Shown piece by piece: positions 1-64,000 of a DNA stretch of 64,000 nucleotides. The position numbers were made by a program, and so were the translations under genes. Each line of letters starts with the position of its first letter. Positions within the stretch are counted from its first letter, which is position 1. The stretch comes from Chloroflexi bacterium HGW-Chloroflexi-2. GTDB lineage: Bacteria; Chloroflexota; Anaerolineae; Anaerolineales; Anaerolineaceae. The notes beneath the pieces are model-generated. The model saw only the letters and a program-made list of their open reading frames with translations. It was not told the origin of the DNA and made no database searches. The stretch spans positions 1 to 64,000 of the forward strand of contig PHBY01000019.1 of assembly GCA_002840735.1 (NCBI GenBank), read 5' to 3'.

Positions 1-2
1 AG

Positions 3-74
3 GATGAGAAATCTACACCATTTTGCAAAATTGATCCGGTGAAAAGTCCGGCAGAAGTGCGTTGCACCTTGTAA
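3..74 (+). CDS. C-terminal tail of an unidentified protein (partial)
   Basis: One frame is open from the left edge to a TAA at 72-74 and reads as a plausible protein tail ending in ...SPAEVRCTL. The start of the gene lies outside the window. The tail is too short to assign a family. The two Cys residues and the lack of stops are compatible with coding, but 23 codons open by chance is not rare, so this is a weak call. Confidence 0.35.
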   Translation, partial: DEKSTPFCKIDPVKSPAEVRCTL

Positions 75-80
75 ACGACC

Positions 81-99
81 GGGGACGGGGGACCGGGGA
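81..99 (+). other. G-run tract (possible G-quadruplex)
   Basis: The plus strand carries GGGG, GGGGG and GGGG separated by two- and three-base loops, followed by a GG. It is the reverse complement of the C-run tracts at 514-540 and 643-667. A quadruplex is possible, but the fourth run is only two bases. Confidence 0.4.
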
Positions 100-376
100 G
101 GCTTTTCGTTTATTCGATTATTATTCGTTGACAGTACATCGAAGAATGGTGGTGGAAAAAAGTCTGAACTGGGATTTACATGATTTTAAGTTTCTGGTTT
201 GCCAGGTGATTTTACATGTGAGGATTGTTGATTTGCCGTGTTTGATGACAGGATTTCCTCCTCGGAGAACTTTCGGAGTCCTACGGAAGGATGGACTCGT
301 GCCCAAACGGGATTGTTGGCCGGTCCAAATCCGCCATCATGGAAATTTTTTTGATGTATTTTCCGTCGTTTCTTAT

Positions 377-430
377 AACACCCTGTGGGTTCTTTAACGG
401 TCATTTGTTTATATTATGACCTTTGATCAT
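377..430. repeat. Short palindromes of the ACCC/GGGT and TGACC type
   Basis: AACACCCTGTGGGTT (377-391) and ATGACCTTTGATCAT (416-430) are short inverted repeats set among TTCGT-rich spacers. The first shares CACCCTGTGGGTTC with 20,272 onward. The second matches ATGACCAAAGGTCAT at 20,067-20,081 apart from the loop and one arm base. They appear to be two members of a dispersed intergenic hairpin family. Confidence 0.5.
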
Positions 431-513
431 TCGTTTGCCATTCGTGGACGGTTCACCTCTCCCCCAGCATTTCCCTGTCAGCTGTCAACGATCAACAAAC
501 CTCCTGTCCACCG

Positions 514-540
514 TCCCCCGTCCCCGGTCTCCCGTCCCCC
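514..540 (-). other. G-quadruplex motif, copy 1
   Basis: Runs of C5, C4, C3 and C5 separated by two to five bases give four G-runs with short loops on the minus strand. It lies about 20 bases before the first copy of the 60-bp direct repeat. Confidence 0.55.
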
Positions 541-560
541 GTCTTTTCACTCCCCCCGCG

Positions 561-620
561 CCGTGATCACCACAGAATCAATTCTGTGTCTGGGAATTCA
601 AACCGATTGAAATCGGTTGG
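561..620. repeat. 60-bp direct repeat, copy 1
   Basis: This 60-base unit is repeated essentially exactly at 690-749. Each copy contains two palindromes: CACAGAATCAATTCTGTG (8-bp arms, loop CA) and AACCGATTGAAATCGGTT (8-bp arms, loop GA). A C-run tract precedes each copy, so the real duplicated unit is a composite of about 130 bases. Confidence 0.8.
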
Positions 621-642
621 GAGAGTTGCGCGAGCGGTAGAT

Positions 643-667
643 CCCCCGTCTCCCGTCCCCCGTCCCC
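643..667 (-). other. G-quadruplex motif, copy 2
   Basis: Runs of C5, C3, C5 and C4 are separated by two to four bases, giving four G-runs on the minus strand. It is placed before the second copy of the 60-bp repeat in the same way as copy 1, but the runs are in a different order. Confidence 0.55.
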
Positions 668-689
668 GGTCTGTTTCACCCCCCCTGAG

Positions 690-749
690 CCGTGATCACC
701 ACAGAATCAATTCTGTGTCTGGGAATTCAAACCGATTGAAATCGGTTGG
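690..749. repeat. 60-bp direct repeat, copy 2
   Basis: Second copy of the unit at 561-620, 129 bases downstream, with both internal palindromes intact. Confidence 0.8.
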
Positions 750-791
750 AGAGTGTTGCATAAACCATAATAATTGGTTTAAGGTTTGTAA

Positions 792-811
792 CCTGTGGTT
801 TGAACCACAGG
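792..811. repeat. Palindrome directly after the EcsC-like gene stop
   Basis: CCTGTGGTTTGAACCACAGG has 9-bp arms and a TG centre. It begins one base beyond the stop codon of the minus-strand gene at 813-2330, so it would form a 3'-end hairpin on that mRNA. There is no clear U tract. The palindrome nearest the 3' end of the copper-chaperone gene (47,195-47,214) also starts CCTGTG. Confidence 0.6.
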
Positions 812-812
812 A

Positions 813-2330
813 TTAATCTGGTTGTGCCTGCGTTGCTCCACAATGTGGGCAAAAGGCAAAATCAATGGGGATCAGTTTACTGCAGGATATACAGCTTTTT
901 TCGGTAGCCATTGATTGCCCGCAGCCAGGACAAAATTGATACTCAGATGGAACATCTTTGCCACACTTTGAGCAAGTTATGGTTGTCTTTTCCGAAAGAG
1001 CGGGTTTGTTTCCATCATCTTTCTTGCGCGTAAAGACCTTACCAACCACGCCTTTAACTTTCTCACTTGCCCCGGTAGCTGAATCTTTGACACTACTAGC
1101 CGCTTGGCCGGCTACTCCGATGGCTTTAACGGCTGCTCCACCGGCAACACCTGCTGTTTTTTCAAATATGTTCTTCTGAATGACGATTTGATAATCTTGA
1201 GCCCGTCGTTCAACCTCAGCAATATCTACCGATATATTCAAACGCCCGGCTACAACTTCTATAAAATTAAGCTCCTTCTCGGCCAGTTCACCATCATAAA
1301 TCGAAATCAGGATCAGTGTTTCCATTAAGCTGTGCCGCACTTCAATATCTTCAACGTTAGCAAAGGCGTCAAGAATATTGGACTCAGAGGCTATCAGCTT
1401 TTGAAATTCAGCTTGCTTATGTTCATCAAAGGACATCCGCGACAACACCGCTTTATAAAAATCCTTTTCTTTTTGAGAAAATTGACCATCAACCTGAGCC
1501 ATATACATGACCGCGGCTGGAAATGCTAAATCGTAGGTGTTTTGACGGGATATCAAAAGACGCAACTCCTCGGTTACTCCCCCTCTATTTTTTAGACGCG
1601 CTTTCGCAATCTTACCAACTGATTTGGTCGTGGCATAATTGTAGCTGCTCCCTACTGCTGCAGACGCTACAGGTACAGCATATTTAAGAATGGTGCGCTG
1701 TAAAATCTTAAAACCCAGCCGACGACCAAAATCCTGAATGGATTTTAGAGTACCTTTGCTAATGTATGTTTTGACAACCCCTCTGGTAGCAGTACCTGTA
1801 GCCACTTGAAGCCCCTTACCCACCATTTCTGTCGGTGTCACGCCTAAAGCATAACCAAAAATCATCAACACATCTTCAGGGTCTTCCGGATCAAGCTGGA
1901 GATCGTAAACAACAGAAAGATCAAGAACCAGACGCATTTGAATTTGAGACAGATAAAGCATCTCGGCTCCAATAGAACCAATGAAGAGAGCAGCAGTCAC
2001 CCCCGCAGAACTTAAGGTGGCAATTTGATTTGCCGTGGCAGCTGCTCCTGCGATACCTCCAGCAATCGTAGCATATCGCACCGTTACAGATGTTAAAATA
2101 TCGGCAATTTCATCGGGAGATAAGCCAGGATACTTTTTTAGAAAATACTCTGCTCTGGCATTACGGTCGTAGGCTTGAATGACTTTTCGTAAAAGATTGA
2201 CAAACCATTCCCCACTCTTCACTTCATCAATATTCATCGATTTTGCGAGTTGTTTGGCTGCGTTAAGCTCGGAAGAAACTTTCGCTTCGTGAACTTCGTC
2301 TTCTGGAATGATAGTATTGGGATTGATCAT
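813..2330 (-). CDS. EcsC-domain / TerB-like / double zinc-ribbon protein
   Basis: This 505-residue protein has three visible parts. Residues about 60-240 are Ala/Gly-rich and resemble the EcsC family (GIAGAAATANQIATLSS, then a YLSQIQMRLVLDLSVVYDL-type segment). Residues about 265-385 resemble a TerB-like helical domain with acidic pairs (VDGQFSQKE, YDGELAEKE). The C-terminus carries two CxxC...CxxC zinc ribbons (about 452-500). EcsC and TerB domains are associated with membrane stress and metal or phage-related systems, but this combination has no assigned function. It is transcribed toward the window start, opposite to the restriction operon, and may belong to the same accessory island. The family call is fairly secure and the role is unknown. 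Confidence 0.75.
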   Translation of the reverse strand: MINPNTIIPEDEVHEAKVSSELNAAKQLAKSMNIDEVKSGEWFVNLLRKVIQAYDRNARAEYFLKKYPGLSPDEIADILTSVTVRYATIAGGIAGAAATANQIATLSSAGVTAALFIGSIGAEMLYLSQIQMRLVLDLSVVYDLQLDPEDPEDVLMIFGYALGVTPTEMVGKGLQVATGTATRGVVKTYISKGTLKSIQDFGRRLGFKILQRTILKYAVPVASAAVGSSYNYATTKSVGKIAKARLKNRGGVTEELRLLISRQNTYDLAFPAAVMYMAQVDGQFSQKEKDFYKAVLSRMSFDEHKQAEFQKLIASESNILDAFANVEDIEVRHSLMETLILISIYDGELAEKELNFIEVVAGRLNISVDIAEVERRAQDYQIVIQKNIFEKTAGVAGGAAVKAIGVAGQAASSVKDSATGASEKVKGVVGKVFTRKKDDGNKPALSEKTTITCSKCGKDVPSEYQFCPGCGQSMATEKSCISCSKLIPIDFAFCPHCGATQAQPD

Positions 2331-2919
2331 GATGAGTTTTTCCTTGTTCTCTGTTTTGATTTATTGAGCATATTTCAAACACCTGGATGACATTCTGCAT
2401 AATTATAAAATTCTGTTGGATCTATTTGTTTCATTGATGACCCCTTATGCATTTGTCATGTGTTTTTATTATATAGAATTTTTTCATCTGAAACTTAACA
2501 AAAATAATAAGATTATTAATTTTGAAGGCAAGGATTCTTTTTTCTCTAATGCTTCCCAAAAATATTCGCAGGAGAATTAAATGATTCAATTGAGCTTTGT
2601 GCGCCTCAGCGATGGAAATTGCCCATGTTAGGTAATCAGGATGATCCACGATAGAGAATAAGTAAACCCTGAACCATGATTTTTTTTGATTACATGAAGG
2701 ACTATGAACCCATTATTCGTTTATATCAAGCCCATTGGGTATTCGTTTCATATTCGTTGACGGCTTCATAATTTCTAAACTACCTGTAAGGCTCTCCCCT
2801 TCCCATCCGTTGTATAATTCTTAATAGGAATTTTCGTCTTTCACCCTTTATCAGTGGGAAATTCTTTACCTCTTTCCTTCATTAAACAGCTTTGCTGATT
2901 CTCTCTTACTGGAGCCTTC
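2331..2919. other. Divergent intergenic region
   Basis: About 590 AT-rich bases separate the EcsC-like gene from hsdM. A 72-codon minus-strand frame at 2,431-2,649 has no recognisable similarity. Bases 2,707-2,765 carry the dispersed ATTCGTT/GCCCATTGGGTA words also seen near 405-450 and, reverse-complemented, near 20,067-20,130. A TATAAT at 2,813-2,818 could serve hsdM. I see nothing else. Confidence 0.5.
2813..2818 (+). promoter_or_regulatory. Possible -10 box upstream of hsdM
   Basis: A perfect TATAAT lies about 100 bases before the hsdM start. No good -35 box is found at the usual distance, so the assignment is weak. Confidence 0.3.
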
Positions 2920-4893
2920 ATGGATCAATCTCAATTAAGCTGGATCACCAATTTCATCTGGGGAATTGCCGATGATGTGTTGCGTGATCTGTATGTGCGC
3001 GGTAAGTACCGTGATGTGATCCTCCCGATGATCGTTGTTCGCCGACTGGATACCTTGCTAGAACCCACCAAGCAGGCAGTGCTGGAATTAAAAGCCCTGT
3101 TGGATCGCGAGGGGATTGTTAATCAGGATCAGGCTTTACGCCAGACAGCCGGGCAGGCTTTCTATAACACCTCTCCTTTTACGATGCGTGATTTACGCGC
3201 GCGTGCCAGCCAGCAGCAATTGAAGGCGGATTTTGAAGCTTACCTCAATGGGTTTTCACCGAATGTGCAGGATATATTAGAGAAATTCGAGTTCCGCAAT
3301 CAGATTCCAAGACTCTCGAAAGCAGATGCCCTGGGTACATTGATTGAGAAATTCCTTTCCCCTGAAATCAACCTTTCCCCCAATCCGGTCATGAATGGAA
3401 ATGACACCATCAAGCAACCCGGCTTGGATAATCATGCCATGGGGACGATCTTTGAAGAATTGGTGCGGCGATTTAACGAGGAAAACAACGAGGAAGCCGG
3501 CGAGCACTGGACGCCACGTGATGCGGTTAAGTTGATGGCGAAACTGATCTTTCTTCCAATCGCCGATACGATTGAATCGGGCACGTATCTGCTCTATGAT
3601 GGTGCTTGCGGAACGGGTGGTATGCTGACGGTGGCGGAAGATACCCTAAAACAACTGGCAGCTCAAACTGGCAAACAGGTCTCCACTCATCTGTATGGGC
3701 AGGAGATCAATGCTGAGACGTATGCCATCGCCAAAGCGGATTTACTGCTGCAGGGCGAGGGTGAAGCGGCCGATAATATCGTTGGTGGCCCGGAATTCTC
3801 GACGCTCTCCAATGATGCCTTCCCGGCTCAGGAGTTCGACTTCATGCTCTCCAATCCACCTTATGGCAAAAGCTGGAAGAGCGACCTCGAGCGCATGGGT
3901 GGCAAGGATGGCATTAAAGACCCGCGTTTCATCATCCAGCATGCCGGTGACCCGGAGTACTCGTTGCTGACGCGTTCCTCCGATGGACAATTGCTCTTCC
4001 TGGTCAATTTGGTCAGCAAGATGAAACACAAGACTGCGCTCGGTAGCCGGATCGCTGAGGTGCATAATGGTTCCTCGCTCTTCACCGGGGATGCCGGGCA
4101 GGGTGAAAGCAATATTCGGCGTTGGATCATCGAGAATGACAGGCTGGAAGCAATTGTGGCATTACCTTTGAATATGTTCTATAACACTGGCATTGCCACC
4201 TACATCTGGGTGCTGAGCAATCGTAAACCAGCGCACCGGCGTGGCAAGGTGCAATTGATCGACGCCACCCAGTGGTACACACCTTTGCGCAAAAACCTGG
4301 GCAAGAAGAATTGCGAACTCTCCGAGGAGAACATTCAGCAGATTTGTGATACCTTCTTGCGCTTTGAAGAAAGCGAACAATCGAAAATCTTCCCCAATCA
4401 AGCCTTTGGTTACTGGAAGGTGACGGTTGAACGGCCTTTACGCTTGCAGGGGATCGACCCAAATAGGGTATATTCATCTAAAGAAATCAAGACCCTCAAA
4501 GAAAATCATGAACGTGCTGAGGATGCGCCAGCGGTGATCAAGAAAATTCACAAACGCGGTACTCAGCCCAACCCGCTCAAAGGTTTATTTGAAACCATGG
4601 TGGATGGTAAGCCTTGTGTGGTGGAATATGAACCCGACCCGGACCTGCGTGACACGGAACAGATTCCTTTGTTGGAAGAAGGTGGCATCGATGCTTTCTT
4701 GAAACGAGAAGTGCTGCCTTATGCCCCGGATGCCTGGTACACACCGGAGAGTGTCAAGATTGGTTATGAGATCAGCTTCACCCGTTATTTTTACAAACCG
4801 CAACCCATGCGCACTCTGGAAGAAATCCGTGCGGAAATTCTGGCTTTGCAGAAAGAGACAGAGGGTTTGTTGGATGAAATTTTAGGAGAATAA
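2920..4893 (+). CDS. hsdM: Type I restriction-modification DNA methyltransferase subunit
   Basis: Modification subunit of a type I restriction system. It transfers a methyl group from S-adenosylmethionine to adenine in the sequence chosen by HsdS. The 657-residue protein has an N-terminal helical HsdM_N region, the SAM-binding motif DGACGTGGML at about residue 227, and the catalytic NPPY at residue 312, as expected for N6-adenine methylases. It begins an operon with the DUF262 gene (5-base gap), hsdS and hsdR. Its base composition is clearly richer in GC than the DUF262 gene that follows and is similar to hsdR. Confidence 0.95.
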   Translation: MDQSQLSWITNFIWGIADDVLRDLYVRGKYRDVILPMIVVRRLDTLLEPTKQAVLELKALLDREGIVNQDQALRQTAGQAFYNTSPFTMRDLRARASQQQLKADFEAYLNGFSPNVQDILEKFEFRNQIPRLSKADALGTLIEKFLSPEINLSPNPVMNGNDTIKQPGLDNHAMGTIFEELVRRFNEENNEEAGEHWTPRDAVKLMAKLIFLPIADTIESGTYLLYDGACGTGGMLTVAEDTLKQLAAQTGKQVSTHLYGQEINAETYAIAKADLLLQGEGEAADNIVGGPEFSTLSNDAFPAQEFDFMLSNPPYGKSWKSDLERMGGKDGIKDPRFIIQHAGDPEYSLLTRSSDGQLLFLVNLVSKMKHKTALGSRIAEVHNGSSLFTGDAGQGESNIRRWIIENDRLEAIVALPLNMFYNTGIATYIWVLSNRKPAHRRGKVQLIDATQWYTPLRKNLGKKNCELSEENIQQICDTFLRFEESEQSKIFPNQAFGYWKVTVERPLRLQGIDPNRVYSSKEIKTLKENHERAEDAPAVIKKIHKRGTQPNPLKGLFETMVDGKPCVVEYEPDPDLRDTEQIPLLEEGGIDAFLKREVLPYAPDAWYTPESVKIGYEISFTRYFYKPQPMRTLEEIRAEILALQKETEGLLDEILGE

Positions 4894-4898
4894 GAAGA

Positions 4899-6764
4899 AT
4901 GAAAGAAATCACTGCAAAAGCAAAAACTATAAGTGAGTTATTAAAAGGTGTTAAATATTATATTGATTATTATCAGCGTGAATATAAGTGGCAAGAAAAA
5001 CAAATTAATGAATTGATCGATGATTTAGTCGGGAAGTTTTTGGAAGAATTTGACCCTGCTCATCCTAGATCGAAGGTGGCTGATTACCCTCATTACTTTC
5101 TTGGATCTATCATTATCAGTAAAAAAGAAAATGGCAATTATATTGTTGATGGTCAACAAAGATTAACCAGTCTGACCTTATTATTGGTTTTTCTGCGAAA
5201 CCTTCAGAAAAATATTAATGACAAAGTAAATATTGACGAGTTAATTTATTCCGAAAAATATGGTCAGAAATCCTTTAACTTAGTTGTAGATGAACGTGAA
5301 GAATGTATGATGAGTTTATTTAATGGAGAAGTTCTAGATGAAAATGGTCAAAATGAATCAATTAAAAATCTCATTAATCGCTACAATGATATTCAATCTA
5401 GTTATCCTGAAGAACTCCAGGATGATGAATTGCCATATTTTATAGATTGGTTAATTGAGAATGTTCATTTAGTGGAAATAAGTGCATATTCAGATGATGA
5501 TGCATACACCATTTTCGAAACAATGAATGACCGAGGTTTATCTCTTACACCAACAGAAATGTTGAAAGGTTATCTGTTAGCAAATATTGAACAATCAAAA
5601 CGAAATACCATGAATGAATTCTGGAAAGACAGGATCAAGACATTTAATGAAATTAGCAAAGATACGGCATCTGATTTCTTTAAAGCTTGGTTGAGAAGTC
5701 AATATGCAACAAAAATAAGAGAAAGACGAAAAAACGCCTCCCCGGAAGATTTTGATCGGATAGGAACAGAATTTCACCGATGGTTACGAGACGCATCTTC
5801 AATAATTGGATTAAAACAAGATGACGATTTTTTAAACTTCCTAAAAAAGGATTTTGACTTTTATAGTAAACAATATTTACAAATTATTAAAGCTAGCAAA
5901 TCATTAATAATTGGACAGGAGCATATTCATTACAACGCACAACTTGGGTTCACATTACAACCCATGTTATTGTTAGCACCTTTGAAATTGGGAGATAGTG
6001 ATGAGGTCATAACAAAAAAAATGGACCTGGTTGCTCATTACCTAGATATTTTATTAAATTGGCGGTTGTGGAATTTTAAATTAGTTGCGTATTCAACCAT
6101 GCAATACGCGATTTTCTTGGTAATGCGTGAAATTAGAGGACTAAGTCTTGGCGATTTATCAACAAAATTACATGAATTTCTAACTCAAGAAAGAGAAACT
6201 TATAAACTCAATGATCGATTACGGATGCACCAACAAAATAGATACGCTATCCATAGAATTTTGGCGCGAATTACGGATTATTTAGAAGTTCAAACTGGAA
6301 ACCCATCGAAATATATGGAATTTCTTGCTGAAGGAAAAAACCGATTTGAGATCGAACATATTTGGGCAGACAATTATGATCGATTTAAGGATGAATTTTC
6401 ACACCCTTCAGATTTTTCGGAACAGCGTAATCGAATTGGTGGTCTATTATTGTTACCGAAAAAATTCAATGCTAGTTATGGTGCATTAACTTTCGAAGAA
6501 AAAGTGGATCATTACAATACACAAAATCTTCTAGCACGTTCACTTCACCCGTTAAGTTATGAAAGAAATCCGGGATTTAACCAATTCATTCAAAGGACTG
6601 GATTACCATTCAAACCATACAATCATTTTAAATCTTCAGATTTAGAAGAACGAAGTCAACTTTATCGCCTCATCGCTGAAAAAATTTGGAATCCTGAAGA
6701 TATCTTAGGAGACAGAACAGGTCAAAGAATTCAGACAAACAATAACCCATTGAGTTTATTCTAA
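4899..6764 (+). CDS. DUF262/DUF1524 (GmrSD-like) nuclease inside the hsd operon
   Basis: The 621-residue protein has a DUF262 (ParB-like, GmrS) N-terminus with the hallmark DGQQR motif at residues 84-88. The C-terminal DUF1524 (GmrD, HNH-type) region shows EIEHIW near residue 485 and a downstream N-x-I-G-G-L/N-A-S pattern. In GmrSD enzymes the two domains together make an NTP-dependent restriction enzyme against modified DNA, and SspE of phosphorothioate systems has a related layout. This gene sits between hsdM and hsdS with gaps of 5 and 18 bases, so it should be co-transcribed. It is AT-rich while hsdM and hsdR are not, which suggests separate acquisition. The target is unknown: it could attack modified phage DNA that escapes the type I enzyme. 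Confidence 0.85.
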   Translation: MKEITAKAKTISELLKGVKYYIDYYQREYKWQEKQINELIDDLVGKFLEEFDPAHPRSKVADYPHYFLGSIIISKKENGNYIVDGQQRLTSLTLLLVFLRNLQKNINDKVNIDELIYSEKYGQKSFNLVVDEREECMMSLFNGEVLDENGQNESIKNLINRYNDIQSSYPEELQDDELPYFIDWLIENVHLVEISAYSDDDAYTIFETMNDRGLSLTPTEMLKGYLLANIEQSKRNTMNEFWKDRIKTFNEISKDTASDFFKAWLRSQYATKIRERRKNASPEDFDRIGTEFHRWLRDASSIIGLKQDDDFLNFLKKDFDFYSKQYLQIIKASKSLIIGQEHIHYNAQLGFTLQPMLLLAPLKLGDSDEVITKKMDLVAHYLDILLNWRLWNFKLVAYSTMQYAIFLVMREIRGLSLGDLSTKLHEFLTQERETYKLNDRLRMHQQNRYAIHRILARITDYLEVQTGNPSKYMEFLAEGKNRFEIEHIWADNYDRFKDEFSHPSDFSEQRNRIGGLLLLPKKFNASYGALTFEEKVDHYNTQNLLARSLHPLSYERNPGFNQFIQRTGLPFKPYNHFKSSDLEERSQLYRLIAEKIWNPEDILGDRTGQRIQTNNNPLSLF

Positions 6765-6782
6765 AAAGGAAAATACTGTTAC

Positions 6783-8186
6783 GTGAAACTGTCATATCCG
6801 CCTTATTCTCATTATAAAAAAGTTGATGTTCCTTGGATTAATAGAATTCCGGATCATTGGGAAATAAAAAAACTTAGGAATATTTTAGATAGGGTGAATG
6901 AAAAAAATCGTCCCGATCTACCTTTACTATCCGTTGTCAGAGAAAAAGGAGTAATTAAAAGATCTCTTTCTAAAGATGATGAAAACCATAATGTAATTCC
7001 TGAAGACTTGAGTAATCATAAAGTTGTTCACGAAGGGCAATTTGCCATGAATAAAATGAAAGCATGGCAAGGTTCTTATGGGGTCTCAAAATTTGAGGGA
7101 GTGGTTAGTCCAGCATACTTTATATTCAATGTTAAGAACATTGACGAAAACTTTTTTCATGTTGCTATTCGATCGAAAGCATACATTCCTTTTTTTAATC
7201 AAGCATCAGAAGGTGTGCGAGTCGATCAATGGGATTTATCGATTGATCGGATGAAGAATATACCGTTCTTTATCCCTCCCATCGAAGAACAAAACGCCAT
7301 CGTCCGCTTTCTCGATTACACCGACCGCAGGATCAAACGCTATATCCGCGCCAAACAGAAGCTGATTAAACTGTTGGAAGAAGAGAAGCAAGCCATCATC
7401 CATCAGGCAGTCACACGCGGATTGAATCCGGATGTTCCATTAAAACAATCTGGTATTGAATGGGTGGGTGATATTCCAGAACATTGGGAAATATTTTCTT
7501 TAAAATTTATTTCAAAGAAAAATCAAACTGGGTCAACACCACCTACTACAGAACCAATATTTTATAAAAATGGAAATATTCCATGGTTTGGACCATCAAG
7601 TTGTACAAATGTTGATTACATTAAACAGCCTATTAGATTTCTCAGTGAATTTGCATTTTCTGATGGAAATGCAAAAATGATTAGTGGTCCTGCACTATTA
7701 ATTGTAATTATTGGGGCAACTATAGGAAAAATGGGTTTGTTATTGGGGAATGGATCAACTAATCAACAAATAACATCTTTCGAATTAAAAATTAATTTAG
7801 TTAGCCCCTTATTTGTTTTATATTCATTAAGATTTTCAGAAAAATGGCTTGCTTCAACAGCTTCTTCAGCAACTATACCTATTTTGGATAGTAATATTGT
7901 CAAAAAATTACCAATTGCTTTTCCTCCATTGGAGGAACAACAAAAAATTATTATGAATATTGAAAATCAAACATATCAATTTACTAATTTAATAACCAAA
8001 ATAAAGAATGATCTATCATTAATTCAAGAATACCGCACCCGACTGATCGCTGATGTGGTCACCGGCAAATTGGATGTGCGCGCAGCCGCTGCACAATTAC
8101 CGGAAGAATTAGAAGACGAAGAAATCGATGTCGAAGAAGTTGAACCCGCAGAATATGATGAATTGGAAGAAGCGTTAGAACCCTGA
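6783..8186 (+). CDS. hsdS: Type I restriction system specificity subunit
   Basis: The 467-residue HsdS contains two target-recognition domains (about 15-160 and 225-385). Each is introduced by a matching VPWINRIPDHWE / IEWVGDIPEHWE segment and closed by an IPPIEEQ or FPPLEEQ helix. These select the two half-sites and place HsdM and HsdR on DNA. The start is GTG at 6,783, giving MKLSYPPYSHY, a normal HsdS beginning. The acidic tail (EELEDEEIDVEEVEP) is unusual but harmless. The conserved spacer segments are GC-richer and the recognition domains AT-rich, a mosaic typical of exchanged recognition domains. Confidence 0.93.
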   Translation: MKLSYPPYSHYKKVDVPWINRIPDHWEIKKLRNILDRVNEKNRPDLPLLSVVREKGVIKRSLSKDDENHNVIPEDLSNHKVVHEGQFAMNKMKAWQGSYGVSKFEGVVSPAYFIFNVKNIDENFFHVAIRSKAYIPFFNQASEGVRVDQWDLSIDRMKNIPFFIPPIEEQNAIVRFLDYTDRRIKRYIRAKQKLIKLLEEEKQAIIHQAVTRGLNPDVPLKQSGIEWVGDIPEHWEIFSLKFISKKNQTGSTPPTTEPIFYKNGNIPWFGPSSCTNVDYIKQPIRFLSEFAFSDGNAKMISGPALLIVIIGATIGKMGLLLGNGSTNQQITSFELKINLVSPLFVLYSLRFSEKWLASTASSATIPILDSNIVKKLPIAFPPLEEQQKIIMNIENQTYQFTNLITKIKNDLSLIQEYRTRLIADVVTGKLDVRAAAAQLPEELEDEEIDVEEVEPAEYDELEEALEP

Positions 8187-8199
8187 GTAAGGAGGGGTT

Positions 8200-11100
8200 A
8201 TGCCATCCGATACAAGTGAAAAAGGCCTGGAAACTTTAATCTGCCGATCGTTGACTGGGAGTGACTGTTTCCCAAAGAAGATAGAAAAGGAGAACGAAGT
8301 ACCCTATCATGATGAGGGCGAATTCTATGGTGGCAGTGGCTGGCAGCCCGGGTATCCGGCGGATTATGACCGCGAATACATGGTGGATCTGACTCAATTG
8401 ATCCTATTTCTGGGTAAGACCCAGCCTAAACTGGTGGATGCGCTGGCTTTGTTTGAAGATGGACCCACCCGCCGCAAGTTTCTAGCGCGCCTGCAGGGCG
8501 AAATCAGCAAACAGGGTATTATTCATGTCCTAAGGCATGGACTGGATCATGGCGCTCACCAGATCGATCTTTTCTATGGCACCCCATCCCCCGGTAACCA
8601 ACTGGCGCAAGAACGTTTCGACAAAAACCGCTTCACCGTCACGCGGCAGTTACGCTACAGCCGCGATGAAACCCAGCGAGCATTGGATTTAGGTCTGTTC
8701 ATCAATGGCTTACCGATTGCCACCTTTGAACTCAAAAACAGTCTCACCAAGCAGACCGTCGCCGATGCCATCCAGCAGTACAAACTGGATCGTGATCCGC
8801 GTGAGAAGCTGTTTGAATTTGGGCGCTGCATGGTGCATTTCGCCCTGGATGATCACGAAGCACGCATGTGCACGCACCTGCAAGGCAAAGGCTCCTGGTT
8901 TCTTCCATTTAATAAAGGCTGGAATGACGGGGCGGGTAATCCGCCTAACCCGGATGGACTCAAGACTGCCTATCTGTGGGAAGAAATCCTGACCCGCAAG
9001 AGCCTGACCGATATCATCGAGAATTATGCCCAGGTGATCTCCACCAAAGACGAAAAAACCGGACGCAAAAAATCGATCCAGATTTTTCCACGCTACCATC
9101 AGCTGGATGTGGTGCGAAAACTGCTTACGGATACACAGAAAATTGGGGTGGGAAGACGCTACCTGATCCAGCACTCGGCCGGCAGTGGTAAATCCAACTC
9201 GATCGCCTGGTTGGCGCATCAATTGATTGGCTTGAAAAAACAAGATCATGAAATTTTTGACTCGATCATTGTGGTCACTGACCGGCGCATCCTGGATAAA
9301 CAAATCCGCGATACCATCAAACAATTTGCGCAGGTGAGTGCCACCATTGGAGCCGTCACCGAGCATTCCAGCCAGCTACGCGAGTTTATCGAATCGGGTA
9401 AGAAAATCATTATCACCACCATTCAGAAATTCCCTTATATTCTGGACGAGATAGGCAATGAGCAGCGCGGCAGAAAATTTGCCATCATTATCGATGAAGC
9501 GCACTCCAGCCAGGGCGGTAGGAATGCCGCTGCGGTTGCCATGGCGCTCTCCACTGCTGGGGCGGAAGAAGATGACGAGACTTTAGAAGATCAAATTAAC
9601 CGCATCATGGAGTCGCGCAAGCTGCTGCCAAACGCCAGTTATTACGCCTTCACAGCCACGCCTAAAAACAAAACCCTGGAAATCTTTGGTGAACCATACC
9701 CGGAAGGTGAAAAAAGGAAACACCTGCCCTTCCACAGCTACAGCATGAAACAAGCGATACAGGAAGGCTTTATTCTGGATGTGTTGGCACATTACACCCC
9801 CATCAACAGCTACTATAAATTGATCAAAAAAATCGAAGGTGATCCGGAATTTGATGTCAAGCGCGCCCGTAAAAAATTACGTAAGTACGTGGAAGGACAT
9901 CATTACGCCATTGAACTCAAAGCCGAGATCATGGTCGATCACTTTCATGAGCAGGTGATTGCCTTGAACAAAGTCGGTGGACAGGCGCGTGCCATGGTGG
10001 TCACCAATGGGATTGATCGTGCCATACAATATTATTTTGCCATCAACAAATACCTGAAAGAACGCAAAAGTCCCTACGAAGCCATTGTCGCCTTCTCGGG
10101 TGAACATGAATATGGCGGCAAAAAGGTCACCGAAGCTTCCTTGAATGAATTCCCCAGCAGCATGATTGCGGAGAAAATTATCGAGGAGCCTTACCGTTTT
10201 CTAATTTGTGCTGACAAATTCCAGACCGGTTATGACGAACCGCTTTTGCATAGCATGTATGTCGATAAAATGCTGGTGGGCATCAAAGCTGTGCAAACCC
10301 TCTCACGACTCAATCGAGCGCATCCACAAAAACACGATGTCTTTGTGCTCGATTTCCAGAATGATATAGACACCATCCAGGAATCCTTTGCTGATTACTA
10401 CCGCACCACCATCCTGGCTGATGAGACTGATCCGGACAAGTTGAATGTTCTCAAATCCGCCCTAGATGCGCATCAGGTATACAGTGACTATCAAATCGAT
10501 CATTTTGTCGAACTTTATCTGAATGGCGCTCAACGTGACCAGCTCGATCCGATCCTGGATGTCTGTGTGGCGGAATATAAAAGTGAACTGGATGAAGACG
10601 GTCAGGTCGATTTCAAAGGCAAAGCCAAGGTCTTCGTGCGCACCTATAACTTCCTTTCACTGATTCTGCCTTATTCTCGCGCCGATTGGGAGAAGCTCTC
10701 CATCTTCCTCAATTTTCTGATTCCAAAGCTACCCGCGCCGGTGGAACAGGATCTCTCCAAAGGCATTCTCGAATCGATTGACATGGACAGCTACCGGGTG
10801 GAGGCACAGGCTGCCATTACAATCATCCTGCCGGATGATGATGGTGTAATTGATCCGGTTCCAGCAGATGGTGGCGGAATGAAAATTGACCCCGAACTGG
10901 AACTCCTCTCGAATATCTTGAAATCATTCAATGATCAATTTGGTAATATCCAGTGGTCAGATAAAGACCGCATCCAACGCATCATCAGCGATGAGATCCC
11001 TGTCAAACTCGAAGCCGATGTCGCCTACCAAAATGCCCAGCTCAACTCCGACAAACAGAACGCCCGCATCGAACACGATAAAGCCCTGTCAAGGGTGATT

Positions 11101-11217
11101 ACGGCGTTGTTGAAGGATGATACCGAGTTGTTCAAGCAGTTCTTTGATAATGAGTCGTTCCGGACGTGGCTGGCAGATAAGATGTTCAGTTTGACGTATA
11201 AGCCGGTGGGGGGATAA
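8200..11217 (+). CDS. hsdR: Type I restriction endonuclease subunit
   Basis: The 1,005-residue HsdR is the ATP-dependent translocase and nuclease. The N-terminal nuclease domain has FELKNS near residue 177 (the E-x-K of the PD-ExK fold). It is followed by the Walker A motif HSAGSGKSNS (about 325), the DEAH box IIDEAHSSQ (about 432), and motif III AFTATPK. The start at 8,200 has a strong TAAGGAGGGG ribosome site. The gene ends two bases before the ATG of the HEPN gene, so the two are probably translationally coupled. All catalytic motifs look intact, so the system should be active. Confidence 0.95.
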   Translation: MPSDTSEKGLETLICRSLTGSDCFPKKIEKENEVPYHDEGEFYGGSGWQPGYPADYDREYMVDLTQLILFLGKTQPKLVDALALFEDGPTRRKFLARLQGEISKQGIIHVLRHGLDHGAHQIDLFYGTPSPGNQLAQERFDKNRFTVTRQLRYSRDETQRALDLGLFINGLPIATFELKNSLTKQTVADAIQQYKLDRDPREKLFEFGRCMVHFALDDHEARMCTHLQGKGSWFLPFNKGWNDGAGNPPNPDGLKTAYLWEEILTRKSLTDIIENYAQVISTKDEKTGRKKSIQIFPRYHQLDVVRKLLTDTQKIGVGRRYLIQHSAGSGKSNSIAWLAHQLIGLKKQDHEIFDSIIVVTDRRILDKQIRDTIKQFAQVSATIGAVTEHSSQLREFIESGKKIIITTIQKFPYILDEIGNEQRGRKFAIIIDEAHSSQGGRNAAAVAMALSTAGAEEDDETLEDQINRIMESRKLLPNASYYAFTATPKNKTLEIFGEPYPEGEKRKHLPFHSYSMKQAIQEGFILDVLAHYTPINSYYKLIKKIEGDPEFDVKRARKKLRKYVEGHHYAIELKAEIMVDHFHEQVIALNKVGGQARAMVVTNGIDRAIQYYFAINKYLKERKSPYEAIVAFSGEHEYGGKKVTEASLNEFPSSMIAEKIIEEPYRFLICADKFQTGYDEPLLHSMYVDKMLVGIKAVQTLSRLNRAHPQKHDVFVLDFQNDIDTIQESFADYYRTTILADETDPDKLNVLKSALDAHQVYSDYQIDHFVELYLNGAQRDQLDPILDVCVAEYKSELDEDGQVDFKGKAKVFVRTYNFLSLILPYSRADWEKLSIFLNFLIPKLPAPVEQDLSKGILESIDMDSYRVEAQAAITIILPDDDGVIDPVPADGGGMKIDPELELLSNILKSFNDQFGNIQWSDKDRIQRIISDEIPVKLEADVAYQNAQLNSDKQNARIEHDKALSRVITALLKDDTELFKQFFDNESFRTWLADKMFSLTYKPVGG

Positions 11218-11219
11218 GG

Positions 11220-11900
11220 ATGGACCTAAAAATTGAATTGACAAAATTGTATTCTTTGCACTGCGCTACCATCAAATTTGAACATGGTATCAAAGAATTG
11301 AATAATCCCAGAAGTTTGTGGCAGGATTTTGCTCCTACAAGGTTCATTTATGCGTTTTTTACCTTCAATTCAATCTATTCAATAGACTGGAAAAATTCCT
11401 TTGAAAATAATAAAGTGCTTTATTGGGAACCTGATTATGAAAATAGGTATCCAAAAGAAGAAGACCAAATTAAAAATTATCTTGGATTTATAAATGAAAA
11501 ATTATCCGACAATATTGTGAATTTATTCCAAACAATATTAAAAAATTACCTTGATCTATTCAGTATTGATAATCCGCAATATGAATTGAAATATATTAAT
11601 ACGACCAATGAAACAAAGAAAATAAAAAATTTACGAGAACAATTTCCTGGAAAATTCAATCGCTTATTAACAGAGAAACCAGAAGAAATTAATTTTCTTG
11701 AAATTTCTAATGTGATATACCCATATATTTATAAGGTAAGGTGCAATTTATTTCATGGAAGTAAAACCAGAATTCATTTAATGGATGAAAATCAACAACA
11801 AAGATTATTGATATATGCAGCATTGATTATTTCAGGCAATGAAATGCTATTTGAATTTGCTGAAGAAATTGGATGGAAAAAAGTTCGACTTTTGAAATAA
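11220..11900 (+). CDS. Putative HEPN-type RNase coupled to hsdR
   Basis: A 226-residue AT-rich protein that I cannot place in a named family. Near the C-terminus it shows VRCNLFHGSK, with R174 and H179 forming the R-x4-H motif of HEPN ribonucleases, in a helical context that also fits HEPN folds. HEPN proteins in defence loci often cleave RNA to stop infected cells. The ATG follows the hsdR stop by two bases, and the large helicase-nuclease gene begins 104 bases later. It might be a toxin-like partner of either neighbour. The HEPN assignment rests on one short motif and position, so it is tentative. Confidence 0.55.
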   Translation: MDLKIELTKLYSLHCATIKFEHGIKELNNPRSLWQDFAPTRFIYAFFTFNSIYSIDWKNSFENNKVLYWEPDYENRYPKEEDQIKNYLGFINEKLSDNIVNLFQTILKNYLDLFSIDNPQYELKYINTTNETKKIKNLREQFPGKFNRLLTEKPEEINFLEISNVIYPYIYKVRCNLFHGSKTRIHLMDENQQQRLLIYAALIISGNEMLFEFAEEIGWKKVRLLK

Positions 11901-12004
11901 TGTTAAATATATTGAAAATCGTTAATTTGTATCTTATAAAATTTCGTATATAATCTTTTTTTAAATCATTGGCTTTAAAACCTCATTAATTATCGGGGAA
12001 TAAA

Positions 12005-15000
12005 ATGACTGACATTGATAACAAAATCGAAGCTTGGCAAAAAAAATTATTAGATTTAGGAAAAAAGAACCGATTGGTAAATTTCCGAGAAACCAAAAGG
12101 TCTACATTACGCATCATTAAACCTGAAATTGATGATTTATATACAAAATTGGCAATTAGAGGAAATGATCTTGAATTTTCGTATTATGAAAAATATGATT
12201 TGGATTTTGAAGAAGATGATGAATTAATTAGACCTCAAAACGAATATTTAAAAGGAGATATTCAAACCAACCAGATTTACAAAGATCAACAAGCCACGCT
12301 TAGAAACCTTCGTTATCGGGCAAAAACTGCTATTGAAGAACAAGGTGTAAATATTTTATATGCTAGTTTTGGACTAATAAATTATAAAGAGAATCAAAAT
12401 TCTACCGATTTTTTTTCAGCTCCCATAATTCTTGTTCCTGTCAAGATCCAGCTCGAATCGATTTCCTCGCCTTTTGTTTTGTCCCTTCATGATGAAGAAA
12501 TAGTTATAAATCCGACATTAGTTTACAAATTAGATCAAGATTTTAAAATTAAATTTCCTGAATTTGAACCTGAAGAAAATAATATATTGGATTATCTCAA
12601 AGAGGTGGAGCAAATTGTTAAGCCAAATTCTTGGAGTATAAATAGACAAGTCAATGTTGGTTTATTTTCATTTTTGAAAATAAATATTTACAAAGATATT
12701 ATCAAAAATAAAGAAACCATTAAAAATCATTTTCTAATAAAAGCTCTTGTAGAAAAAAAATATAATGTAGATGTTCCAGAAGAATTAAATAATTATGATC
12801 ATGATGGGAAAACGTCACCTCTTAACACATTTCTTGTGGTTGATGCAGATTCTAGCCAACAAGACGCAGTTCTATTCGCCAAAAGAAATATTAGCTTCGT
12901 TTTACAAGGTCCGCCTGGAACCGGAAAAAGTCAAACGATTACCAATATAATAGCTGAGAAACTGGCAGAAGGTAAAAAAGTTCTATTTGTATCTGAAAAA
13001 ATGGCAGCTTTGGAGGTTGTCCATAAGCGTTTGAGCCAATCGAACCTTGATGATTTTTGTTTACCATTACATAGCCATCGGGCTAATAAAAAACAAGTGT
13101 TAGAAATTTTGCGGAAATCTTTAGCTTTACAACCAATAAAGGTGATCGAAGAAGCACGCAGGGAACTTAAAATTCTTACAGATGAACGAGAGAAATTAAA
13201 TAATTATGTTAAAGAGCTACATACACCAGTAAAACCTTTAGGGAAAACCATTTATGAAGTTAATGGAATTTTGGCTGGGCTTTCTGAAGTTCAAGATGTA
13301 ATCTTTGATCTCACAGATGTCAGGAACGTAGACACAGACAAATTTGATAGGTATTTCTTTCAATTAAAAGAATTGTCTATCTCAATAGGTAAAATGCACG
13401 AAGACTACTCTTCTAACCCATGGAGAGATTGTAAACTTGAAACATTAAATTTTGAAATGCGGCATCAAATAGAGTCTGTAACAAGCTCATTCTTACCAAA
13501 ATTAATTGAATTATCCAACGAGGTTGAAACAACTAATTCAATTTTAGAACTAACAAGAAATGAATCGATTCATTCATTATCAAGCTTAATCAACATTTTG
13601 TTTTTTAGTGGATCATCAAAAAATATTCCTTCTTCTTGGTTTTTTAAAGAAGATTTATTTCAATTAATTGAACTAGCAAATATTTATGAAGAATACACGA
13701 AGCGATTCTTCGATATTAGAGATTGTCTAAATCAAAAATATGAAAAAGCATATTTTTCAATTCCAGCGGGATCAATGTTAAAGAATCTTCAAAATAGTAT
13801 TCAATTCGTACAAAACAATTTGGATGAGAAAAAATATCCCGATGAAGAATTCATAATTACAAATTTGGATTATTTAATCTATTTTGTTAATAAAACTCTA
13901 CAAAAGATTCAAAAAATAAAGGAACTCCAAAAATCTATTGAAAATGTGCTTGATCTTCATGATTTTGTCACTTTTCAAGACGTGATCGATGCAGAGAAAT
14001 TATTTGGGTTTTTTAATGAAAATCCAAAGCCAACTAAAGTCTGGTTAGAAAATGGAGTATTTCAAGCTTTAAAAAATCTATTTTACGAAGCCAGAGAAAA
14101 TCACGAAAAAGTAATTGCGATCCATAAAGATGTTTTGGATATTTTTGAAAAAGAAATTTTTGATTTGGATTATAAGTTTTTATTGAAGAAGTTTAAGACT
14201 GAATTTAATAGTCCGTTTAGAATTTTTAACTCCAACTACCGTGATGAAAAAAATAACATCCGTGCTCTGGCTCTTGATTTTAAAAAGAATTTTTCCTATG
14301 GAGAAATAATAACATTATTACGAACTTTGCAAGTTTACTTTGAGCTTAATAATTGGATCTCAGAAAATGATGAAAAACTGAAAATGTATTTTGGTACATA
14401 TTACAAAGGTCTAGATACCAATTGGAAAGAATTAGAAGATTCAATATTTATTTTTGAAAACATAAATTCTTATTTTCTAAATAACAAGAATATGGATCTC
14501 CCCAAAACCAGATTATTACAAATTCCAGAAAACATTAATCAGATACGAATAATTTATGAAGATTTAAAATCTCTTGAAGGAAACGAGTTATCAAAAGAAA
14601 TAGAAAATGAGTTGTCAAAAAAAGAAATTTCTGAAATTCAACAAATCGATATCATAAACGTAAAATTAGAAAAATTACACAAGTTATTAAATGAAATTAA
14701 AGACTCATATAATCAAATATCAAATCCTAAAAATGAAAAACCATTATTCAAGGAAATAATAGAAGATTTAAAAAAATTAAATGATTATCAATACATATTA
14801 TATAAATTTAATTTAATAAGCGAGGAATTTACAACCAAATTTTCAAATTTTTATAACGGCCTCAATACAAACTGGGAAACATTAAAAACAGCTTTGGATT
14901 GGGCAAAAGATTTTCTAGCTTTGAAAACTAAGTATCATTTGCCAGATTCATTTATTGAAAAAATTTGTGTAGACGAAAATGTAATTGCTTATGCTGGAGA

Positions 15001-17548
15001 AAAATCCAAATCAATTGATCAAAATTTTAAAAACATAAATGATGAGCTATTTTGGTTTTTAAATTTATTTGAACCTAAAGATGATATGTTAAATGCTCAT
15101 TTTCCAGAGCTGATTGAACGAATTCAAGCTTGTGTTAATAATTTATCAAATCTTGAAGAATGGGTAGATTATAAAAAATCTAGAAATAAATGTGGTGAAA
15201 TTGGTCTGGGAGACTATGTTTATAAAATTGAAAAGAATAAGTTACCGTCAAAAGATATTGTCGAGATTTTCAAAAAACAATTTTTTAGAAAATGGCTTGA
15301 TGAAGTATTGCCAGAGTTTCCAACAGTTCAATCGTTTAGGGGGCAAAATCAGGTACTAACCATAAATAAATTTGTCAATCTTGATGAAAAACAATTATCA
15401 ATTGCACAATCCAGAGTAAGAGAACGAATTCTATCAAATTTTCCCAACTGGGATACTTTTACTTCAGCTTCAACAGAATTAGGAATTCTTAAGAGAGAAA
15501 TAAATAAGCAAAGACGAATAATGCCATTGAGGGAGTTGTTCAAAGAAATTCCAAATCTTTTGATGAATATTAAACCTTGCTTAATGATGTCACCATTATC
15601 AGTGAGTTTGTTCCTTGAGTCAGACCATTACAATTTTGATTTGGTCATATTCGACGAAGCTTCTCAAGTCCGAACAGAAGATGCGATTGGTGCAGTATTT
15701 AGAGGAAAACAAGTAATCGTAGTTGGTGATAGTAAACAATTACCCCCCACAAATTTCTTTTGGGCGGGGTCGTCTGATGAGAATTTTGACTACGATGATG
15801 ATGAGGATGATTATTATGATGATTCAGATGCATTTGAATCGGTTCTTGATGAAATTGTCAGTGTAGTTCCTGAGCGTACATTGCGTTGGCATTATCGTAG
15901 TCGGCATGAGCACTTAATTGCTTTTTCTAATGTGAGAATTTATCATCAATCGTTGATAACTTTTCCTTCAGTCATTGAAAAAGAAAGGAACAATGGCGTT
16001 GAATTTGTTTATGTTCCTAATGGTGTTTATGACCGAGGTGGAAATAGAACTAATGAAAAAGAAGCTATGAAGGTAGCAGAGCTTGTTTTTGAACATTTTT
16101 CAAACACTCCAAAACGTTCTTTAGGGGTAGTAACATTCAGTCTTGCACAAGCACATGCAATAGAAGCATCATTAAGAAAATTTAGAATGCAAAACAATGC
16201 ATTTGAAGAATTTTTTAATGAGGAGAACGAAGAAAGCTTTTTTGTAAAGAACTTAGAGAGTGTGCAAGGAGATGAAAGGGATACGATTATTATTAGTGTG
16301 GGATATGCAAAAGACCACAATGGTAGTTTATCGATGAATTTTGGCCCTTTGAACCGGAATGGTGGTTTTAGAAGGTTGAATGTTGTAATTACAAGGGCAA
16401 AATTTAATGTTAAGTTAGTGAGTTCAATACAAAGCGCTGATATCACATTAGATAATACAGAAAATGAGGGTGTAAGATTATTAAGATCTTACTTAGATTT
16501 TGCTCAAAATGGGATTAAGAGCTTACAAAATGAAATTACGTATTCAAAACATGTTGTTCATGAATCACCATTTGAAGAGAGTGTATACAACTTCATCATT
16601 AATAATGGATTTGAAGCAGTGACTCAAGTGGGTTGTTCAGGGTATAGGATTGATATGGCAATAAAACATCCAAAAATACCTGGGAGATTCGTCTTGGCAA
16701 TAGAATGTGATGGTGCTTCTTATCATTCTGCAAGGACTGCTCGTGAACGGGACAGATTACGTCAAATGGTATTGGAGGACATAGGCTGGAAATTTCACAG
16801 GATTTGGTCAACCGATTGGATTAAAGATCCAAAAAATGAGGGAAAAAAATTACTGAAAGTGATTAATGAAAGTATCGTTACCTATAATGAACCTAAACCT
16901 GAAAAAAAAAAGACATTGAACAATGAAGAGAAGCTTTCAAAGAGTGATAACAAGACAAAAAATTATGAAATCAAAGTCAAGAATAACAGTAATCCAGATA
17001 ATCCATTTAACTTTCAATATTATGAGGAGGTTGATCCTTTAAAAATCTTTAATCATGCAATTGGAGATAATTTTTCAAAATACAAACAGTCATTAATTGA
17101 AATTGTCAAGAAAGAATTTCCAATTCACAAAGATAATCTCATTCAAAGGGTATCAATATTTTTTGAAGGAGATAGGCTAACTGCTTCTTTGAAAGGGGAA
17201 ATAACCTCAAACATACAATATAATTTTAAGAATGAAATCGAATTAATTGGTGATTTTTATTGGTTAAAAGGGGTAAAGGACATTTCAGTAAGAATTCCTA
17301 AAAAGAAAGACACTCCAAGAAAATTTGAATACATATCAATTGAAGAAATAACAAAAGCGATGTTTGTAATTGTAAACCATAGTTTTAGTATCAAAAAAGA
17401 AGATTTATTTATTATGACAACAAGGGTTTTTGGCTTTCAAAGATTAGGTCCATCTATTTCTCAAAGATTAGAGAAGTCTTTTTACTACTTGTTGAAAAAC
17501 TATAAAGTCAAAGAAATCGATGGAAAAATAACAAAAAACCAAAAATAA
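12005..17548 (+). CDS. DUF4011 / SF1 helicase / Vsr-like nuclease / DUF3320 defence protein
   Basis: A very large (1,847-residue) AT-rich protein. Residues about 5-170 fit DUF4011 (KLLDLGKKNRLVNF). The helicase Walker A motif GPPGTGKSQT is at about 302. A long, mostly helical, Lys/Glu/Asn-rich insert follows. Motif II (IFDEASQ) is at about 1,215, then GDSKQLPPTNFF, the acidic loop DYDDDEDDYYDDSD, ESVQGDERD and a C-terminal RLNVVITRAK. A Vsr/MTES_1575-type nuclease domain (about 1,525-1,610) has RIDMAI and IECDGASYHSA, and DUF3320 follows at about 1,665. Single-gene proteins of this order have been reported in defence-island surveys as anti-phage. It starts 104 bases after the HEPN gene with no terminator between them. 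Confidence 0.85.
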   Translation: MTDIDNKIEAWQKKLLDLGKKNRLVNFRETKRSTLRIIKPEIDDLYTKLAIRGNDLEFSYYEKYDLDFEEDDELIRPQNEYLKGDIQTNQIYKDQQATLRNLRYRAKTAIEEQGVNILYASFGLINYKENQNSTDFFSAPIILVPVKIQLESISSPFVLSLHDEEIVINPTLVYKLDQDFKIKFPEFEPEENNILDYLKEVEQIVKPNSWSINRQVNVGLFSFLKINIYKDIIKNKETIKNHFLIKALVEKKYNVDVPEELNNYDHDGKTSPLNTFLVVDADSSQQDAVLFAKRNISFVLQGPPGTGKSQTITNIIAEKLAEGKKVLFVSEKMAALEVVHKRLSQSNLDDFCLPLHSHRANKKQVLEILRKSLALQPIKVIEEARRELKILTDEREKLNNYVKELHTPVKPLGKTIYEVNGILAGLSEVQDVIFDLTDVRNVDTDKFDRYFFQLKELSISIGKMHEDYSSNPWRDCKLETLNFEMRHQIESVTSSFLPKLIELSNEVETTNSILELTRNESIHSLSSLINILFFSGSSKNIPSSWFFKEDLFQLIELANIYEEYTKRFFDIRDCLNQKYEKAYFSIPAGSMLKNLQNSIQFVQNNLDEKKYPDEEFIITNLDYLIYFVNKTLQKIQKIKELQKSIENVLDLHDFVTFQDVIDAEKLFGFFNENPKPTKVWLENGVFQALKNLFYEARENHEKVIAIHKDVLDIFEKEIFDLDYKFLLKKFKTEFNSPFRIFNSNYRDEKNNIRALALDFKKNFSYGEIITLLRTLQVYFELNNWISENDEKLKMYFGTYYKGLDTNWKELEDSIFIFENINSYFLNNKNMDLPKTRLLQIPENINQIRIIYEDLKSLEGNELSKEIENELSKKEISEIQQIDIINVKLEKLHKLLNEIKDSYNQISNPKNEKPLFKEIIEDLKKLNDYQYILYKFNLISEEFTTKFSNFYNGLNTNWETLKTALDWAKDFLALKTKYHLPDSFIEKICVDENVIAYAGEKSKSIDQNFKNINDELFWFLNLFEPKDDMLNAHFPELIERIQACVNNLSNLEEWVDYKKSRNKCGEIGLGDYVYKIEKNKLPSKDIVEIFKKQFFRKWLDEVLPEFPTVQSFRGQNQVLTINKFVNLDEKQLSIAQSRVRERILSNFPNWDTFTSASTELGILKREINKQRRIMPLRELFKEIPNLLMNIKPCLMMSPLSVSLFLESDHYNFDLVIFDEASQVRTEDAIGAVFRGKQVIVVGDSKQLPPTNFFWAGSSDENFDYDDDEDDYYDDSDAFESVLDEIVSVVPERTLRWHYRSRHEHLIAFSNVRIYHQSLITFPSVIEKERNNGVEFVYVPNGVYDRGGNRTNEKEAMKVAELVFEHFSNTPKRSLGVVTFSLAQAHAIEASLRKFRMQNNAFEEFFNEENEESFFVKNLESVQGDERDTIIISVGYAKDHNGSLSMNFGPLNRNGGFRRLNVVITRAKFNVKLVSSIQSADITLDNTENEGVRLLRSYLDFAQNGIKSLQNEITYSKHVVHESPFEESVYNFIINNGFEAVTQVGCSGYRIDMAIKHPKIPGRFVLAIECDGASYHSARTARERDRLRQMVLEDIGWKFHRIWSTDWIKDPKNEGKKLLKVINESIVTYNEPKPEKKKTLNNEEKLSKSDNKTKNYEIKVKNNSNPDNPFNFQYYEEVDPLKIFNHAIGDNFSKYKQSLIEIVKKEFPIHKDNLIQRVSIFFEGDRLTASLKGEITSNIQYNFKNEIELIGDFYWLKGVKDISVRIPKKKDTPRKFEYISIEEITKAMFVIVNHSFSIKKEDLFIMTTRVFGFQRLGPSISQRLEKSFYYLLKNYKVKEIDGKITKNQK

Positions 17549-17746
17549 TCGATAATAATAATTTATGCCAGAAAAAACTCTGCACCTAAAAAGATATTTA
17601 CTGCTGAGTCTATGGTACAAATTTTAGTAATAACGCAAATAAGCATGCTTGTTTTCACTATTTTTTGTCTCAATTTTACTTTCCTCTGCACTATACTAAA
17701 CTAATTCATCAAGGGGGGTCACCATCACCCCAAAGAAGGGTACAAA

Positions 17747-18466
17747 ATGTCATCCGAAAAATTCTCACTCATCCGTGGGATCTTAAGTAAACTGGGCTTA
17801 TCCAAAGAAGCTGTCGACGATGTTGTCGATCTGATCGGCGATTTTCTGGGCTCCAAAGAAGAAAAGCCAAAAACAGCGATTGAATATCCCTATCATTTAA
17901 GGGATAATTTCCTCTCCAATGCCGAGATCAGCTTTTACCACGTCGTCCAGACTGTTGTAGGTGAAACTTCGCAGGTCTTCTGCAAGGTCTCATTAGGAGA
18001 TATTTTCTATGTCAAATCCAGTGACGCCAGTAAGTACCGCGTTTACACCAACAAGATCGACCGCAAGCATGTCGATTTTCTACTGTGCAATCCCAAGGCA
18101 GTGCGTCCCTTCCTGGGGATCGAACTGGATGACAAGAGCCACCAGCGTGAGGACCGCCAGGAGCGCGATCAGTTTGTGGATCAGGTCTTTGCTGCTGCCG
18201 GAATCCCACTGGTGCGCGTGCCGGTCAAGCACACCTACTCCCTGCAGGAAGTCCAGGCCGTGCTGCAGCCCTACATCCAACTGGATGCCAGCCAACCGCT
18301 GCCGCCGGATGACAAACCACAATCATCCTGGACGACACCACGCTGCACGAAATGCGGTTCGGAGATGATCATGCGCGCAGCCAGGTCCGGTCCGAACCAG
18401 GGCAAGCGCTTTTGGGGGTGCTCGAATTATCCGAAGTGTAAAAATATCGTTCCTATAGAAGAATAG
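17747..18466 (+). CDS. DUF2726 nuclease-like protein with topoisomerase-type zinc ribbon
   Basis: This 239-residue protein begins with a short helical segment. A DUF2726 domain (about 45-190) follows, with D110 and E126-L-D-D-K130 in the arrangement of a PD-(D/E)XK nuclease core. It ends with a C4 zinc ribbon like those of topoisomerase I (CTKCG...FWGCSNYPKC, about 203-235). DUF2726 proteins are uncharacterised, and the zinc ribbon suggests nucleic-acid binding. It has its own upstream region with a TATACT at 17,692. It sits at the end of the defence island, so a role in DNA processing or defence is possible. No reaction is known. Confidence 0.75.
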   Translation: MSSEKFSLIRGILSKLGLSKEAVDDVVDLIGDFLGSKEEKPKTAIEYPYHLRDNFLSNAEISFYHVVQTVVGETSQVFCKVSLGDIFYVKSSDASKYRVYTNKIDRKHVDFLLCNPKAVRPFLGIELDDKSHQREDRQERDQFVDQVFAAAGIPLVRVPVKHTYSLQEVQAVLQPYIQLDASQPLPPDDKPQSSWTTPRCTKCGSEMIMRAARSGPNQGKRFWGCSNYPKCKNIVPIEE

Positions 18467-18557
18467 CTGGTCGCTACACACACTGAGCTGGTGAGAGACT
18501 ACCCCCTGCTGACACCTCGCAGCCTGGATCATGTATGGGTAAAGCAGTGATTAGTTT

Positions 18558-18624
18558 AAAGGTGAAAGTTGAAAGTCGAAAGGGGGAATTTTTTGAATGC
18601 TTTCAGTTTTCAGCTTTGAGCTTT
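18558..18624. repeat. Heptad-like purine/pyrimidine inverted repeat
   Basis: AAAGGTGAAAGTTGAAAGTC (18,558 onward) is answered by CTTTCAGTTTTCAGCTTTGA (18,600 onward), giving imperfect complementary arms about 20 bases long just before the radA promoter. The second arm, reverse-complemented, resembles the AGCTCAAA octamers at 20,970-20,993. Confidence 0.45.
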
Positions 18625-18628
18625 GCGC

Positions 18629-18634
18629 TATAAT
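18629..18634 (+). promoter_or_regulatory. -10 box of radA, leaderless arrangement
   Basis: TATAAT ends six bases before the radA ATG at 18,641. A transcript starting at the usual distance would begin at or within a base of the start codon. No Shine-Dalgarno sequence is visible. No strong -35 is evident. Confidence 0.5.
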
Positions 18635-18640
18635 TACCCC

Positions 18641-20059
18641 ATGTCCAAACCTCAAATCCAATATGTCTGTCAGGAATGCGGGCGTGTCTCCGCGCGCATG
18701 ATGGGGCGTTGCCCGCAGTGTGGTCAATTCAACACCATGGTCGAGGAGATGATCGCCCCGGAACCTTCCGTCAGCAAGAATGGCCAGCGCGGTCTGAGTA
18801 TCCAGTCCAAACCGGTGCGCCTGCACGAGATTGAAGGCAATGCCGATGAACGTCTGCCGCTTTCGATCAGCGAGTTTGCGCGCGTGCTGGGCGGTGGGAT
18901 TGTACCCGGCTCGATCGTACTGATCGGTGGCGACCCCGGCATTGGCAAGTCCACGCTGATGCTGCAGGTAACCATCGAGATGGCTAGCCTGCCGACCGGC
19001 CGGCGGGTATTGTACGTCTCGGGCGAAGAGTCCGAGCGGCAGATCAAGATGCGCGCCTCGCGTCTGAACACTGCCGAAGGCAAGAAAGCCACAAAATTCC
19101 CGGAAGAACTTTACCTGGTCACCGAAACCAACCTGGATGTGATCTTTCAACATGTTGAATCGGTCAAACCGGAATTATTGATTATCGATTCCATTCAAAC
19201 CGTCTACCAGCCACAGATCAATTCCTCAGCCGGATCTGTCACCCAGCTGCGCGAGTGCTCCTCCCGGCTGCGTGAACTGGCCAAATCGAGTGGCATCGCT
19301 GTCTTCGTGATCGGGCATGTCACCAAAGAAGGCGTCATCGCCGGTCCACGCGTGCTGGAGCATATCGTTGATACTGTCCTGTATCTGGAAGGTGATCGTT
19401 ACCAGGCGTTTCGGTTATTACGTTCGGTCAAGAACCGCTTTGGTGCCACCTCAGAGGTAGGCGTCTTTGAGATGCGCGAAAATGGCATGATCGAAGTGCC
19501 CAACCCCTCTGAAGCCTTTCTGGCGGAACGCATGGTCAACGCCCCCGGCTCTGCGATTGTGGTCACCATGGAAGGCACCCGTCCCCTGATTGTGGAGCTA
19601 CAGGGTCTCACCAGCCCGACACAATTTGGAAATGCCCGTCGCACGCCCAATGGTGTCGATTTTAACCGCCTGCTCTTGGTGGCTGCTGTGCTTACGCGCC
19701 GGCTGGGGATCCCTTTGGGGGAACAGGATATCTTCATCAATGTCGTCGGTGGCTTGCGAATCGATGAACCCGCCGCCGATCTGGCGATTGCGGCTGCGAT
19801 CGCTTCCTCGATGAAGGATACCCCTATTCGCGCCGATGCCGTCCTGCTGGGGGAGATTGGCCTCTCGGGAGAGTTGCGCTGGGTCAGCCAGCTGGAAGCG
19901 CGCCTGAAGGAAGCAGCCAAACTGGGTTTCAAATGTGCGATTGTACCAAAAAGAATCCGCCGCGGTGAACCCTGGCCGCATGGGATTCAGGTGATTGAAG
20001 CTCGTTCGGTGCGGGAGGCATTGCAGGCAGCGTTGAAGGCGGAGGCCGTCAACGAATGA
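18641..20059 (+). CDS. radA: DNA repair/branch-migration protein RadA (Sms)
   Basis: RadA is a RecA-like ATPase that drives branch migration in recombinational repair. This 472-residue copy has the N-terminal C4 zinc finger (C10, C13, C24, C27), Walker A GGDPGIGKST (about 96), the RadA-specific KNRFG motif (about 264) and a C-terminal Lon-protease-like domain. I chose the ATG at 18,641 because it puts the zinc finger at its normal distance. An in-frame TTG at 18,623 would extend it by six residues into the promoter. It marks the return to core chromosome after the defence genes. Confidence 0.95.
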   Translation: MSKPQIQYVCQECGRVSARMMGRCPQCGQFNTMVEEMIAPEPSVSKNGQRGLSIQSKPVRLHEIEGNADERLPLSISEFARVLGGGIVPGSIVLIGGDPGIGKSTLMLQVTIEMASLPTGRRVLYVSGEESERQIKMRASRLNTAEGKKATKFPEELYLVTETNLDVIFQHVESVKPELLIIDSIQTVYQPQINSSAGSVTQLRECSSRLRELAKSSGIAVFVIGHVTKEGVIAGPRVLEHIVDTVLYLEGDRYQAFRLLRSVKNRFGATSEVGVFEMRENGMIEVPNPSEAFLAERMVNAPGSAIVVTMEGTRPLIVELQGLTSPTQFGNARRTPNGVDFNRLLLVAAVLTRRLGIPLGEQDIFINVVGGLRIDEPAADLAIAAAIASSMKDTPIRADAVLLGEIGLSGELRWVSQLEARLKEAAKLGFKCAIVPKRIRRGEPWPHGIQVIEARSVREALQAALKAEAVNE

Positions 20060-20407
20060 AAATCGAATGACCAAAGGTCATGATATAAGCGAATACCCAA
20101 TGGGTATGAAATGAACGAATGGGTATCTTCTTTTCAACATGGTGAATTACCGTCCTTTTCTGTGAAAGACGTTTCATGTTAACATAACATGAATTGCCTT
20201 TCACAGAGCAGGCAGAAATTAAAATCCCATTTTGTTCGAGAAGCATTATTCGTGAATTCGTGATCTTATATCACCCTGTGGGTTCGTGGATGGTAATTCC
20301 GGGAATTCTATCTTCGTAGCAAATTAACCCCTTAATACCTTAACAGCTAATACCTTAATAGCTGTATTTTCCATTCTTGACATCCAACATAATGTGTATC
20401 AGGAGTG
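20060..20407. other. Palindrome- and repeat-rich intergenic region
   Basis: I see no gene here. The stretch contains ATGACCAAAGGTCAT (20,067-20,081) and ATACCCAATGGGTAT (20,093-20,107). A nested hairpin follows (20,160-20,206), then CACCCTGTGGGTT (20,272-20,284) and two tandem 15-mers, TAATACCTTAACAGC and TAATACCTTAATAGC (20,333-20,362). There is no obvious terminator U tract after radA. Confidence 0.65.
20160..20206. repeat. Nested double inverted repeat
   Basis: Outer arms CTGTGAAAG (20,160-20,168) and CTTTCACAG (20,198-20,206) are exact complements. Inside them, TTCATGTTA (20,173-20,181) and TAACATGAA (20,185-20,193) form a second perfect 9-bp stem with a three-base loop. Together they make one long two-part hairpin. 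Confidence 0.7.
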
Positions 20408-20465
20408 ATGTCAGTCTCGATATGCATTAAATTTACCTGCCGATTTAAAACGGGAAGCTGAGGAA

Positions 20466-20801
20466 TTGGCTTCACGCCAGGGTATTTCACTAAATCAATT
20501 TATTATGTGGTCGGTTTCCGAGAAGGTGGCTGCATTGCGCCAATCGCTGGATGACCCGGATTTTCCGGGTATCACCTATCGTCGCGGAGCATCTGGATGG
20601 GTTGCTCCAGTCATTCGCGGTACCGGTATTCGCGTTCAAACAATCGCAAAACATTTGTCTTATGGCATGAAGCCGGAACAGATTGCAGAAGAATACAGGT
20701 TGGAAATCCATAAAGTAAAGGAAGCTCAAGCCTTCTATCATGCTCACAGAGCGGAAATCGATGGAAGTATGAAAGCTGAAGAAGAACTGGAAGAAAATTG
20801 A
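20466..20801 (+). CDS. RHH-DUF433 antitoxin-like protein with damaged start
   Basis: From a TTG at 20,466 the frame gives a 111-residue protein. Its C-terminal half is a DUF433 domain (VIRGTGIRVQTIAKHLSYGMKPEQIAEEY), common in antitoxins paired with PIN-like or DUF5615 toxins. Coding similarity runs upstream to 20,412: the same frame reads RYALNLPADLKREAEELASRQGISLNQF, a ribbon-helix-helix domain, but it has no start codon there and meets TGA at 20,406. The ATG at 20,408, preceded by AGGAG, is one base out of frame. A single extra base after the ATG would explain this. The gene is probably a recent frameshift mutant, or it uses an odd start. Confidence 0.6.
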   Translation: MASRQGISLNQFIMWSVSEKVAALRQSLDDPDFPGITYRRGASGWVAPVIRGTGIRVQTIAKHLSYGMKPEQIAEEYRLEIHKVKEAQAFYHAHRAEIDGSMKAEEELEEN

Positions 20802-20845
20802 CCCGGTTTTTGATTAAAAGTACATTAGACTTTGAACGTGCATAG
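20798..20845 (+). pseudogene. Possible remnant of the partner toxin gene
   Basis: A TTG overlapping the antitoxin stop starts a 15-codon frame, MTRFLIKSTLDFERA, then TAG. Its opening resembles the MRFLID... beginning of DUF5615-type toxins normally found downstream of DUF433 genes, and the overlap fits such a pair. It is too short to be sure. Confidence 0.3.
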
Positions 20846-20904
20846 CCGTAAACCATCCAAAAACATGTGCCTTCGGATACAATAAGGGCTGAACAAGAGT
20901 AGTT

Positions 20905-20993
20905 AGCTCAACAGCTCAACAGCTCAACAGCTGCATTTTTACAATTAGTGAACCACGGAACAAGGATACAGCTCAAAAGCTCAAAAGCTTAAC
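20905..20993. repeat. Tandem AGCTCAAC/AGCTCAAA octamers
   Basis: Three perfect AGCTCAAC units (20,905-20,928) and, 41 bases later, two AGCTCAAA units followed by AGCTTAAC (20,970-20,993) lie just upstream of the PucC-like gene. Copy number is likely to vary between strains. Confidence 0.7.
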
Positions 20994-21010
20994 AGCTAAA
21001 AAAGGAAAGC

Positions 21011-22324
21011 ATGTTTATAAAGCGCATTCAAATCTCATTCATACACGTCGCGGTTGCCATGACTTTGGTGCCGATTAACAGTACCCTCAACCGGGTTATG
21101 ATCAAAGAGCTGGCACTTTCCGCCACGCTGGTTGCAGTACTGGCAGTCCTGCCCTATCTGTTCGCCCCCATCCAGGTTGCGATCGGATCCTATGCAGACC
21201 GCCATCCCATTCTGGGTTACCGGCGTTCACCCTACATCCTCCTGGGTCTGCTGTTAAATGTCGCCGGACTGGCCATCGCCCCCTTTGTGGTCTTCGTCAT
21301 GCCGGAAAATTTCTGGCTGGGATTATTTCTGAGCATGCTGGTATTTGGCGCCTGGGGCATGGGCTACAACTTCGCCGCCGTCTCCTACCTCTCTCTGGCT
21401 TCCGAGATCTCGGGCGAAAAAGGACGCTCCAAGACCATAGCCGTAATGTTCTTCCTGATGATCATTGGCATCATCCTGACCTCCACCGGGCTCAGTCGAT
21501 TATTGGAAACTTACTCTCCTGAAATCCTACAGCGATCCTTCTTAATTGTTGCCATGGTTGCATTGGTTTTGGGATTGGTAGGCCTGATCAAGCTGGAACC
21601 GCGGCAAATGCAACCCTCAAGGGAAGTTGCTAAGGAAGAGCGCACACCCTGGTCACATATTTTTCGCGAAGTGATAGGGAGCTCACAGGCACGCAGATTT
21701 TTCCTTTATCTGACCGTCTTACTGGCGGCCATCCTGGGGCAGGATATCCTGCTCGAACCCTTTGGCGCAGAGGCATTTGATCTGCCGGTCAGCGCCACCA
21801 CCCGTATCACCGCTATCTGGGGAACAGCTTTTCTGATTTCATTGATGATTGCCAGTTTTGTGGATCGCTGGATCCCCAAAAAACGAATCGCGCAGATCTC
21901 TGCTTATATCGCACTGACAGGATTTTTACTGATCGCTCTCAGTGGTGCCATCATCAATCTGAGTGTCTTTTATTTTGGTGTGGTGATTCTGGGATTTGGC
22001 ACAGGCGCCAGTACCACCTCCAATCTCTCACTGATGCTGGATATGACCACCGAAAAAGTGGGTTTGTTTATCGGTGCCTGGGGGGTTGCCAACGCCCTTT
22101 CACGCTTTATCGGCACATTGATGAGCGGGGTGGTACGCGATGTGGCCTCAAGCCTTCTGCATAATCCCGTGAATGGCTATCTGGTCGTTTTCATCATTGA
22201 AGCGGGATTGCTGGCATTTTCATTGGTATTATTACGAAAAATCAGCGTGACCAAATTCCAGGACCAGGTGCATAATATCAGCCTCACTGAAAAAGCCGAA
22301 TATCTGCAGGAAGCGGTCGGTTAA
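21011..22324 (+). CDS. PucC-family (BCD) MFS transporter
   Basis: A 437-residue polytopic membrane protein with about twelve hydrophobic helices. The first half matches the PucC/LhaA group: IDK-type ASYADRHPILGYRRSPYILLG loop, the FSMLVFGAWGMGYNFAAVSYLSLASE helix, and EKGRSKTIAVMFFLM. Characterised members help assemble light-harvesting or chlorophyll proteins in phototrophs. No bacteriochlorophyll gene is visible here, so its cargo may be another tetrapyrrole or something unrelated. It follows the octamer repeats and has a weak AAAGGAAAGC ribosome site. The family call is good and the substrate is unknown. Confidence 0.8.
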   Translation: MFIKRIQISFIHVAVAMTLVPINSTLNRVMIKELALSATLVAVLAVLPYLFAPIQVAIGSYADRHPILGYRRSPYILLGLLLNVAGLAIAPFVVFVMPENFWLGLFLSMLVFGAWGMGYNFAAVSYLSLASEISGEKGRSKTIAVMFFLMIIGIILTSTGLSRLLETYSPEILQRSFLIVAMVALVLGLVGLIKLEPRQMQPSREVAKEERTPWSHIFREVIGSSQARRFFLYLTVLLAAILGQDILLEPFGAEAFDLPVSATTRITAIWGTAFLISLMIASFVDRWIPKKRIAQISAYIALTGFLLIALSGAIINLSVFYFGVVILGFGTGASTTSNLSLMLDMTTEKVGLFIGAWGVANALSRFIGTLMSGVVRDVASSLLHNPVNGYLVVFIIEAGLLAFSLVLLRKISVTKFQDQVHNISLTEKAEYLQEAVG

Positions 22325-22422
22325 ACCGTTGCTCTTCAAACAGATCTAATTTGCCCGACCTTATGCAAATCGGTTGATTTTGATTTATTTTTCCTCATAA
22401 TTTGTATATCTTTGATCTTATT

Positions 22423-22428
22423 TATAAT
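22423..22428 (+). promoter_or_regulatory. Possible -10 box of the lipoprotein gene
   Basis: TATAAT lies 33 bases before the lipoprotein ATG, with a weak TTTGTA 16 bases upstream. A GTGAGGAAAA ribosome site follows. Confidence 0.4.
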
Positions 22429-22460
22429 TATCAGATAATTTCTATCATTTGTGAGGAAAA

Positions 22461-23402
22461 ATGAAACGTATTCGATTGGTATTTATTTTTTTATTCTTAG
22501 CCTTAACCTTGGTGGCCTGTAACCTGACCAGCATGTTGCCCGGAAATGGCGAAGAAACCGAACCAACATTGGAAGCAACCGAGGAAACAAGCGCAGATGC
22601 ATCGGGGCAAGAACCCTTGCAGGAATCTGATGTGATGGAAGAACCAACTTCAGAACCAGTGAGTGATCCAATGGATAGCACAGAGTCCTCTTCTCAAGCT
22701 TCTGGTCAGCAGTCTGCCTGTGATCATCCATATTTCCCCATGCGGGAAGGTGCCAGTTGGGTGTATTATGATCCCGGTGATGTGTATTATTACCATTGGG
22801 ATATCGAAAGTGTCAGTGGAGATGCACAAGACGCTACCGCTATCATGAAGGTATACATCAATGAATTCAGTGAACCTACCGAAGAACAAAAACAGGCAGG
22901 CATACAAATTGAGTACAACTGGGTATGCAGCGCTTCTGAGGGTATTGTCTCTTTTGATATGGCGACCGTAAAAGTCTCCAATATGGGCGATGATGCTTTT
23001 AAACTAACCATGGAAAACATAGAGGGCGATGGAGTTATGATCCCACCTGCAGATTTACTGACACCTGGTTACACCTGGGAATTGACATTAGCAACCGATT
23101 TCAGCGCAGAAGCCTTAATGGGTGCCACCGGCAGTATGGTAGCCAAAGATTTTTATTCGGTAACCGGAAATGACGCGGTCGAATTCAACGGGCAAACTTT
23201 TGAAGGTTTACAGTACCAGCGTCAATTTGAAAATGATATGGAAATTATGTTGAATGGGGTGGCCATGTCGCTTCCCAACATCGATTTTGATTTTCAAACC
23301 AACACCGTCATGGCAAAAGGCGTGGGATATTTAATCCTGGATAGCGAATCATCTGATTTTGGAAACACAGGATTGCAGCTGATTCGTTACAATATTCCAT
23401 AA
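22461..23402 (+). CDS. Lipoprotein with acidic Ser/Glu linker, unknown function
   Basis: The 313-residue protein starts with a hydrophobic signal and the lipobox LVAC, giving Cys20 as the lipid-modified residue, so it should be anchored outside the cytoplasmic membrane. Residues about 30-90 are a Glu/Ser/Thr/Pro-rich linker. The remainder is a folded domain starting CDHPYFPMREGASWVYYD, rich in aromatic and acidic residues. It resembles solute- or stress-related exported domains in Chloroflexota only in general style. I cannot name a family. It is probably a single-gene unit. Confidence 0.75.
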   Translation: MKRIRLVFIFLFLALTLVACNLTSMLPGNGEETEPTLEATEETSADASGQEPLQESDVMEEPTSEPVSDPMDSTESSSQASGQQSACDHPYFPMREGASWVYYDPGDVYYYHWDIESVSGDAQDATAIMKVYINEFSEPTEEQKQAGIQIEYNWVCSASEGIVSFDMATVKVSNMGDDAFKLTMENIEGDGVMIPPADLLTPGYTWELTLATDFSAEALMGATGSMVAKDFYSVTGNDAVEFNGQTFEGLQYQRQFENDMEIMLNGVAMSLPNIDFDFQTNTVMAKGVGYLILDSESSDFGNTGLQLIRYNIP

Positions 23403-23421
23403 GTTTAAACATGCACATCAC

Positions 23422-23800
23422 GCAGACCTGATTTTCAATATTGTCTTTTTCGTCGTCATCACCTCTTCTCTCATCCAGGGCAGCTTATTAACCCTGATGT
23501 CGAAGTGGTTACGGTTCCAAAAACCATTACCTGCCAGATATGTCTGTACCCTGCCACAGGATATTGAATAAACTTCGGATGGTGCTTTAAACATTTTTGA
23601 AGTGTATTGCAGCGCGGGTGCCTGTGGTCAAAAAATCATGGATCTGGATATTCCGGAAGAGGTGTTGATTGATCTGATCGAACGTGATCAGGCTGATCAT
23701 CCCGCGTGGCGATATGACCGTTCAGGAAGGTGATCGTCTGCATGTATTGCTCTACCCGGAGATGTACAGCGGGGTGGAAAAAATATTTACACAGTCATGA
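23422..23800 (+). pseudogene. Decayed C-terminus of a CPA1-type K+/H+ antiporter (NhaP2/CvrA-like)
   Basis: The translated stretch 23,422-23,571 reads ADLIFNIVFFVVITSSLIQG, a final membrane helix typical of these antiporters, and then hits TAA at 23,569. The same frame continues through GALNIFEVYCS and MDLDIPEEVLIDLIERD. After a frameshift near 23,690 it becomes IIPRGDMTVQEGDRLHVLLYPE, a TrkA-C regulatory domain ending at a TGA at 23,798. The N-terminal two-thirds of the gene is absent. At least one stop and one frameshift make it non-functional. Confidence 0.8.
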
Positions 23801-24018
23801 AACAACCCTATTGATACTTCATCATCGATAAATCTTGATGTTTGTCACGTGATTTATTTCCAAGAACATATTATCATTATCGTTTAAAACCGAACTCTTC
23901 AATTAATTTAATGTAATTTTGACGATTCTGGATTATTATGGGAAAATATAGCAACAAATTTCACAATAATCAACGAATCGGGAAATCCTTGTAATCCAAT
24001 TTAAATCTCAGGTGACAG
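23801..24018. other. Intergenic stretch after the pseudogene
   Basis: AT-rich sequence with TGATTTATTT and GGGAAAATATAG words. No convincing promoter or gene is seen. Confidence 0.4.
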
Positions 24019-25437
24019 ATGCAAAAACATCAAAAAACTTTAAGGCTCCTTGGCTGGATAACACTGACCATTCTGGCAATCGTCTTATTAACTTTTACTT
24101 CTCCCAAACCGGTGGCTGCTCAGGAAGGCAATCCGGTTGTGATCTATATGTTCTGGGGTGAGGGATGCCCGCATTGTGCAGCGGCCAAACCTTTCTTTGA
24201 AGATTTGGCAAACAAAAATCCTGAAATAGAATTGCGTTTCTATGAAATCTACAATTCTGCAGAAAATCAGGAAAAATTTGTGAAAATGGCAGATGCCTAT
24301 GGTTTTGAAGCCTGGGGTGTTCCAACAATTTTCATCGGAAATAAATACTGGGAAGGTTACAACGAAGCCATGCAACCTGAATTTGAGAAGTTTATCAACG
24401 GTTGTATCCTGGACGGTTGTCCTGATGCCGGAGCGGGCATAATCGTCCCAGCTACCAGCCAGCCTGTCACACCAAACCCCGGTATCTCAGAAGAAGAAAT
24501 CATCGAAACCCGTACCATTAAACTTCCGTTAGTCGGCGAAATTAATCTCAATAATCAGCCGTTATTCATAGCTACTTTATTGATCGCCTTTGTGGATGGT
24601 GTCAATCCCTGTTCTATCTGGGTGCTCACCATGCTGATCGCGCTCACCCTGCATACCGGTTCGCGCAAACGGGTGGCACTGATCGGTATCATTTTCATCT
24701 CCATCACTGCTCTGGTCTATGCCCTCTTTATTGCTGGTCTATTCACCTTCCTTACCTTCATCAGCTTTGTTACCTGGATTCAGGTGGTGGTTGCGCTGGT
24801 GGCCCTGGTGTTTGCTCTGGTCAACATCAAGGATTATTTCTGGTACAAAGAAGGTGTTTCCTTCACCATCAGTGATGAGAAAAAACCCGGGCTGTTCAAA
24901 CGGATGCGCAAAGTCCTGGAAGCCAGCAATTCCCTATGGGGTGTGATCAGTGCCACAGTTGTGCTGGCTGCTGGCGTTTCCCTGGTGGAGTTCTCCTGCA
25001 CCGCCGGATTCCCGGTGTTGTGGACCAATATGGTTTCATCTCAGAACGTAGCCACCGGAGAATTCGTTCTCTTGCTTTTGCTGTATATGTTCATTTATCA
25101 GATTGATGAGCTGGTGATTTTCTTTGTAGCCGTGTTTACTTTGAAAGCTTCCCGCATGGAAGAGAAACATGGCCGGATCCTCAAGCTGATTGGCGGTACG
25201 CTCATGTTGACGCTGGCAGGTGTGATGATTTTCAACCCCAACCTGTTGAATGATCTCAATAGCGCACTGGTCATTTTCGCGGTTGCATTTGGTCTGACCG
25301 CTTTGATTCTTCTGGTGCATCGCAAGATTCTACCTGCCTTTGGCATCTGGATTGGATCCGAAAAAGATCTCAGGAAGAAATCAAAAAAGAAGAGACTGTC
25401 TCCCGATAAACTCAAAAAAATGTCTCATAAAAAATAA
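24019..25437 (+). CDS. Exported thioredoxin-like domain fused to a CcdA/DsbD-like membrane domain
   Basis: This 472-residue protein starts with a signal or anchor helix and an AAQ-like cleavage region. A thioredoxin-fold domain follows with the CPHC redox motif (C50, C53) and the cis-Pro motif WGVPTIFIG. After a linker with a CILDGCPD segment come about eight membrane helices beginning IATLLIAFVDGVNPCSIWVLT, with a second Cys in VEFSCTAGFPVLW. These paired membrane Cys resemble CcdA/DsbD-type electron carriers. It likely moves reducing power across the membrane to an extracytoplasmic thiol protein. The Lys-rich tail (KKSKKKRL) should be cytoplasmic. A good terminator follows. Confidence 0.8.
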   Translation: MQKHQKTLRLLGWITLTILAIVLLTFTSPKPVAAQEGNPVVIYMFWGEGCPHCAAAKPFFEDLANKNPEIELRFYEIYNSAENQEKFVKMADAYGFEAWGVPTIFIGNKYWEGYNEAMQPEFEKFINGCILDGCPDAGAGIIVPATSQPVTPNPGISEEEIIETRTIKLPLVGEINLNNQPLFIATLLIAFVDGVNPCSIWVLTMLIALTLHTGSRKRVALIGIIFISITALVYALFIAGLFTFLTFISFVTWIQVVVALVALVFALVNIKDYFWYKEGVSFTISDEKKPGLFKRMRKVLEASNSLWGVISATVVLAAGVSLVEFSCTAGFPVLWTNMVSSQNVATGEFVLLLLLYMFIYQIDELVIFFVAVFTLKASRMEEKHGRILKLIGGTLMLTLAGVMIFNPNLLNDLNSALVIFAVAFGLTALILLVHRKILPAFGIWIGSEKDLRKKSKKKRLSPDKLKKMSHKK

Positions 25438-25447
25438 GTTCTAATTC

Positions 25448-25478
25448 GAAAAAAGCACCTGAATTGAGGTGCTTTTTC
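25448..25478 (+). terminator. Rho-independent terminator after the thioredoxin/CcdA-like gene
   Basis: Arms AAAAAGCACCT and AGGTGCTTTTT with a six-base GAATTG loop. Flanking A and T runs could allow function in both directions. Confidence 0.85.
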
Positions 25479-25695
25479 GCAACTTTATTACCTGAAAGGG
25501 TTTTAACATTCACACCTGCTGTGGTCATGAGGGTCACTATGACGGCACGCTTTAGCAAGCATAAAGATGTGCCTCTGAACAACATAAACGTAGCCCAACG
25601 GTACCATGTGAATTTCTTTGGTATCGGTTAACATTTACCATGACCAACAGGTGAACGAAAATCTGGGAATTTATGGTTCCCCAAAAAGGAAATTT

Positions 25696-26388
25696 ATGAT
25701 CGAAAAATTAATGTATCGCTTTTCCCGCCCGGTAGTAAAAACATACACAAAATCAATGTTGAAAATGGATGTGCAATGGCACGAACCATTCCCTGCGGGT
25801 GCGAAAATCATTGTGGCTAATCACCCCACCACCACCGACCCCTTCTTTGTAGCCTCATTAGCCAGCCACCAGGTATTCATTTTGATCAACGAAATCCTGT
25901 TCAAAGTTCCCGTGTTGGGCGAATATTTACGGCGTTCGGGACATATCCCGGTTGTCGCCGGAAATGGCAAAGCAGCCATGGATGAAGCCCTGCTACGCCT
26001 GGCAAAAGGTGACACCATCATCGTTTTTCCTGAAGGAGCACTCAGCCCGGTTGAAGGTGGTTTTTGCGAACCCCGTACCGGAGCAGCCCGACTGGCATTG
26101 ATGAGTGGCGCACCGGTAATACCCGTGGGAATCCATCTGCCTTTAGAACGCGTTCGTTTCATCGAGAGTATGGTGGAAGGAAAAGTGGAAATTGGCCGCT
26201 GGTATACGCATGGTCCCTATAACATGACGATCGGACGTCCATTGGTATTCCATGGAAACGTAGAGAATCATGCTTATGTACGCCAGGTATCTACAGCGAT
26301 CATGCATCATATCATCGAAATGGCTCACCAGAGTCGTGGAAGAATGCAGCAGGGTCCAACCGCAATGCCATTGCCGGAACTTTATTAG
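25696..26388 (+). CDS. 1-acylglycerol-3-phosphate acyltransferase-like protein (PlsC family)
   Basis: This 230-residue protein has the acyltransferase motifs NHPTTTD (H43-x4-D48) and FPEGALSP (about 107). These fit transfer of an acyl group to a glycerophosphate-type lipid at the inner membrane face. An upstream in-frame TTG at 25,618 is possible, but ATG 25,696 has AAAAGGA six bases before it and gives a normal N-terminus. DegV, a fatty-acid-binding kinase subunit, follows 26 bases later, so the two probably form a lipid operon. The acceptor could be lysophosphatidate or another lipid. Confidence 0.85.
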   Translation: MIEKLMYRFSRPVVKTYTKSMLKMDVQWHEPFPAGAKIIVANHPTTTDPFFVASLASHQVFILINEILFKVPVLGEYLRRSGHIPVVAGNGKAAMDEALLRLAKGDTIIVFPEGALSPVEGGFCEPRTGAARLALMSGAPVIPVGIHLPLERVRFIESMVEGKVEIGRWYTHGPYNMTIGRPLVFHGNVENHAYVRQVSTAIMHHIIEMAHQSRGRMQQGPTAMPLPELY

Positions 26389-26414
26389 TTCAATTTGAAG
26401 GGAAACAAGAGAAT

Positions 26415-27275
26415 ATGAAAATTGTTACGGATAGTGGCATGGACACTGCCCCAGGACAGCTGGATGGATTTGACGTGGTTCAAGTTCCATTAAAATTAGA
26501 ATTAGATGGCAAAACGTACTTAAGCGGTGTGGATATTCAACCAGAAGAATTTTACGAATTGCTCCTCACCACCCCCAGTTTACCCATCACGTCATTGCCC
26601 TCACCCGGTGAATTTGCAGATGTATTTCGTAAATATGCTGCTGAAGGCCCCATTCTTATGGTCCATATTTCATCTGGATTGAGCAACACGTACCAATCTG
26701 CTCATTCCGGTGCGGATCTGGTGCCAGAAGCAGAAGTTCACTTCATCGACACAATGACCCTCTCTGGCGCAGAAGGGTGGCAGGTAGAAGCTGCTGCTCA
26801 CGGTGCAAAAGCAGGTTGGTCAGTAGATCAAATTAAAGAGTTGGTCAAAAAGGTGCGCGATGCTTCAGAAACCATTTACACCTTACCAGATCTGCGCTAT
26901 TTAATTCATGGTGGCCGCATCAGTCATATGAAAGGCCTGCTTGCTTCGGTGTTGGGTATCAAACCCTTGATCGGTGTCAGCAAAACAGATGGAAAATACT
27001 TCGAACGTGGTAAAAGTCCAACTTTTCCTCGTGCATTGGAAAGTATTGCAAAGACCATCACCAAAGACATCCCGGAAGGCACCAAAATCAGAGCACAAAT
27101 TGCGCATACAGCCAACCCGGAAGGTGCGGAAAAATTGCGTAAAGCCATGGATAAACTTTTCGACTGCCATTGGTTGCCCAATTCCACTGTTGCCCCTGTA
27201 CTGGGTGCACATACCGGCCGCGGTTTGGTTGGCGTGGTTTATGCCCGCATGGATCGATACCCTGCCCTGCCCTAA
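26415..27275 (+). CDS. DegV-family fatty-acid-binding protein
   Basis: A 286-residue DegV protein. It has the N-terminal VTDSGMDT segment, the conserved TSLPSPGEF and HISSGLSNTYQSA motifs that form the carboxylate-binding pocket, and GGRISHMKGLL near residue 165. DegV/FakB proteins bind a fatty acid and present it to a fatty acid kinase, feeding phospholipid synthesis. The acyltransferase immediately upstream supports a role in lipid supply. No FakA is visible here. Confidence 0.92.
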   Translation: MKIVTDSGMDTAPGQLDGFDVVQVPLKLELDGKTYLSGVDIQPEEFYELLLTTPSLPITSLPSPGEFADVFRKYAAEGPILMVHISSGLSNTYQSAHSGADLVPEAEVHFIDTMTLSGAEGWQVEAAAHGAKAGWSVDQIKELVKKVRDASETIYTLPDLRYLIHGGRISHMKGLLASVLGIKPLIGVSKTDGKYFERGKSPTFPRALESIAKTITKDIPEGTKIRAQIAHTANPEGAEKLRKAMDKLFDCHWLPNSTVAPVLGAHTGRGLVGVVYARMDRYPALP

Positions 27276-27366
27276 ATAAATTTTCCTTCATCATTCTAAC
27301 TAATAAAGCCCGTACGTTGATCGGGGATTTTTGCATACCTCAGATCATTCAAAAAGGAGAAATACA

Positions 27367-28839
27367 ATGAATGTACTCATGATTTACCCGGAATTTCCAG
27401 ACACTTTTTGGGGTTTTAAGCACGCTTTAAAGTTCATTGACAAAAAAGCCGGCAATCCACCTTTAGGATTGATTACCATCGCCGCCATGCTTCCAGAAAA
27501 TTGGCAAAAACGGCTTGTAGATCTCAACATTGAACCTTTGACCGAGGATGCGATCTCCTGGGCGGACATGGTGATGGTGTCTGCCATGGTCGTGCAACGT
27601 GATTCGACGCATGAGGTGATCGCACGTTGCAAAGCAGCTGGAAAAACTGTCATTGCTGGGGGACCCATTTTCACGGGTGAATACGAGGATTTCCCATTGG
27701 TGGATCATTTCATTCTCAATGAAGGTGAAATTACTTTGCCATTATTCCTCAAGGATTGGGAGCAGGGTACACCTCAACGGATTTACCAGACCAGCGAATT
27801 TGCGGATATGAGCACCACCCCGGCACCCATGTGGGAGCTGTTAAACCTGAAAGAATATGCTACCATGTGTCTGCAATTCTCACGTGGTTGCCCTTTCGAT
27901 TGTGAATTTTGCAATATCACAGCAATGCTTGGCCATCGCCCACGTACTAAAAGCGCTCAACAGTTGATAACCGAATTGGATAATCTCTATGCATTGGGGT
28001 GGCGTGATGCGATTTTTCTGGTGGACGATAATTTTATTGGTAATAAGAAGATCATCAAACAGGAATTACTGCCGGCTTTAATTGAATGGCGAAAAGAAAA
28101 AAACGGGATACCTTTTAACACGGAGGCTTCCATCAACCTGGCAGATGATCCAGAACTGATGGACTTAATGACGAAAGCCGGGTTCAACACAGTGTTTATC
28201 GGCATCGAAACACCCAACGATAATAGCCTGATCGAGTGCAACAAAAAACAGAACCGCAATCGGGATCTGGTAGAGAGCGTCAATACCATTCAGCGTGCCG
28301 GCATGATGGTGCAGGGGGGATTCATTGTTGGCTTTGATTCAGATACAGAAACCATTTTCGAACAACAGGCCAATTTTATCAGCAAAGCCGGTATCACTAC
28401 CGCCATGATTGGGCTATTGCAAGCGCCATCTGGCACACGCCTGTACAAACGCTTGCTGGGAGAAGGGCGCTTATTGGGCGAGATGACCGGTGATAATTCC
28501 GATGGGTCAACCAATATCATTCCTCATCTCGATATTGACTTCTTGAAATCAGGTTACAGCAAACTGGTCAAGCAGTTATATCAACCCAAAGAATATTATC
28601 GCCGTTGTCTGATGTTACTGAAAACAATTAAGACGCCTGAGATACGCAGAGGAATTGATTTGAGCTACATACGCGCATTTTTCCGCTCCATTTATTTATT
28701 AGGGTTTAAAGGAGTGGAAAGGCTGGAGTACTGGAAATTATTCTTCTGGACGTTATTGAATAAACCCAAACTATTTCCTACGGCAATTACACTGGCCATT
28801 TATGGCTATCATTTTCGGACATTGGCGAACCGAATTTGA
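27367..28839 (+). CDS. B12-binding radical SAM protein (DUF4070/HpnP-like)
   Basis: The 490-residue protein has an N-terminal cobalamin-binding-like Rossmann region (about 1-140), though no canonical DxHxxG is seen. A radical SAM domain follows with C175-x3-C179-x2-C182 and a C-terminal region matching DUF4070. Relatives include the hopanoid C-2 methylase HpnP and other methylases or cyclases, but the substrate cannot be told. ATG 27,367 is chosen over the upstream TTG because AAGGAGA lies six bases before it. It converges tail-to-tail with the nucleotidyltransferase gene, with one base between stops. Confidence 0.85.
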   Translation: MNVLMIYPEFPDTFWGFKHALKFIDKKAGNPPLGLITIAAMLPENWQKRLVDLNIEPLTEDAISWADMVMVSAMVVQRDSTHEVIARCKAAGKTVIAGGPIFTGEYEDFPLVDHFILNEGEITLPLFLKDWEQGTPQRIYQTSEFADMSTTPAPMWELLNLKEYATMCLQFSRGCPFDCEFCNITAMLGHRPRTKSAQQLITELDNLYALGWRDAIFLVDDNFIGNKKIIKQELLPALIEWRKEKNGIPFNTEASINLADDPELMDLMTKAGFNTVFIGIETPNDNSLIECNKKQNRNRDLVESVNTIQRAGMMVQGGFIVGFDSDTETIFEQQANFISKAGITTAMIGLLQAPSGTRLYKRLLGEGRLLGEMTGDNSDGSTNIIPHLDIDFLKSGYSKLVKQLYQPKEYYRRCLMLLKTIKTPEIRRGIDLSYIRAFFRSIYLLGFKGVERLEYWKLFFWTLLNKPKLFPTAITLAIYGYHFRTLANRI

Positions 28840-28840
28840 G

Positions 28841-29608
28841 TTACTGCTTCAGTAAATCATTCCTCAGTAATTCTAGCTGGCCAGGTTTATCTACATCCAT
28901 GGCAATCTCTGCGTAGGGACTGGGTAACACCAGTCCATCCAATTCAAGGCGTTTGCATACTCTTTTTTCTGCTTGAGCCAAAGTGATCGCCCGTAATAAT
29001 ATTAATAATAGCGTGTCGAATCCCAATAGCGATGCCTGCTTGAGGGCGTTCTTGCGTGCATCAATCAACTTACGGTATAAAGGATTATCATAATTCACTG
29101 TTTCCAGATTGATAGCATTAATATCACCACCACAAATAGCCATATCCTTAAGCGGGATATAAGACCTTTTGGAATTTGGGAATCGTTTCTCCATCACAGG
29201 TCGTGTGACCACTGTATAGATCAAATCTTTCTGCGCTTTGACCGTCTCCTCGCTGACCCAGTCTATAACCTCGGGTGTAACAGCTGGAACATCGGAAGCC
29301 ACAACCAGTGCATAATGGCTGGCACCAGGAAACGAGAGTAATACATCGGCTCCTGCGATAATATTTTCCACCATTCTGCCCTGATCTTCAATCCGAACGA
29401 TTTCACGTGGATAATGCACCTGCATCTCATCCGCCAGACCAATCAGTACAATCCGCTCAATCGTTTTCGCTGCTGCCAGTGCATCCAGCACCCATTGGAT
29501 CATGGGTTTTTCACCAATCGGAATCATTGCTTTCGGTAACCCTTTACAATAGGGAAATAAAGGATCTTCAGGGGTGGGTGTTCCACCGGCAGTTAATATC
29601 ACGTCCAT
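28841..29608 (-). CDS. Nucleotidyltransferase (MobA-like NTP transferase)
   Basis: A 255-residue protein with the NTP-transferase signature AGGTPTPEDPLFPYCKGLPKAMIPIGEKPMI at its start and an Asp in VVASDVPAV that would bind metal. Such enzymes activate sugars or cofactors by joining them to a nucleoside monophosphate. No neighbour reveals the substrate. It lies downstream of the quinate-dehydrogenase-like gene with a three-base gap, so they form a two-gene minus-strand unit. Confidence 0.75.
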   Translation of the reverse strand: MDVILTAGGTPTPEDPLFPYCKGLPKAMIPIGEKPMIQWVLDALAAAKTIERIVLIGLADEMQVHYPREIVRIEDQGRMVENIIAGADVLLSFPGASHYALVVASDVPAVTPEVIDWVSEETVKAQKDLIYTVVTRPVMEKRFPNSKRSYIPLKDMAICGGDINAINLETVNYDNPLYRKLIDARKNALKQASLLGFDTLLLILLRAITLAQAEKRVCKRLELDGLVLPSPYAEIAMDVDKPGQLELLRNDLLKQ

Positions 29609-29611
29609 GAA

Positions 29612-30523
29612 TTAAAGCTCCTGCAGCTGCGGAGAAAGATTCAGTTCCTGAACAGCTGCTTCCATTCGTTCAAAGTGAGTCTTCGATGGATACTTAACCT
29701 TCTCGGTATAACCTTTTGCGGAGACGATCCCGGCTTCCATCATATTGGTGCCGAAGGAACGACCGTCCAGCATCGGGGTGGTTGTCACCAATAAGCGTAC
29801 TCCGGCCTGCTTAAAAATTTCACGATCTTTCGGTGTGGTGGTATTGGTTACAACGATTTTACCATCCATACGCTCCGGCATATATTTCGTAATGTAGTGG
29901 CAATCCCCGGAGATGACCGTTGCCCACTCAAAATATTTCGTAAATTTCGGGGTTCGCACTTCTTGCTTCTCACCAGTTGGGTAGAGCCAGCTAAAAGGCA
30001 TATGTGTGATTAAAGGTACCAGAAATTTGGACAGTCGTTTCAATTCGGCATCATCACGGACTGGAATTGAAATACCCAGCCCAAACATTAAATCACCGAA
30101 AATGGATTCATATCCCAAATTCATGAAACCACTGGATAGACCATATCGATCAACCCCACTCATTTGAAAAACTCGTTTGGGTTGTCCCTGCAAATAAGGC
30201 TCCACCACGGCTGCAGCTTTGCGTTCCAGGGTGCTTTTCAGTCCGGTGCCATCTACCACCGGCGTAATCTTCACATCCCTAACAAGTGGTTTTACGCTTT
30301 CCAGTTCATACCATTTCTGATCCACCAGAAAACCTAATAAGGCGCCACCCACCCCCAGAGCACCCACTTTGCCATCCAGGTCGCGAAACATCTGCGCAGC
30401 TGCCTGCATATCCCCATCGGTGCCAATACGTTCCAGTTGAATGGTCTTGCCAAAAAGTTCTACTTCGACTGCTTTATCTCTCGTTACTGAACCAATACTT
30501 ACACTAACCGCGCGTTGATGCAT
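29612..30523 (-). CDS. Conserved protein often annotated as quinate 5-dehydrogenase
   Basis: A 304-residue protein starting MHQRAVSVSIGS, followed by LERIGTDGDMQAAAQMFRDLDGKVGALGVGG. Homologues in Firmicutes and Chloroflexota carry the name quinate 5-dehydrogenase, but I see no clear dinucleotide-binding GxGxxG and treat that name with caution. I chose the ATG at 30,523 because GAGGAG lies seven bases upstream. The longer frame begins before the ribosome site. It leads the pair with the nucleotidyltransferase. Confidence 0.6.
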   Translation of the reverse strand: MHQRAVSVSIGSVTRDKAVEVELFGKTIQLERIGTDGDMQAAAQMFRDLDGKVGALGVGGALLGFLVDQKWYELESVKPLVRDVKITPVVDGTGLKSTLERKAAAVVEPYLQGQPKRVFQMSGVDRYGLSSGFMNLGYESIFGDLMFGLGISIPVRDDAELKRLSKFLVPLITHMPFSWLYPTGEKQEVRTPKFTKYFEWATVISGDCHYITKYMPERMDGKIVVTNTTTPKDREIFKQAGVRLLVTTTPMLDGRSFGTNMMEAGIVSAKGYTEKVKYPSKTHFERMEAAVQELNLSPQLQEL

Positions 30524-30662
30524 GGGTTTTCTCCTCAGTAAATGTATGTAAACAGTATACTTCAAAAATTTTTATCCGGAATAGAAATTGCATTTACATT
30601 TTTTGTTGCTTTTTTGGGTAGCACACCGGAGATTTTCTAATTTAAATTTAATCAAAATTTCA

Positions 30663-30690
30663 TTGATCTATCATTTTATGGGATTATAAT
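30663..30690 (+). promoter_or_regulatory. Promoter of the regulator-heme operon
   Basis: TTGATC (30,663-30,668) and a perfect TATAAT (30,685-30,690) are separated by 16 bases, 41 bases before the regulator ATG. No other strong promoter is seen until after hemL, so this may drive the whole run. Confidence 0.55.
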
Positions 30691-30731
30691 AGCATAGAAA
30701 ATTATATCAAAACTTAGGAATACATAGAAAT

Positions 30732-31361
30732 ATGACTGAAAAATTTTCCTGGTTTTCCATTTCTTCAGCAGCTAAATATTTAGGTATACACTTTACCACA
30801 CTGCGCCGGTGGAGTGATGAAGGGTTAATCGAGTATGTCCGCACACCTGGTGGAAAAAGAAAATACCATAAATCAGCGCTGGATGAATTTATCAACCAAC
30901 ATAAAACCAAGACGAAAGAAAGCATGGAGCTCGCTACCCTGCAGGAAGCCGCCATTCTAAAAACGCGCGAAACAATGCAGAATGCAAAAATCTCCGAACA
31001 AGACTGGTACAACAAACTCTCAACGGAACAGCGTACAGGAATGCGTGGAACGGGTAACCGGCTGGTTGCATTAATGCTGCAATATAGCGCCCGAGAAGAT
31101 AACAATGAAGTGTTTTTGCAACAAGCCAAACAGATATCAAAACAATACGGCGAGATTTGTCACTCAATGGGTTTATCGATTACCGAATGTATTCAGATTT
31201 TTTTACTATTTCGTCAACCTATGCTCAATTCCATGCACGAAACTGGTTCTTTACAATCCTCAAATGATCGTGTCAACCAAAGAATTTTCGAAAAAATGAA
31301 TCTTTTTTTGGATGAATTTCTCGTCACCATGGTGGATGAATATAACAACACCTCAACATAA
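30732..31361 (+). CDS. MerR-like HTH regulator heading the heme operon
   Basis: This 209-residue protein has an N-terminal MerR/excisionase-like helix-turn-helix (about 8-55: SISSAAKYLGIHFTTLRRWSDEGLI, then RTPGGKRKYHKS). The C-terminal helical domain (about 75-205) contains GTGNRLVALMLQY and YGEICHSMGLSITECIQIFLLFRQPML. That domain is widespread in Chloroflexota and Actinobacteria regulators without a known ligand. It lies 24 bases upstream of the radical SAM gene, so it probably controls tetrapyrrole synthesis. A heme or redox signal is an obvious but untested guess. Confidence 0.75.
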   Translation: MTEKFSWFSISSAAKYLGIHFTTLRRWSDEGLIEYVRTPGGKRKYHKSALDEFINQHKTKTKESMELATLQEAAILKTRETMQNAKISEQDWYNKLSTEQRTGMRGTGNRLVALMLQYSAREDNNEVFLQQAKQISKQYGEICHSMGLSITECIQIFLLFRQPMLNSMHETGSLQSSNDRVNQRIFEKMNLFLDEFLVTMVDEYNNTST

Positions 31362-31385
31362 AAATTTCTTTAAAAGGTAAACATT

Positions 31386-32579
31386 ATGAAACTAATTCGA
31401 AGACCGGCTTATGATTTAAGCCAGAGGCCTTTTATGGTCATCTGGGAAACCACCCAGGCTTGTGACCTGGCTTGTAAACATTGTCGTGCTGAATCGCAAC
31501 CGAATCACCATCCCAAAATGCTCTCCTTTGAAGATGGCAAAATGTTAATTGACCAGGTTGTAGATCTCGGTAAACCACACCCTTTGTTTATCCTTACCGG
31601 TGGAGATCCTTTTAAACGAGAAGATATTTTTGATCTGGCTGCTTATGCTTCCGAACAGGGGCTGCCAGTGGCTTTATCTCCCTCAGGAACGCCATTATTA
31701 AACCCTGAAAATTTAATCAAACTCAAGAATGTTGGAATCAAAGCTATTTCTCTCAGCCTGGACGGTTCTACACCTCTGATACATGATGCTTTTCGTGGGG
31801 TTGAAGGTTCCCATGATTGGACAGTCAATGGCTGGAAAACAGCCAACCAATTGGGATTAAAAATCCAACTGAATACTACCGTTACCCGTTACAATCTTTT
31901 CGATCTTCCAGATATATTTGCCCTGGTACATCAATTAGGGGTCATGACCTGGAGCATATTTTTCCTGGTACCAACCGGAAGGGGATTGGTTGAGGATGAA
32001 ATAAAATCGGAGGATTATGAAGCTGTTTTAAATTTTATATATGATGCATCAAAATATGTGCGCCTGAAAACAACAGAGGGACATCATTACAAAAGAGTTG
32101 TATTGCAACGTTCATACCTGGATAGAAATCATCTAAACCCCGGTGATTATATGAATTTAAATGGCACCTATACCCGCCTACGGGAAGGTCTTGAAGCCCA
32201 TATTCAAAACTTAGCGCAATCTGCGGAAACACATGAAAATATGCGTCGGGCACCCATGCATGTCAATGCTGGCGATGGCTTTGTGTTCATTTCCTTACTG
32301 GGTGAAGTTTTTCCCTCCGGATATTTACCTGTCAGCGCTGGCAATGTGAAGGACCGCCCTTTGAAAGATATTTACCAGCAAAGCAAATTGTTTCTGGCAT
32401 TGCGTAATAAGGATGTGCTCAAAGGTCGCTGTGGCAAATGTGAATATCGTTTTGTTTGTGGCGGTTCTCGCTCACGGGCTTTTGCAATGACCGGTGATTA
32501 TCTGGCTGAAGAACCTTTTTGTTCCTATGAACCAGGTTCATTCCCCTTTGCGGAAGCCCTTATAGAGATGGTGGATTAA
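31386..32579 (+). CDS. Radical SAM/SPASM protein, AhbD-like (BA_1875/TIGR04053 type)
   Basis: A 397-residue protein with the radical SAM cluster C26-x3-C30-x2-C33 and a C-terminal SPASM-type set (C349, C352, C358, C379) for an extra iron-sulfur cluster. It resembles AhbD, which oxidatively decarboxylates Fe-coproporphyrin III to heme in anaerobes, and the related BA_1875 group. It lies immediately before hemQ, which performs the same final step using peroxide. It might be an oxygen-independent alternative or a heme-modifying enzyme. The family is clear and the exact reaction is inferred from context. Confidence 0.8.
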   Translation: MKLIRRPAYDLSQRPFMVIWETTQACDLACKHCRAESQPNHHPKMLSFEDGKMLIDQVVDLGKPHPLFILTGGDPFKREDIFDLAAYASEQGLPVALSPSGTPLLNPENLIKLKNVGIKAISLSLDGSTPLIHDAFRGVEGSHDWTVNGWKTANQLGLKIQLNTTVTRYNLFDLPDIFALVHQLGVMTWSIFFLVPTGRGLVEDEIKSEDYEAVLNFIYDASKYVRLKTTEGHHYKRVVLQRSYLDRNHLNPGDYMNLNGTYTRLREGLEAHIQNLAQSAETHENMRRAPMHVNAGDGFVFISLLGEVFPSGYLPVSAGNVKDRPLKDIYQQSKLFLALRNKDVLKGRCGKCEYRFVCGGSRSRAFAMTGDYLAEEPFCSYEPGSFPFAEALIEMVD

Positions 32580-32624
32580 TTTGAAAGTGATAACACTAAT
32601 TTTTCATCAAGGAGAGCAATTCGT

Positions 32625-33305
32625 ATGAGCATCAGACTTCTCAGTCATTTTCATTTTTTTCAATTTACCGGTCATTATTGGAAATTGTCTGCCGAGAATA
32701 AACAGGATATTCAAAAAAAATTATTGGTAGACCTCGAAAAATCTGCCTTAAAATTTGATCTTTACCAGGCATATCCATTACACGCTGATGTAGATATTAT
32801 CCTCTGGAGCACAATTCAGGTAACAGAAAATGATTTGGTAGCTCAATATTTTGAAAAAATGGCAGTACTCACAAACCAGTATCGGGCATATTTACAAACC
32901 AAAGAATCCTGGTGGGGGATGACTCGACCATCTGATTACGCTCGTGGAAAATCTGCCCAGGAAATTGACCCTTTTGAAGACCATCGTGCCACCTATTTGA
33001 TCGTTTATCCATTTTCAAAAACTGCTGCCTGGTACAAGATGGGGCGGGATACCCGTCAGGGTATGATGAACGAACACATCCGCATCGGTCATCAATATCC
33101 TGAAATCAAACAATTATTGTTGTATTCCACCGGTTTACAGGATCAGGAATTTATCGTCACTTATGAAACTGAAGATCTGGCTCAATTCTCACAATTGGTC
33201 ACCGATCTACGCAGCAGTGAAGCCAGATTATTTACTGAACGGGATACCCCCATATTCACTGCAATTTATCATCCACCACAAGACACTTTAAATTTATTCG
33301 TGTAA
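32625..33305 (+). CDS. hemQ: Coproheme decarboxylase (HemQ/ChdC)
   Basis: A 226-residue member of the chlorite dismutase superfamily. It converts Fe-coproporphyrin III to heme b by two peroxide-dependent decarboxylations. Visible signatures are YPFSKT (Y128 aligns with the likely radical Tyr), MMNEHIRIGHQYPEI (proximal His near H151), YSTGLQDQEFIVTYET and the C-terminal ARLFTERDTPIFTAIYH. An AAGGAG ribosome site precedes the ATG. It stands with hemH and hemY, the other two enzymes of the coproporphyrin-dependent route. Confidence 0.92.
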   Translation: MSIRLLSHFHFFQFTGHYWKLSAENKQDIQKKLLVDLEKSALKFDLYQAYPLHADVDIILWSTIQVTENDLVAQYFEKMAVLTNQYRAYLQTKESWWGMTRPSDYARGKSAQEIDPFEDHRATYLIVYPFSKTAAWYKMGRDTRQGMMNEHIRIGHQYPEIKQLLLYSTGLQDQEFIVTYETEDLAQFSQLVTDLRSSEARLFTERDTPIFTAIYHPPQDTLNLFV

Positions 33306-33313
33306 AGAGGAAT

Positions 33314-34267
33314 ATGAAACCTACAACTGGAATTTTAATGATGGCTTATGGCGGACCGGATTCCCTGGAGAGTGTTGAACCTTATCTATTGGATGTGCGT
33401 GGTGGGCGACCCACTTCACCTGAATTAATTGAAGAAATCCGTCATCGCTATGAGGTAATCGGTGGAAAATCACCTTTATTGGATATAACCCGCCAGCAGG
33501 CACAGGCATTAGAAGACTATTTGAATGCTAAATCGGATTCTCCTTATAAGGTTTTCGTGGGTATGCGCCATTGGTATCCATACATTCGGGAAACTGTTGC
33601 TAATATGGCTACTGCAGGCATCACAAAGATCATTGCAATTTGCATGACCCCTTTTTTCTCACGCATGAGTACCGGAGCTTATTATGATCAACTGGAGAGG
33701 GCAATTGCAGAACAAATCGATTACTCTGATTGGCAAAACAATCTTTCCATAACCAAAATCGGTGCATGGTACACCCACAGCCTGTTTCATAAAGCGATCG
33801 CCACCAACATCAAAGAATCATTGCTCATCGCCACCGAGAAGGGGCTTCCTCCTCCTACGGTTCTATTCACCGCACATAGTCTCCCGGCAATCTTGGCAGA
33901 ACAAGGTGACCCTTATGCCGAACAATTCGCCCATCTGGCTACTCTGGTTGCAGAAGAAGCAGGGCTGCATCTTTCTCAATATGAATATTGTTTTCAAAGT
34001 GCAGGAGCACAAAACACGCGCTGGTTAGGTCCCTCTTTGGAAGAAACGCTGGAAAAATTTTCAAAAATTGGAAAAGGATCTGTGCTCATCGCCCCCATTG
34101 GATTTTTATCCGATCATGTTGAAGTTTTATTTGACATTGATGTGGAAGCCATGCAACTGGCATCGCAATTAAATCTCCATCTTATGCGCAGTTCATCACC
34201 AAACGATCACCCTCTTTTTATTAAGGCATTAGCCAATATCATTATCGAATCGGAGCAAACATCATGA
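33314..34267 (+). CDS. hemH: Ferrochelatase (coproporphyrin ferrochelatase, HemH/CpfC)
   Basis: This 317-residue enzyme inserts ferrous iron into the porphyrin. It has LMMAYGGPDSLESVEPYLLDVRGGRP at the start, the RYEVIGGKSPL loop, the metal-binding His188 in FTAHSLPA, and DHVEVLFDID near 275. No C-terminal iron-sulfur cysteines are present. With HemQ next to it, the natural substrate is most likely coproporphyrin III. Its last four bases overlap the hemY start (ATGA). Confidence 0.95.
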   Translation: MKPTTGILMMAYGGPDSLESVEPYLLDVRGGRPTSPELIEEIRHRYEVIGGKSPLLDITRQQAQALEDYLNAKSDSPYKVFVGMRHWYPYIRETVANMATAGITKIIAICMTPFFSRMSTGAYYDQLERAIAEQIDYSDWQNNLSITKIGAWYTHSLFHKAIATNIKESLLIATEKGLPPPTVLFTAHSLPAILAEQGDPYAEQFAHLATLVAEEAGLHLSQYEYCFQSAGAQNTRWLGPSLEETLEKFSKIGKGSVLIAPIGFLSDHVEVLFDIDVEAMQLASQLNLHLMRSSSPNDHPLFIKALANIIIESEQTS

Positions 34268-35712
34268 CACATTCACAAGTAAAAAATATCGTTATTGTTG
34301 GTGGGGGAATCACCGGATTATCTGCAGCTTATTATCTGCAAAAAGAAAAAAGAAATAATGGAACTCCACTCTCAATCACTCTGATTGAAGCAGGTGAAAA
34401 ACTCGGTGGAAAAATCACCACTGAAAAGGTGGATGGCTTCACCATTGAAGGAGGACCCGATTGTTTTATGAGTCAGAAACCATGGGCTGTTGAACTGGCC
34501 GAGGAGCTGGGAATCGGGGATGAGTTGATTGGAACGAACGATGAGAAGCGGAAAACCTATGTTCTCGTCAATGGCAAATTAACACCTTTACCAGATGGTG
34601 TCATGCTGATTATCCCTACCAAAATTATGCCCTTTGCGTTATCCCCTTTAATTTCCTGGCCAGGCAAAATTCGCATGGGCATGGATCTGTTTATCCCTCC
34701 ATTCAAAGGCGCGGATGATGAAAGTGTAGGCGATTTCATCCGTAGAAGATTGGGCGAAGAAGCCCTTTATAAAATTGCAGAACCTCTCATGTCAGGAATC
34801 CACGTTTCTGACCCTGAAAAACAAAGTCTATTGGCTACCTTCCCGCGTTTTCGCAACATTGAACAAAAGCATGGTAGTTTGATAAAAGGTATGCTGTCTC
34901 AGAAAAAAGCTGCAAATCACCAACCCAAAAACAATTCCAGATTAAATTCGCTGTTCATCTCTTTGAAAAATGGCGTGGAAGAACTGGTGAACGGTTTGGA
35001 AGACTCATTAAGTGATTGTCAAATTTACACTAAAACTCGGGTTATATCCATCATACCCGCCGCTGACCTAAAGTATTCTGTTGAATTAGACAATGAACAA
35101 CACATCATCGCCGATGCGGTTGTACTGGCAACACCGTCTTATAATGCAGCAGAATTATTGGAAACGTTTAACCCCAAACTTGCTGATCAATTGACAAAAA
35201 TTCCTTACGTATCGACTGCCACCATATCCATGGCATTTCGGAAGCAGGATATTCAAAAACCATTCACAGGATTTGGATTTGTAATACCGAGCATTGAAAA
35301 TCGGGACATCACAGCCTGTACCTGGAGTTCCATAAAGTTCGACGAACGCGCGCCCGATGATCACTTGCTTTTACGTTGTTTTGTGGGAGGTCCAGGTAAA
35401 GAAGAAATGGTGGATTTGGCGGACGAAGAACTCGTTCGGAAGGCTCATAAAGAATTGAATTTGATCCTGGGTTTGAATGCCGATCCGGTTCTTACCCGCG
35501 TGTATCGTTGGAGAAAAGCGAACCCTCAATACGAAGTGGGACATTTAGAGCGCGTAAAAGAATTGTTTTCTACTTGCTCCCAGGAAATCCCCGGTATCTA
35601 CCTGACAGGTAGCGCTTATGAAGGTGTTGGGGTACCAGATTGTGTTAGCCATGGGAAAAAGGCAGCGGGGCAGGTGCTTCAATATCTTCAACAGGAACAG
35701 GTCTACGCCTGA
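34264..35712 (+). CDS. hemY: Coproporphyrinogen III / protoporphyrinogen oxidase (HemY/CgoX)
   Basis: The 482-residue FAD enzyme oxidises the porphyrinogen to porphyrin using oxygen. The N-terminal FAD motif is VIVGGGITGLSAAYYL, followed by the GGKITTEKVDGFTIEGGPD segment. The C-terminal VYRWRKANPQYEVGHLERV and GIYLTGSAYEGVGVPDCVSHG are characteristic of HemY. Because HemQ and HemH are co-encoded, coproporphyrinogen III is the probable substrate. It is translationally coupled to hemH by a four-base overlap. Confidence 0.93.
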   Translation: MTHSQVKNIVIVGGGITGLSAAYYLQKEKRNNGTPLSITLIEAGEKLGGKITTEKVDGFTIEGGPDCFMSQKPWAVELAEELGIGDELIGTNDEKRKTYVLVNGKLTPLPDGVMLIIPTKIMPFALSPLISWPGKIRMGMDLFIPPFKGADDESVGDFIRRRLGEEALYKIAEPLMSGIHVSDPEKQSLLATFPRFRNIEQKHGSLIKGMLSQKKAANHQPKNNSRLNSLFISLKNGVEELVNGLEDSLSDCQIYTKTRVISIIPAADLKYSVELDNEQHIIADAVVLATPSYNAAELLETFNPKLADQLTKIPYVSTATISMAFRKQDIQKPFTGFGFVIPSIENRDITACTWSSIKFDERAPDDHLLLRCFVGGPGKEEMVDLADEELVRKAHKELNLILGLNADPVLTRVYRWRKANPQYEVGHLERVKELFSTCSQEIPGIYLTGSAYEGVGVPDCVSHGKKAAGQVLQYLQQEQVYA

Positions 35713-35727
35713 TCTGACAGGATTGAT

Positions 35728-37068
35728 ATGGACTTCTATTGTATAAGCACATCTCACCAAATTGCCAACCTCGAAGTTCGCGAGAGATTCAGCTTTTCTC
35801 ATCAAAGAATTAAAAAGAGTCTGGAATATTACAAAGAAAACAATGATCAATTTCTGGGTCCAAAATCTGAGATTGCTATTCTTTCAACCTGTAATCGCTT
35901 TGAAATCTATGTCACCTTTCGGGGTAATCAACATGAGTTTTTGGATGATTCAACAAAAGTTTTCCAAAAAATCCTTGCTTTTGTTTCGGAATTAACAGGT
36001 TTCTCAATACATGAAATTGATCCGCTCTTTGTTCAATATCACAATATGGCTGCTGTTGAACATCTTTTTCGCGTCACCAGCGGATTAGAATCACAGGTTT
36101 TAGGAGAGGTCCAAATTCTGGGTCAGGTCTCTGACGCTTTATCAATTGCTTTAGAAATCGGTTCTGCCAGGCACCCGCTTGCCAGTTTATTTCAATCGGC
36201 TATCCATGCAGCCAAAAGAGCTCATACTGAAACAGAGATTGGAAAAAAACCAACCAGTATCAGTTCTGCGATGGTTCAAATCGCTGAGAAATGGATGAAA
36301 GAAAGTGGAAAACAGATGATTTTGGTCGTTGGTGCAGGAGAAATGAGTAAACTTGCCTTAAAAACATTCAACCAACGTGATATCAAGAACATTACCATTA
36401 TTAATCGAACCTATTCCAAAGCAATTGAACTTGCCTATCAATTCAACTGTCAGGTTGCTCCATTTGAAGAATTGGAAAATTTACTACAAAGTGCAGATAT
36501 TGTTATAACTGCTACAAGTGTCGAACATCCAATCATCACGCATGATTCTCTACACCCCATCCTGAAACTTCGGAAAGATTCATCTATTTTATTTCTTGAT
36601 ATTGCCATGCCGCGCAACATAGACTCTGCCATTCGTAGTATACCCGGTGTGGAGTTGATTGATCTGGATGATCTTAAGTCTCGCCTGGATCAGACCAGAC
36701 AACATCGTGAAAATGAAGCAAGACAGGTGGGAAAAATATTAGAAGAAGAACTAAGGATTTACTCCCATTGGGTAGAAGTGATGCCAACCATCGGGAAATT
36801 GCATAGAAAAGCAGAAATGATCCGTCGCCAGGAAATGGAAAAAATGATCCAACTCAATCCAGACCTTGACTCACAATTACAGGAAAAAATAGATTTTCTC
36901 ACCCGTTCTCTGGTCAAAAAAATATTACATGAGCCTTCAAGCAAAATGCGCATGGAAACTACCCATAAAGAAATGAATATGTATACCAACACCCTGCATT
37001 ACTTGTTTGGGTTGGATGAAGAAGAAAACGCATATCAAATTGATCTGGAACAACCAAAAAATGACTGA
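35728..37068 (+). CDS. hemA: Glutamyl-tRNA reductase
   Basis: First committed step: reduction of glutamyl-tRNA(Glu) to glutamate-1-semialdehyde with NADPH. The 446-residue protein has the catalytic Cys in STCNRFEIYV (C55), the EVQILGQVSDA and AIHAAKRAHTET segments of the catalytic domain, the NADPH site VVGAGEMSKLALKTF, and a C-terminal dimerisation helix. It is followed by hemC with an eight-base overlap. It is usually a target of heme feedback by protein stability. Confidence 0.95.
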   Translation: MDFYCISTSHQIANLEVRERFSFSHQRIKKSLEYYKENNDQFLGPKSEIAILSTCNRFEIYVTFRGNQHEFLDDSTKVFQKILAFVSELTGFSIHEIDPLFVQYHNMAAVEHLFRVTSGLESQVLGEVQILGQVSDALSIALEIGSARHPLASLFQSAIHAAKRAHTETEIGKKPTSISSAMVQIAEKWMKESGKQMILVVGAGEMSKLALKTFNQRDIKNITIINRTYSKAIELAYQFNCQVAPFEELENLLQSADIVITATSVEHPIITHDSLHPILKLRKDSSILFLDIAMPRNIDSAIRSIPGVELIDLDDLKSRLDQTRQHRENEARQVGKILEEELRIYSHWVEVMPTIGKLHRKAEMIRRQEMEKMIQLNPDLDSQLQEKIDFLTRSLVKKILHEPSSKMRMETTHKEMNMYTNTLHYLFGLDEEENAYQIDLEQPKND

Positions 37069-37999
37069 TCGCATCTTTGTTTTAGGAACACGAAAATCCA
37101 AACTTGCATTGTGGCAAGCAAATCATGTCGGCCAATCACTTCAGTACATCCAGCCAGGGTTTCAATTTCGACTGGAAACTTTTATCACCACAGGAGATAT
37201 AAAACTGGATCAACCACTACCTGAAATCGGTGGTAAAGGGTTGTTCACCCAGGAATTGGAACATGCTCTTCAAACGGGAGCCATTGATTTTGTGGTGCAT
37301 TCCCTCAAAGATTTGCCAGTGGATGACACAGCCGGCTTATCAATTTCCTCCATTCCATTACGGGAAAATCCAAAAGATGTACTGATTGCAAAACAAAAAT
37401 GCAACTTGATGAATTTACCCCAGGGGGCCAAAGTAGGCACATCCAGTTTGCGCAGAAGCGCTCAATTGCTACATATACGACCCGACCTGGTTTTATTGCC
37501 TCTGCGTGGTAATATCGATACCCGCATTCAGAAAGCTTTGAATGGTGAATATAATGCCATTATTTTAGCAGCTGCAGGTGTTTATCGCCTGGGTTTACAG
37601 GAGTATGTGCAGGAGGAATTATCCATGGAGATCATGTTGCCAGCCCCTGGCCAGGGTGCATTAGCCATTCAATCTCGCAAAAATGATAAAACCTTAAATT
37701 CGATTCTATCAACCATTGAGGACAAAAATACCCGCCATGCTGTCATTGCAGAGCGTTCATTTCTGAAAAATCTCGGTGGTGGATGTTCAGCGCCTGTAGC
37801 TGCCTATGCATACATCAAGGATGACCTTCTCTATATGGATGGACTGGTAGCTTCAGTAGAGGATGAAAAAATCTTACGAGTAAATGGAAGTTGTAAAAAC
37901 ACACTGGATCAAGCATCACAACTGGGAATGGCGTTAGCAGGAGCAATCTTGCGGCGTGGGGCAAAAAAATTAATGCAGATGGATAAAGGAGCATCCTAA
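37061..37999 (+). CDS. hemC: Porphobilinogen deaminase (hydroxymethylbilane synthase)
   Basis: The enzyme joins four porphobilinogens into hydroxymethylbilane using a covalent dipyrromethane cofactor. The attachment Cys is C242 in NLGGGCSAPVAAYA, the same position as in E. coli. GTRKSKLALWQ opens the protein, and KDLPV, GTSSLRRSAQL and LRGNIDTRI are present. The ATG at 37,061 overlaps the last eight bases of hemA, so translation is coupled. A TTG further upstream would add 18 residues with no family match. Length is 312 residues. Confidence 0.95.
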   Translation: MTDRIFVLGTRKSKLALWQANHVGQSLQYIQPGFQFRLETFITTGDIKLDQPLPEIGGKGLFTQELEHALQTGAIDFVVHSLKDLPVDDTAGLSISSIPLRENPKDVLIAKQKCNLMNLPQGAKVGTSSLRRSAQLLHIRPDLVLLPLRGNIDTRIQKALNGEYNAIILAAAGVYRLGLQEYVQEELSMEIMLPAPGQGALAIQSRKNDKTLNSILSTIEDKNTRHAVIAERSFLKNLGGGCSAPVAAYAYIKDDLLYMDGLVASVEDEKILRVNGSCKNTLDQASQLGMALAGAILRRGAKKLMQMDKGAS

Positions 38000-38775
38000 T
38001 GTTATTGGGTAAACGTGTCCTGGTAACCCGGCCTGCTCATCAGACTGAACAATTCATCAATCATTTAAGAACATTAGGCGCAGATCCGGTTTTATTTCCT
38101 ACAACCAGGATCGTTCCGGATTCTGATCAACTAATCCGTTTCCGTAGAGAATTGGAACAATTGGATCCATATCAGTGGATAATTTTTACCAGCCAGAATA
38201 CCGTCCATTTGTTTTGGGAAGAATTCCAGAAATCAGAATGCTCCATCGATTATTTAAAAAACGTAAAAATAGCTGCCATCGGACCAGCGACCAGGCAGGC
38301 ATTGAATGAATGTGGAATTGCTGTGGATGTCATGCCAGAAAAATTTATTGGAGAAGAGATCGTTAGTACACTTGGGAATATTGAAGGCAACCTCATTCTT
38401 CTTCCCCGTGCAGAAAGTGCCCGGGAAGAATTGTTGAAAGCATTATTACAAAACAAAGCGGTTGTGCATGAGTTTCCCCTGTATAAATCCGTCACAAACT
38501 CACCGGATTCGCAAGCATGGAAAGAATTGGAAACAGGTGTGGACTTTGTCACCTTTACCAGTGCTTCTACAGTGCATGGTTTTTTTGATCTTTTGGGAGA
38601 TCGAGCTAAAACTTATTTATCGCAAACAATCATTGCCTGCATTGGACCCATTACAGCAAACGCTCTGGAACCATATGGAATGACTGCCCAGATTGTTGCG
38701 GAAACTTATACAACCAAAGGGCTGGTTGAATCCATTCTGTCGTTCGCTGGCAATCACAATCGAAAGGTGCATTGA
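37999..38775 (+). CDS. hemD: Uroporphyrinogen-III synthase
   Basis: A 258-residue protein that closes and inverts ring D of hydroxymethylbilane. The family is poorly conserved. Visible features are [36 protein letters not shown] at the start, [13 protein letters not shown], and [14 protein letters not shown] in the second lobe. Start and stop overlap hemC (TAATG) and hemB (TGATG), which supports the assignment strongly. Confidence 0.92.
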
Positions 38776-39821
38776 TGAAAATGAATAGCCAATACAAACC
38801 AAATCTACCCACTTCCTTAAAGTCACGTCCCCGCCGGCTTCGCATATCTCCTGGAATCAGGAGCATGGTGCGAGAAACAAGACTGGAATCCAGTGATTTT
38901 ATATATCCTATATTTGTCAAGCATGGAAAAGGGATAAAGCAGGAAATCAGTTCGATGCCTGGCGTTTTCCAGTGGTCACCTGACCTGCTGGCTGATGAAA
39001 CTAAAAGTATCTCTGAATTGGATATTCCAGCAGTCATCCTGTTTGGCATCCCTGCATCCAAAGACCCCATTGGGTTAGAAAATTTTTCAGATCAGGGAAT
39101 CATCCAGCAGAGTATTCGGGTCATTAAACAATCTGTTCCAGAAATGATCGTGATCACTGATGTGTGTTTATGCGAATACACGGATCATGGCCATTGTGGT
39201 ATTTTAAATCTGGGTGAAAATAGAAACCCAAATTTACCGGAAGGGTACGTCCTGAATGATGAAACCCTGGAAATTCTGGCAAAAGTAGCGGTTTCCCACG
39301 CTCAGGCTGGAGCAGATATGGTTGCCCCCTCTGGAATGATGGATGGTATGGTAGCTGCTATTCGCAATGGATTGGATGCACACCACTTCGAACACATTCC
39401 GATCCTGTCCTACTCAGTGAAATATGCCTCTTCCTTTTATGGTCCCTTCCGCGAAGCGGCTCAGGGAACACCCAGGTTTGGTGACCGGCAGAGCCATCAA
39501 ATGGACCCTGCAAACATACGTGAAGCCTTGCGGGAAGCCGCACTGGATGTACAGGAAGGTGCTGATGCTCTCATGGTAAAACCTGCCCTGGCATACCTGG
39601 ACGTGATCCATCTATTAAGACAGACCTACCCTGAACTTACTCTGGCTGCATACAACGTCAGTGGCGAATATGCCATGATCAAAGCGGCTGCTGTCAATGG
39701 TTGGCTGGAGGAACGCCGCACAATATTGGAAATCTTAATCAGTATGAAACGTGCGGGAGCTGACTTAATCATCACCTATCATGCCAAAGAGGCTGCTCGG
39801 TGGCTTAAGGAGAATCAATAA
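38775..39821 (+). CDS. hemB: Delta-aminolevulinic acid dehydratase (porphobilinogen synthase)
   Basis: Condenses two 5-aminolevulinates into porphobilinogen. The two Schiff-base lysines are K216 (SYSVKYASS) and K269 ([13 protein letters not shown]). The zinc site is present as C131, C133 and C141 in [14 protein letters not shown], so this is a zinc-dependent form. ATG 38,775 overlaps the hemD stop by one base. A TTG one codon earlier is possible. Length is 348 residues. Confidence 0.95.
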
Positions 39822-39822
39822 A

Positions 39823-40875
39823 ATGGAAGTCCAAGAACCCTCATTCACATTTTTACGTGCCTGTAAAAGATTACCGGTGGATTACACACCGATCTGGTTT
39901 ATGCGCCAGGCTGGTCGTTATATGGCAGAATATCGGAAAATTCGAGAAAAATACACTTTATTGGAGATTTGTGCAATTCCTGAATTAGCAACCGAAGTGA
40001 CCCTGCAACCTATCCGAGCTTTTGGATTTGATGCTGCCATTTTATTTGCAGATATTCTCCTACCATTAATTCCCATGGGCATCAACCTGGAATTTGCTGC
40101 CGGTGAAGGGCCGGTCATTCACAACCCTGTTCGTACTGCTATGGACGTAGATCAACTTCGAAGAATAAATCCCCATGAAGATCTGGCACACGTATTGAAA
40201 GCAGTCCAATTTATTTCATCGGAGTTGGCAGGAAAAACGCCATTAATTGGTTTTGCCGGTGCGCCATTTACATTGGCCAGCTATCTGATAGAGGGTGGAC
40301 CTTCCAATAATTTTTTGAAAACCAAAGGGCTGATGGTTGAACAACCGCAGGTTTGGGATCAGATGATGAACCTCCTGGCTGAGGTGGTTGCAGACTTCTT
40401 ATTAGCACAAATTGATGCTGGTGCTCAGGCAATCCAACTCTTCGATAGCTGGGCAGGGTCAGCCTTGAGCCCGGATGATTACAGACAATATGCGCTACCT
40501 TACTCTCAGAGGATTTTTAATAATATTCTTCAAACAGGTGTGCCGACCATCCATTTTTCCGTAGGTGCTGGCACATATCTACCTTTAATAAAAGAAGCGG
40601 GCGGCGATGTCATTGGTCTGGATTGGCGTACACCCATAGACTGGGGCAGAAATATTCTAGGAACAGAGGTCGCTGTTCAGGGTAATCTGGATCCAGCTGC
40701 CCTTTTTGTACCTCAAAAACATCTGAAACAAAAAATCCAAAAAATCCTCGATCAGGCAAATAACCAACCCGGCCACATATTCAATCTTGGGCATGGTATT
40801 TTGCCACAGACACCAGTGGATAATGTAAAAGCATCTGTGGAAATCGTCCATGAATTAAGTCAAAGGAAGGTCTAA
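39823..40875 (+). CDS. hemE: Uroporphyrinogen decarboxylase
   Basis: Removes four acetate carboxyls from uroporphyrinogen III to give coproporphyrinogen III. The 350-residue protein shows the substrate-binding WFMRQAGRYMAEYR, FADILLP, IGFAGAPFTLASYLIEGG and FNLGHGILPQTPVDNV. ATG 39,823 is one base after the hemB stop and has AAGGAGA upstream. An earlier in-frame ATG at 39,781 lies within hemB and is less likely. Confidence 0.95.
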   Translation: MEVQEPSFTFLRACKRLPVDYTPIWFMRQAGRYMAEYRKIREKYTLLEICAIPELATEVTLQPIRAFGFDAAILFADILLPLIPMGINLEFAAGEGPVIHNPVRTAMDVDQLRRINPHEDLAHVLKAVQFISSELAGKTPLIGFAGAPFTLASYLIEGGPSNNFLKTKGLMVEQPQVWDQMMNLLAEVVADFLLAQIDAGAQAIQLFDSWAGSALSPDDYRQYALPYSQRIFNNILQTGVPTIHFSVGAGTYLPLIKEAGGDVIGLDWRTPIDWGRNILGTEVAVQGNLDPAALFVPQKHLKQKIQKILDQANNQPGHIFNLGHGILPQTPVDNVKASVEIVHELSQRKV

Positions 40876-40878
40876 CCC

Positions 40879-42165
40879 ATGCAATCAAAAAATATCACCC
40901 GATCAGAAGAATTATTTTTAAAAGCACAAACGCTGCTTCCTGGCGGGGTTGATTCCCCTGTACGTGCATTTCGTTCTGTTGGTAGCCAGCCATTATTTAT
41001 CGATCGAGGTGAGGGGGCTTATGTCTTTGACGTGGATGGTAATCGTTATCTTGACTATGTCCTGTCCTGGGGACCACTCATTCTGGGGCATGCCAATGAT
41101 GCTATTTCCCGCGTTATCTGTGAAACCGCCCGGAAAGGCACCAGCTTTGGCGCACCTAGTCCCCTGGAATTGGAACTTGCCAAACGGGTGATGGGATTTT
41201 ATCCGAGCATGGAACGCGTTCGTTTTGTCAACTCCGGTACAGAAGCGACTATGTCGGCGATACGATTGGCGCGTGCTTATACAAAACGGGACTATATCAT
41301 TAAATTCGAAGGCTGCTATCACGGTCATGCCGATATTTTCCTGGTACAGGCAGGTTCAGGTGTGGCAACCCTGGGATTACCCGATTCACCCGGTGTACCA
41401 GCTGCAACAGCCAATCAAACCCTGATCGCTCCTTATAATGACCTGGAAGCTGTCAAGAAGATTTTCCAAAATTATCCCCAACAAATCGCCGCCATCATCG
41501 TTGAACCAGTGGCCGGCAACATGGGGGTTGTTCCCCCTGTGGAAGGTTTTTTGCAAGGATTAAGAACACTGTCTGAAGAATACAACGCATTATTAATCTT
41601 TGATGAAATCATGACCGGGTTCCGTGTTCATCGTGGCGGAGCACAGGCACTTTATAACATCAAACCCGATCTTACCACGCTGGGCAAAGTAATCGGTGGT
41701 GGCGTGCCTGTAGGTGCTTTTGGCGGGAGACAGGAAATTATGGATTTAATCGCTCCGGCAGGGCCGGTTTACCAGGCCGGTACTTTCTCAGGAAACCCTC
41801 TTGCCATGGCAGCCGGTGTGGAAATCTTACAAATTCTGGATAACCCTGCTGTTTGGGAAAATCTAAACGCTCGTTCCAATCAACTCAAAGAGGGTGTTAT
41901 ATCCATCCTGCGAAGGAAAGCTCTAAATTATCAATTACAAAGTGTCGGTAGCATGTTTACCTTATTCTTCGCTGAAAATCCCGTAACGAATTGGACAACT
42001 GCCAGCCTGGCAAACCGGGAGAAATATGCTCAATTTTTCCGGAACATGCTGGATTATGGTGTTTATCTGGCTCCGTCTCAATTTGAAGCAGGCTTTCTAT
42101 CCAGCATGCATGGCGAACATGAGATTCTGTTTACTTTGGAAGCAATAGAAAAGTCATTGGTTTAG
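40879..42165 (+). CDS. hemL: Glutamate-1-semialdehyde 2,1-aminomutase
   Basis: PLP enzyme that turns glutamate-1-semialdehyde into 5-aminolevulinate, acting right after HemA. The 428-residue protein has the PLP Lys at K270 (TTLGKVIGGGVPVGAFGG) and FDEIMTGFRVHRGGAQ, FVNSGTEATMSAIRLARA and YHGHAD. It closes the heme run three bases after hemE. With it, the run supplies every enzyme from glutamyl-tRNA to heme b. Confidence 0.95.
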   Translation: MQSKNITRSEELFLKAQTLLPGGVDSPVRAFRSVGSQPLFIDRGEGAYVFDVDGNRYLDYVLSWGPLILGHANDAISRVICETARKGTSFGAPSPLELELAKRVMGFYPSMERVRFVNSGTEATMSAIRLARAYTKRDYIIKFEGCYHGHADIFLVQAGSGVATLGLPDSPGVPAATANQTLIAPYNDLEAVKKIFQNYPQQIAAIIVEPVAGNMGVVPPVEGFLQGLRTLSEEYNALLIFDEIMTGFRVHRGGAQALYNIKPDLTTLGKVIGGGVPVGAFGGRQEIMDLIAPAGPVYQAGTFSGNPLAMAAGVEILQILDNPAVWENLNARSNQLKEGVISILRRKALNYQLQSVGSMFTLFFAENPVTNWTTASLANREKYAQFFRNMLDYGVYLAPSQFEAGFLSSMHGEHEILFTLEAIEKSLV

Positions 42166-42323
42166 ACAATTTCATAACTTCATAAAACTCAATTGATCAT
42201 TCTCAATCAGTGATTTTGATGGGTCGTATGGTATTTAATAAAACCCTCCTATTGCACACCAGGGTGTTAAAATTAATGTAGAAACTTTGATTAGTCCATC
42301 TACAAAACAACCTCAAGAATATC

Positions 42324-42479
42324 AACCTGGAAGTCATCAAGACCGCTGATTGAATCATCGACCTCCGCCCTGAATGTGGCTCTGCTGGTGGACGCCTGCT
42401 GGGATTCAGCACTCCCGAGATGGTAGCGGGGGTGGCAGAGTCTTTAGCAGGAAAATATTTGAGAAAAGCTATCAAGTAA
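42324..42479 (+). pseudogene. Remnant of the C-terminus of uvrA
   Basis: The frame reads NLEVIKTAD, stop, IIDLRPECGSAGGRLLGFSTPEMVAGV, AESLAGKYLRKAIK. This closely follows the end of UvrA (NLDVIKTADWIIDLGPEGG..GG...GTPEEVA), with the expected Trp codon changed to TGA at 42,351. The rest of uvrA is absent. A minus-strand frame over the same bases is only its shadow. Confidence 0.8.
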
Positions 42480-42604
42480 ATTTTGAGGAAAAAATATTTG
42501 TGATTGACGAATTCCCATTTATAGATTGAATTCTGGGAATTCATTCCCATTTTTCAATAAAATTTTGGGAATTTATTAATTTTTTGATCCTTTACCAAAA
42601 ATAA
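42480..42604. other. Gap between the uvrA remnant and the ECF leader
   Basis: AT-rich. It contains two near-identical words, TTGGGAATT and CTGGGAATTCATTCCCA, the second a short palindrome at about 42,532-42,551. No gene seen. Confidence 0.4.
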
Positions 42605-42632
42605 TTGCTTTTTTTTCACTTCTCCATATAAT
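42605..42632 (+). promoter_or_regulatory. Promoter of the ECF transporter operon
   Basis: TTGCTT (42,605-42,610) and a perfect TATAAT (42,627-42,632) with a 16-base spacer. Transcription should start near 42,639, just before an AGGAGG. Confidence 0.55.
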
Positions 42633-42649
42633 CATCTCAAAGGAGGCAT

Positions 42650-42676
42650 ATGTATTTTATTTACCATCATACCTGA
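42650..42676 (+). CDS. Possible eight-codon leader peptide
   Basis: ATG at 42,650 follows AAAGGAGG by three bases and reads MYFIYHHT, stop. The predicted transcript begins almost at the Shine-Dalgarno sequence. Two adjacent His codons and three aromatic codons recall attenuator peptides. The last codons (ACCTGA) contain ACCTG, able to pair with CAGGT in the antiterminator strand. The spacing is tight, so translation is uncertain. Confidence 0.4.
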   Translation: MYFIYHHT

Positions 42677-42770
42677 AGTTATCTAAATGGTGCCTTGGTG
42701 CACCGATGTGCAGTTTGTACATACAGGTCTGATGGGATAAACACCATCTAAAAACCCGTTCCTTCTGGAG

Positions 42771-42804
42771 CGCCACCTGTATGTGCAAGTGGCGTTTTTT
42801 TTTT
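42771..42804 (+). terminator. Intrinsic terminator in the ECF operon leader
   Basis: Stem CGCCAC/GTGGCG, extended by TG/CA pairs past one mismatch, followed by an uninterrupted T10 tract. It lies 40 bases before the first gene's ATG, a position typical of transcription attenuation. Confidence 0.8.
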
Positions 42805-42843
42805 ATTTATGAATAATCTTGTATCAAAAACCAGGAGGAATAA

Positions 42844-43194
42844 ATGGAATTATCAGCTCTAGATACTGTAGTATTGGTTACCCGAAATGGCATGGGGGAT
42901 TCAGATTCAGTCTTGCAACAAAATTTAATTGTTAAGTATTTTTCATTACTTAACGAAAATAACATCCTGCCATCCGTGATCTGCTTTTATACGGAGGGAA
43001 TAAAATTGGCAGTCACCGGTTCACCTGTTTTGGAACAGCTCAAAGATTTAGAAAGGAAAGGTGTGCACCTGATCTTATGTGGCACCTGCCTTGGACATTA
43101 CAACCTGACTGATCAGGTGCAGGTCGGGATTGTGGGTGGCATGACCGATATCATTGAAGCCCAGTTTAGAGCAAAAAAGGTGATCTCTATCTAA
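42844..43194 (+). CDS. DsrE-family protein, YedF C-terminal type
   Basis: A 116-residue protein matching the C-terminal DsrE-like domain of selenium-associated YedF: VVLVTRNGMGDSDSVLQQNLI, SVICFYTEGIKLAVTGSPVLEQLKDLERKGVHLILCGTCLGHYNL. It lacks the N-terminal TusA/SirA domain. Two Cys in the CGTC motif could carry a persulfide or selenide. GGAGG precedes the ATG. The co-transcribed genes are a DUF296 protein and an ECF transporter, so it may handle a sulfur- or selenium-containing nutrient. That is inference. Confidence 0.8.
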   Translation: MELSALDTVVLVTRNGMGDSDSVLQQNLIVKYFSLLNENNILPSVICFYTEGIKLAVTGSPVLEQLKDLERKGVHLILCGTCLGHYNLTDQVQVGIVGGMTDIIEAQFRAKKVISI

Positions 43195-43203
43195 AGGAGT
43201 GCT

Positions 43204-43614
43204 ATGAAACCCCACGTCCTTCGCTTGCATCCAGGTCAGGATTTAAAAGCTGCTATTGACACATTTTTAGTTGAAAATGAGATCGCTGCTGGATGCGTTG
43301 TGACCTGTGTTGGCAGTTTACGAAAGGCTAATTTAAGATTTGCCAACCAGGAAACAGGAACAATTTTGACAGGCTTTTTCGAAATTGTTGCGCTCACCGG
43401 TGTGCTTTCTTCTTCCGGCTCCCATTATCATATTGCCATTGCCGATGAACAGGGCAAAGTCTATGGCGCTCACTTGTTGGATGGTAGCGAAATTTATACA
43501 ACTGCTGAACTTGTTGTGTTGCAATTCGAAGAATACCAATTTGAAAGGATCATGGATCAAGAATCCGGATATCCAGAACTTCATCCAATTTTAATCAATC
43601 AAAAGGAGAGTTAA
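43204..43614 (+). CDS. DUF296 (PPC/PCC domain) protein
   Basis: This 136-residue protein is a stand-alone PPC domain: HPGQDLKAAIDTFLVENEI, TCVGSLRKANLRFA, FEIVALTGVLSSSGSHYHIAIAD, GAHLLDGSEIYTTAELVVLQ. Bacterial versions form trimers with a conserved His pair (HYH near 74-76) that may bind metal. Function is unknown. The nine-base gap to the DsrE gene suggests shared regulation. Confidence 0.85.
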   Translation: MKPHVLRLHPGQDLKAAIDTFLVENEIAAGCVVTCVGSLRKANLRFANQETGTILTGFFEIVALTGVLSSSGSHYHIAIADEQGKVYGAHLLDGSEIYTTAELVVLQFEEYQFERIMDQESGYPELHPILINQKES

Positions 43615-43615
43615 T

Positions 43616-44206
43616 ATGTCCACTGTAAACCAATCTAAGAAATTCTTTTCCACTATGACATTAACCTTAATGGCAGTAGCAATTGTTATTAATATGGTCC
43701 TTGGCCAAATCGCATCCATACTCAAATTACCCATCTTTCTGGATTCCATCGGTACAGTGTTGGTAGGTATACTGGCTGGCCCCTGGGCGGGTGGTCTTAC
43801 TGGGTTAATCACAAATCTATTATGGGGGCTGATCTCCGATCCTGTATCAGCAGCTTTCGCGCCCGTGGCTGCGATGATCGGTATTGCTGCAGGGTTGTGT
43901 GCAAAATTCGGATTGTTCAAAACCTGGTGGAAAGCCATCATTAGCGGCGTGATCATCTCTGTTGCCCTGGCAATCATCGCTGTTCCCATCCGTCTGTATA
44001 TGTTTGGTGGTCTCACCGGCAGTGGTTCCGATTTCATAACTGCTTACTTTCTGGCGTTAGGCAGAGATCTGTTTGGGGCCGTCATTATTCAGGTAATCAC
44101 ATCTAATCTGGTAGATAAAGTCGTTACCGCTTTGATCAGTTGGGGTATCATAAAAGCATTGCCAAATCGGTTTGTATCAAGGTTCCCTGGCGCAGATAAG
44201 GTTTGA
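43616..44206 (+). CDS. ECF transporter substrate-binding (S) component, unknown substrate
   Basis: A 196-residue membrane protein with about six helices and the S-component hallmark region LDSIGTVLVGILAGPWAGGLTGLITNLLWGLI. The EcfT and two EcfA genes directly follow, so a complete energy-coupling-factor transporter is encoded. I cannot match it confidently to the thiamine, biotin, folate, queuosine or cobalt groups. The neighbouring DsrE protein hints at a sulfur-related vitamin precursor. It overlaps the start region of EcfT. Confidence 0.82.
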   Translation: MSTVNQSKKFFSTMTLTLMAVAIVINMVLGQIASILKLPIFLDSIGTVLVGILAGPWAGGLTGLITNLLWGLISDPVSAAFAPVAAMIGIAAGLCAKFGLFKTWWKAIISGVIISVALAIIAVPIRLYMFGGLTGSGSDFITAYFLALGRDLFGAVIIQVITSNLVDKVVTALISWGIIKALPNRFVSRFPGADKV

Positions 44207-44208
44207 TC

Positions 44209-45000
44209 ATGTTTGAACCTCACAGCCTGTACATCACTGGCAAAGGCACTTTTTATTCATTGCACCCACTCACAAAATTAAGTGGTGTACTGGCTGTAGC
44301 GCTCCTGGTTTTCCTGGGACCTGGAGAAACTGAAAAAATTATTCTTATTGGCTTGCTTATTTTCTTGACTGCTGTGTGGGCAGGTCTTCTTCTGCCATCC
44401 ATTAAAACAACAATAAAACTGCTGCTCCCGTTGTTGATTGTACTGGTTGTTGTTCAAGGATTTTTCTATCCTCAAAACACTACTATTCTTTTTTCTTTAG
44501 GAAAATATGAATATGCATGGGAAGGATTCCTGTATGCGTTATTCGTAACTGCCCGTATTGGCGTGATTTTATTGGCTTCTTTGCTATTTCTGTTTTCCAC
44601 AAAACTTTCCGATTTCAGCAGAGCGCTGACAATTTCCGGATTATCGTCCGGACTGGTATATTTGATCGTCAGCCCTATCTATATGCTGCCTGATTTTGCA
44701 GATCGCATCCACCGTATCAGGGAATCGCAACAATCCAGAGGCCTGGATATAGAAGGCAATTTTCTGGTTCGGATTAAAGCGCTCTTCCCGCTGGTTGCTC
44801 CTCTCATTCTGGGAGCATTAGTTGAAACAGAAAGTAGAGCTTTGATTCTGGAAACCAGAGCGTTTAATGCCATCGGGAAGAGATCCAGTCTGGTGGAAAT
44901 CTATCTATCCAGACGCGAACGAGTTCTCCAAATTTTATTACTGACAGTTGCTTTGATCTTATCGGTGATTGGCATTATCGAAAGGGCGTTATTTTTATGA
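44209..45000 (+). CDS. ecfT: ECF transporter transmembrane protein EcfT (CbiQ family)
   Basis: A 263-residue membrane scaffold that couples the two ATPases to the S-component. It has four or more hydrophobic helices and coupling helices with the RESQQSRGLD (ArgGly-type) and ETRAFNAIGKRSS motifs, as in EcfT. ATG 44,209 is preferred over the in-frame TTG six bases upstream, which lies on the S-component stop. The end overlaps ecfA1 by four bases. Confidence 0.9.
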   Translation: MFEPHSLYITGKGTFYSLHPLTKLSGVLAVALLVFLGPGETEKIILIGLLIFLTAVWAGLLLPSIKTTIKLLLPLLIVLVVVQGFFYPQNTTILFSLGKYEYAWEGFLYALFVTARIGVILLASLLFLFSTKLSDFSRALTISGLSSGLVYLIVSPIYMLPDFADRIHRIRESQQSRGLDIEGNFLVRIKALFPLVAPLILGALVETESRALILETRAFNAIGKRSSLVEIYLSRRERVLQILLLTVALILSVIGIIERALFL

Positions 45001-45869
45001 GCACTCCGCCCATCATTCAGCTGGATGAGGTTCACTTCACCTATTCTGGGGGTTCTCATTCAGCACTCTCAGCCATTACACTGAGTATTCAACCAGGTGA
45101 AATCATTGGAATTATCGGAGCAAACGGAGCAGGAAAATCCACACTTTGCTATTTACTGGCAGGCTTAATCCCTTCTTTTTTCAATGGGAATTTTTCCGGC
45201 ACAGCAACCATAAATGACAAAGAGATCGCGAATATCGATGCCAACAAACTCCCTTATCTGGTTGGTTTGGTGCTGCAGAACAGCAGATTACAACTTTCTC
45301 ACATGTGCAATACTGTTTATGAAGAAGTTGCCTTCGGTCTGGAAAATTTGGGTGTGCCCAGGGAAATTATGCTTAAAAAAATTGACCAGGCACTTAAAAT
45401 GACTGGTATATCTCACATGGCAGAACGTTCTCCATATACCTTATCTGGTGGTGAACAACAACGCTTAGCCATTGCTTCCATTCTGGCGATGGATTCACCG
45501 GTGTTGATTTTTGATGAACCTACTTCTTTATTGGACCCTGTTGGCCGTAGAGAAGTTCTTTCAGTGATTATGAATTTATCCAAATCTGGTCATACCATCA
45601 TCATTGCTGAAAACCACCTTGAATGGATAGCAGAATACACCGATCGAGTAGTTGCATTGGAAGCAGGAAAAATCTTAGTACAAGGAGATCCAAAAGAGAT
45701 AATGAGTCTCCCTGAAATTCAATCCTCTGGAATAGGCTGGACCCGTTTTACACAGGCTTCAGCCTTGTATCTTGAAAAAACAAAATCCGGGAGTCCTAAT
45801 CGTTTACCAATAACGCTTGAACAGGCTATCCATTTTTTCCAAACAGAACAAGGTAATCATGGAAATTAA
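44997..45869 (+). CDS. ecfA1: ECF transporter ATPase EcfA1
   Basis: A 290-residue ABC ATPase. Walker A is GANGAGKST, the signature is intact (LSGGEQQRLAIASILAMD), Walker B is VLIFDEPTSLLDP, and the switch His is in the IIAENHLEWI segment. It pairs with EcfA2 to power uptake. Its final 11 bases overlap ecfA2. Confidence 0.93.
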   Translation: MSTPPIIQLDEVHFTYSGGSHSALSAITLSIQPGEIIGIIGANGAGKSTLCYLLAGLIPSFFNGNFSGTATINDKEIANIDANKLPYLVGLVLQNSRLQLSHMCNTVYEEVAFGLENLGVPREIMLKKIDQALKMTGISHMAERSPYTLSGGEQQRLAIASILAMDSPVLIFDEPTSLLDPVGRREVLSVIMNLSKSGHTIIIAENHLEWIAEYTDRVVALEAGKILVQGDPKEIMSLPEIQSSGIGWTRFTQASALYLEKTKSGSPNRLPITLEQAIHFFQTEQGNHGN

Positions 45870-46656
45870 TATTAACCATATTTCATTTCAATATCCAAAT
45901 GGTTATCCAGCACTACGTGATGTACATTTAAATATACCTTCAGAACAACATATCGCATTGATAGGACACAATGGGTGTGGAAAAACAACCCTTGCGCGGT
46001 GTATTAAAGGATTGCTTCACCCAACCAATGGAGAAATTTTATTGGATGGCAAATCAATTCGAAATGAAAAAATATCTTCCCTGGCACACAAGGTTGGTTT
46101 TGTTTTCCAACATCCTGATGACCAGATATTTCATCAAACGGTGTATCAGGAAGTTGCTTTTGGCCCGAAAAATCTTGGTATGTCTGGGGAAGTTCAGGTT
46201 GAAAAGATAAAAGAAGCTCTTGCATTAACCGGATTGGAAAACGAAAAAACAACCCATCCTTATGATCTGAGTCTCTCTGCCAGAAAACGAATCGCCATCG
46301 CATCAACCCTTGCCATGGATACGGACATCATCATTTTTGATGAACCCACAGCCGGAATGGATCATAAAGAATTAACGTTAATGAAAGTAATCTTTCAAGA
46401 ACTTCGCAACAAGAAAAAAACAATCATCACAATTTCACATGATATGGACCTGGTATTGGAACAAAGTGATCAACTGGCTATTATGGCTGCAGGCCAAATC
46501 GTTAAAGTTGGCGATCCCGTTATACTTTTTCGCGATATGGAGGAAAATTTTTCTGAAATGGTTGCTCCACAAATGGTACGCTTGTCGCAGAGGGTTTTAA
46601 AAAATAATAAAACTGCCAAAACAGTGGATCAATTTGTTGATTTTCTAATCCAATAG
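45859..46656 (+). CDS. ecfA2: ECF transporter ATPase EcfA2 with degenerate signature motif
   Basis: A 265-residue ABC ATPase with Walker A GHNGCGKTT, the Q-loop FQHPDDQIFHQT and Walker B IIIFDEPTAGMD. The ABC signature reads LSLSARKR instead of LSGGQ-like, so one of the two composite ATP sites would be weakened. Many heterodimeric ABC ATPases have one non-canonical site. ATG 45,859 overlaps the ecfA1 end. An upstream TTG would add 14 residues and is not favoured. Confidence 0.9.
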   Translation: MEININHISFQYPNGYPALRDVHLNIPSEQHIALIGHNGCGKTTLARCIKGLLHPTNGEILLDGKSIRNEKISSLAHKVGFVFQHPDDQIFHQTVYQEVAFGPKNLGMSGEVQVEKIKEALALTGLENEKTTHPYDLSLSARKRIAIASTLAMDTDIIIFDEPTAGMDHKELTLMKVIFQELRNKKKTIITISHDMDLVLEQSDQLAIMAAGQIVKVGDPVILFRDMEENFSEMVAPQMVRLSQRVLKNNKTAKTVDQFVDFLIQ

Positions 46657-46691
46657 CATTTCGTTCTTTCTGGCATGCTGACCATTTTTCC

Positions 46692-46720
46692 TTGACGATC
46701 TATCTGAAATGCGGTATATT
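46692..46720 (+). promoter_or_regulatory. tRNA-Arg promoter
   Basis: TTGACG (46,692-46,697) and TATATT (46,715-46,720) with an ideal 17-base spacer. The expected start is about 13 bases before the tRNA 5' end. Confidence 0.85.
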
Positions 46721-46739
46721 TTGCGTGCTTATTCAGCAC

Positions 46740-46813
46740 GCCCCGGTAGCTCAATTGGACAGAGTACCTGCTTGCGGAGCAGATGGTTGCAGATTCGAGT
46801 TCTGCCCGGGGCA
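46740..46813 (+). tRNA. tRNA-Arg (anticodon GCG)
   Basis: Folds as a full cloverleaf: acceptor GCCCCGG/CCGGGGC, D arm GCTC/GAGT with G18-G19-A20, T arm GCAGA/TCTGC with TTCGAGT loop, discriminator A. The anticodon loop TTGCGGA gives GCG, reading Arg codons CGC/CGU. The top pair of the anticodon stem is C-A, a mismatch. CCA is not encoded. A20 is an arginine identity element. Confidence 0.92.
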
Positions 46814-46817
46814 CACG

Positions 46818-46846
46818 AAGGTCGACTAAATTGGTCGACCTTTTTT
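46818..46846 (+). terminator. Terminator after tRNA-Arg
   Basis: Nine-base arms AAGGTCGAC and GTCGACCTT (46,818-46,826 and 46,834-46,842) with a TAAATTG loop and six T at 46,841-46,846. Confidence 0.92.
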
Positions 46847-46890
46847 GTTAAGTTTTGACGCATCCCAACCCAAGTCCGCATTCTCTCACA

Positions 46891-47002
46891 CCACGGATTG
46901 AAATCCGTGGATATCATTCTCAAACCGAATGAATTCGGTTCAACCACCCCAAAACCTGTTTCAACAGGTTTGAAACCGCCAGCCTGTGATTTCAATCACA
47001 GG
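46891..47002. repeat. Four-palindrome array, unit 1
   Basis: Four hairpins in a row: CCACGGATTGAAATCCGTGG (46,891-46,910), AACCGAATGAATTCGGTT (46,923-46,940), AAACCTGTTTCAACAGGTTT (46,952-46,971) and CCTGTGATTTCAATCACAGG (46,983-47,002). Arms are 8-9 bp, loops 2-4 bases, and centres are GA/TGAA or their complements. Stem sequences differ but pairing is perfect. Confidence 0.85.
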
Positions 47003-47060
47003 TGCCAAAACACAACCTCGATGGTAACCATCCACTCCATCCGCAAATACACACATCCCA

Positions 47061-47092
47061 AACCCGAACCTTCATCAACCCGAACCTTCATC
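47061..47092. repeat. 16-bp tandem repeat
   Basis: AACCCGAACCTTCATC occurs twice head-to-tail between the two palindrome arrays. Confidence 0.8.
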
Positions 47093-47101
47093 CAACCCAC
47101 G

Positions 47102-47214
47102 CCACGGATTGAAATCCGCGTCTGCTATTCTCAAACCGAATGAATTCGGTTCAACCACCCCAAAAACCTGTTTGAACAGGTTTGAACCTCCTATCCTGTG
47201 ATTTCAATCACAGG
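47102..47214. repeat. Four-palindrome array, unit 2
   Basis: Repeats unit 1 about 211 bases later in the same order, with the first palindrome one pair short of perfect and the third with centre TG instead of TC. The last (47,195-47,214) lies six bases past the stop of the copper-chaperone gene. No gene is seen in 46,847-47,220. Confidence 0.85.
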
Positions 47215-47220
47215 TGAAAT

Positions 47221-47439
47221 TCACAAATCCTCCACGGTATATCCCAACTCATCAATTGCCTTTCGAATTTCCTCTTCACTCACCTTGCTATCATCATACT
47301 CCACCAGCATACTCTGCTTCTGATAACTTGCTTCTGCCCTTTTCACCCCTGGCAGATCATCCTCCAGTCCCTCCAATTTCATCACACAGGCGGAACAATG
47401 CATATCCGGTATCCGAAAAGTCTTCTTTATAATACTCAT
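47221..47439 (-). CDS. Heavy-metal-binding (HMA) copper chaperone-like protein
   Basis: A 72-residue HMA domain with the metal-binding MHCSAC motif near residue 14 and the usual beta-alpha-beta-beta-alpha-beta spacing. It likely carries Cu(I). It overlaps the end of the upstream cupredoxin-fused membrane protein by four bases (ATGA), so the two are translated together and probably act in copper handling. Confidence 0.9.
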   Translation of the reverse strand: MSIIKKTFRIPDMHCSACVMKLEGLEDDLPGVKRAEASYQKQSMLVEYDDSKVSEEEIRKAIDELGYTVEDL

Positions 47440-48518
47440 TGGAATTTGATCACGCCTGTGTACATACCCATCGAGCAGGAATACGCCAGAGTCGTGCCTG
47501 CTTTCTGGGGTGGAATTTCGATCAGTTTTTCACCGGTGGCGTCCAGCAATGCCTTGATATTTAAGGAAGGAATGATGAAAGAACGCGAGCAGGAAATGGT
47601 GTTGTTGGTTTTCAAACGCAACGTGACCGGTACACCGGCAGTGGCTAAGCTTTCATACGGGTAATAACCATCATTATTGGCATACACCACCACATCACTA
47701 CTCACTTCAGGCGTGGCATTTACCGAAACGGACGGGAAGTTCGTACGATCGTCGATGCGCGGGATGGTGTTGGCATTCACCCGACTGGCATTTGTCAGAC
47801 GACTGATGGTATACGGAAATCCCAAAATATTCAGCCCGGAATCCAGTGAGAGAAAGGTAAAAATCACCAGTGCCAAGGCTACGAATCTAACAAAGTATTT
47901 CTCCATCAAAGCACCCAGTTTGGTTGCCAAATAGGTGAGCAGGAAGAACAACGGACTGGCTCCCAGAGTGAAGGCAAACATGATCATACCACCCTGGAGG
48001 GGGCTACCCGTGCTGACCGCCAACGCCATCATTGTCTGAGTTACACCGCAGGGGATGAAGACCGTAAGCGCGCCCAGAAACAACGGCGAGAACCAGGTTT
48101 CCTGGCCTTTTGCTTTACGCCGGATCCAGCGTCGCATGGCAGGTGGTGGTTCAATATTGAAATAACGAAAAATGGGATGTACATTCAGCAAACGCATGGC
48201 ATTCCCCAGCATAAAGATCGCGATCGCAATCTGCAACCCAGCTCGCATCTGGGGTGTCAGGTCGAATACAGAACCCAATACCCCCAGCAGTACGCCAAAC
48301 AAGGTATAAACCACCAGTTTGGCGATTAAAAACAAAGCGATGGGTTGCGCCAGCGGAAGATTAATTTTCGTGTTCTTTTTTTTCTTTCTGGTAACCTGAA
48401 CATGCGTTTCAATTTGACTTGCCAAAGAACTGGTCAACAATCCTCCCTGGATGGCCATACAACTCAATCCGCCGGCGGTCAATCCTGTAAGAAATACAAT
48501 CCAGAGGGATGTATCCAT
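47436..48518 (-). CDS. TauE/SafE-DsbD_2-like membrane protein with C-terminal cupredoxin domain
   Basis: This 360-residue protein has six or more membrane helices of the sulfite-exporter/DsbD_2 type (LTGLTAGGLSCMAIQGG at the start, FIPCGVTQTMMALA mid-way). A periplasmic cupredoxin-like domain (about 270-360) follows, with CSRSFIIP and YSCSMGMYTG supplying likely Cys/Met copper ligands. Such proteins occur next to HMA chaperones in copper homeostasis or cytochrome oxidase assembly. The start is set at 48,518, behind CAGGAG. An upstream start would add seven residues. Confidence 0.82.
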   Translation of the reverse strand: MDTSLWIVFLTGLTAGGLSCMAIQGGLLTSSLASQIETHVQVTRKKKKNTKINLPLAQPIALFLIAKLVVYTLFGVLLGVLGSVFDLTPQMRAGLQIAIAIFMLGNAMRLLNVHPIFRYFNIEPPPAMRRWIRRKAKGQETWFSPLFLGALTVFIPCGVTQTMMALAVSTGSPLQGGMIMFAFTLGASPLFFLLTYLATKLGALMEKYFVRFVALALVIFTFLSLDSGLNILGFPYTISRLTNASRVNANTIPRIDDRTNFPSVSVNATPEVSSDVVVYANNDGYYPYESLATAGVPVTLRLKTNNTISCSRSFIIPSLNIKALLDATGEKLIEIPPQKAGTTLAYSCSMGMYTGVIKFQ

Positions 48519-48639
48519 GTTTTTCTCCTGCTGTACCATGACTGAACAGATAAATTATGTCGTATTATATCAAACTTTCAACACTACATAATAAAAGGAT
48601 ATGTTGCAAGATATCAGTTACATATACATTCAACTATTA

Positions 48640-49056
48640 TTAGAAAATTTGAGTGTGCTTACTTAAGAATTCATCAGGAGATAAAACCTGGATGTTAAAT
48701 CTTTGAAGATATTGAAAATGCTTAAAATTGCCCGAGATCAAAATGACATTCTTATTGATGGCTAATTCAGCAAAGGGTATGTCACCTTCATCAATAATTT
48801 CATATTGGGAAAAATTAACTGGTGTGCATTCAATCCAAACGGAAGAGAAAGCAATAAAACTTAATACTGCATCAGCACGATCCTTTGGAATATTCAATTT
48901 TGGTCGATGTAGTACATCCTGATATTCTTTAAATACTCTTTCATCAATAACCAAATGGATTTTTCTCATCAAAATTGCATCAATGATTTGTTCTGGTTTA
49001 CTGTTACGTTTAAGAAGTCCTGAGACGAGAACATTTGTATCTAAGACTATTAGCAT
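48640..49056 (-). CDS. PIN-domain toxin (COG1569 family)
   Basis: A 138-residue PIN nuclease with acidic residues D6 (LDTNVLVSG), the central Glu of VFKEYQDVL and D-I-PFAEL near 91. It is a putative RNase toxin. Its start codon directly abuts the antitoxin stop, and both read on the minus strand. Confidence 0.88.
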   Translation of the reverse strand: MLIVLDTNVLVSGLLKRNSKPEQIIDAILMRKIHLVIDERVFKEYQDVLHRPKLNIPKDRADAVLSFIAFSSVWIECTPVNFSQYEIIDEGDIPFAELAINKNVILISGNFKHFQYLQRFNIQVLSPDEFLSKHTQIF

Positions 49057-49476
49057 CTAGCGCTGTTTCCTCACTTCATGAATTTCGGTTTGAATGTCTT
49101 CATCTGTGATTTCATAAGTGGGAGATGATTCAGCGATTAGTCGAATTGATTCCACGGCTGCCTGTGCTTGAAGTTGAAGAGCCTGGTAAAGCAGGTCGCG
49201 TTCTTCCTGGCTAAGATTGAATTCTGTCATCAACTGGTCAGAACCTGTAATTTTTGCACGAGTCAATACCTGCTCTATCTTAATTCCTCTGGAATTGAGA
49301 CTCTTACCAAGAATGACCAGCAAATCATCAGCCGCCGACCCAAGAGGCTTGATAATTACACCATTTTCAGTGCTTATAAATGTAACTAAATCACCTTTTT
49401 TAAGCTTCAATTGGCGACGAATATCTCTCGGGATAGTCACCTGTCCTTTTTCCTGTACTCTAACAGTTGTAATCAT
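49057..49476 (-). CDS. AbrB/SpoVT-type antitoxin of the PIN toxin
   Basis: A 139-residue protein with an N-terminal SpoVT-AbrB swapped-hairpin DNA-binding domain (TVRVQEKGQVTIPRDIRRQLKLKKGDLV) and a C-terminal tail for toxin binding. ATG 49,476 follows GGAGG. A TTG four codons earlier is part of the ribosome site. It probably represses its own promoter: a TATAAT on the minus strand (49,510-49,515) and direct repeats GTCATAC (49,492 and 49,500) lie just upstream. Confidence 0.88.
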   Translation of the reverse strand: MITTVRVQEKGQVTIPRDIRRQLKLKKGDLVTFISTENGVIIKPLGSAADDLLVILGKSLNSRGIKIEQVLTRAKITGSDQLMTEFNLSQEERDLLYQALQLQAQAAVESIRLIAESSPTYEITDEDIQTEIHEVRKQR

Positions 49477-49491
49477 ATGGACCTCCAAAAA

Positions 49492-49515
49492 GTCATACGG
49501 TCATACTTAATTATA
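49492..49515 (-). promoter_or_regulatory. Candidate promoter and operator of the antitoxin
   Basis: Two GTCATAC words spaced by one base (49,492-49,506) lie between the ribosome site and a minus-strand TATAAT (49,510-49,515). This is a plausible AbrB-type binding site. No clear -35. Confidence 0.4.
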
Positions 49516-49539
49516 TCATGCACCAAACAAATAATCCTA

Positions 49540-50394
49540 TTAAACAAACCTTGATAATATAAACGCCACCAACCCGATGGTAGCGCTTAGATATAGACCC
49601 CGCATGGCTCGATACCCTTCTTGATGCGTCCTACTCTTCATCAATCGTATCCCAAAAAAGACAATTGCCACATCCATCAGACCAATTGGTAGAATGTAGG
49701 CCAGGCTGGTCTCCCCCAAAACAACCGGCAGCAGGGATAGCAAAATCATTACTACAAATAATGCGCCACTGATCCGCAACGCAATCCGCTTTCCATGCAA
49801 GATCGCCAGCGATTGCGAACCACTCTTCCTGTCACCTTCCATATCCATGGCATCTCCGGCAATCTCCTCTGCCAGATCAAAAACAAACGCAATCGCCCCA
49901 AAAATCCAAACCAAAGGATTGCCTCCTTCTCCAACGCTGATCCCACCCAGAATAAAGGTCATGGCTACATTGATGGCGACGATCAGATTGCCCATCAGTC
50001 CACTGGCTTTCAGTTTCCAGTTGTACAGAAAGCCCAACCCCCACAGCACCAGGCTTAATGCCAGCACCAGTGGAGCGATCCATCCGGCAATCAGCAAGGC
50101 GATCAGAGCAGTAACCACCCCGAATAGAATGGCTTCGGTGGGTGTGACTTTGCCGGATGGGATGGGTTTATGCGGGGTGTTGATGCGGTCAACTTCCAGG
50201 TCAAACAGGTCATTGAAGATCATGGCAGAGCTTGATAAAAACAGTCCCAGTCCAAACCCCAAGCCCAGATTGGTAAGCGTCGGGAATCTTCCCAGAGCGA
50301 TCGTTTGACCAACCACCACACAGATGCCGGCTGAAATGGGCAACTCCGGGCGGATTAATTGCAGCAACGCTTTGGCTTTTTCAAAAATGGACAT
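49540..50394 (-). CDS. UbiA-family prenyltransferase
   Basis: A 284-residue protein with about eight membrane helices and two Asp-rich metal sites, NDLFDLEVDR (about 60) and DLAEEIAGDAMDMEGDR (about 170). It transfers a prenyl chain to an acceptor. The RINTPHKPIPSG segment resembles the geranylgeranylglycerol-phosphate and chlorophyll-synthase-like groups, but the acceptor cannot be told. It is transcribed away from lysC. Confidence 0.88.
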   Translation of the reverse strand: MSIFEKAKALLQLIRPELPISAGICVVVGQTIALGRFPTLTNLGLGFGLGLFLSSSAMIFNDLFDLEVDRINTPHKPIPSGKVTPTEAILFGVVTALIALLIAGWIAPLVLALSLVLWGLGFLYNWKLKASGLMGNLIVAINVAMTFILGGISVGEGGNPLVWIFGAIAFVFDLAEEIAGDAMDMEGDRKSGSQSLAILHGKRIALRISGALFVVMILLSLLPVVLGETSLAYILPIGLMDVAIVFFGIRLMKSRTHQEGYRAMRGLYLSATIGLVAFILSRFV

Positions 50395-50478
50395 TTTGTT
50401 CTCCTGTTCGAGGGGATGGTTACTGCAATTATATCGATTATTTGGATTTCAAAGATTGCTTTTTTGAAATCATGTTGA

Positions 50479-50507
50479 TTGACCTGCCTCTTGCATACGC
50501 GTATAAT
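50479..50507 (+). promoter_or_regulatory. lysC-thrC promoter
   Basis: TTGACC (50,479-50,484) and perfect TATAAT (50,502-50,507), 17-base spacer. The predicted leader is about 45 bases and ends in TCGGAGG before the ATG. No attenuator structure is evident. Confidence 0.85.
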
Positions 50508-50558
50508 CGTTCTAATCCTTTACCATTTCTTCAATGAACGTTTTTTCTCGGAGGCATT

Positions 50559-51977
50559 ATGCGCACATTGGTGATGAAATTCGGTGGTACCTCAGTCGGT
50601 AGCCCGGTTGCAATCCAACAAACTGCGACTATTATTAAAAACCATAAAACCCGTTGGGACAATCTGGTCGTGGTAGTTTCCGCCATGAGTGGCATCACTG
50701 ATAAATTAATCCAGAGTGCCCGCCTGGCAGCGGATAACGACGGAGCAGGTGCTCGCGAGATCATCACCCTGATCCAGAATCAACACCTGGAAGTAGTCAA
50801 CACATTGGTTTCGGATTCCACTGAGAAACAAAAACAGCTGGCTGTCCTGCAGCAACGTCTGGATGAATTAAGCAATTACTGCCAGAGTATTCAGGTACTG
50901 GGGGAGGTTACCCCGCGCGGCATGGATGTGATTTCCTCACTCGGAGAACGCATCAACTCACAAATTATTGCAGCTGTCCTACACAGCATCGGAACGCCCG
51001 CCCAGGCTATCGAAGCATCTGAATGCATTATCACCGATCGTACTTTTCAGAATGCCGTCCCGGATATGCAACGCAGCCGAGAGAAAATCCAATCCAATCT
51101 CACTCCCCTCTTCCAGCAATCAATTGTGCCGGTCGTAACCGGTTTTATGGCAGCCACACCGGAAGGAGTGATCACCACTCTTGGACGGGGTGGCAGCGAT
51201 TATACTGCCGCCATTCTGGCCGATTGCCTGGACGCCGACGAGGTCTGGATCTGGACGGATGTGGATGGTGTACTCTCCGCTGATCCGCGCGTGGTACCGG
51301 ATGCCCGACCGATCCCTGAGATATCCTTCGCCGAGGTAGGTGAATTAGCTTATTTCGGTGCCAGAGTCCTGCATCCCAAAACCATCCGGCCGGTGGTCAC
51401 ACGTAACATGCCCTTATGGGTCAAAAACACCTTCAACCCGGATTTTCCTGGCACGCGCATCACCCAGAATCCTCCCCGTACCCGGGGAGAGATCACCGCC
51501 ATTTCCACCATTAAAGATCTCAGCATCATCACCGTGGAAGGACGCGGCATGTTGGGGGTGCCCGGTATTGCTGCCCGTACATTCGGTGCAGTCGCCCGTA
51601 CCGGCGCGAGTGTCCTGATGATCTCGCAATCCTCATCGGAACAGTCGATCTGCTTCACCATTCCATCTGTGCACAATGGCGAGGTGATCAGGTCGATTGA
51701 GTCGGAAATGGCATTGGAATTAATGCGGGGGGATATTGACCGGGTCTGGTCACGCGATCATGTCGTCATTGTCAGCATCATTGGCTCCGGGATGCGCGAA
51801 ACCCCCGGTGTCTCCGCCCGTATCTTTGGCGCTCTCGGAAAAAACCTGATCAATGTCATCGCCATCGCCCAGGGCTCATCCGAATACAGCATCTCACTGG
51901 TGTTGGATCAGGAAGACGCGCAGCGAGCTGTGCGTGCCATTCATGCTGAAACTCTTCCTTCACTGAATGGAGGTTAA
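50559..51977 (+). CDS. lysC: Aspartate kinase
   Basis: Phosphorylates aspartate, the first step toward threonine, methionine and lysine. The 472-residue protein has the kinase motif [22 protein letters not shown], and two ACT domains near the C-terminus ([21 protein letters not shown] and [21 protein letters not shown]) that allow feedback inhibition. The layout matches the monofunctional ThrA-like class. threonine synthase follows one base later, so feedback is likely by threonine. Confidence 0.95.
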
Positions 51978-51978
51978 T

Positions 51979-53301
51979 ATGGACTATAACTGCTGGTATG
52001 AATGTATTCGTGGTTGCGGAAGACGCTACTCGATTTTTGATGTGATCTACCGCTGCGAGGTTTGCGGTGGCTTGCTGGAAGTAAAGCATGATATGGCTGC
52101 TTTGCAGCAACGTTCAGCTGCTGAATGGAAATCGATTTTTGAACAACGCGTCTATTCCACCGCCTGGCCATATGGTAGTGGCGTGTGGGGTAAAAAGGAA
52201 TGGGTCTGCCCGTTGATAGACGACGAACAGATCATCTCCACTTATGAAGGCAACAGCAATTTGTTCTGGGCACAACGCTTCGGGCAACAACTGAGCATGG
52301 ATGATTTGTGGGTAAAATTGTGTGGCAACAGCCATACCGGTTCCTTTAAAGATCTGGGAATGACTGTCCTGGTCTCGGTCGTCAAACAGATGATCACCAA
52401 TGGAAAACCGATTCGCGCCATCGCCTGCGCCTCCACCGGGGATACATCGGCCGCCCTGGCGGCTTATGGAGCCGCTGCTAGTATCCCGACCGTGATCCTG
52501 CTGCCGCGCGATAAAGTCTCCACCGCACAATTGATTCAACCGATTGCCAATGGCGCAACCGTCCTCTCGCTGGACACCGATTTCGATGGCTGTATGGCAA
52601 TCGTCAAACAATTGACCGAAGACCCCAGCATTTATCTCGCCAATTCCCTTAATTCATTGCGTATTGAAGGCCAGAAGACCGTCGGCATCGAGATCGTGCA
52701 ACAATTCGATTGGCAGGTACCGGACTGGATCATCCTACCCGCTGGCAACCTGGGTAATGTGCGCGCCCTGGGAAACGGTCTGTTGATGATGCGTGACCTG
52801 GGATTAATCGATCATCTTCCGCGCATCGCCTGTGCACAGGCAGAAAATGCCAACCCGTTTTACCAGGCTTATCTGACCGATTTTCAGGTATTCGAACCAG
52901 TAACAGCCAAAAAGACCGTAGCTTCCGCCATCCAGATCGGCAACCCGGTCAGCTATGAACGCGCACGGCAAACCCTGATTGACTTCAATGGCGTTGTTGA
53001 ACAGGCCAGCGAAGAGGAGATTGCCAACACATGCGCCCAGGCAGATCAAACCGGACTGTATTGCTGCCCTCATACCGGTGTGGCATTATCAGCATTGAAG
53101 AAGCTCCTGCACAAAGGCATCATCGACCCACATGCCCGGGTGGTTGTCATCTCCACAGCGCATGGTCTCAAATTCTCCCAATTCAAGATCGACTATCACC
53201 ACCAGCAGATGGATGGAGTGCAGACTCAATACGCCAATCCACCGCTTGAAATCCCCGCCACCTACGAAGCGGTTCAATCAGTACTGGCTAATCTGGTATA
53301 G
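51979..53301 (+). CDS. thrC: Threonine synthase with N-terminal zinc-ribbon-like segment
   Basis: PLP enzyme converting O-phosphohomoserine to threonine. The 440-residue protein has a Cys pair region (CIRGCG...CEVCGG, about 9-30) and the PLP Lys at K124 ([13 protein letters not shown]), then [16 protein letters not shown] and [16 protein letters not shown] 51,979 is preferred over 51,967 because the GGAGG sits between them. It is probably co-transcribed with lysC. Confidence 0.94.
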
Positions 53302-53305
53302 CTGA

Positions 53306-54730
53306 TTACCAGTTCCCGGTTAAGATGCGTCCCATGCAGACCCCATTCATGCTGGCTTGCATCAAACCACGCGTCAATCCTGCTCCATCGCCCAACACGT
53401 GCAGATTCTTTACATTGGTCTCAAACTGGGGATTGATCACAATTTTATTCGAATAAAACTTCACCTCAACCCCATACAACAACGTGCTGTCGCTGGCAAT
53501 GCCCGGCATGATGTTTTCCAATGCTTCCAATGTTTCGATCACATCGATCATGATGCGATACGGCAACACCAAACTTAAATCTCCTGCCACTGCGTCCTTA
53601 AGGGTCGGTTGAATGATGTTCTTGGCCACTCGTGAGGCAGTCGACCGCCGGCCGCGCTTGAGATCCCCATACCTTTGCACCAGCACCTTGCCACCCGAGA
53701 GCATATTTCCAAGTTCAGCAATATAACGCCCATACTCAATTGGGGTTTTGAAAGGTTCGGTGAAGGATTTTGACACCAGCAGGGCAAAATTAGTGTTGCT
53801 GGTCTTGAGTGCCTGATCCTTGTAACTGTGGCCATTCACCACCGCCAGATCTCCATAACGTTCCTCAGAGACCTCACCACGCGGGTTCCAGCAAAAGGTA
53901 CGCACACGATCTTCAAAAGTTTTGGTGTAATAGATCAATTTGGCTTCATACAGGGTGGAGTCGATATCATAGGTCACCCCAGCGTCCGTTTCAACACGTA
54001 CGCCAATATCCACCTGTCCATTGCGTGAGACTACCCCGTATTGCTTGCACATGCTATTCAACCACTCGCTGCCTTCGCGCCCGATAGCCACGATCACTTT
54101 ATCCCCACGCACCTGATGACCATCCTCCGTAATCACCCCCACGATCTTCTTCAGCCCATCCGGGTCAGTTTCGATCAGAAAATCGCTCACTATTGTACGG
54201 AAACACATTTCGATCTCTAAATCTTCCAATGCTTTCTGAATTCGGGCATAGATATCATAGGCTTTTTCCGTACCCATGTGACGCACACCCGATTCAATCA
54301 ACTTCAAATGCGATTGGGCTGCCGCGCGGCGAATCAGATCCACGCGACCATTGGTGTCAATTCCATGCACCACCGGATCAGCACCAAAGCTCAGATAGAG
54401 GTTATCGGTATACTCCAATAAGCGGCGAAATGGCTCTGCCCCGATATACTTGATGAGATCTCCCCCGACTTCCCCATCATGACTGATCGAAAGTTTACCA
54501 TCACTGAAACTACCACTGCCTGAAAAACCGGTGGTGATGGCGCACGGATCACAGTTGGCACACACCCCCGTCTTGCGTTTGGGGCATTTACGCTTCTCAA
54601 TCGAATTCCCTTTTTCTATCATTAAAATACGGGATTCGGGTTGGTGTTGCTTGGCTTCATAAGCGGTGAAAATACCCGCGGGTCCAGCACCGACGATCAA
54701 GATATCGTAAGAGTCAAAAGTTGGTTTCAT
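53306..54730 (-). CDS. FAD-dependent dehydrogenase (COG2509 type)
   Basis: A 474-residue flavoprotein with a dinucleotide-binding start, ILIVGAGPAGIFTAYEA. A Cys-rich CPKRKTGVCANCDPCAITTGFSGSGSFSDGKLS region follows, and the C-terminus GDGAGLTRGLMQASMNG completes FAD binding. Members are uncharacterised. ATG 54,730 follows TTGGAG. The longer frame would start before this. It converges with thrC. Confidence 0.85.
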   Translation of the reverse strand: MKPTFDSYDILIVGAGPAGIFTAYEAKQHQPESRILMIEKGNSIEKRKCPKRKTGVCANCDPCAITTGFSGSGSFSDGKLSISHDGEVGGDLIKYIGAEPFRRLLEYTDNLYLSFGADPVVHGIDTNGRVDLIRRAAAQSHLKLIESGVRHMGTEKAYDIYARIQKALEDLEIEMCFRTIVSDFLIETDPDGLKKIVGVITEDGHQVRGDKVIVAIGREGSEWLNSMCKQYGVVSRNGQVDIGVRVETDAGVTYDIDSTLYEAKLIYYTKTFEDRVRTFCWNPRGEVSEERYGDLAVVNGHSYKDQALKTSNTNFALLVSKSFTEPFKTPIEYGRYIAELGNMLSGGKVLVQRYGDLKRGRRSTASRVAKNIIQPTLKDAVAGDLSLVLPYRIMIDVIETLEALENIMPGIASDSTLLYGVEVKFYSNKIVINPQFETNVKNLHVLGDGAGLTRGLMQASMNGVCMGRILTGNW

Positions 54731-54886
54731 TGGTAAAACTCCAATCAGGGATAAAAAAATTGTATCATAACGATCGAGATGTGATTGTCTGATCAACATA
54801 TCAGAATTTATCTGTCTGCTCGAAAAATCAATTTTAACATTCGGTTAAATTTTCAGAAATGGCTTTTATCATCCCCCTGAACCCGC

Positions 54887-54892
54887 TATAAT
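54887..54892 (+). promoter_or_regulatory. Possible -10 box of arsC
   Basis: TATAAT 23 bases before the arsC ATG; a GAAAGGA ribosome site follows. No strong -35. Confidence 0.4.
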
Positions 54893-54915
54893 ATCAAAAT
54901 AATTGAAAGGAATCC

Positions 54916-55338
54916 ATGGACAAAACCCGCGTTCTTATTCTTTGCACCGGCAATTCGGCCCGATCCCAAATGGGGGAAGGTTTGCTGAAATACCTGACTG
55001 GTGATCGCTTCGAAGTCTTTAGTGCCGGGACTACCCCCTCTTCTCTCAACCCATATGCCGTGCTGGCCATGGCTGAGATGGGTATCGATATTCGCGAGCA
55101 GTACTCTAAAAATCTGTCCATTTATCTTGAACAGGAATTTGACTATGTCATCACCGTGTGTGACCATGCAGCCGAAGTCTGCCCCATTTTCCCTGGCCCT
55201 GCACAGCGAATCCATTGGAGCTTCCCTGATCCGGCTGCTGTCGAGGGTGATCATCAGGATAGATTGGCAACGTTTGTGAAGGTCAGAGATGCCATCAAAG
55301 ATCGTCTTGAGCACTGGTTGGCTGAGATGGGAAAGTAA
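54916..55338 (+). CDS. arsC: Arsenate reductase, thioredoxin-coupled (low-MW phosphatase fold)
   Basis: The 140-residue protein has the phosphatase loop CTGNSARS (C10-x5-R16) and the redox Cys pair C82 and C89, the same three positions as in plasmid pI258 ArsC. It reduces arsenate to arsenite using a Cys10-Cys82-Cys89 relay recharged by thioredoxin. No arsenite pump or ArsR is adjacent. A bare low-molecular-weight tyrosine phosphatase is the alternative, but the three cysteines favour arsenate reductase. Confidence 0.88.
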   Translation: MDKTRVLILCTGNSARSQMGEGLLKYLTGDRFEVFSAGTTPSSLNPYAVLAMAEMGIDIREQYSKNLSIYLEQEFDYVITVCDHAAEVCPIFPGPAQRIHWSFPDPAAVEGDHQDRLATFVKVRDAIKDRLEHWLAEMGK

Positions 55339-55698
55339 AAATTAAACTTGCAAGTATTTTTGTCGCTAATTTACAAAAAAATACGGTTTTTGTAAAATAT
55401 CAATTTACAAAAAACACTTCTTTTTGTAAATTAGACCAGATAAATAGTTCGTTTAGGTTTCTCCTTGAAATAATACTGCTTCCTAATTTTTTTTCCATCC
55501 CTACAAATTTGAATGCACATTCAATCACTGTGACTTATGTAATAATTTCCAGTATAATTTTGAAGTACAATCTCCTTGTTTGGTATTGGTTTACAAAATT
55601 ATGATTCGATGTTTGCGAGATGAAACAGCTTATTGAGGGTATAATCTGAATAACTCACCTGAATAAGCATCCTTCGCAAGAAAACAGGGCACCCCCAA
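55339..55698. other. Intergenic region with duplicated hairpins
   Basis: No gene. Two AT-rich hairpins occur in tandem: TTTACAAAAA/TTTTTGTAAA (55,370-55,396) and AATTTACAAAAA/TTTTTGTAAATT (55,402-55,432). TTGAATG/CATTCAA (55,509-55,524) and a TATAAT (55,553-55,558) lie ahead of the diguanylate cyclase. Confidence 0.6.
55370..55432. repeat. Tandem TTTACAAAAA hairpins
   Basis: Two hairpins with near-identical stems but unrelated seven-base loops (AATACGG and ACACTTC). They could act as twin operators or a weak terminator for arsC. The stems lack GC, which argues against termination. Confidence 0.6.
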
Positions 55699-57561
55699 AT
55701 GGAATTACAATACGCCGTTGCATTAATCGTTGCAGCCATCATTTCCACTATCGTGGCGATGATCGCCTGGCAACGTCGCAATTCTGTTGGCGCTAAGAGT
55801 CTTTTCATCTTGATGTCCGCTGCAATGGTTTGGTCCCTGACTTATGCAATACGCTGGATAGCGCATAACGAGGCTGCCCAATTAATCTGGTTGGATGCCA
55901 CTTATTTCGGTGTTGTGGTCGCCCCAACAGCCTTTCTGATTCTGGCGTTGGAAATTACTGACAAGGTGCACATCCTCACCAGCCTGGTTCGCATCGGCCT
56001 TGCCATTATTCCCACCTTAACCATTTTCATACTTTGGACGGACCCCTGGCACGGATTGTTTTACAATGGGATGCGAACCGGCGATGCCATTCTAAATGGT
56101 GGTATCTGGTTCTGGATTTTCATTGTTTACACATACATCATTCTGTTATTAGCAAGTAGCCTGATTATTCAAAAAACCATTCGGGATAAGCAGTTTTTTC
56201 AGGTTCAAGCCGGGTTGTTGTTAACCGGCATGGTGCTGCCCTGGTTGGGCAACATCATTAGCATGCTGGGGTTCAGTCCGTTTCCTGGGTTGGATATGAC
56301 CCCCTTCCTGTTCACTGCCAGCGGAATTCTATTTATGTTCGCCCTCTTTCGTTTTGGATTTTTGGATATTGCCCCAATTGCTCATTTCCGCTTAATGGAA
56401 GGTCTTCTGGATGGTGTGATCGTGTTGGACAAAGCCAACAGAATTGTGGATTACAATCCTGCTGCCCAAAGGATTTTAAACCTCTCAACTGCAGTGATTG
56501 GCCGAACCCTTCAGCAAGCTTGCAATCAAATTCCAGACCTAAATGTCCTGGATCAAAACATCCATGCAGAAAAATCAGAAATTCAAATCAGACATGACGA
56601 CATGCGCGATTTTGAGGTGCGCACACTTGCATTATTGGATAAAAATAACCAGCCAACAGGAAAGCTGGTTACTTTGCACGATATATCCGAATACCGTCAG
56701 TCGCAGGAACAAATTCAGCGCTCTGAGGAACAGTATCGGCTTCTTTTTGATAATGCCGTTGAAAGTATCCTGGTGGTTCAAGATCGGAAGATCGTTTTTT
56801 GTAACCCCATTACCAGCGAACTAACTGGATACCCGCTGGAAGAAATTATTAACGAGTCCTTTGTAAAATTTATTTATCCAGAAGATATCCCGATGGTGGT
56901 GGAAAATTATCGCAAACGGGTGGAAGGGGAAAGTTTACCAGGTCGCTATCAGTTCCGTCTGGTTCGAAAAGACCTGTCCTTCCGCTGGGTCGAGGCCAGC
57001 GGTATTCGTATTGATTGGGAAGGCGAATTAGCCACGCTGCACTTCCTGATGGATGTAACAGAACGCAAGAAAGCTGAGATAGCCCTGGAATTCCGCAGCA
57101 CCCATGATATTCTCACCGGACTCTATAACCGGCAATATTTTGAGCAGGAGATCGAACGATTACAGAACAGCAGGCGACAACCTATCAGTATTTTAGTAAT
57201 GGATATGAATGGACTGAAAAAGATTAATGATACTCAGGGACACGCCGTCGGAGACGAACAATTGAGAGTTGCAGCCAGGGAGATCCGTAAAGCTTTCCGA
57301 CCAGACGATATTGTAGCCCGTATTGGTGGGGATGAGTTTGTTATTTTATTACCAGAAACAGATACTACTACAACAATAAAAGTTGTTGAACGGGTTAAGG
57401 AAGTCATTCATGATTTCAACCAGTTAAATCCAGAACACAATCCCATTAGTTTCGCTATTGGCTTTGCCACCAGTGAATCGACACCTAATTTGAGTGATGT
57501 TTTACGTAATGCTGACCGAGATATGTACATTCAAAAAGCCATCCATTATGCTGTTAAATGA
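55699..57561 (+). CDS. Membrane PAS-PAS-GGDEF diguanylate cyclase
   Basis: The 620-residue protein starts with seven hydrophobic segments of the histidine-kinase N-terminal 7TM type (about 1-215). PAS domains follow at about 235-335 and 345-460, then a GGDEF domain. The catalytic motif RIGGDEFVILLP is at 543-547 and the inhibitory site RPDD precedes it by five residues (RPDD-IVARI-GGDEF), so it should synthesise cyclic di-GMP with product inhibition. Input is likely a membrane or PAS-bound signal. Confidence 0.93.
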   Translation: MELQYAVALIVAAIISTIVAMIAWQRRNSVGAKSLFILMSAAMVWSLTYAIRWIAHNEAAQLIWLDATYFGVVVAPTAFLILALEITDKVHILTSLVRIGLAIIPTLTIFILWTDPWHGLFYNGMRTGDAILNGGIWFWIFIVYTYIILLLASSLIIQKTIRDKQFFQVQAGLLLTGMVLPWLGNIISMLGFSPFPGLDMTPFLFTASGILFMFALFRFGFLDIAPIAHFRLMEGLLDGVIVLDKANRIVDYNPAAQRILNLSTAVIGRTLQQACNQIPDLNVLDQNIHAEKSEIQIRHDDMRDFEVRTLALLDKNNQPTGKLVTLHDISEYRQSQEQIQRSEEQYRLLFDNAVESILVVQDRKIVFCNPITSELTGYPLEEIINESFVKFIYPEDIPMVVENYRKRVEGESLPGRYQFRLVRKDLSFRWVEASGIRIDWEGELATLHFLMDVTERKKAEIALEFRSTHDILTGLYNRQYFEQEIERLQNSRRQPISILVMDMNGLKKINDTQGHAVGDEQLRVAAREIRKAFRPDDIVARIGGDEFVILLPETDTTTTIKVVERVKEVIHDFNQLNPEHNPISFAIGFATSESTPNLSDVLRNADRDMYIQKAIHYAVK

Positions 57562-57656
57562 GTAATTGATTTTTGAGTTTTAACCATATAACTTTTGTTT
57601 ATGTTTACACTTTTTCTCGTTAACGCAGACGAATTTTTGCAGGTTCTATTCTTAAC

Positions 57657-57685
57657 TTGTGAAGTCTATTGAAAAAATCTACAAT
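57657..57685 (+). promoter_or_regulatory. Promoter of the NTF2-like/DUF5671 pair
   Basis: TTGTGA (57,657-57,662) and TACAAT (57,680-57,685), 17-base spacer, 48 bases before the ATG. Confidence 0.55.
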
Positions 57686-57732
57686 AAGATTACGAAGCCA
57701 TTACTTTATTGGCTGGAAACTGGAGAATAACC

Positions 57733-58212
57733 ATGAAAAATGATCGTTTCTTAAACGGGATAATTACTGGTATTGGAGTATTAATTCTGATAGCTCTGGT
57801 CTTGTTTTTTATTCGCCAGCAGCAAGCGGAATATCGGGAAGATGACTCTCCACAAGGAGTGGTTCATAATTATATTCTGGGTTTAATCCAACACGATTAT
57901 GAACGAGCCTTCTCTTATCTTGCAGACAAACAGAAAAAACCTGATTTTTCCCAATTTCGGATGGAATTAGCAAGAAGTGAAAACGAAATCAATCGGGTCA
58001 GTGTGACGTTTGGAGAGATATTTATAACTGATGATTCTGCCACAGTTGCATTGAACATGAGTCAATCCTATGGTAGTCCCATCACCAGATCATCCTGGTA
58101 TGCTGAAACCGCTCAATTGATCCGTGAGAATGGTGACTGGAAAATCGTCAGTATGCCCTATCCACTATGGTCCTGGAACTGGTATAACGAAGAGATCAAA
58201 CCACTTCCATAG
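57733..58212 (+). CDS. Membrane-anchored NTF2-like/DUF4878-like protein
   Basis: A 159-residue protein with one N-terminal membrane helix (IITGIGVLILIALVLFFI). An extracytoplasmic domain follows, starting DDSPQGVVHNYILGLIQHDYERAFSYLADKQ, typical of the NTF2-like/lumazine-binding-type DUF4878 group, and ending EIIRENGDWKIVSMPYPLW-like. ATG 57,733 follows TGGAGA. An earlier TTG is less likely. It is probably co-transcribed with the DUF5671 gene 15 bases on. Function is unknown. Confidence 0.75.
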   Translation: MKNDRFLNGIITGIGVLILIALVLFFIRQQQAEYREDDSPQGVVHNYILGLIQHDYERAFSYLADKQKKPDFSQFRMELARSENEINRVSVTFGEIFITDDSATVALNMSQSYGSPITRSSWYAETAQLIRENGDWKIVSMPYPLWSWNWYNEEIKPLP

Positions 58213-58227
58213 AGCAGGAGAAAAACC

Positions 58228-60150
58228 ATGAAAACAATTCGAAGGTTTTATTTTTATCTGCTCAGTCTGATCAGCGTGCAGGTTGTCATCTGGGCAGTGG
58301 TTAATCTACTGCGCACCATTTTCGATAGAGCAACCGTAACATCTGCGGTCGATTGGTTAGCAGGCGGAATCGCATTCGTTGCTGTCGGTGTTCCCATCTT
58401 CTGGTTGCATTGGACGACCGTCCAGCGTGATGCCCACCGCGAGGAAGAAGAAGCCAGCAGCCGCATTCGTTCGCTCTATCTGTATGCAACACCCCTCGCA
58501 ACCGGCATTCCGATTACCTACGCAGTTCTGGCAATTCTCAACCGTTTGATTGTCAGATGGTTGGGATTACCTGTATCATCTGCTACGCTGGGTGGTGCAC
58601 AAACCTACATTGATAATCTGATAGCCATCGCTGCCAACCTGATCGTGCTGATTTATTTCTGGCGCGTGCTCCAACAGGATTGGAAAAATAATCATAATCA
58701 AGAAAATCTGGTGGATTTCAGTCGTCTACATCGTTACATCTGGATGGTGTATGGTTTGGGGTTGCTGATTTTTGGTGTGCAGCAAATTCTAAGATACATT
58801 TTTTCCATGCCCCAGGAATTTGGCCATGTACCAGAGATGGTTCTGGCTACCGGACTGGCGTTGATACCGGTTGGTCTGCCAATCTTCGGAAAATCCTGGT
58901 CGGTTATTCAAAAGAGCCTGACAGAAAAAAAGGAACGCCACTCTTCCTTACGGCTGGTGGTTTTGTTTGTATTAACCTTGTTAGGAATTGGTTTCAGCCT
59001 TTCAGCCCTGGGAATTCTGCTGGCAAATGCATTCCGTTGGATATTCCAGGTGGACAACTGGCGTTTGATTTCCTTCATGGATCAATATGCCACCCAATTA
59101 GCTGTTCTGATCTCGATGGGATTGGTCTGGGGTTATTTCAGGCGAGAATTAAAATTTGCAATTGCAGACCTGGATGATGACTTCCAACAGGCTGGAATCC
59201 AGCGTATCTACCATTCAATCCTTTCATTTGCCGGTCTGGTCGTCAGTTTTCTGGGACTCTTATTGCTTCTGGGAACCATTATTGAAAGTCTTTTCAACCT
59301 TTCTATTGGTAATAACGCAGCCTCACTCAGTGATGCGCTGGCGCTCCTGCTGATTGGTTTACCCCTGTGGTTGATTTACTGGCAGCAGATTCAACTGGAA
59401 ACTGCCCGGACTGATGAACGAGGATCAGCTGCCCGTACATCTTTATTCCGCAAAGCTTATTTATACCTGGCTTTATTTGCCACCGTGGTGGGCACCATGC
59501 TGAGCACCGGCTGGTGGATCTATGGAATTCTAAAAGCAATACTTGACCGGATGCCATCCGATTTCTGGTTGAATTTTAACCTGCAATTACGTATTGCCGT
59601 CCTGTTTGCTATCTTCATGGTATATCATCTGAGAGTGTTGCGAGAAGATGGAAAAATTATCAAACAGGAAGAGTCCATCCAAATTCACGAAACCTCTATT
59701 CTAATATTACATACCCCGCAATCTGCCTTTGGTGACCGTTTACTTAACCAGCTCAAAGCCGACAAATTTCAAAATCCAGTATCTATCGTTGCCACTGACA
59801 TAATTTCTACAGCAAGTGACTTACCCGAGGCTGAGATCATCATTCTGCCAGCTTCCATGCTCCTAAATGCTACCGAACCAGTTCGCAGTTTCTTACATAA
59901 TTTTTCCGGTAAAGTCATTGTTGCCCCACAGGATATAGGAAACTGGTACTGGATAAAATCTAACCCAGACCAGGATCAATCCCAGGTGATGGATACTGTG
60001 GTTTCTTTGAGACAAATCCTGGAAAACCGCCCGGTTCGTCCAGTTGCCCGAACGAGCCCATGGATGTTGGTTGCCTATATCCTTGCAGGTTTATTCCTGT
60101 TGTTAATCGCATCCATCCTTGTTTCAGCTCTGGTTAACCTGTTCATTTAA
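58228..60150 (+). CDS. DUF5671 multi-pass membrane protein
   Basis: The 640-residue protein is built from about four repeats of a DUF5671-type module (e.g. FYLLSLISVQVVIWAVVNLLR, YLYATPLATGIPITYAVLAIL), each with three to four helices and a following basic/acidic HWxxxQRDAHREEE-like loop. A soluble region (about 495-600) with ILILHTPQSAFGDRLLNQL precedes a last membrane helix. Its role is unknown. The repeats suggest ancient internal duplication. Confidence 0.8.
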   Translation: MKTIRRFYFYLLSLISVQVVIWAVVNLLRTIFDRATVTSAVDWLAGGIAFVAVGVPIFWLHWTTVQRDAHREEEEASSRIRSLYLYATPLATGIPITYAVLAILNRLIVRWLGLPVSSATLGGAQTYIDNLIAIAANLIVLIYFWRVLQQDWKNNHNQENLVDFSRLHRYIWMVYGLGLLIFGVQQILRYIFSMPQEFGHVPEMVLATGLALIPVGLPIFGKSWSVIQKSLTEKKERHSSLRLVVLFVLTLLGIGFSLSALGILLANAFRWIFQVDNWRLISFMDQYATQLAVLISMGLVWGYFRRELKFAIADLDDDFQQAGIQRIYHSILSFAGLVVSFLGLLLLLGTIIESLFNLSIGNNAASLSDALALLLIGLPLWLIYWQQIQLETARTDERGSAARTSLFRKAYLYLALFATVVGTMLSTGWWIYGILKAILDRMPSDFWLNFNLQLRIAVLFAIFMVYHLRVLREDGKIIKQEESIQIHETSILILHTPQSAFGDRLLNQLKADKFQNPVSIVATDIISTASDLPEAEIIILPASMLLNATEPVRSFLHNFSGKVIVAPQDIGNWYWIKSNPDQDQSQVMDTVVSLRQILENRPVRPVARTSPWMLVAYILAGLFLLLIASILVSALVNLFI

Positions 60151-60257
60151 CCTTCTACCAGAAAGGAACTTTAACTAATTTTTTCCGGTTTAGAAAATCG
60201 ACCAGAGATTTTCCTGTATACTAAACATAAATTCTGGAAAAGTTACATCAAAGAAGG

Positions 60258-62993
60258 ATGGGGATCCCATTGCAACCTGAATCCTTACAAAACCCAATCT
60301 TATCCACCAAAATCTTCATTCCGCCAACTCGCTTGAATGCTGTTCAGCGTCCCAGGCTGGTGAATAGCCTGATTCAAACACTTAATCTACCTGGACAGTT
60401 TGTTCTCATCTCTGGACCAGCAGGTTTTGGAAAGACCACATTGTTGAGTGAAGTTGTAAACCGGTTGGAGCGCTCTGTTGCCTGGTTATCAGTAGATGAT
60501 GGCGATAATGATCCGGTGCGATTCTGGTCTTACGTGATTGCTGCGATACAATCGAAATCAACAAACTTCGGCGAATCCATCCTTTCACTGTTTCGCATGG
60601 GACAACAATTACCAGGTTTTGATCTGGCGGGAATGTTTATTAACGAAGTAATCCAATCCACCTCGGAAATCATTCTGATTATCGATGATTTTCAATATAT
60701 CCAAAACCAACACATCCACACCGCCATCACTCACCTGATTGAGCATCTTCCTACAAATCTACACCTCCTGATTACCACCCGCGTTGATCCACCCTGGCCA
60801 CTGGCTCGTTTGCGGGCAAGAAATCAAATCTTTGAAATTCGTACCCGGGATTTGCGATTTACTCTGGATGAAGCAAGCCGGTTTCTCACACAAACAATGG
60901 GATTGACTATTGCTCCAAATGAGGTGGCGACATTGGATACTCGCACCGAAGGATGGATTGCCGGGTTACAACTGGCTGCCCTTTCTTTGCAAAAACATCA
61001 AGACATTCAAAAATTTCTGAAGGCTTTTACCGGCAGTCATGTCTTCGTGGCTGATTACCTGATGGAAGAAGTTTTACAAAGCCAACCTGAATATATTCAA
61101 ACCTTCCTTCTTAAAACTTCCATTCTAAAAAGGGTGAACGGATCCCTCGCAGATGCTATATGTGAAAGTCAAAATGGTAAAGCCATCTTAACCGAATTGT
61201 ATCGAGGTAACTTATTCACCCTGGCTCTGGATGATGAGGGTGTCTGGTACCGTTACCATCAGTTGTTCTCTGATTTATTGCAAGCCCGTTTAAGACAGGA
61301 ATGTTCACCAGCGCAGATCAACAATCTGCACCAAAAAGCTGCCTCCTGGCTGGCAGAGAATGGTTGGTCGCTGGAAGCAGTACAACACGCGCTTGTTGTC
61401 AAAAATTTTTCCCTGGTTGCCCTGATGCTAGAGCAGAATGCCTTTAAGTTATTAACACGGGGAGAATTACAAACCTTATCAGGTTGGATTCAACAACTTC
61501 CTGAAGATCTGTGCTGGTCCAACCCACAAATTATCGTTGCCTGGTTGTGGACGCTTACCCTATCCGGCGATGTTCCTCGAGTGATGTCACTCCTGGCTAA
61601 GGCTCAAACACTTTTACCAACTGATTTTACATTGTCCTCTTCCTCCGTGCTGGCAGGCAATCTGGCTGCTATCCAGGGATTCTTTGCCACGATGTCGGGT
61701 GAACACGCCAAAGCCTTGGCGTTTGCGAAAACCGCTGCTACACTATTACCTGAACAAGACGTGCATGTACATTGGTTGCTACCATATTCACAGGGTTCTG
61801 CCTTTCGAGCCAATGGGGAGTTAGAGAAATCTATCCCACCTTTTACCCGTCTCGCAGAAATGGGAAAAACCCAGGGAAACCTGATCATTTGGGCAACTGG
61901 AGTGACTGAAATCGCCATCGTTCGCAGGCAGCAAGGCAGGCTAGAGGAAGCCAAACAAGTCTGCGAGCAAGCAATTGCCTGGTTATCTGAGCGAGGTGCG
62001 GAAAATTATGGGTCGCTAGCGAAACTGGAAGTACCCCTGGTAGAAGTCCTACGTGAACAAAACATACTGGATGAAGCTTTGGAGCGGAACAATAATATCC
62101 TCCAGCGCATGCAGTCATGGCCAATGCCAACCGATCGTCTATTTGCGTATTTATCTAAAATTCGGGTTCTCATCTCCCTGGGAGATCTTGAAACTGCTAC
62201 AGAAACCCTGGAGATAGCCAAAAAATCTTCCCGGGATCAGCCTGTGTTGTCAAATTTAAAGCGCTCTCTTCGTATTCTTGAAGCTCGCCTGATGTTAGAG
62301 AAAGGCGATATTCAGCAGGCTGCAACCATAACGGAAAACATTCAACAAGAAAAAAGTGTCTCTTCATCAACCGATGCAGAAGAGTTGATCATACTTGCCC
62401 GGGTTCGACTGGCACAGGATAATCCATCCATTGCCGAATCAATTCTAAATTCCCTCCTTCAAAAGGTGGAAGGGGGTGAATTCAGCGGTATTATAATTGA
62501 AACTTTGCTCTTATTGGCTCAAAGTCTGTATGCCCAGCATCAAAACGATGATGCGATCTCGAATCTGATGAAAGCTATTCGTCTCGCAGAAGTTAGTGGT
62601 TACCAGCGCGTTTTCCTGGATGAGGGGGCTGTTATGCATCGGTTGTTGTTTGATCTGAAACACTCTCTAGCGAAGTGCGATGAGTCAGATACGACTGCTT
62701 TACTGTCTTATGTCGATCAACTGTTATCACTCTTTCAGACTTCTCCGGAGACCCCTCTGTTTTCCGTTACTACTTCTGTGAATAATGAACTAATTGAACA
62801 ATTGACCTCCCGAGAGCTGGAGGTGTTAACTCTGATTGCTACCGGGGATTCCAACAAAGAAGTTGCGGAAAAACTGGTCATCTCTCTGAGTGCCGTCAAA
62901 AAACATACTGCCAATATCTATGGAAAATTGAATGTCAACAGCCGTACCCAGGCGATTGTGCGTGCCCGAGAATTGGGCTTGCTGACCTCCTGA
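60258..62993 (+). CDS. MalT-like LuxR-family ATP-dependent regulator
   Basis: The 911-residue protein is a large STAND/LAL regulator. Walker A GPAGFGKTT is at 53-61, Walker B LIIDDF near 144, then a TPR-like helical region (about 400-800). A C-terminal LuxR helix-turn-helix (about 843-905: LTSRELEVLTLIATGDSNKEVAEKLVISLSAVKKH) binds DNA. The start is uncertain: ATG 60,258 has no spaced ribosome site, while the TTG at 60,270 has GAAGGA upstream. A TATACT at 60,217 may be its -10. Target genes are unknown. Confidence 0.92.
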   Translation: MGIPLQPESLQNPILSTKIFIPPTRLNAVQRPRLVNSLIQTLNLPGQFVLISGPAGFGKTTLLSEVVNRLERSVAWLSVDDGDNDPVRFWSYVIAAIQSKSTNFGESILSLFRMGQQLPGFDLAGMFINEVIQSTSEIILIIDDFQYIQNQHIHTAITHLIEHLPTNLHLLITTRVDPPWPLARLRARNQIFEIRTRDLRFTLDEASRFLTQTMGLTIAPNEVATLDTRTEGWIAGLQLAALSLQKHQDIQKFLKAFTGSHVFVADYLMEEVLQSQPEYIQTFLLKTSILKRVNGSLADAICESQNGKAILTELYRGNLFTLALDDEGVWYRYHQLFSDLLQARLRQECSPAQINNLHQKAASWLAENGWSLEAVQHALVVKNFSLVALMLEQNAFKLLTRGELQTLSGWIQQLPEDLCWSNPQIIVAWLWTLTLSGDVPRVMSLLAKAQTLLPTDFTLSSSSVLAGNLAAIQGFFATMSGEHAKALAFAKTAATLLPEQDVHVHWLLPYSQGSAFRANGELEKSIPPFTRLAEMGKTQGNLIIWATGVTEIAIVRRQQGRLEEAKQVCEQAIAWLSERGAENYGSLAKLEVPLVEVLREQNILDEALERNNNILQRMQSWPMPTDRLFAYLSKIRVLISLGDLETATETLEIAKKSSRDQPVLSNLKRSLRILEARLMLEKGDIQQAATITENIQQEKSVSSSTDAEELIILARVRLAQDNPSIAESILNSLLQKVEGGEFSGIIIETLLLLAQSLYAQHQNDDAISNLMKAIRLAEVSGYQRVFLDEGAVMHRLLFDLKHSLAKCDESDTTALLSYVDQLLSLFQTSPETPLFSVTTSVNNELIEQLTSRELEVLTLIATGDSNKEVAEKLVISLSAVKKHTANIYGKLNVNSRTQAIVRARELGLLTS

Positions 62994-63027
62994 CTATGCA
63001 GCACTAAAAAATGATTGCAACCCCTAT

Positions 63028-63049
63028 CAGGTGTACTTAAGTACACCTG
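63028..63049 (+). terminator. Hairpin after the MalT-like regulator
   Basis: Perfect inverted repeat with arms CAGGTGTACTT and AAGTACACCTG and no loop base left over, followed by TTTTGGTTTT. Probable terminator, though the T tract is broken. Confidence 0.65.
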
Positions 63050-63203
63050 TTTTGGTTTTATTGGTGTAGAAAAAATCCATATTTGGTACAGTGACTTTCA
63101 TTCGTGGTCCGTTTATATTGGTATCAACAGAATATTTGTGAATGAAAGAAAGTTGACATTGATTTCATTAAGAAACACATCTTCACCTGATAAGGAGTAA
63201 ACT

Positions 63204-63932
63204 TTGATAAATAATCAACACATCCAACCATCAAAACAGAATACACAAACAAGCAGGCCAATGATAGCCCTGATCACAGGTGCAAGCAGTGGAATTGGAT
63301 TGGAATTAGCCCGTCTGTTTGCAAAAGATGGTGTCAATCTGGTGCTGGTGAATAATGCTGGCACCCAGGTGTATGGAGAATTTAATTATGCCAATCTGGA
63401 GCACCTTTCTGCCATGCTGCAAGTGAATAATACTGCACTGATCGAACTTACCCATCGCCTGCTACCTGGCATGATAAAACGGAAATTCGGGTTTATCTTA
63501 AACCTTGGTTCCTCCGGATCCTTTGCGCCCGGACCGCTGAATGCAGTATTTTGTGCCAGCAAGGCTTTTGTACTCAGCTTTTCACAAGCTTTGGGGGCTG
63601 AATTATCGGAGACAGGTATCTCAGTCACCACGCTTTGTCCTGGCGCTACTAAAACTAACTTCATCAACCGTCATGGTTTACAGAATGTCCGTATTTTTCG
63701 ATATGTCATGGCTGCCAATCGCGTTGCAGAGATCGGGTATCGTGCAATGTGGCAGAAAAAACCTGTTGTTGTTGCTGGATGGGTGAATCTGTTACAGGTG
63801 ATCAGTTTCCAATTCATGGCTCCTTTTTTCCCCCTCACACCACCTGTCTGGTTGATGGCCATTGGCAGGCTTTTTATGGGAAAAACCAGGTCATCACGAA
63901 AACCTGAGCATTTAGTGAAGGAGTTCAAATGA
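63204..63932 (+). CDS. Short-chain dehydrogenase-like protein with internal deletion and catalytic change
   Basis: The 242-residue SDR-fold protein has the NAD(P) motif TGASSGIG, but then jumps from LFAKDGVNLVLV straight to NNAG. About 50-60 residues that normally lie between are missing in frame. The catalytic Tyr of Y-x3-K is Phe (NAVFCASKAF). It starts with TTG after AAGGAG, gives NLGSSGSFAPGPL and a C-terminal membrane-like tail. It is coupled by ATGA to the Tat-protein gene that follows. Likely not an active dehydrogenase: perhaps a pseudoenzyme or a decaying gene. Confidence 0.8.
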   Translation: MINNQHIQPSKQNTQTSRPMIALITGASSGIGLELARLFAKDGVNLVLVNNAGTQVYGEFNYANLEHLSAMLQVNNTALIELTHRLLPGMIKRKFGFILNLGSSGSFAPGPLNAVFCASKAFVLSFSQALGAELSETGISVTTLCPGATKTNFINRHGLQNVRIFRYVMAANRVAEIGYRAMWQKKPVVVAGWVNLLQVISFQFMAPFFPLTPPVWLMAIGRLFMGKTRSSRKPEHLVKEFK

Positions 63933-64000
63933 AAGACAATTCGATTACTCGCAGAAAATTCTTGAAAACCAGTGGAGTGGTAATCAGTAGCGTGGTATTA
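63929..64000 (+). CDS. Tat-exported protein, N-terminus only (partial)
   Basis: The frame starts MKDNSITRRKFLKTSGVVIS and runs off the window. RRKFLK is a twin-arginine signal, so the protein is exported folded. The ATG overlaps the preceding stop (ATGA) and follows GAAGGAG. The enzyme class cannot be told. Confidence 0.8.
   Translation, partial: MKDNSITRRKFLKTSGVVISSVVL

Follow-up and report, generated by a model that had tools for sequence, protein, structure and literature searches.

A UGA-containing leader peptide upstream of an ECF transporter operon in Chloroflexota: a candidate attenuator that would sense selenium through selenocysteine recoding

Within the 64,000 nucleotides of contig PHBY01000019.1 analysed here (hereafter the window), Chloroflexi bacterium HGW-Chloroflexi-2 carries an ECF transporter operon behind a structured leader with a short open reading frame, and the locus raises the question of what this leader senses. 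The operon lies entirely on the + strand. It opens with a DsrE/YedF C-terminal-like protein (42844..43194; PF02635, 33 bits; TIGR03527, 106.4 bits, below the cut-off of 110) and a PCC (DUF296-type) domain protein (43204..43614; PF03479, 100.6 bits), followed by a CD3073-like ECF S component (43616..44206; PF12822, 47.9 bits; NF045596, 145 bits, below the cut-off of 180), a T component (44209..45000; PF02361, 62.4 bits) and two ECF ATPases (44997..45869; PF00005, 101 bits; TIGR04520, 207 bits, below the cut-off of 315; and 45859..46656; PF00005, 113 bits; TIGR04521, 231 bits, below the cut-off of 330). Just upstream of the leader ends a group of heme biosynthesis genes (37999-42165), which by resemblance we take to be hemD, hemB, hemE and hemL, and further downstream lies a probable toxin/antitoxin gene pair on the - strand (48640-49488), presumably a PIN-domain toxin with an AbrB-type antitoxin.

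The leader follows a probable promoter read from the sequence (42605..42632), with TTGCTT at 42605-42610, a 16-nt spacer and TATAAT at 42627-42632; its -35 box matches the consensus at only three of six positions, and a consensus promoter scan did not list it. A seven-base Shine-Dalgarno match, AAGGAGG (42640..42646), precedes an ATG at 42650 that opens the first part of a leader peptide, MYFIYHHT (42650..42673), recognized by ORF reading and by alignment with the ...Y-R/H-H-T/I-UGA and ...HRRT-UGA endings of relatives. A UGA follows (42674..42676), which conservation and the spacing of the hairpin behind it mark as the proposed selenocysteine codon and switch point, and the same frame then continues for 24 codons to a TAA at 42749-42751 (42677..42751). 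Within this continuation lie hairpin 1 (42688..42705; TGGTGC-CTTGGT-GCACCG), which by spacing and covariation occupies the SECIS position with a 6-nt loop 17 nt past the UGA, and hairpin 2 (42706..42722; ATGTGCA-GTT-TGTACAT), which by its sequence and by comparison with SelD hairpins is an alternative SECIS candidate, its loop 36 nt past the UGA. Hairpin 2 is mutually exclusive with an antiterminator whose 5' arm (42715..42728) also lies in the read-through frame and whose 3' arm (42775..42788) is the end of the terminator 5' arm plus the loop; the repeat finder, the duplex test and covariation all place these arms. The intrinsic terminator (42767..42804; stem 42767-42776/42789-42798), seen in the sequence, by script and in folding, reads GGAGCGCCAC(CTGTATGTGCAA)GTGGCGTTTT with ten T at 42,795-42,804, and was unlisted in a promoter/terminator scan with a loop limit of 8. 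The two antiterminator arms form a 14-nt inverted repeat, 93% complementary, with 13 Watson-Crick pairs and one G-U, and constitute the only repeat of at least 10 nt listed between 42,600 and 42,850; the leader as a whole folds at z = -2.8, with 0 of 200 shuffles equally good. The sequence-only reading of this stretch had described an attenuator-like leader in which a 14-position antiterminator competes with a T10 terminator behind an AGGAGG-ATG frame encoding MYFIYHHT, and each of these elements proved real and common to relatives, the competition of helices being borne out by the repeat finder, the duplex test and covariation. That reading did not include the SECIS-like hairpins that follow the UGA, nor the extension of the frame by 24 codons to the TAA.

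Relatives were sought first by the S component alone and afterwards in named genomes. Among S-component loci, upstream regions were read in 14 of 80 contigs, with L001-L030 handled by script and six of them also by eye. Every DsrE-type Chloroflexota locus read, that is, one in which DsrE neighbours the S gene or PCC (the window, L014, L035, L036, L040, L041, L044 and L047), has a short ORF with the Y-R/H-H-T/I ending or a similar one, a UGA and a GC hairpin, as do, in the same order of elements, the PCC-first Chloroflexota loci L037 and L039. No clear leader was seen at a DsrE locus of a beta-proteobacterium (L108) or at any of eight PCC-S loci read in other phyla, where PCC-S operons occur without it. 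PCC-S-T-A-A operons are also found in Proteus, Providencia, Brucella, Paracoccus and others (several of L056-L111). One of the DsrE-type loci, L036, also holds a Cobalamin riboswitch match on its - strand (1-100; 35 bits, cut by the locus end). Screening 396 class genomes with a covariance model built from 11 leaders gave 24 further UGA leaders among the matches read, most of them in a second, more conserved form (...HRRT-UGA-xxxxGAGWRPQ...GGG...P). A 33-leader model was then applied to 400 genomes of the phylum; 16 new loci were read, and two of these, from a Dehalococcoidia-like genus, proved to have the leader (L149 and L150; HRRT-UGA leader at 1501-1561). The leaders accepted from the models come from matches that were read, with L161-L172 and lower-scoring matches left out. 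Matches judged to be chance once read comprised L137, L139 and L141-L144, 18 of 20 regions from one batch, and L145-L148 with L151-L160. In 148 Desulfobacterota genomes and a further 8 genomes, a leader model (R2) gave no match, a result of little weight since this model also misses many leaders within the class. The main set so defined holds 37 Chloroflexota leaders, including the window and L049, and 36 of them carry the UGA; with 16 from a search starting at YedE (below), 52 distinct UGA leaders were seen in total. A third form (GGAGGTGA, ...R(K/R)T-UGA, with a GATGCACGGGxTGCATC-type hairpin) was seen at L218, L221, L223 and L239, outside the models built here.

The UGA stands at the switch position in 36 of the 37 leaders, and what follows it behaves as an open frame. 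Frame 0 closes 24-26 codons past the UGA in 30 of 37 leaders, whereas neither of the other frames does so in any; stops earlier than codon 24 are found in frame in 2 of 37, as against 17 and 17 in the other two frames. Insertions of 24 nt (L136) and 75 nt (L135) preserve the frame to the second stop. In the 13 leaders of equal length to which the test was confined, the synonymous share of single-difference codons past the hairpin is 0.44 in frame 0 versus 0.26 and 0.25 in the others, which supports coding but falls short of proof because the leaders are related and their bases here are under structural constraint at the RNA level as well. The UGA of the window peptide (42,674-42,676) is thus probably, judged from these comparisons, a selenocysteine codon and not an ordinary stop. 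The one exception in the main set, L049, recovered again as L122 in the 396-genome search, has TGT at the UGA position (3326-3328) and retains the hairpin and terminator, with no start codon nearby; it was therefore rejected as a clean Sec/Cys pair and is probably a decaying leader remnant.

Behind the UGA, a 6-nt loop placed exactly 17 nt on, with a stem of at least 5 bp, occurs in 31 of 36 UGA leaders versus 14 of 4,069 other TGAs within the same loci. Many of these leaders were found with models that include the hairpin, so that the S-component-defined leaders form a less biased subset; the strict form is present in 8 of these 10 (L039 and L040 being the exceptions), and while the pattern had been noticed in six of the ten, the other four, read later, all have it. 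Across 33 leaders, all six pairs of the stem show double changes, with 97% of cells paired and 0 of 500 shuffles as good. Departures are the spacing of 20-21 nt and missing terminator in L039, the mismatched stem of L040, and L132, in which no terminator was found. The published bSECIS model allows a stem of 4-16 bp, a loop of 3-9 nt and a spacing of 16-37 nt, and requires a G in the first two loop positions, as given in PMC13188914. Hairpin 1 of the window, with 6 bp and 17 nt of spacing, lies within the limits for stem, loop and spacing, but its loop, CUUGGU, has no G in the first two positions and is atypical next to the usual leader loops CGGUUG, AGGUCU and AAGUUU. The GUU loop of hairpin 2, unlike that of hairpin 1, does satisfy the G requirement, and it is of the same type as the loop of the SelD hairpin in the same genome (tcgcaAGTTttgcga), so that hairpin 2 (42,706-42,722) may be the real SelB site; in a second genome of the window's genus (G002), an AAGUUU loop is found in the leader as well as in SelD. 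Under the full bSECIS rule, including the G, some hairpin passes in 35 of 36 leaders, yet so do 841 of the 4,069 background TGAs.

The genes behind the leaders are mostly selenium genes, namely YedE, SelD and YedF-like DsrE, while the ECF genes are linked by association only. The first gene is YedE in 19 of the 37 (a fragment in L131 and cut by the contig end in L119; identified by HMM in three and by tblastn in the others), DsrE in 8, PCC in 4, SelD in 1 and a double-cubane-cluster anaerobic reductase in 2, with another gene or the contig end in 3. The start of the first gene of L130 resembles a cysteine desulfurase that lies beside SelD in L128; that of L134 is weakly CbiR-like, and L135 is cut. 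The reductase was identified at 488 bits in L149 and by similarity to L149 in L150; a dicubane protein is provisionally linked to selenium in PMC10418091, and we read double-cubane and dicubane as one family. In Desulfobulbales, a PCC-S-ECF operon that has no such leader is immediately preceded by a double-cubane reductase gene (L042, 2289-3566; L052, 2268-3407), an arrangement that suggests that the ECF system is tied to selenium or sulfur metabolism there too. In five genomes (G475, G267, G159, G248 and G225), SelD is found on the contig of the leader, no more than about 3 kb behind it (SelD loci L207 and L210-L213 pair with leaders L131, L120, L128, L116 and L124), and the leader may also control these SelD genes.

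The association with YedE was also approached in reverse, by protein search in 120 genomes of the class, of which only 24 have YedE (24 loci). By eye, a UGA leader precedes YedE at 22 of the 24 loci, 16 of these leaders being additional to the first 37; of the other two, L216 is uncertain and L219 has YedE inside an operon. Only 6 of the 22 are among the accepted matches of the 396-genome model search, a measure of the sensitivity of that model. Under a fixed rule (a ribosome site, 6-15 codons, a stop, and a hairpin with G at the loop start 16-27 nt on), the 24 YedE upstream regions gave UGA in 16 and TAA or TAG in none, whereas 662 control upstream regions gave UGA in 8, TAA in 2 and TAG in 0, the count of 8 being if anything too high since the controls include loci with true leaders. 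The leaders newly found in this way are looser. Their hairpins are spaced at 17-26 nt, those of L218 and L228 being weak, and of the 13 read only 6 have a frame that closes at 24-26 codons (it does so after 1 codon in L224 and 125 in L222). Two closely spaced UGA codons stand upstream of some YedE genes, as RQT-UGA-L-UGA (L224/L227) or HHR-UGA-I-UGA (L230/L232), and such pairs might make for a steeper switch.

These observations bear on the alternative that survives best, namely that the peptide is a UGA-terminated arrest peptide of the TnaC type, whose ...HRRT/YRHT end would stall the ribosome at the UGA on some signal and thereby free the antiterminator with no selenocysteine inserted. The strong conservation of the residues just before the UGA would be expected of such a peptide, as would a hairpin near the edge of a ribosome sitting there. 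It would nonetheless leave unexplained why a constrained frame stays open for 24-26 codons in most leaders, why the hairpin is of SECIS type with SelD-like loops and why selenium genes follow, and we regard an arrest peptide as unlikely.

The remaining elements of the leader, the terminator and its competitor, are also shared. A terminator past the second stop was found by script in 32 of 37 leaders, and one is visible by eye in L133, L134 and L179, which are among the five that the script missed. The antiterminator arises from pairing between a stretch of the read-through ORF, located about 41 nt past the UGA, and the 5' arm plus loop of the terminator; the ORF thus contains the antiterminator 5' arm and closes before the terminator. 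In the window this duplex is predicted at -22.4 kcal/mol, and 1 of 200 shuffles is as strong. When L039 and L132 are left out for want of a terminator and the terminators of L133, L134 and L179 are assigned manually, 29 of 35 leaders have a duplex stronger than shuffles (z < -2); this version of the test replaced one with the terminator arm alone, the loop omitted, which had given a weak result (-24.4 versus -20.4 for shuffles). The sequence-only reading had named a lack of covariation in homologous leaders as what would speak against it, and covariation is present. In 20 of the 37 leaders, registered by hand, 16 of them distinct and the window included, all nine antiterminator positions show double changes, with 98.6% paired and 0 of 1,000 shuffles as good, the paired fraction being in part a matter of construction since register and pairing guided the manual choice of the 9-mers (15 of 20 lie at +41 past the UGA). 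Equilibrium folding of the window gives a terminator probability of 0.00 for RNA freed from the UGA onwards, and of 0.95 for RNA freed only past the second stop. Other leaders are mixed: with the window counted, the terminator probability is at most 0.5 in only 14 of 32 with the RNA free from the UGA, which is to say that the antiterminator outcompetes the terminator at equilibrium in only these, and at least 0.9 in 26 of 32 with the RNA free past the second stop.

It is this placement of the antiterminator that counts against a further alternative, in which SelB would bind the hairpin as an operator and exert control without recoding, or in which the switch would have the opposite sense. A SECIS-type hairpin is indeed located in the leader, and the direction proposed here is one that we infer, but a frame that passes the UGA and ends just before the terminator would be pointless for an operator, the antiterminator arm lies inside that frame, and we give this alternative only a slim chance. 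It is also conceivable that the functional product is a small selenocysteine-containing protein of about 33-36 residues and that the terminator is incidental, as the GAGWRPQ...GGG residues conserved past the UGA in one leader family might indicate; between families, however, the sequence past the UGA is poorly alike and the shared bases are those of the hairpin and the antiterminator, which makes such a protein very improbable. An ordinary metabolite riboswitch or T-box before a vitamin transporter, as the ECF genes and the structured leader might suggest, is hardly credible, given that no Rfam family reaches its gathering score in the window leader (the top sub-threshold match being Esr41, at 20.4 bits versus a cut-off of 102) and none matches in the leaders of 16 loci scanned, that the conserved structures are a short codon-tied hairpin and an antiterminator inside an ORF, and that the same leader also precedes YedE and SelD.

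The earlier impression that the leader resembles no known riboswitch class, which a T-box or riboswitch covariance model might have contradicted, therefore holds up. The suggestion of a ligand-sensing or translation-coupled element is retained in its second half; sensing of a vitamin or other ligand by the RNA, like sensing of histidine, finds no support because the conserved features are a UGA, a SECIS-type hairpin and an open frame, mostly before selenium genes. Attenuation at His codons was rejected since these codons are not conserved, the HH before the UGA of the window being replaced by RH, HR, RY, NL or RR in other leaders.

A leader of the kind proposed would require selenocysteine machinery. 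The genome of the window has SelB (350 bits), SelA (546 bits) and tRNA-Sec (69.9 bits), and its SelD gene contains one internal TGA, followed by a SECIS-like hairpin; we take this TGA to be the Sec/Cys position. SelD with one internal TGA was found in 18 of 19 leader genomes tested, these being drawn from the 33 of the tRNA-Sec scan. In that scan, 26 of 33 leader genomes have a tRNA-Sec of at least 66 bits, a line of our own choosing, as no score fell between 51 and 66 bits; 30 of the 33 pass the cut-off of the family itself, but so do 5 of 14 control genomes. SelB is over its cut-off in 25 of 26 class genomes with a model-found leader (G174 being the single exception) as against 313 of 396 class-wide, and it is weak evidence because SelB is common in the class anyway. 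SelB was not found in G009, G174 and G175, and SelA is present in all three. Within the combinations of leader genome and pathway component that were checked, no leader lay in a genome that proved devoid of the entire selenocysteine pathway.

Taken as a whole, the data allow a model to be drawn in which the leader is, very probably, a ribosome-mediated transcription attenuator that senses by selenocysteine recoding of a UGA. This model proposes that a ribosome initiates on the leader ORF and that, where selenium is present and SelB:Sec-tRNA available, the hairpin behind the UGA serves as a SECIS and the UGA is read as selenocysteine. The ribosome would then cross the antiterminator 5' arm and halt at the second stop; as a result the terminator would form and the operon would be OFF. 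Where selenium is scarce, the ribosome would terminate, or wait, at the UGA, leaving the 5' arm free to capture the terminator arm and loop, so that the antiterminator would form and the operon would be ON. The UGA, the open frame, the hairpins, the antiterminator, the terminator, the linked genes and the selenocysteine machinery can be read directly from the genomes; read-through, its dependence on SelB and its direction we infer from their arrangement. Such read-through and direction would fit the rise of the yedE transcript upon selenium depletion in Methanococcus maripaludis, although control in that archaeon must differ; deletion of yedE there leaves the use of every tested selenium species in place (both PMC11097638).

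In the window, the ECF operon would on this model import a selenium compound, perhaps in the place that YedE holds in relatives, the substrate being suggested by the company that the leader keeps. YedE is over its cut-off in none of 8 genomes with an ECF-type leader, which fits a replacement of YedE by the ECF operon but hardly supports it because only 24 of the 120 class genomes have YedE. If the model is true, the DsrE-PCC-ECF operon would be a candidate dedicated uptake system for a selenium compound, of which we are less sure than of the switch itself. The leader would in turn be a testable selenium sensor whose logic favours uptake as the role of YedE; it flags the ECF system as a new candidate and may be used as a marker for further selenium genes. 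It is likely, in our estimation, that it represents a first class of switch in which expansion of the genetic code is itself the sensor, the choice between stop and selenocysteine at a UGA deciding transcription, and the recoding of a stop codon would then serve as a regulatory decision. No description of a Sec-codon attenuator or of an ECF selenium transporter was found in the open-licence PMC literature, among the papers listed.

Comparison with known systems places the leader among attenuators. In attenuation of the trp/his type, the position of the ribosome on a leader ORF selects between an antiterminator and an intrinsic terminator, and the present leader is alike in its ORF, in that choice and in having genes for acquisition of the sensed amino acid downstream; it differs in that a decision between stop and selenocysteine at a UGA with its own SECIS would take the place of stalling at sense codons, and in that read-through would be the repressing path. 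In prfB, an autoregulatory frameshift at a UGA within the gene itself senses RF2, and there too an in-frame UGA near the start acts as a sensor of decoding capacity, whereas the present leader is proposed to sense selenium, by transcription attenuation and with no frameshift. The E. coli selAB leader holds a SECIS-like element that has been proposed as a SelB operator, which resembles the present leader in its SelB-binding hairpin (here a candidate) and in feedback on selenocysteine genes; it is not known to have either read-through of a leader UGA or an antiterminator/terminator pair, both of which are proposed here. The bSECIS elements of selenoprotein mRNAs share with it the UGA and the ranges of stem, loop and spacing, with a G at the loop start in most bSECIS members (PMC13188914), but here the element lies in a leader peptide instead of an enzyme and overlaps an attenuator, and the first loop of the window itself departs. 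The YedE/YedF system comprises the genes that the leader would control in many relatives, and a YedF-like DsrE heads the operon of the window; the available portion of PMC5322559 describes no cis-regulation of these genes and proposes, as a hypothesis, a role for them in export, whereas uptake is implied here. The device is accordingly a form of attenuation made of known parts, and it is not categorically new because each part is already known.
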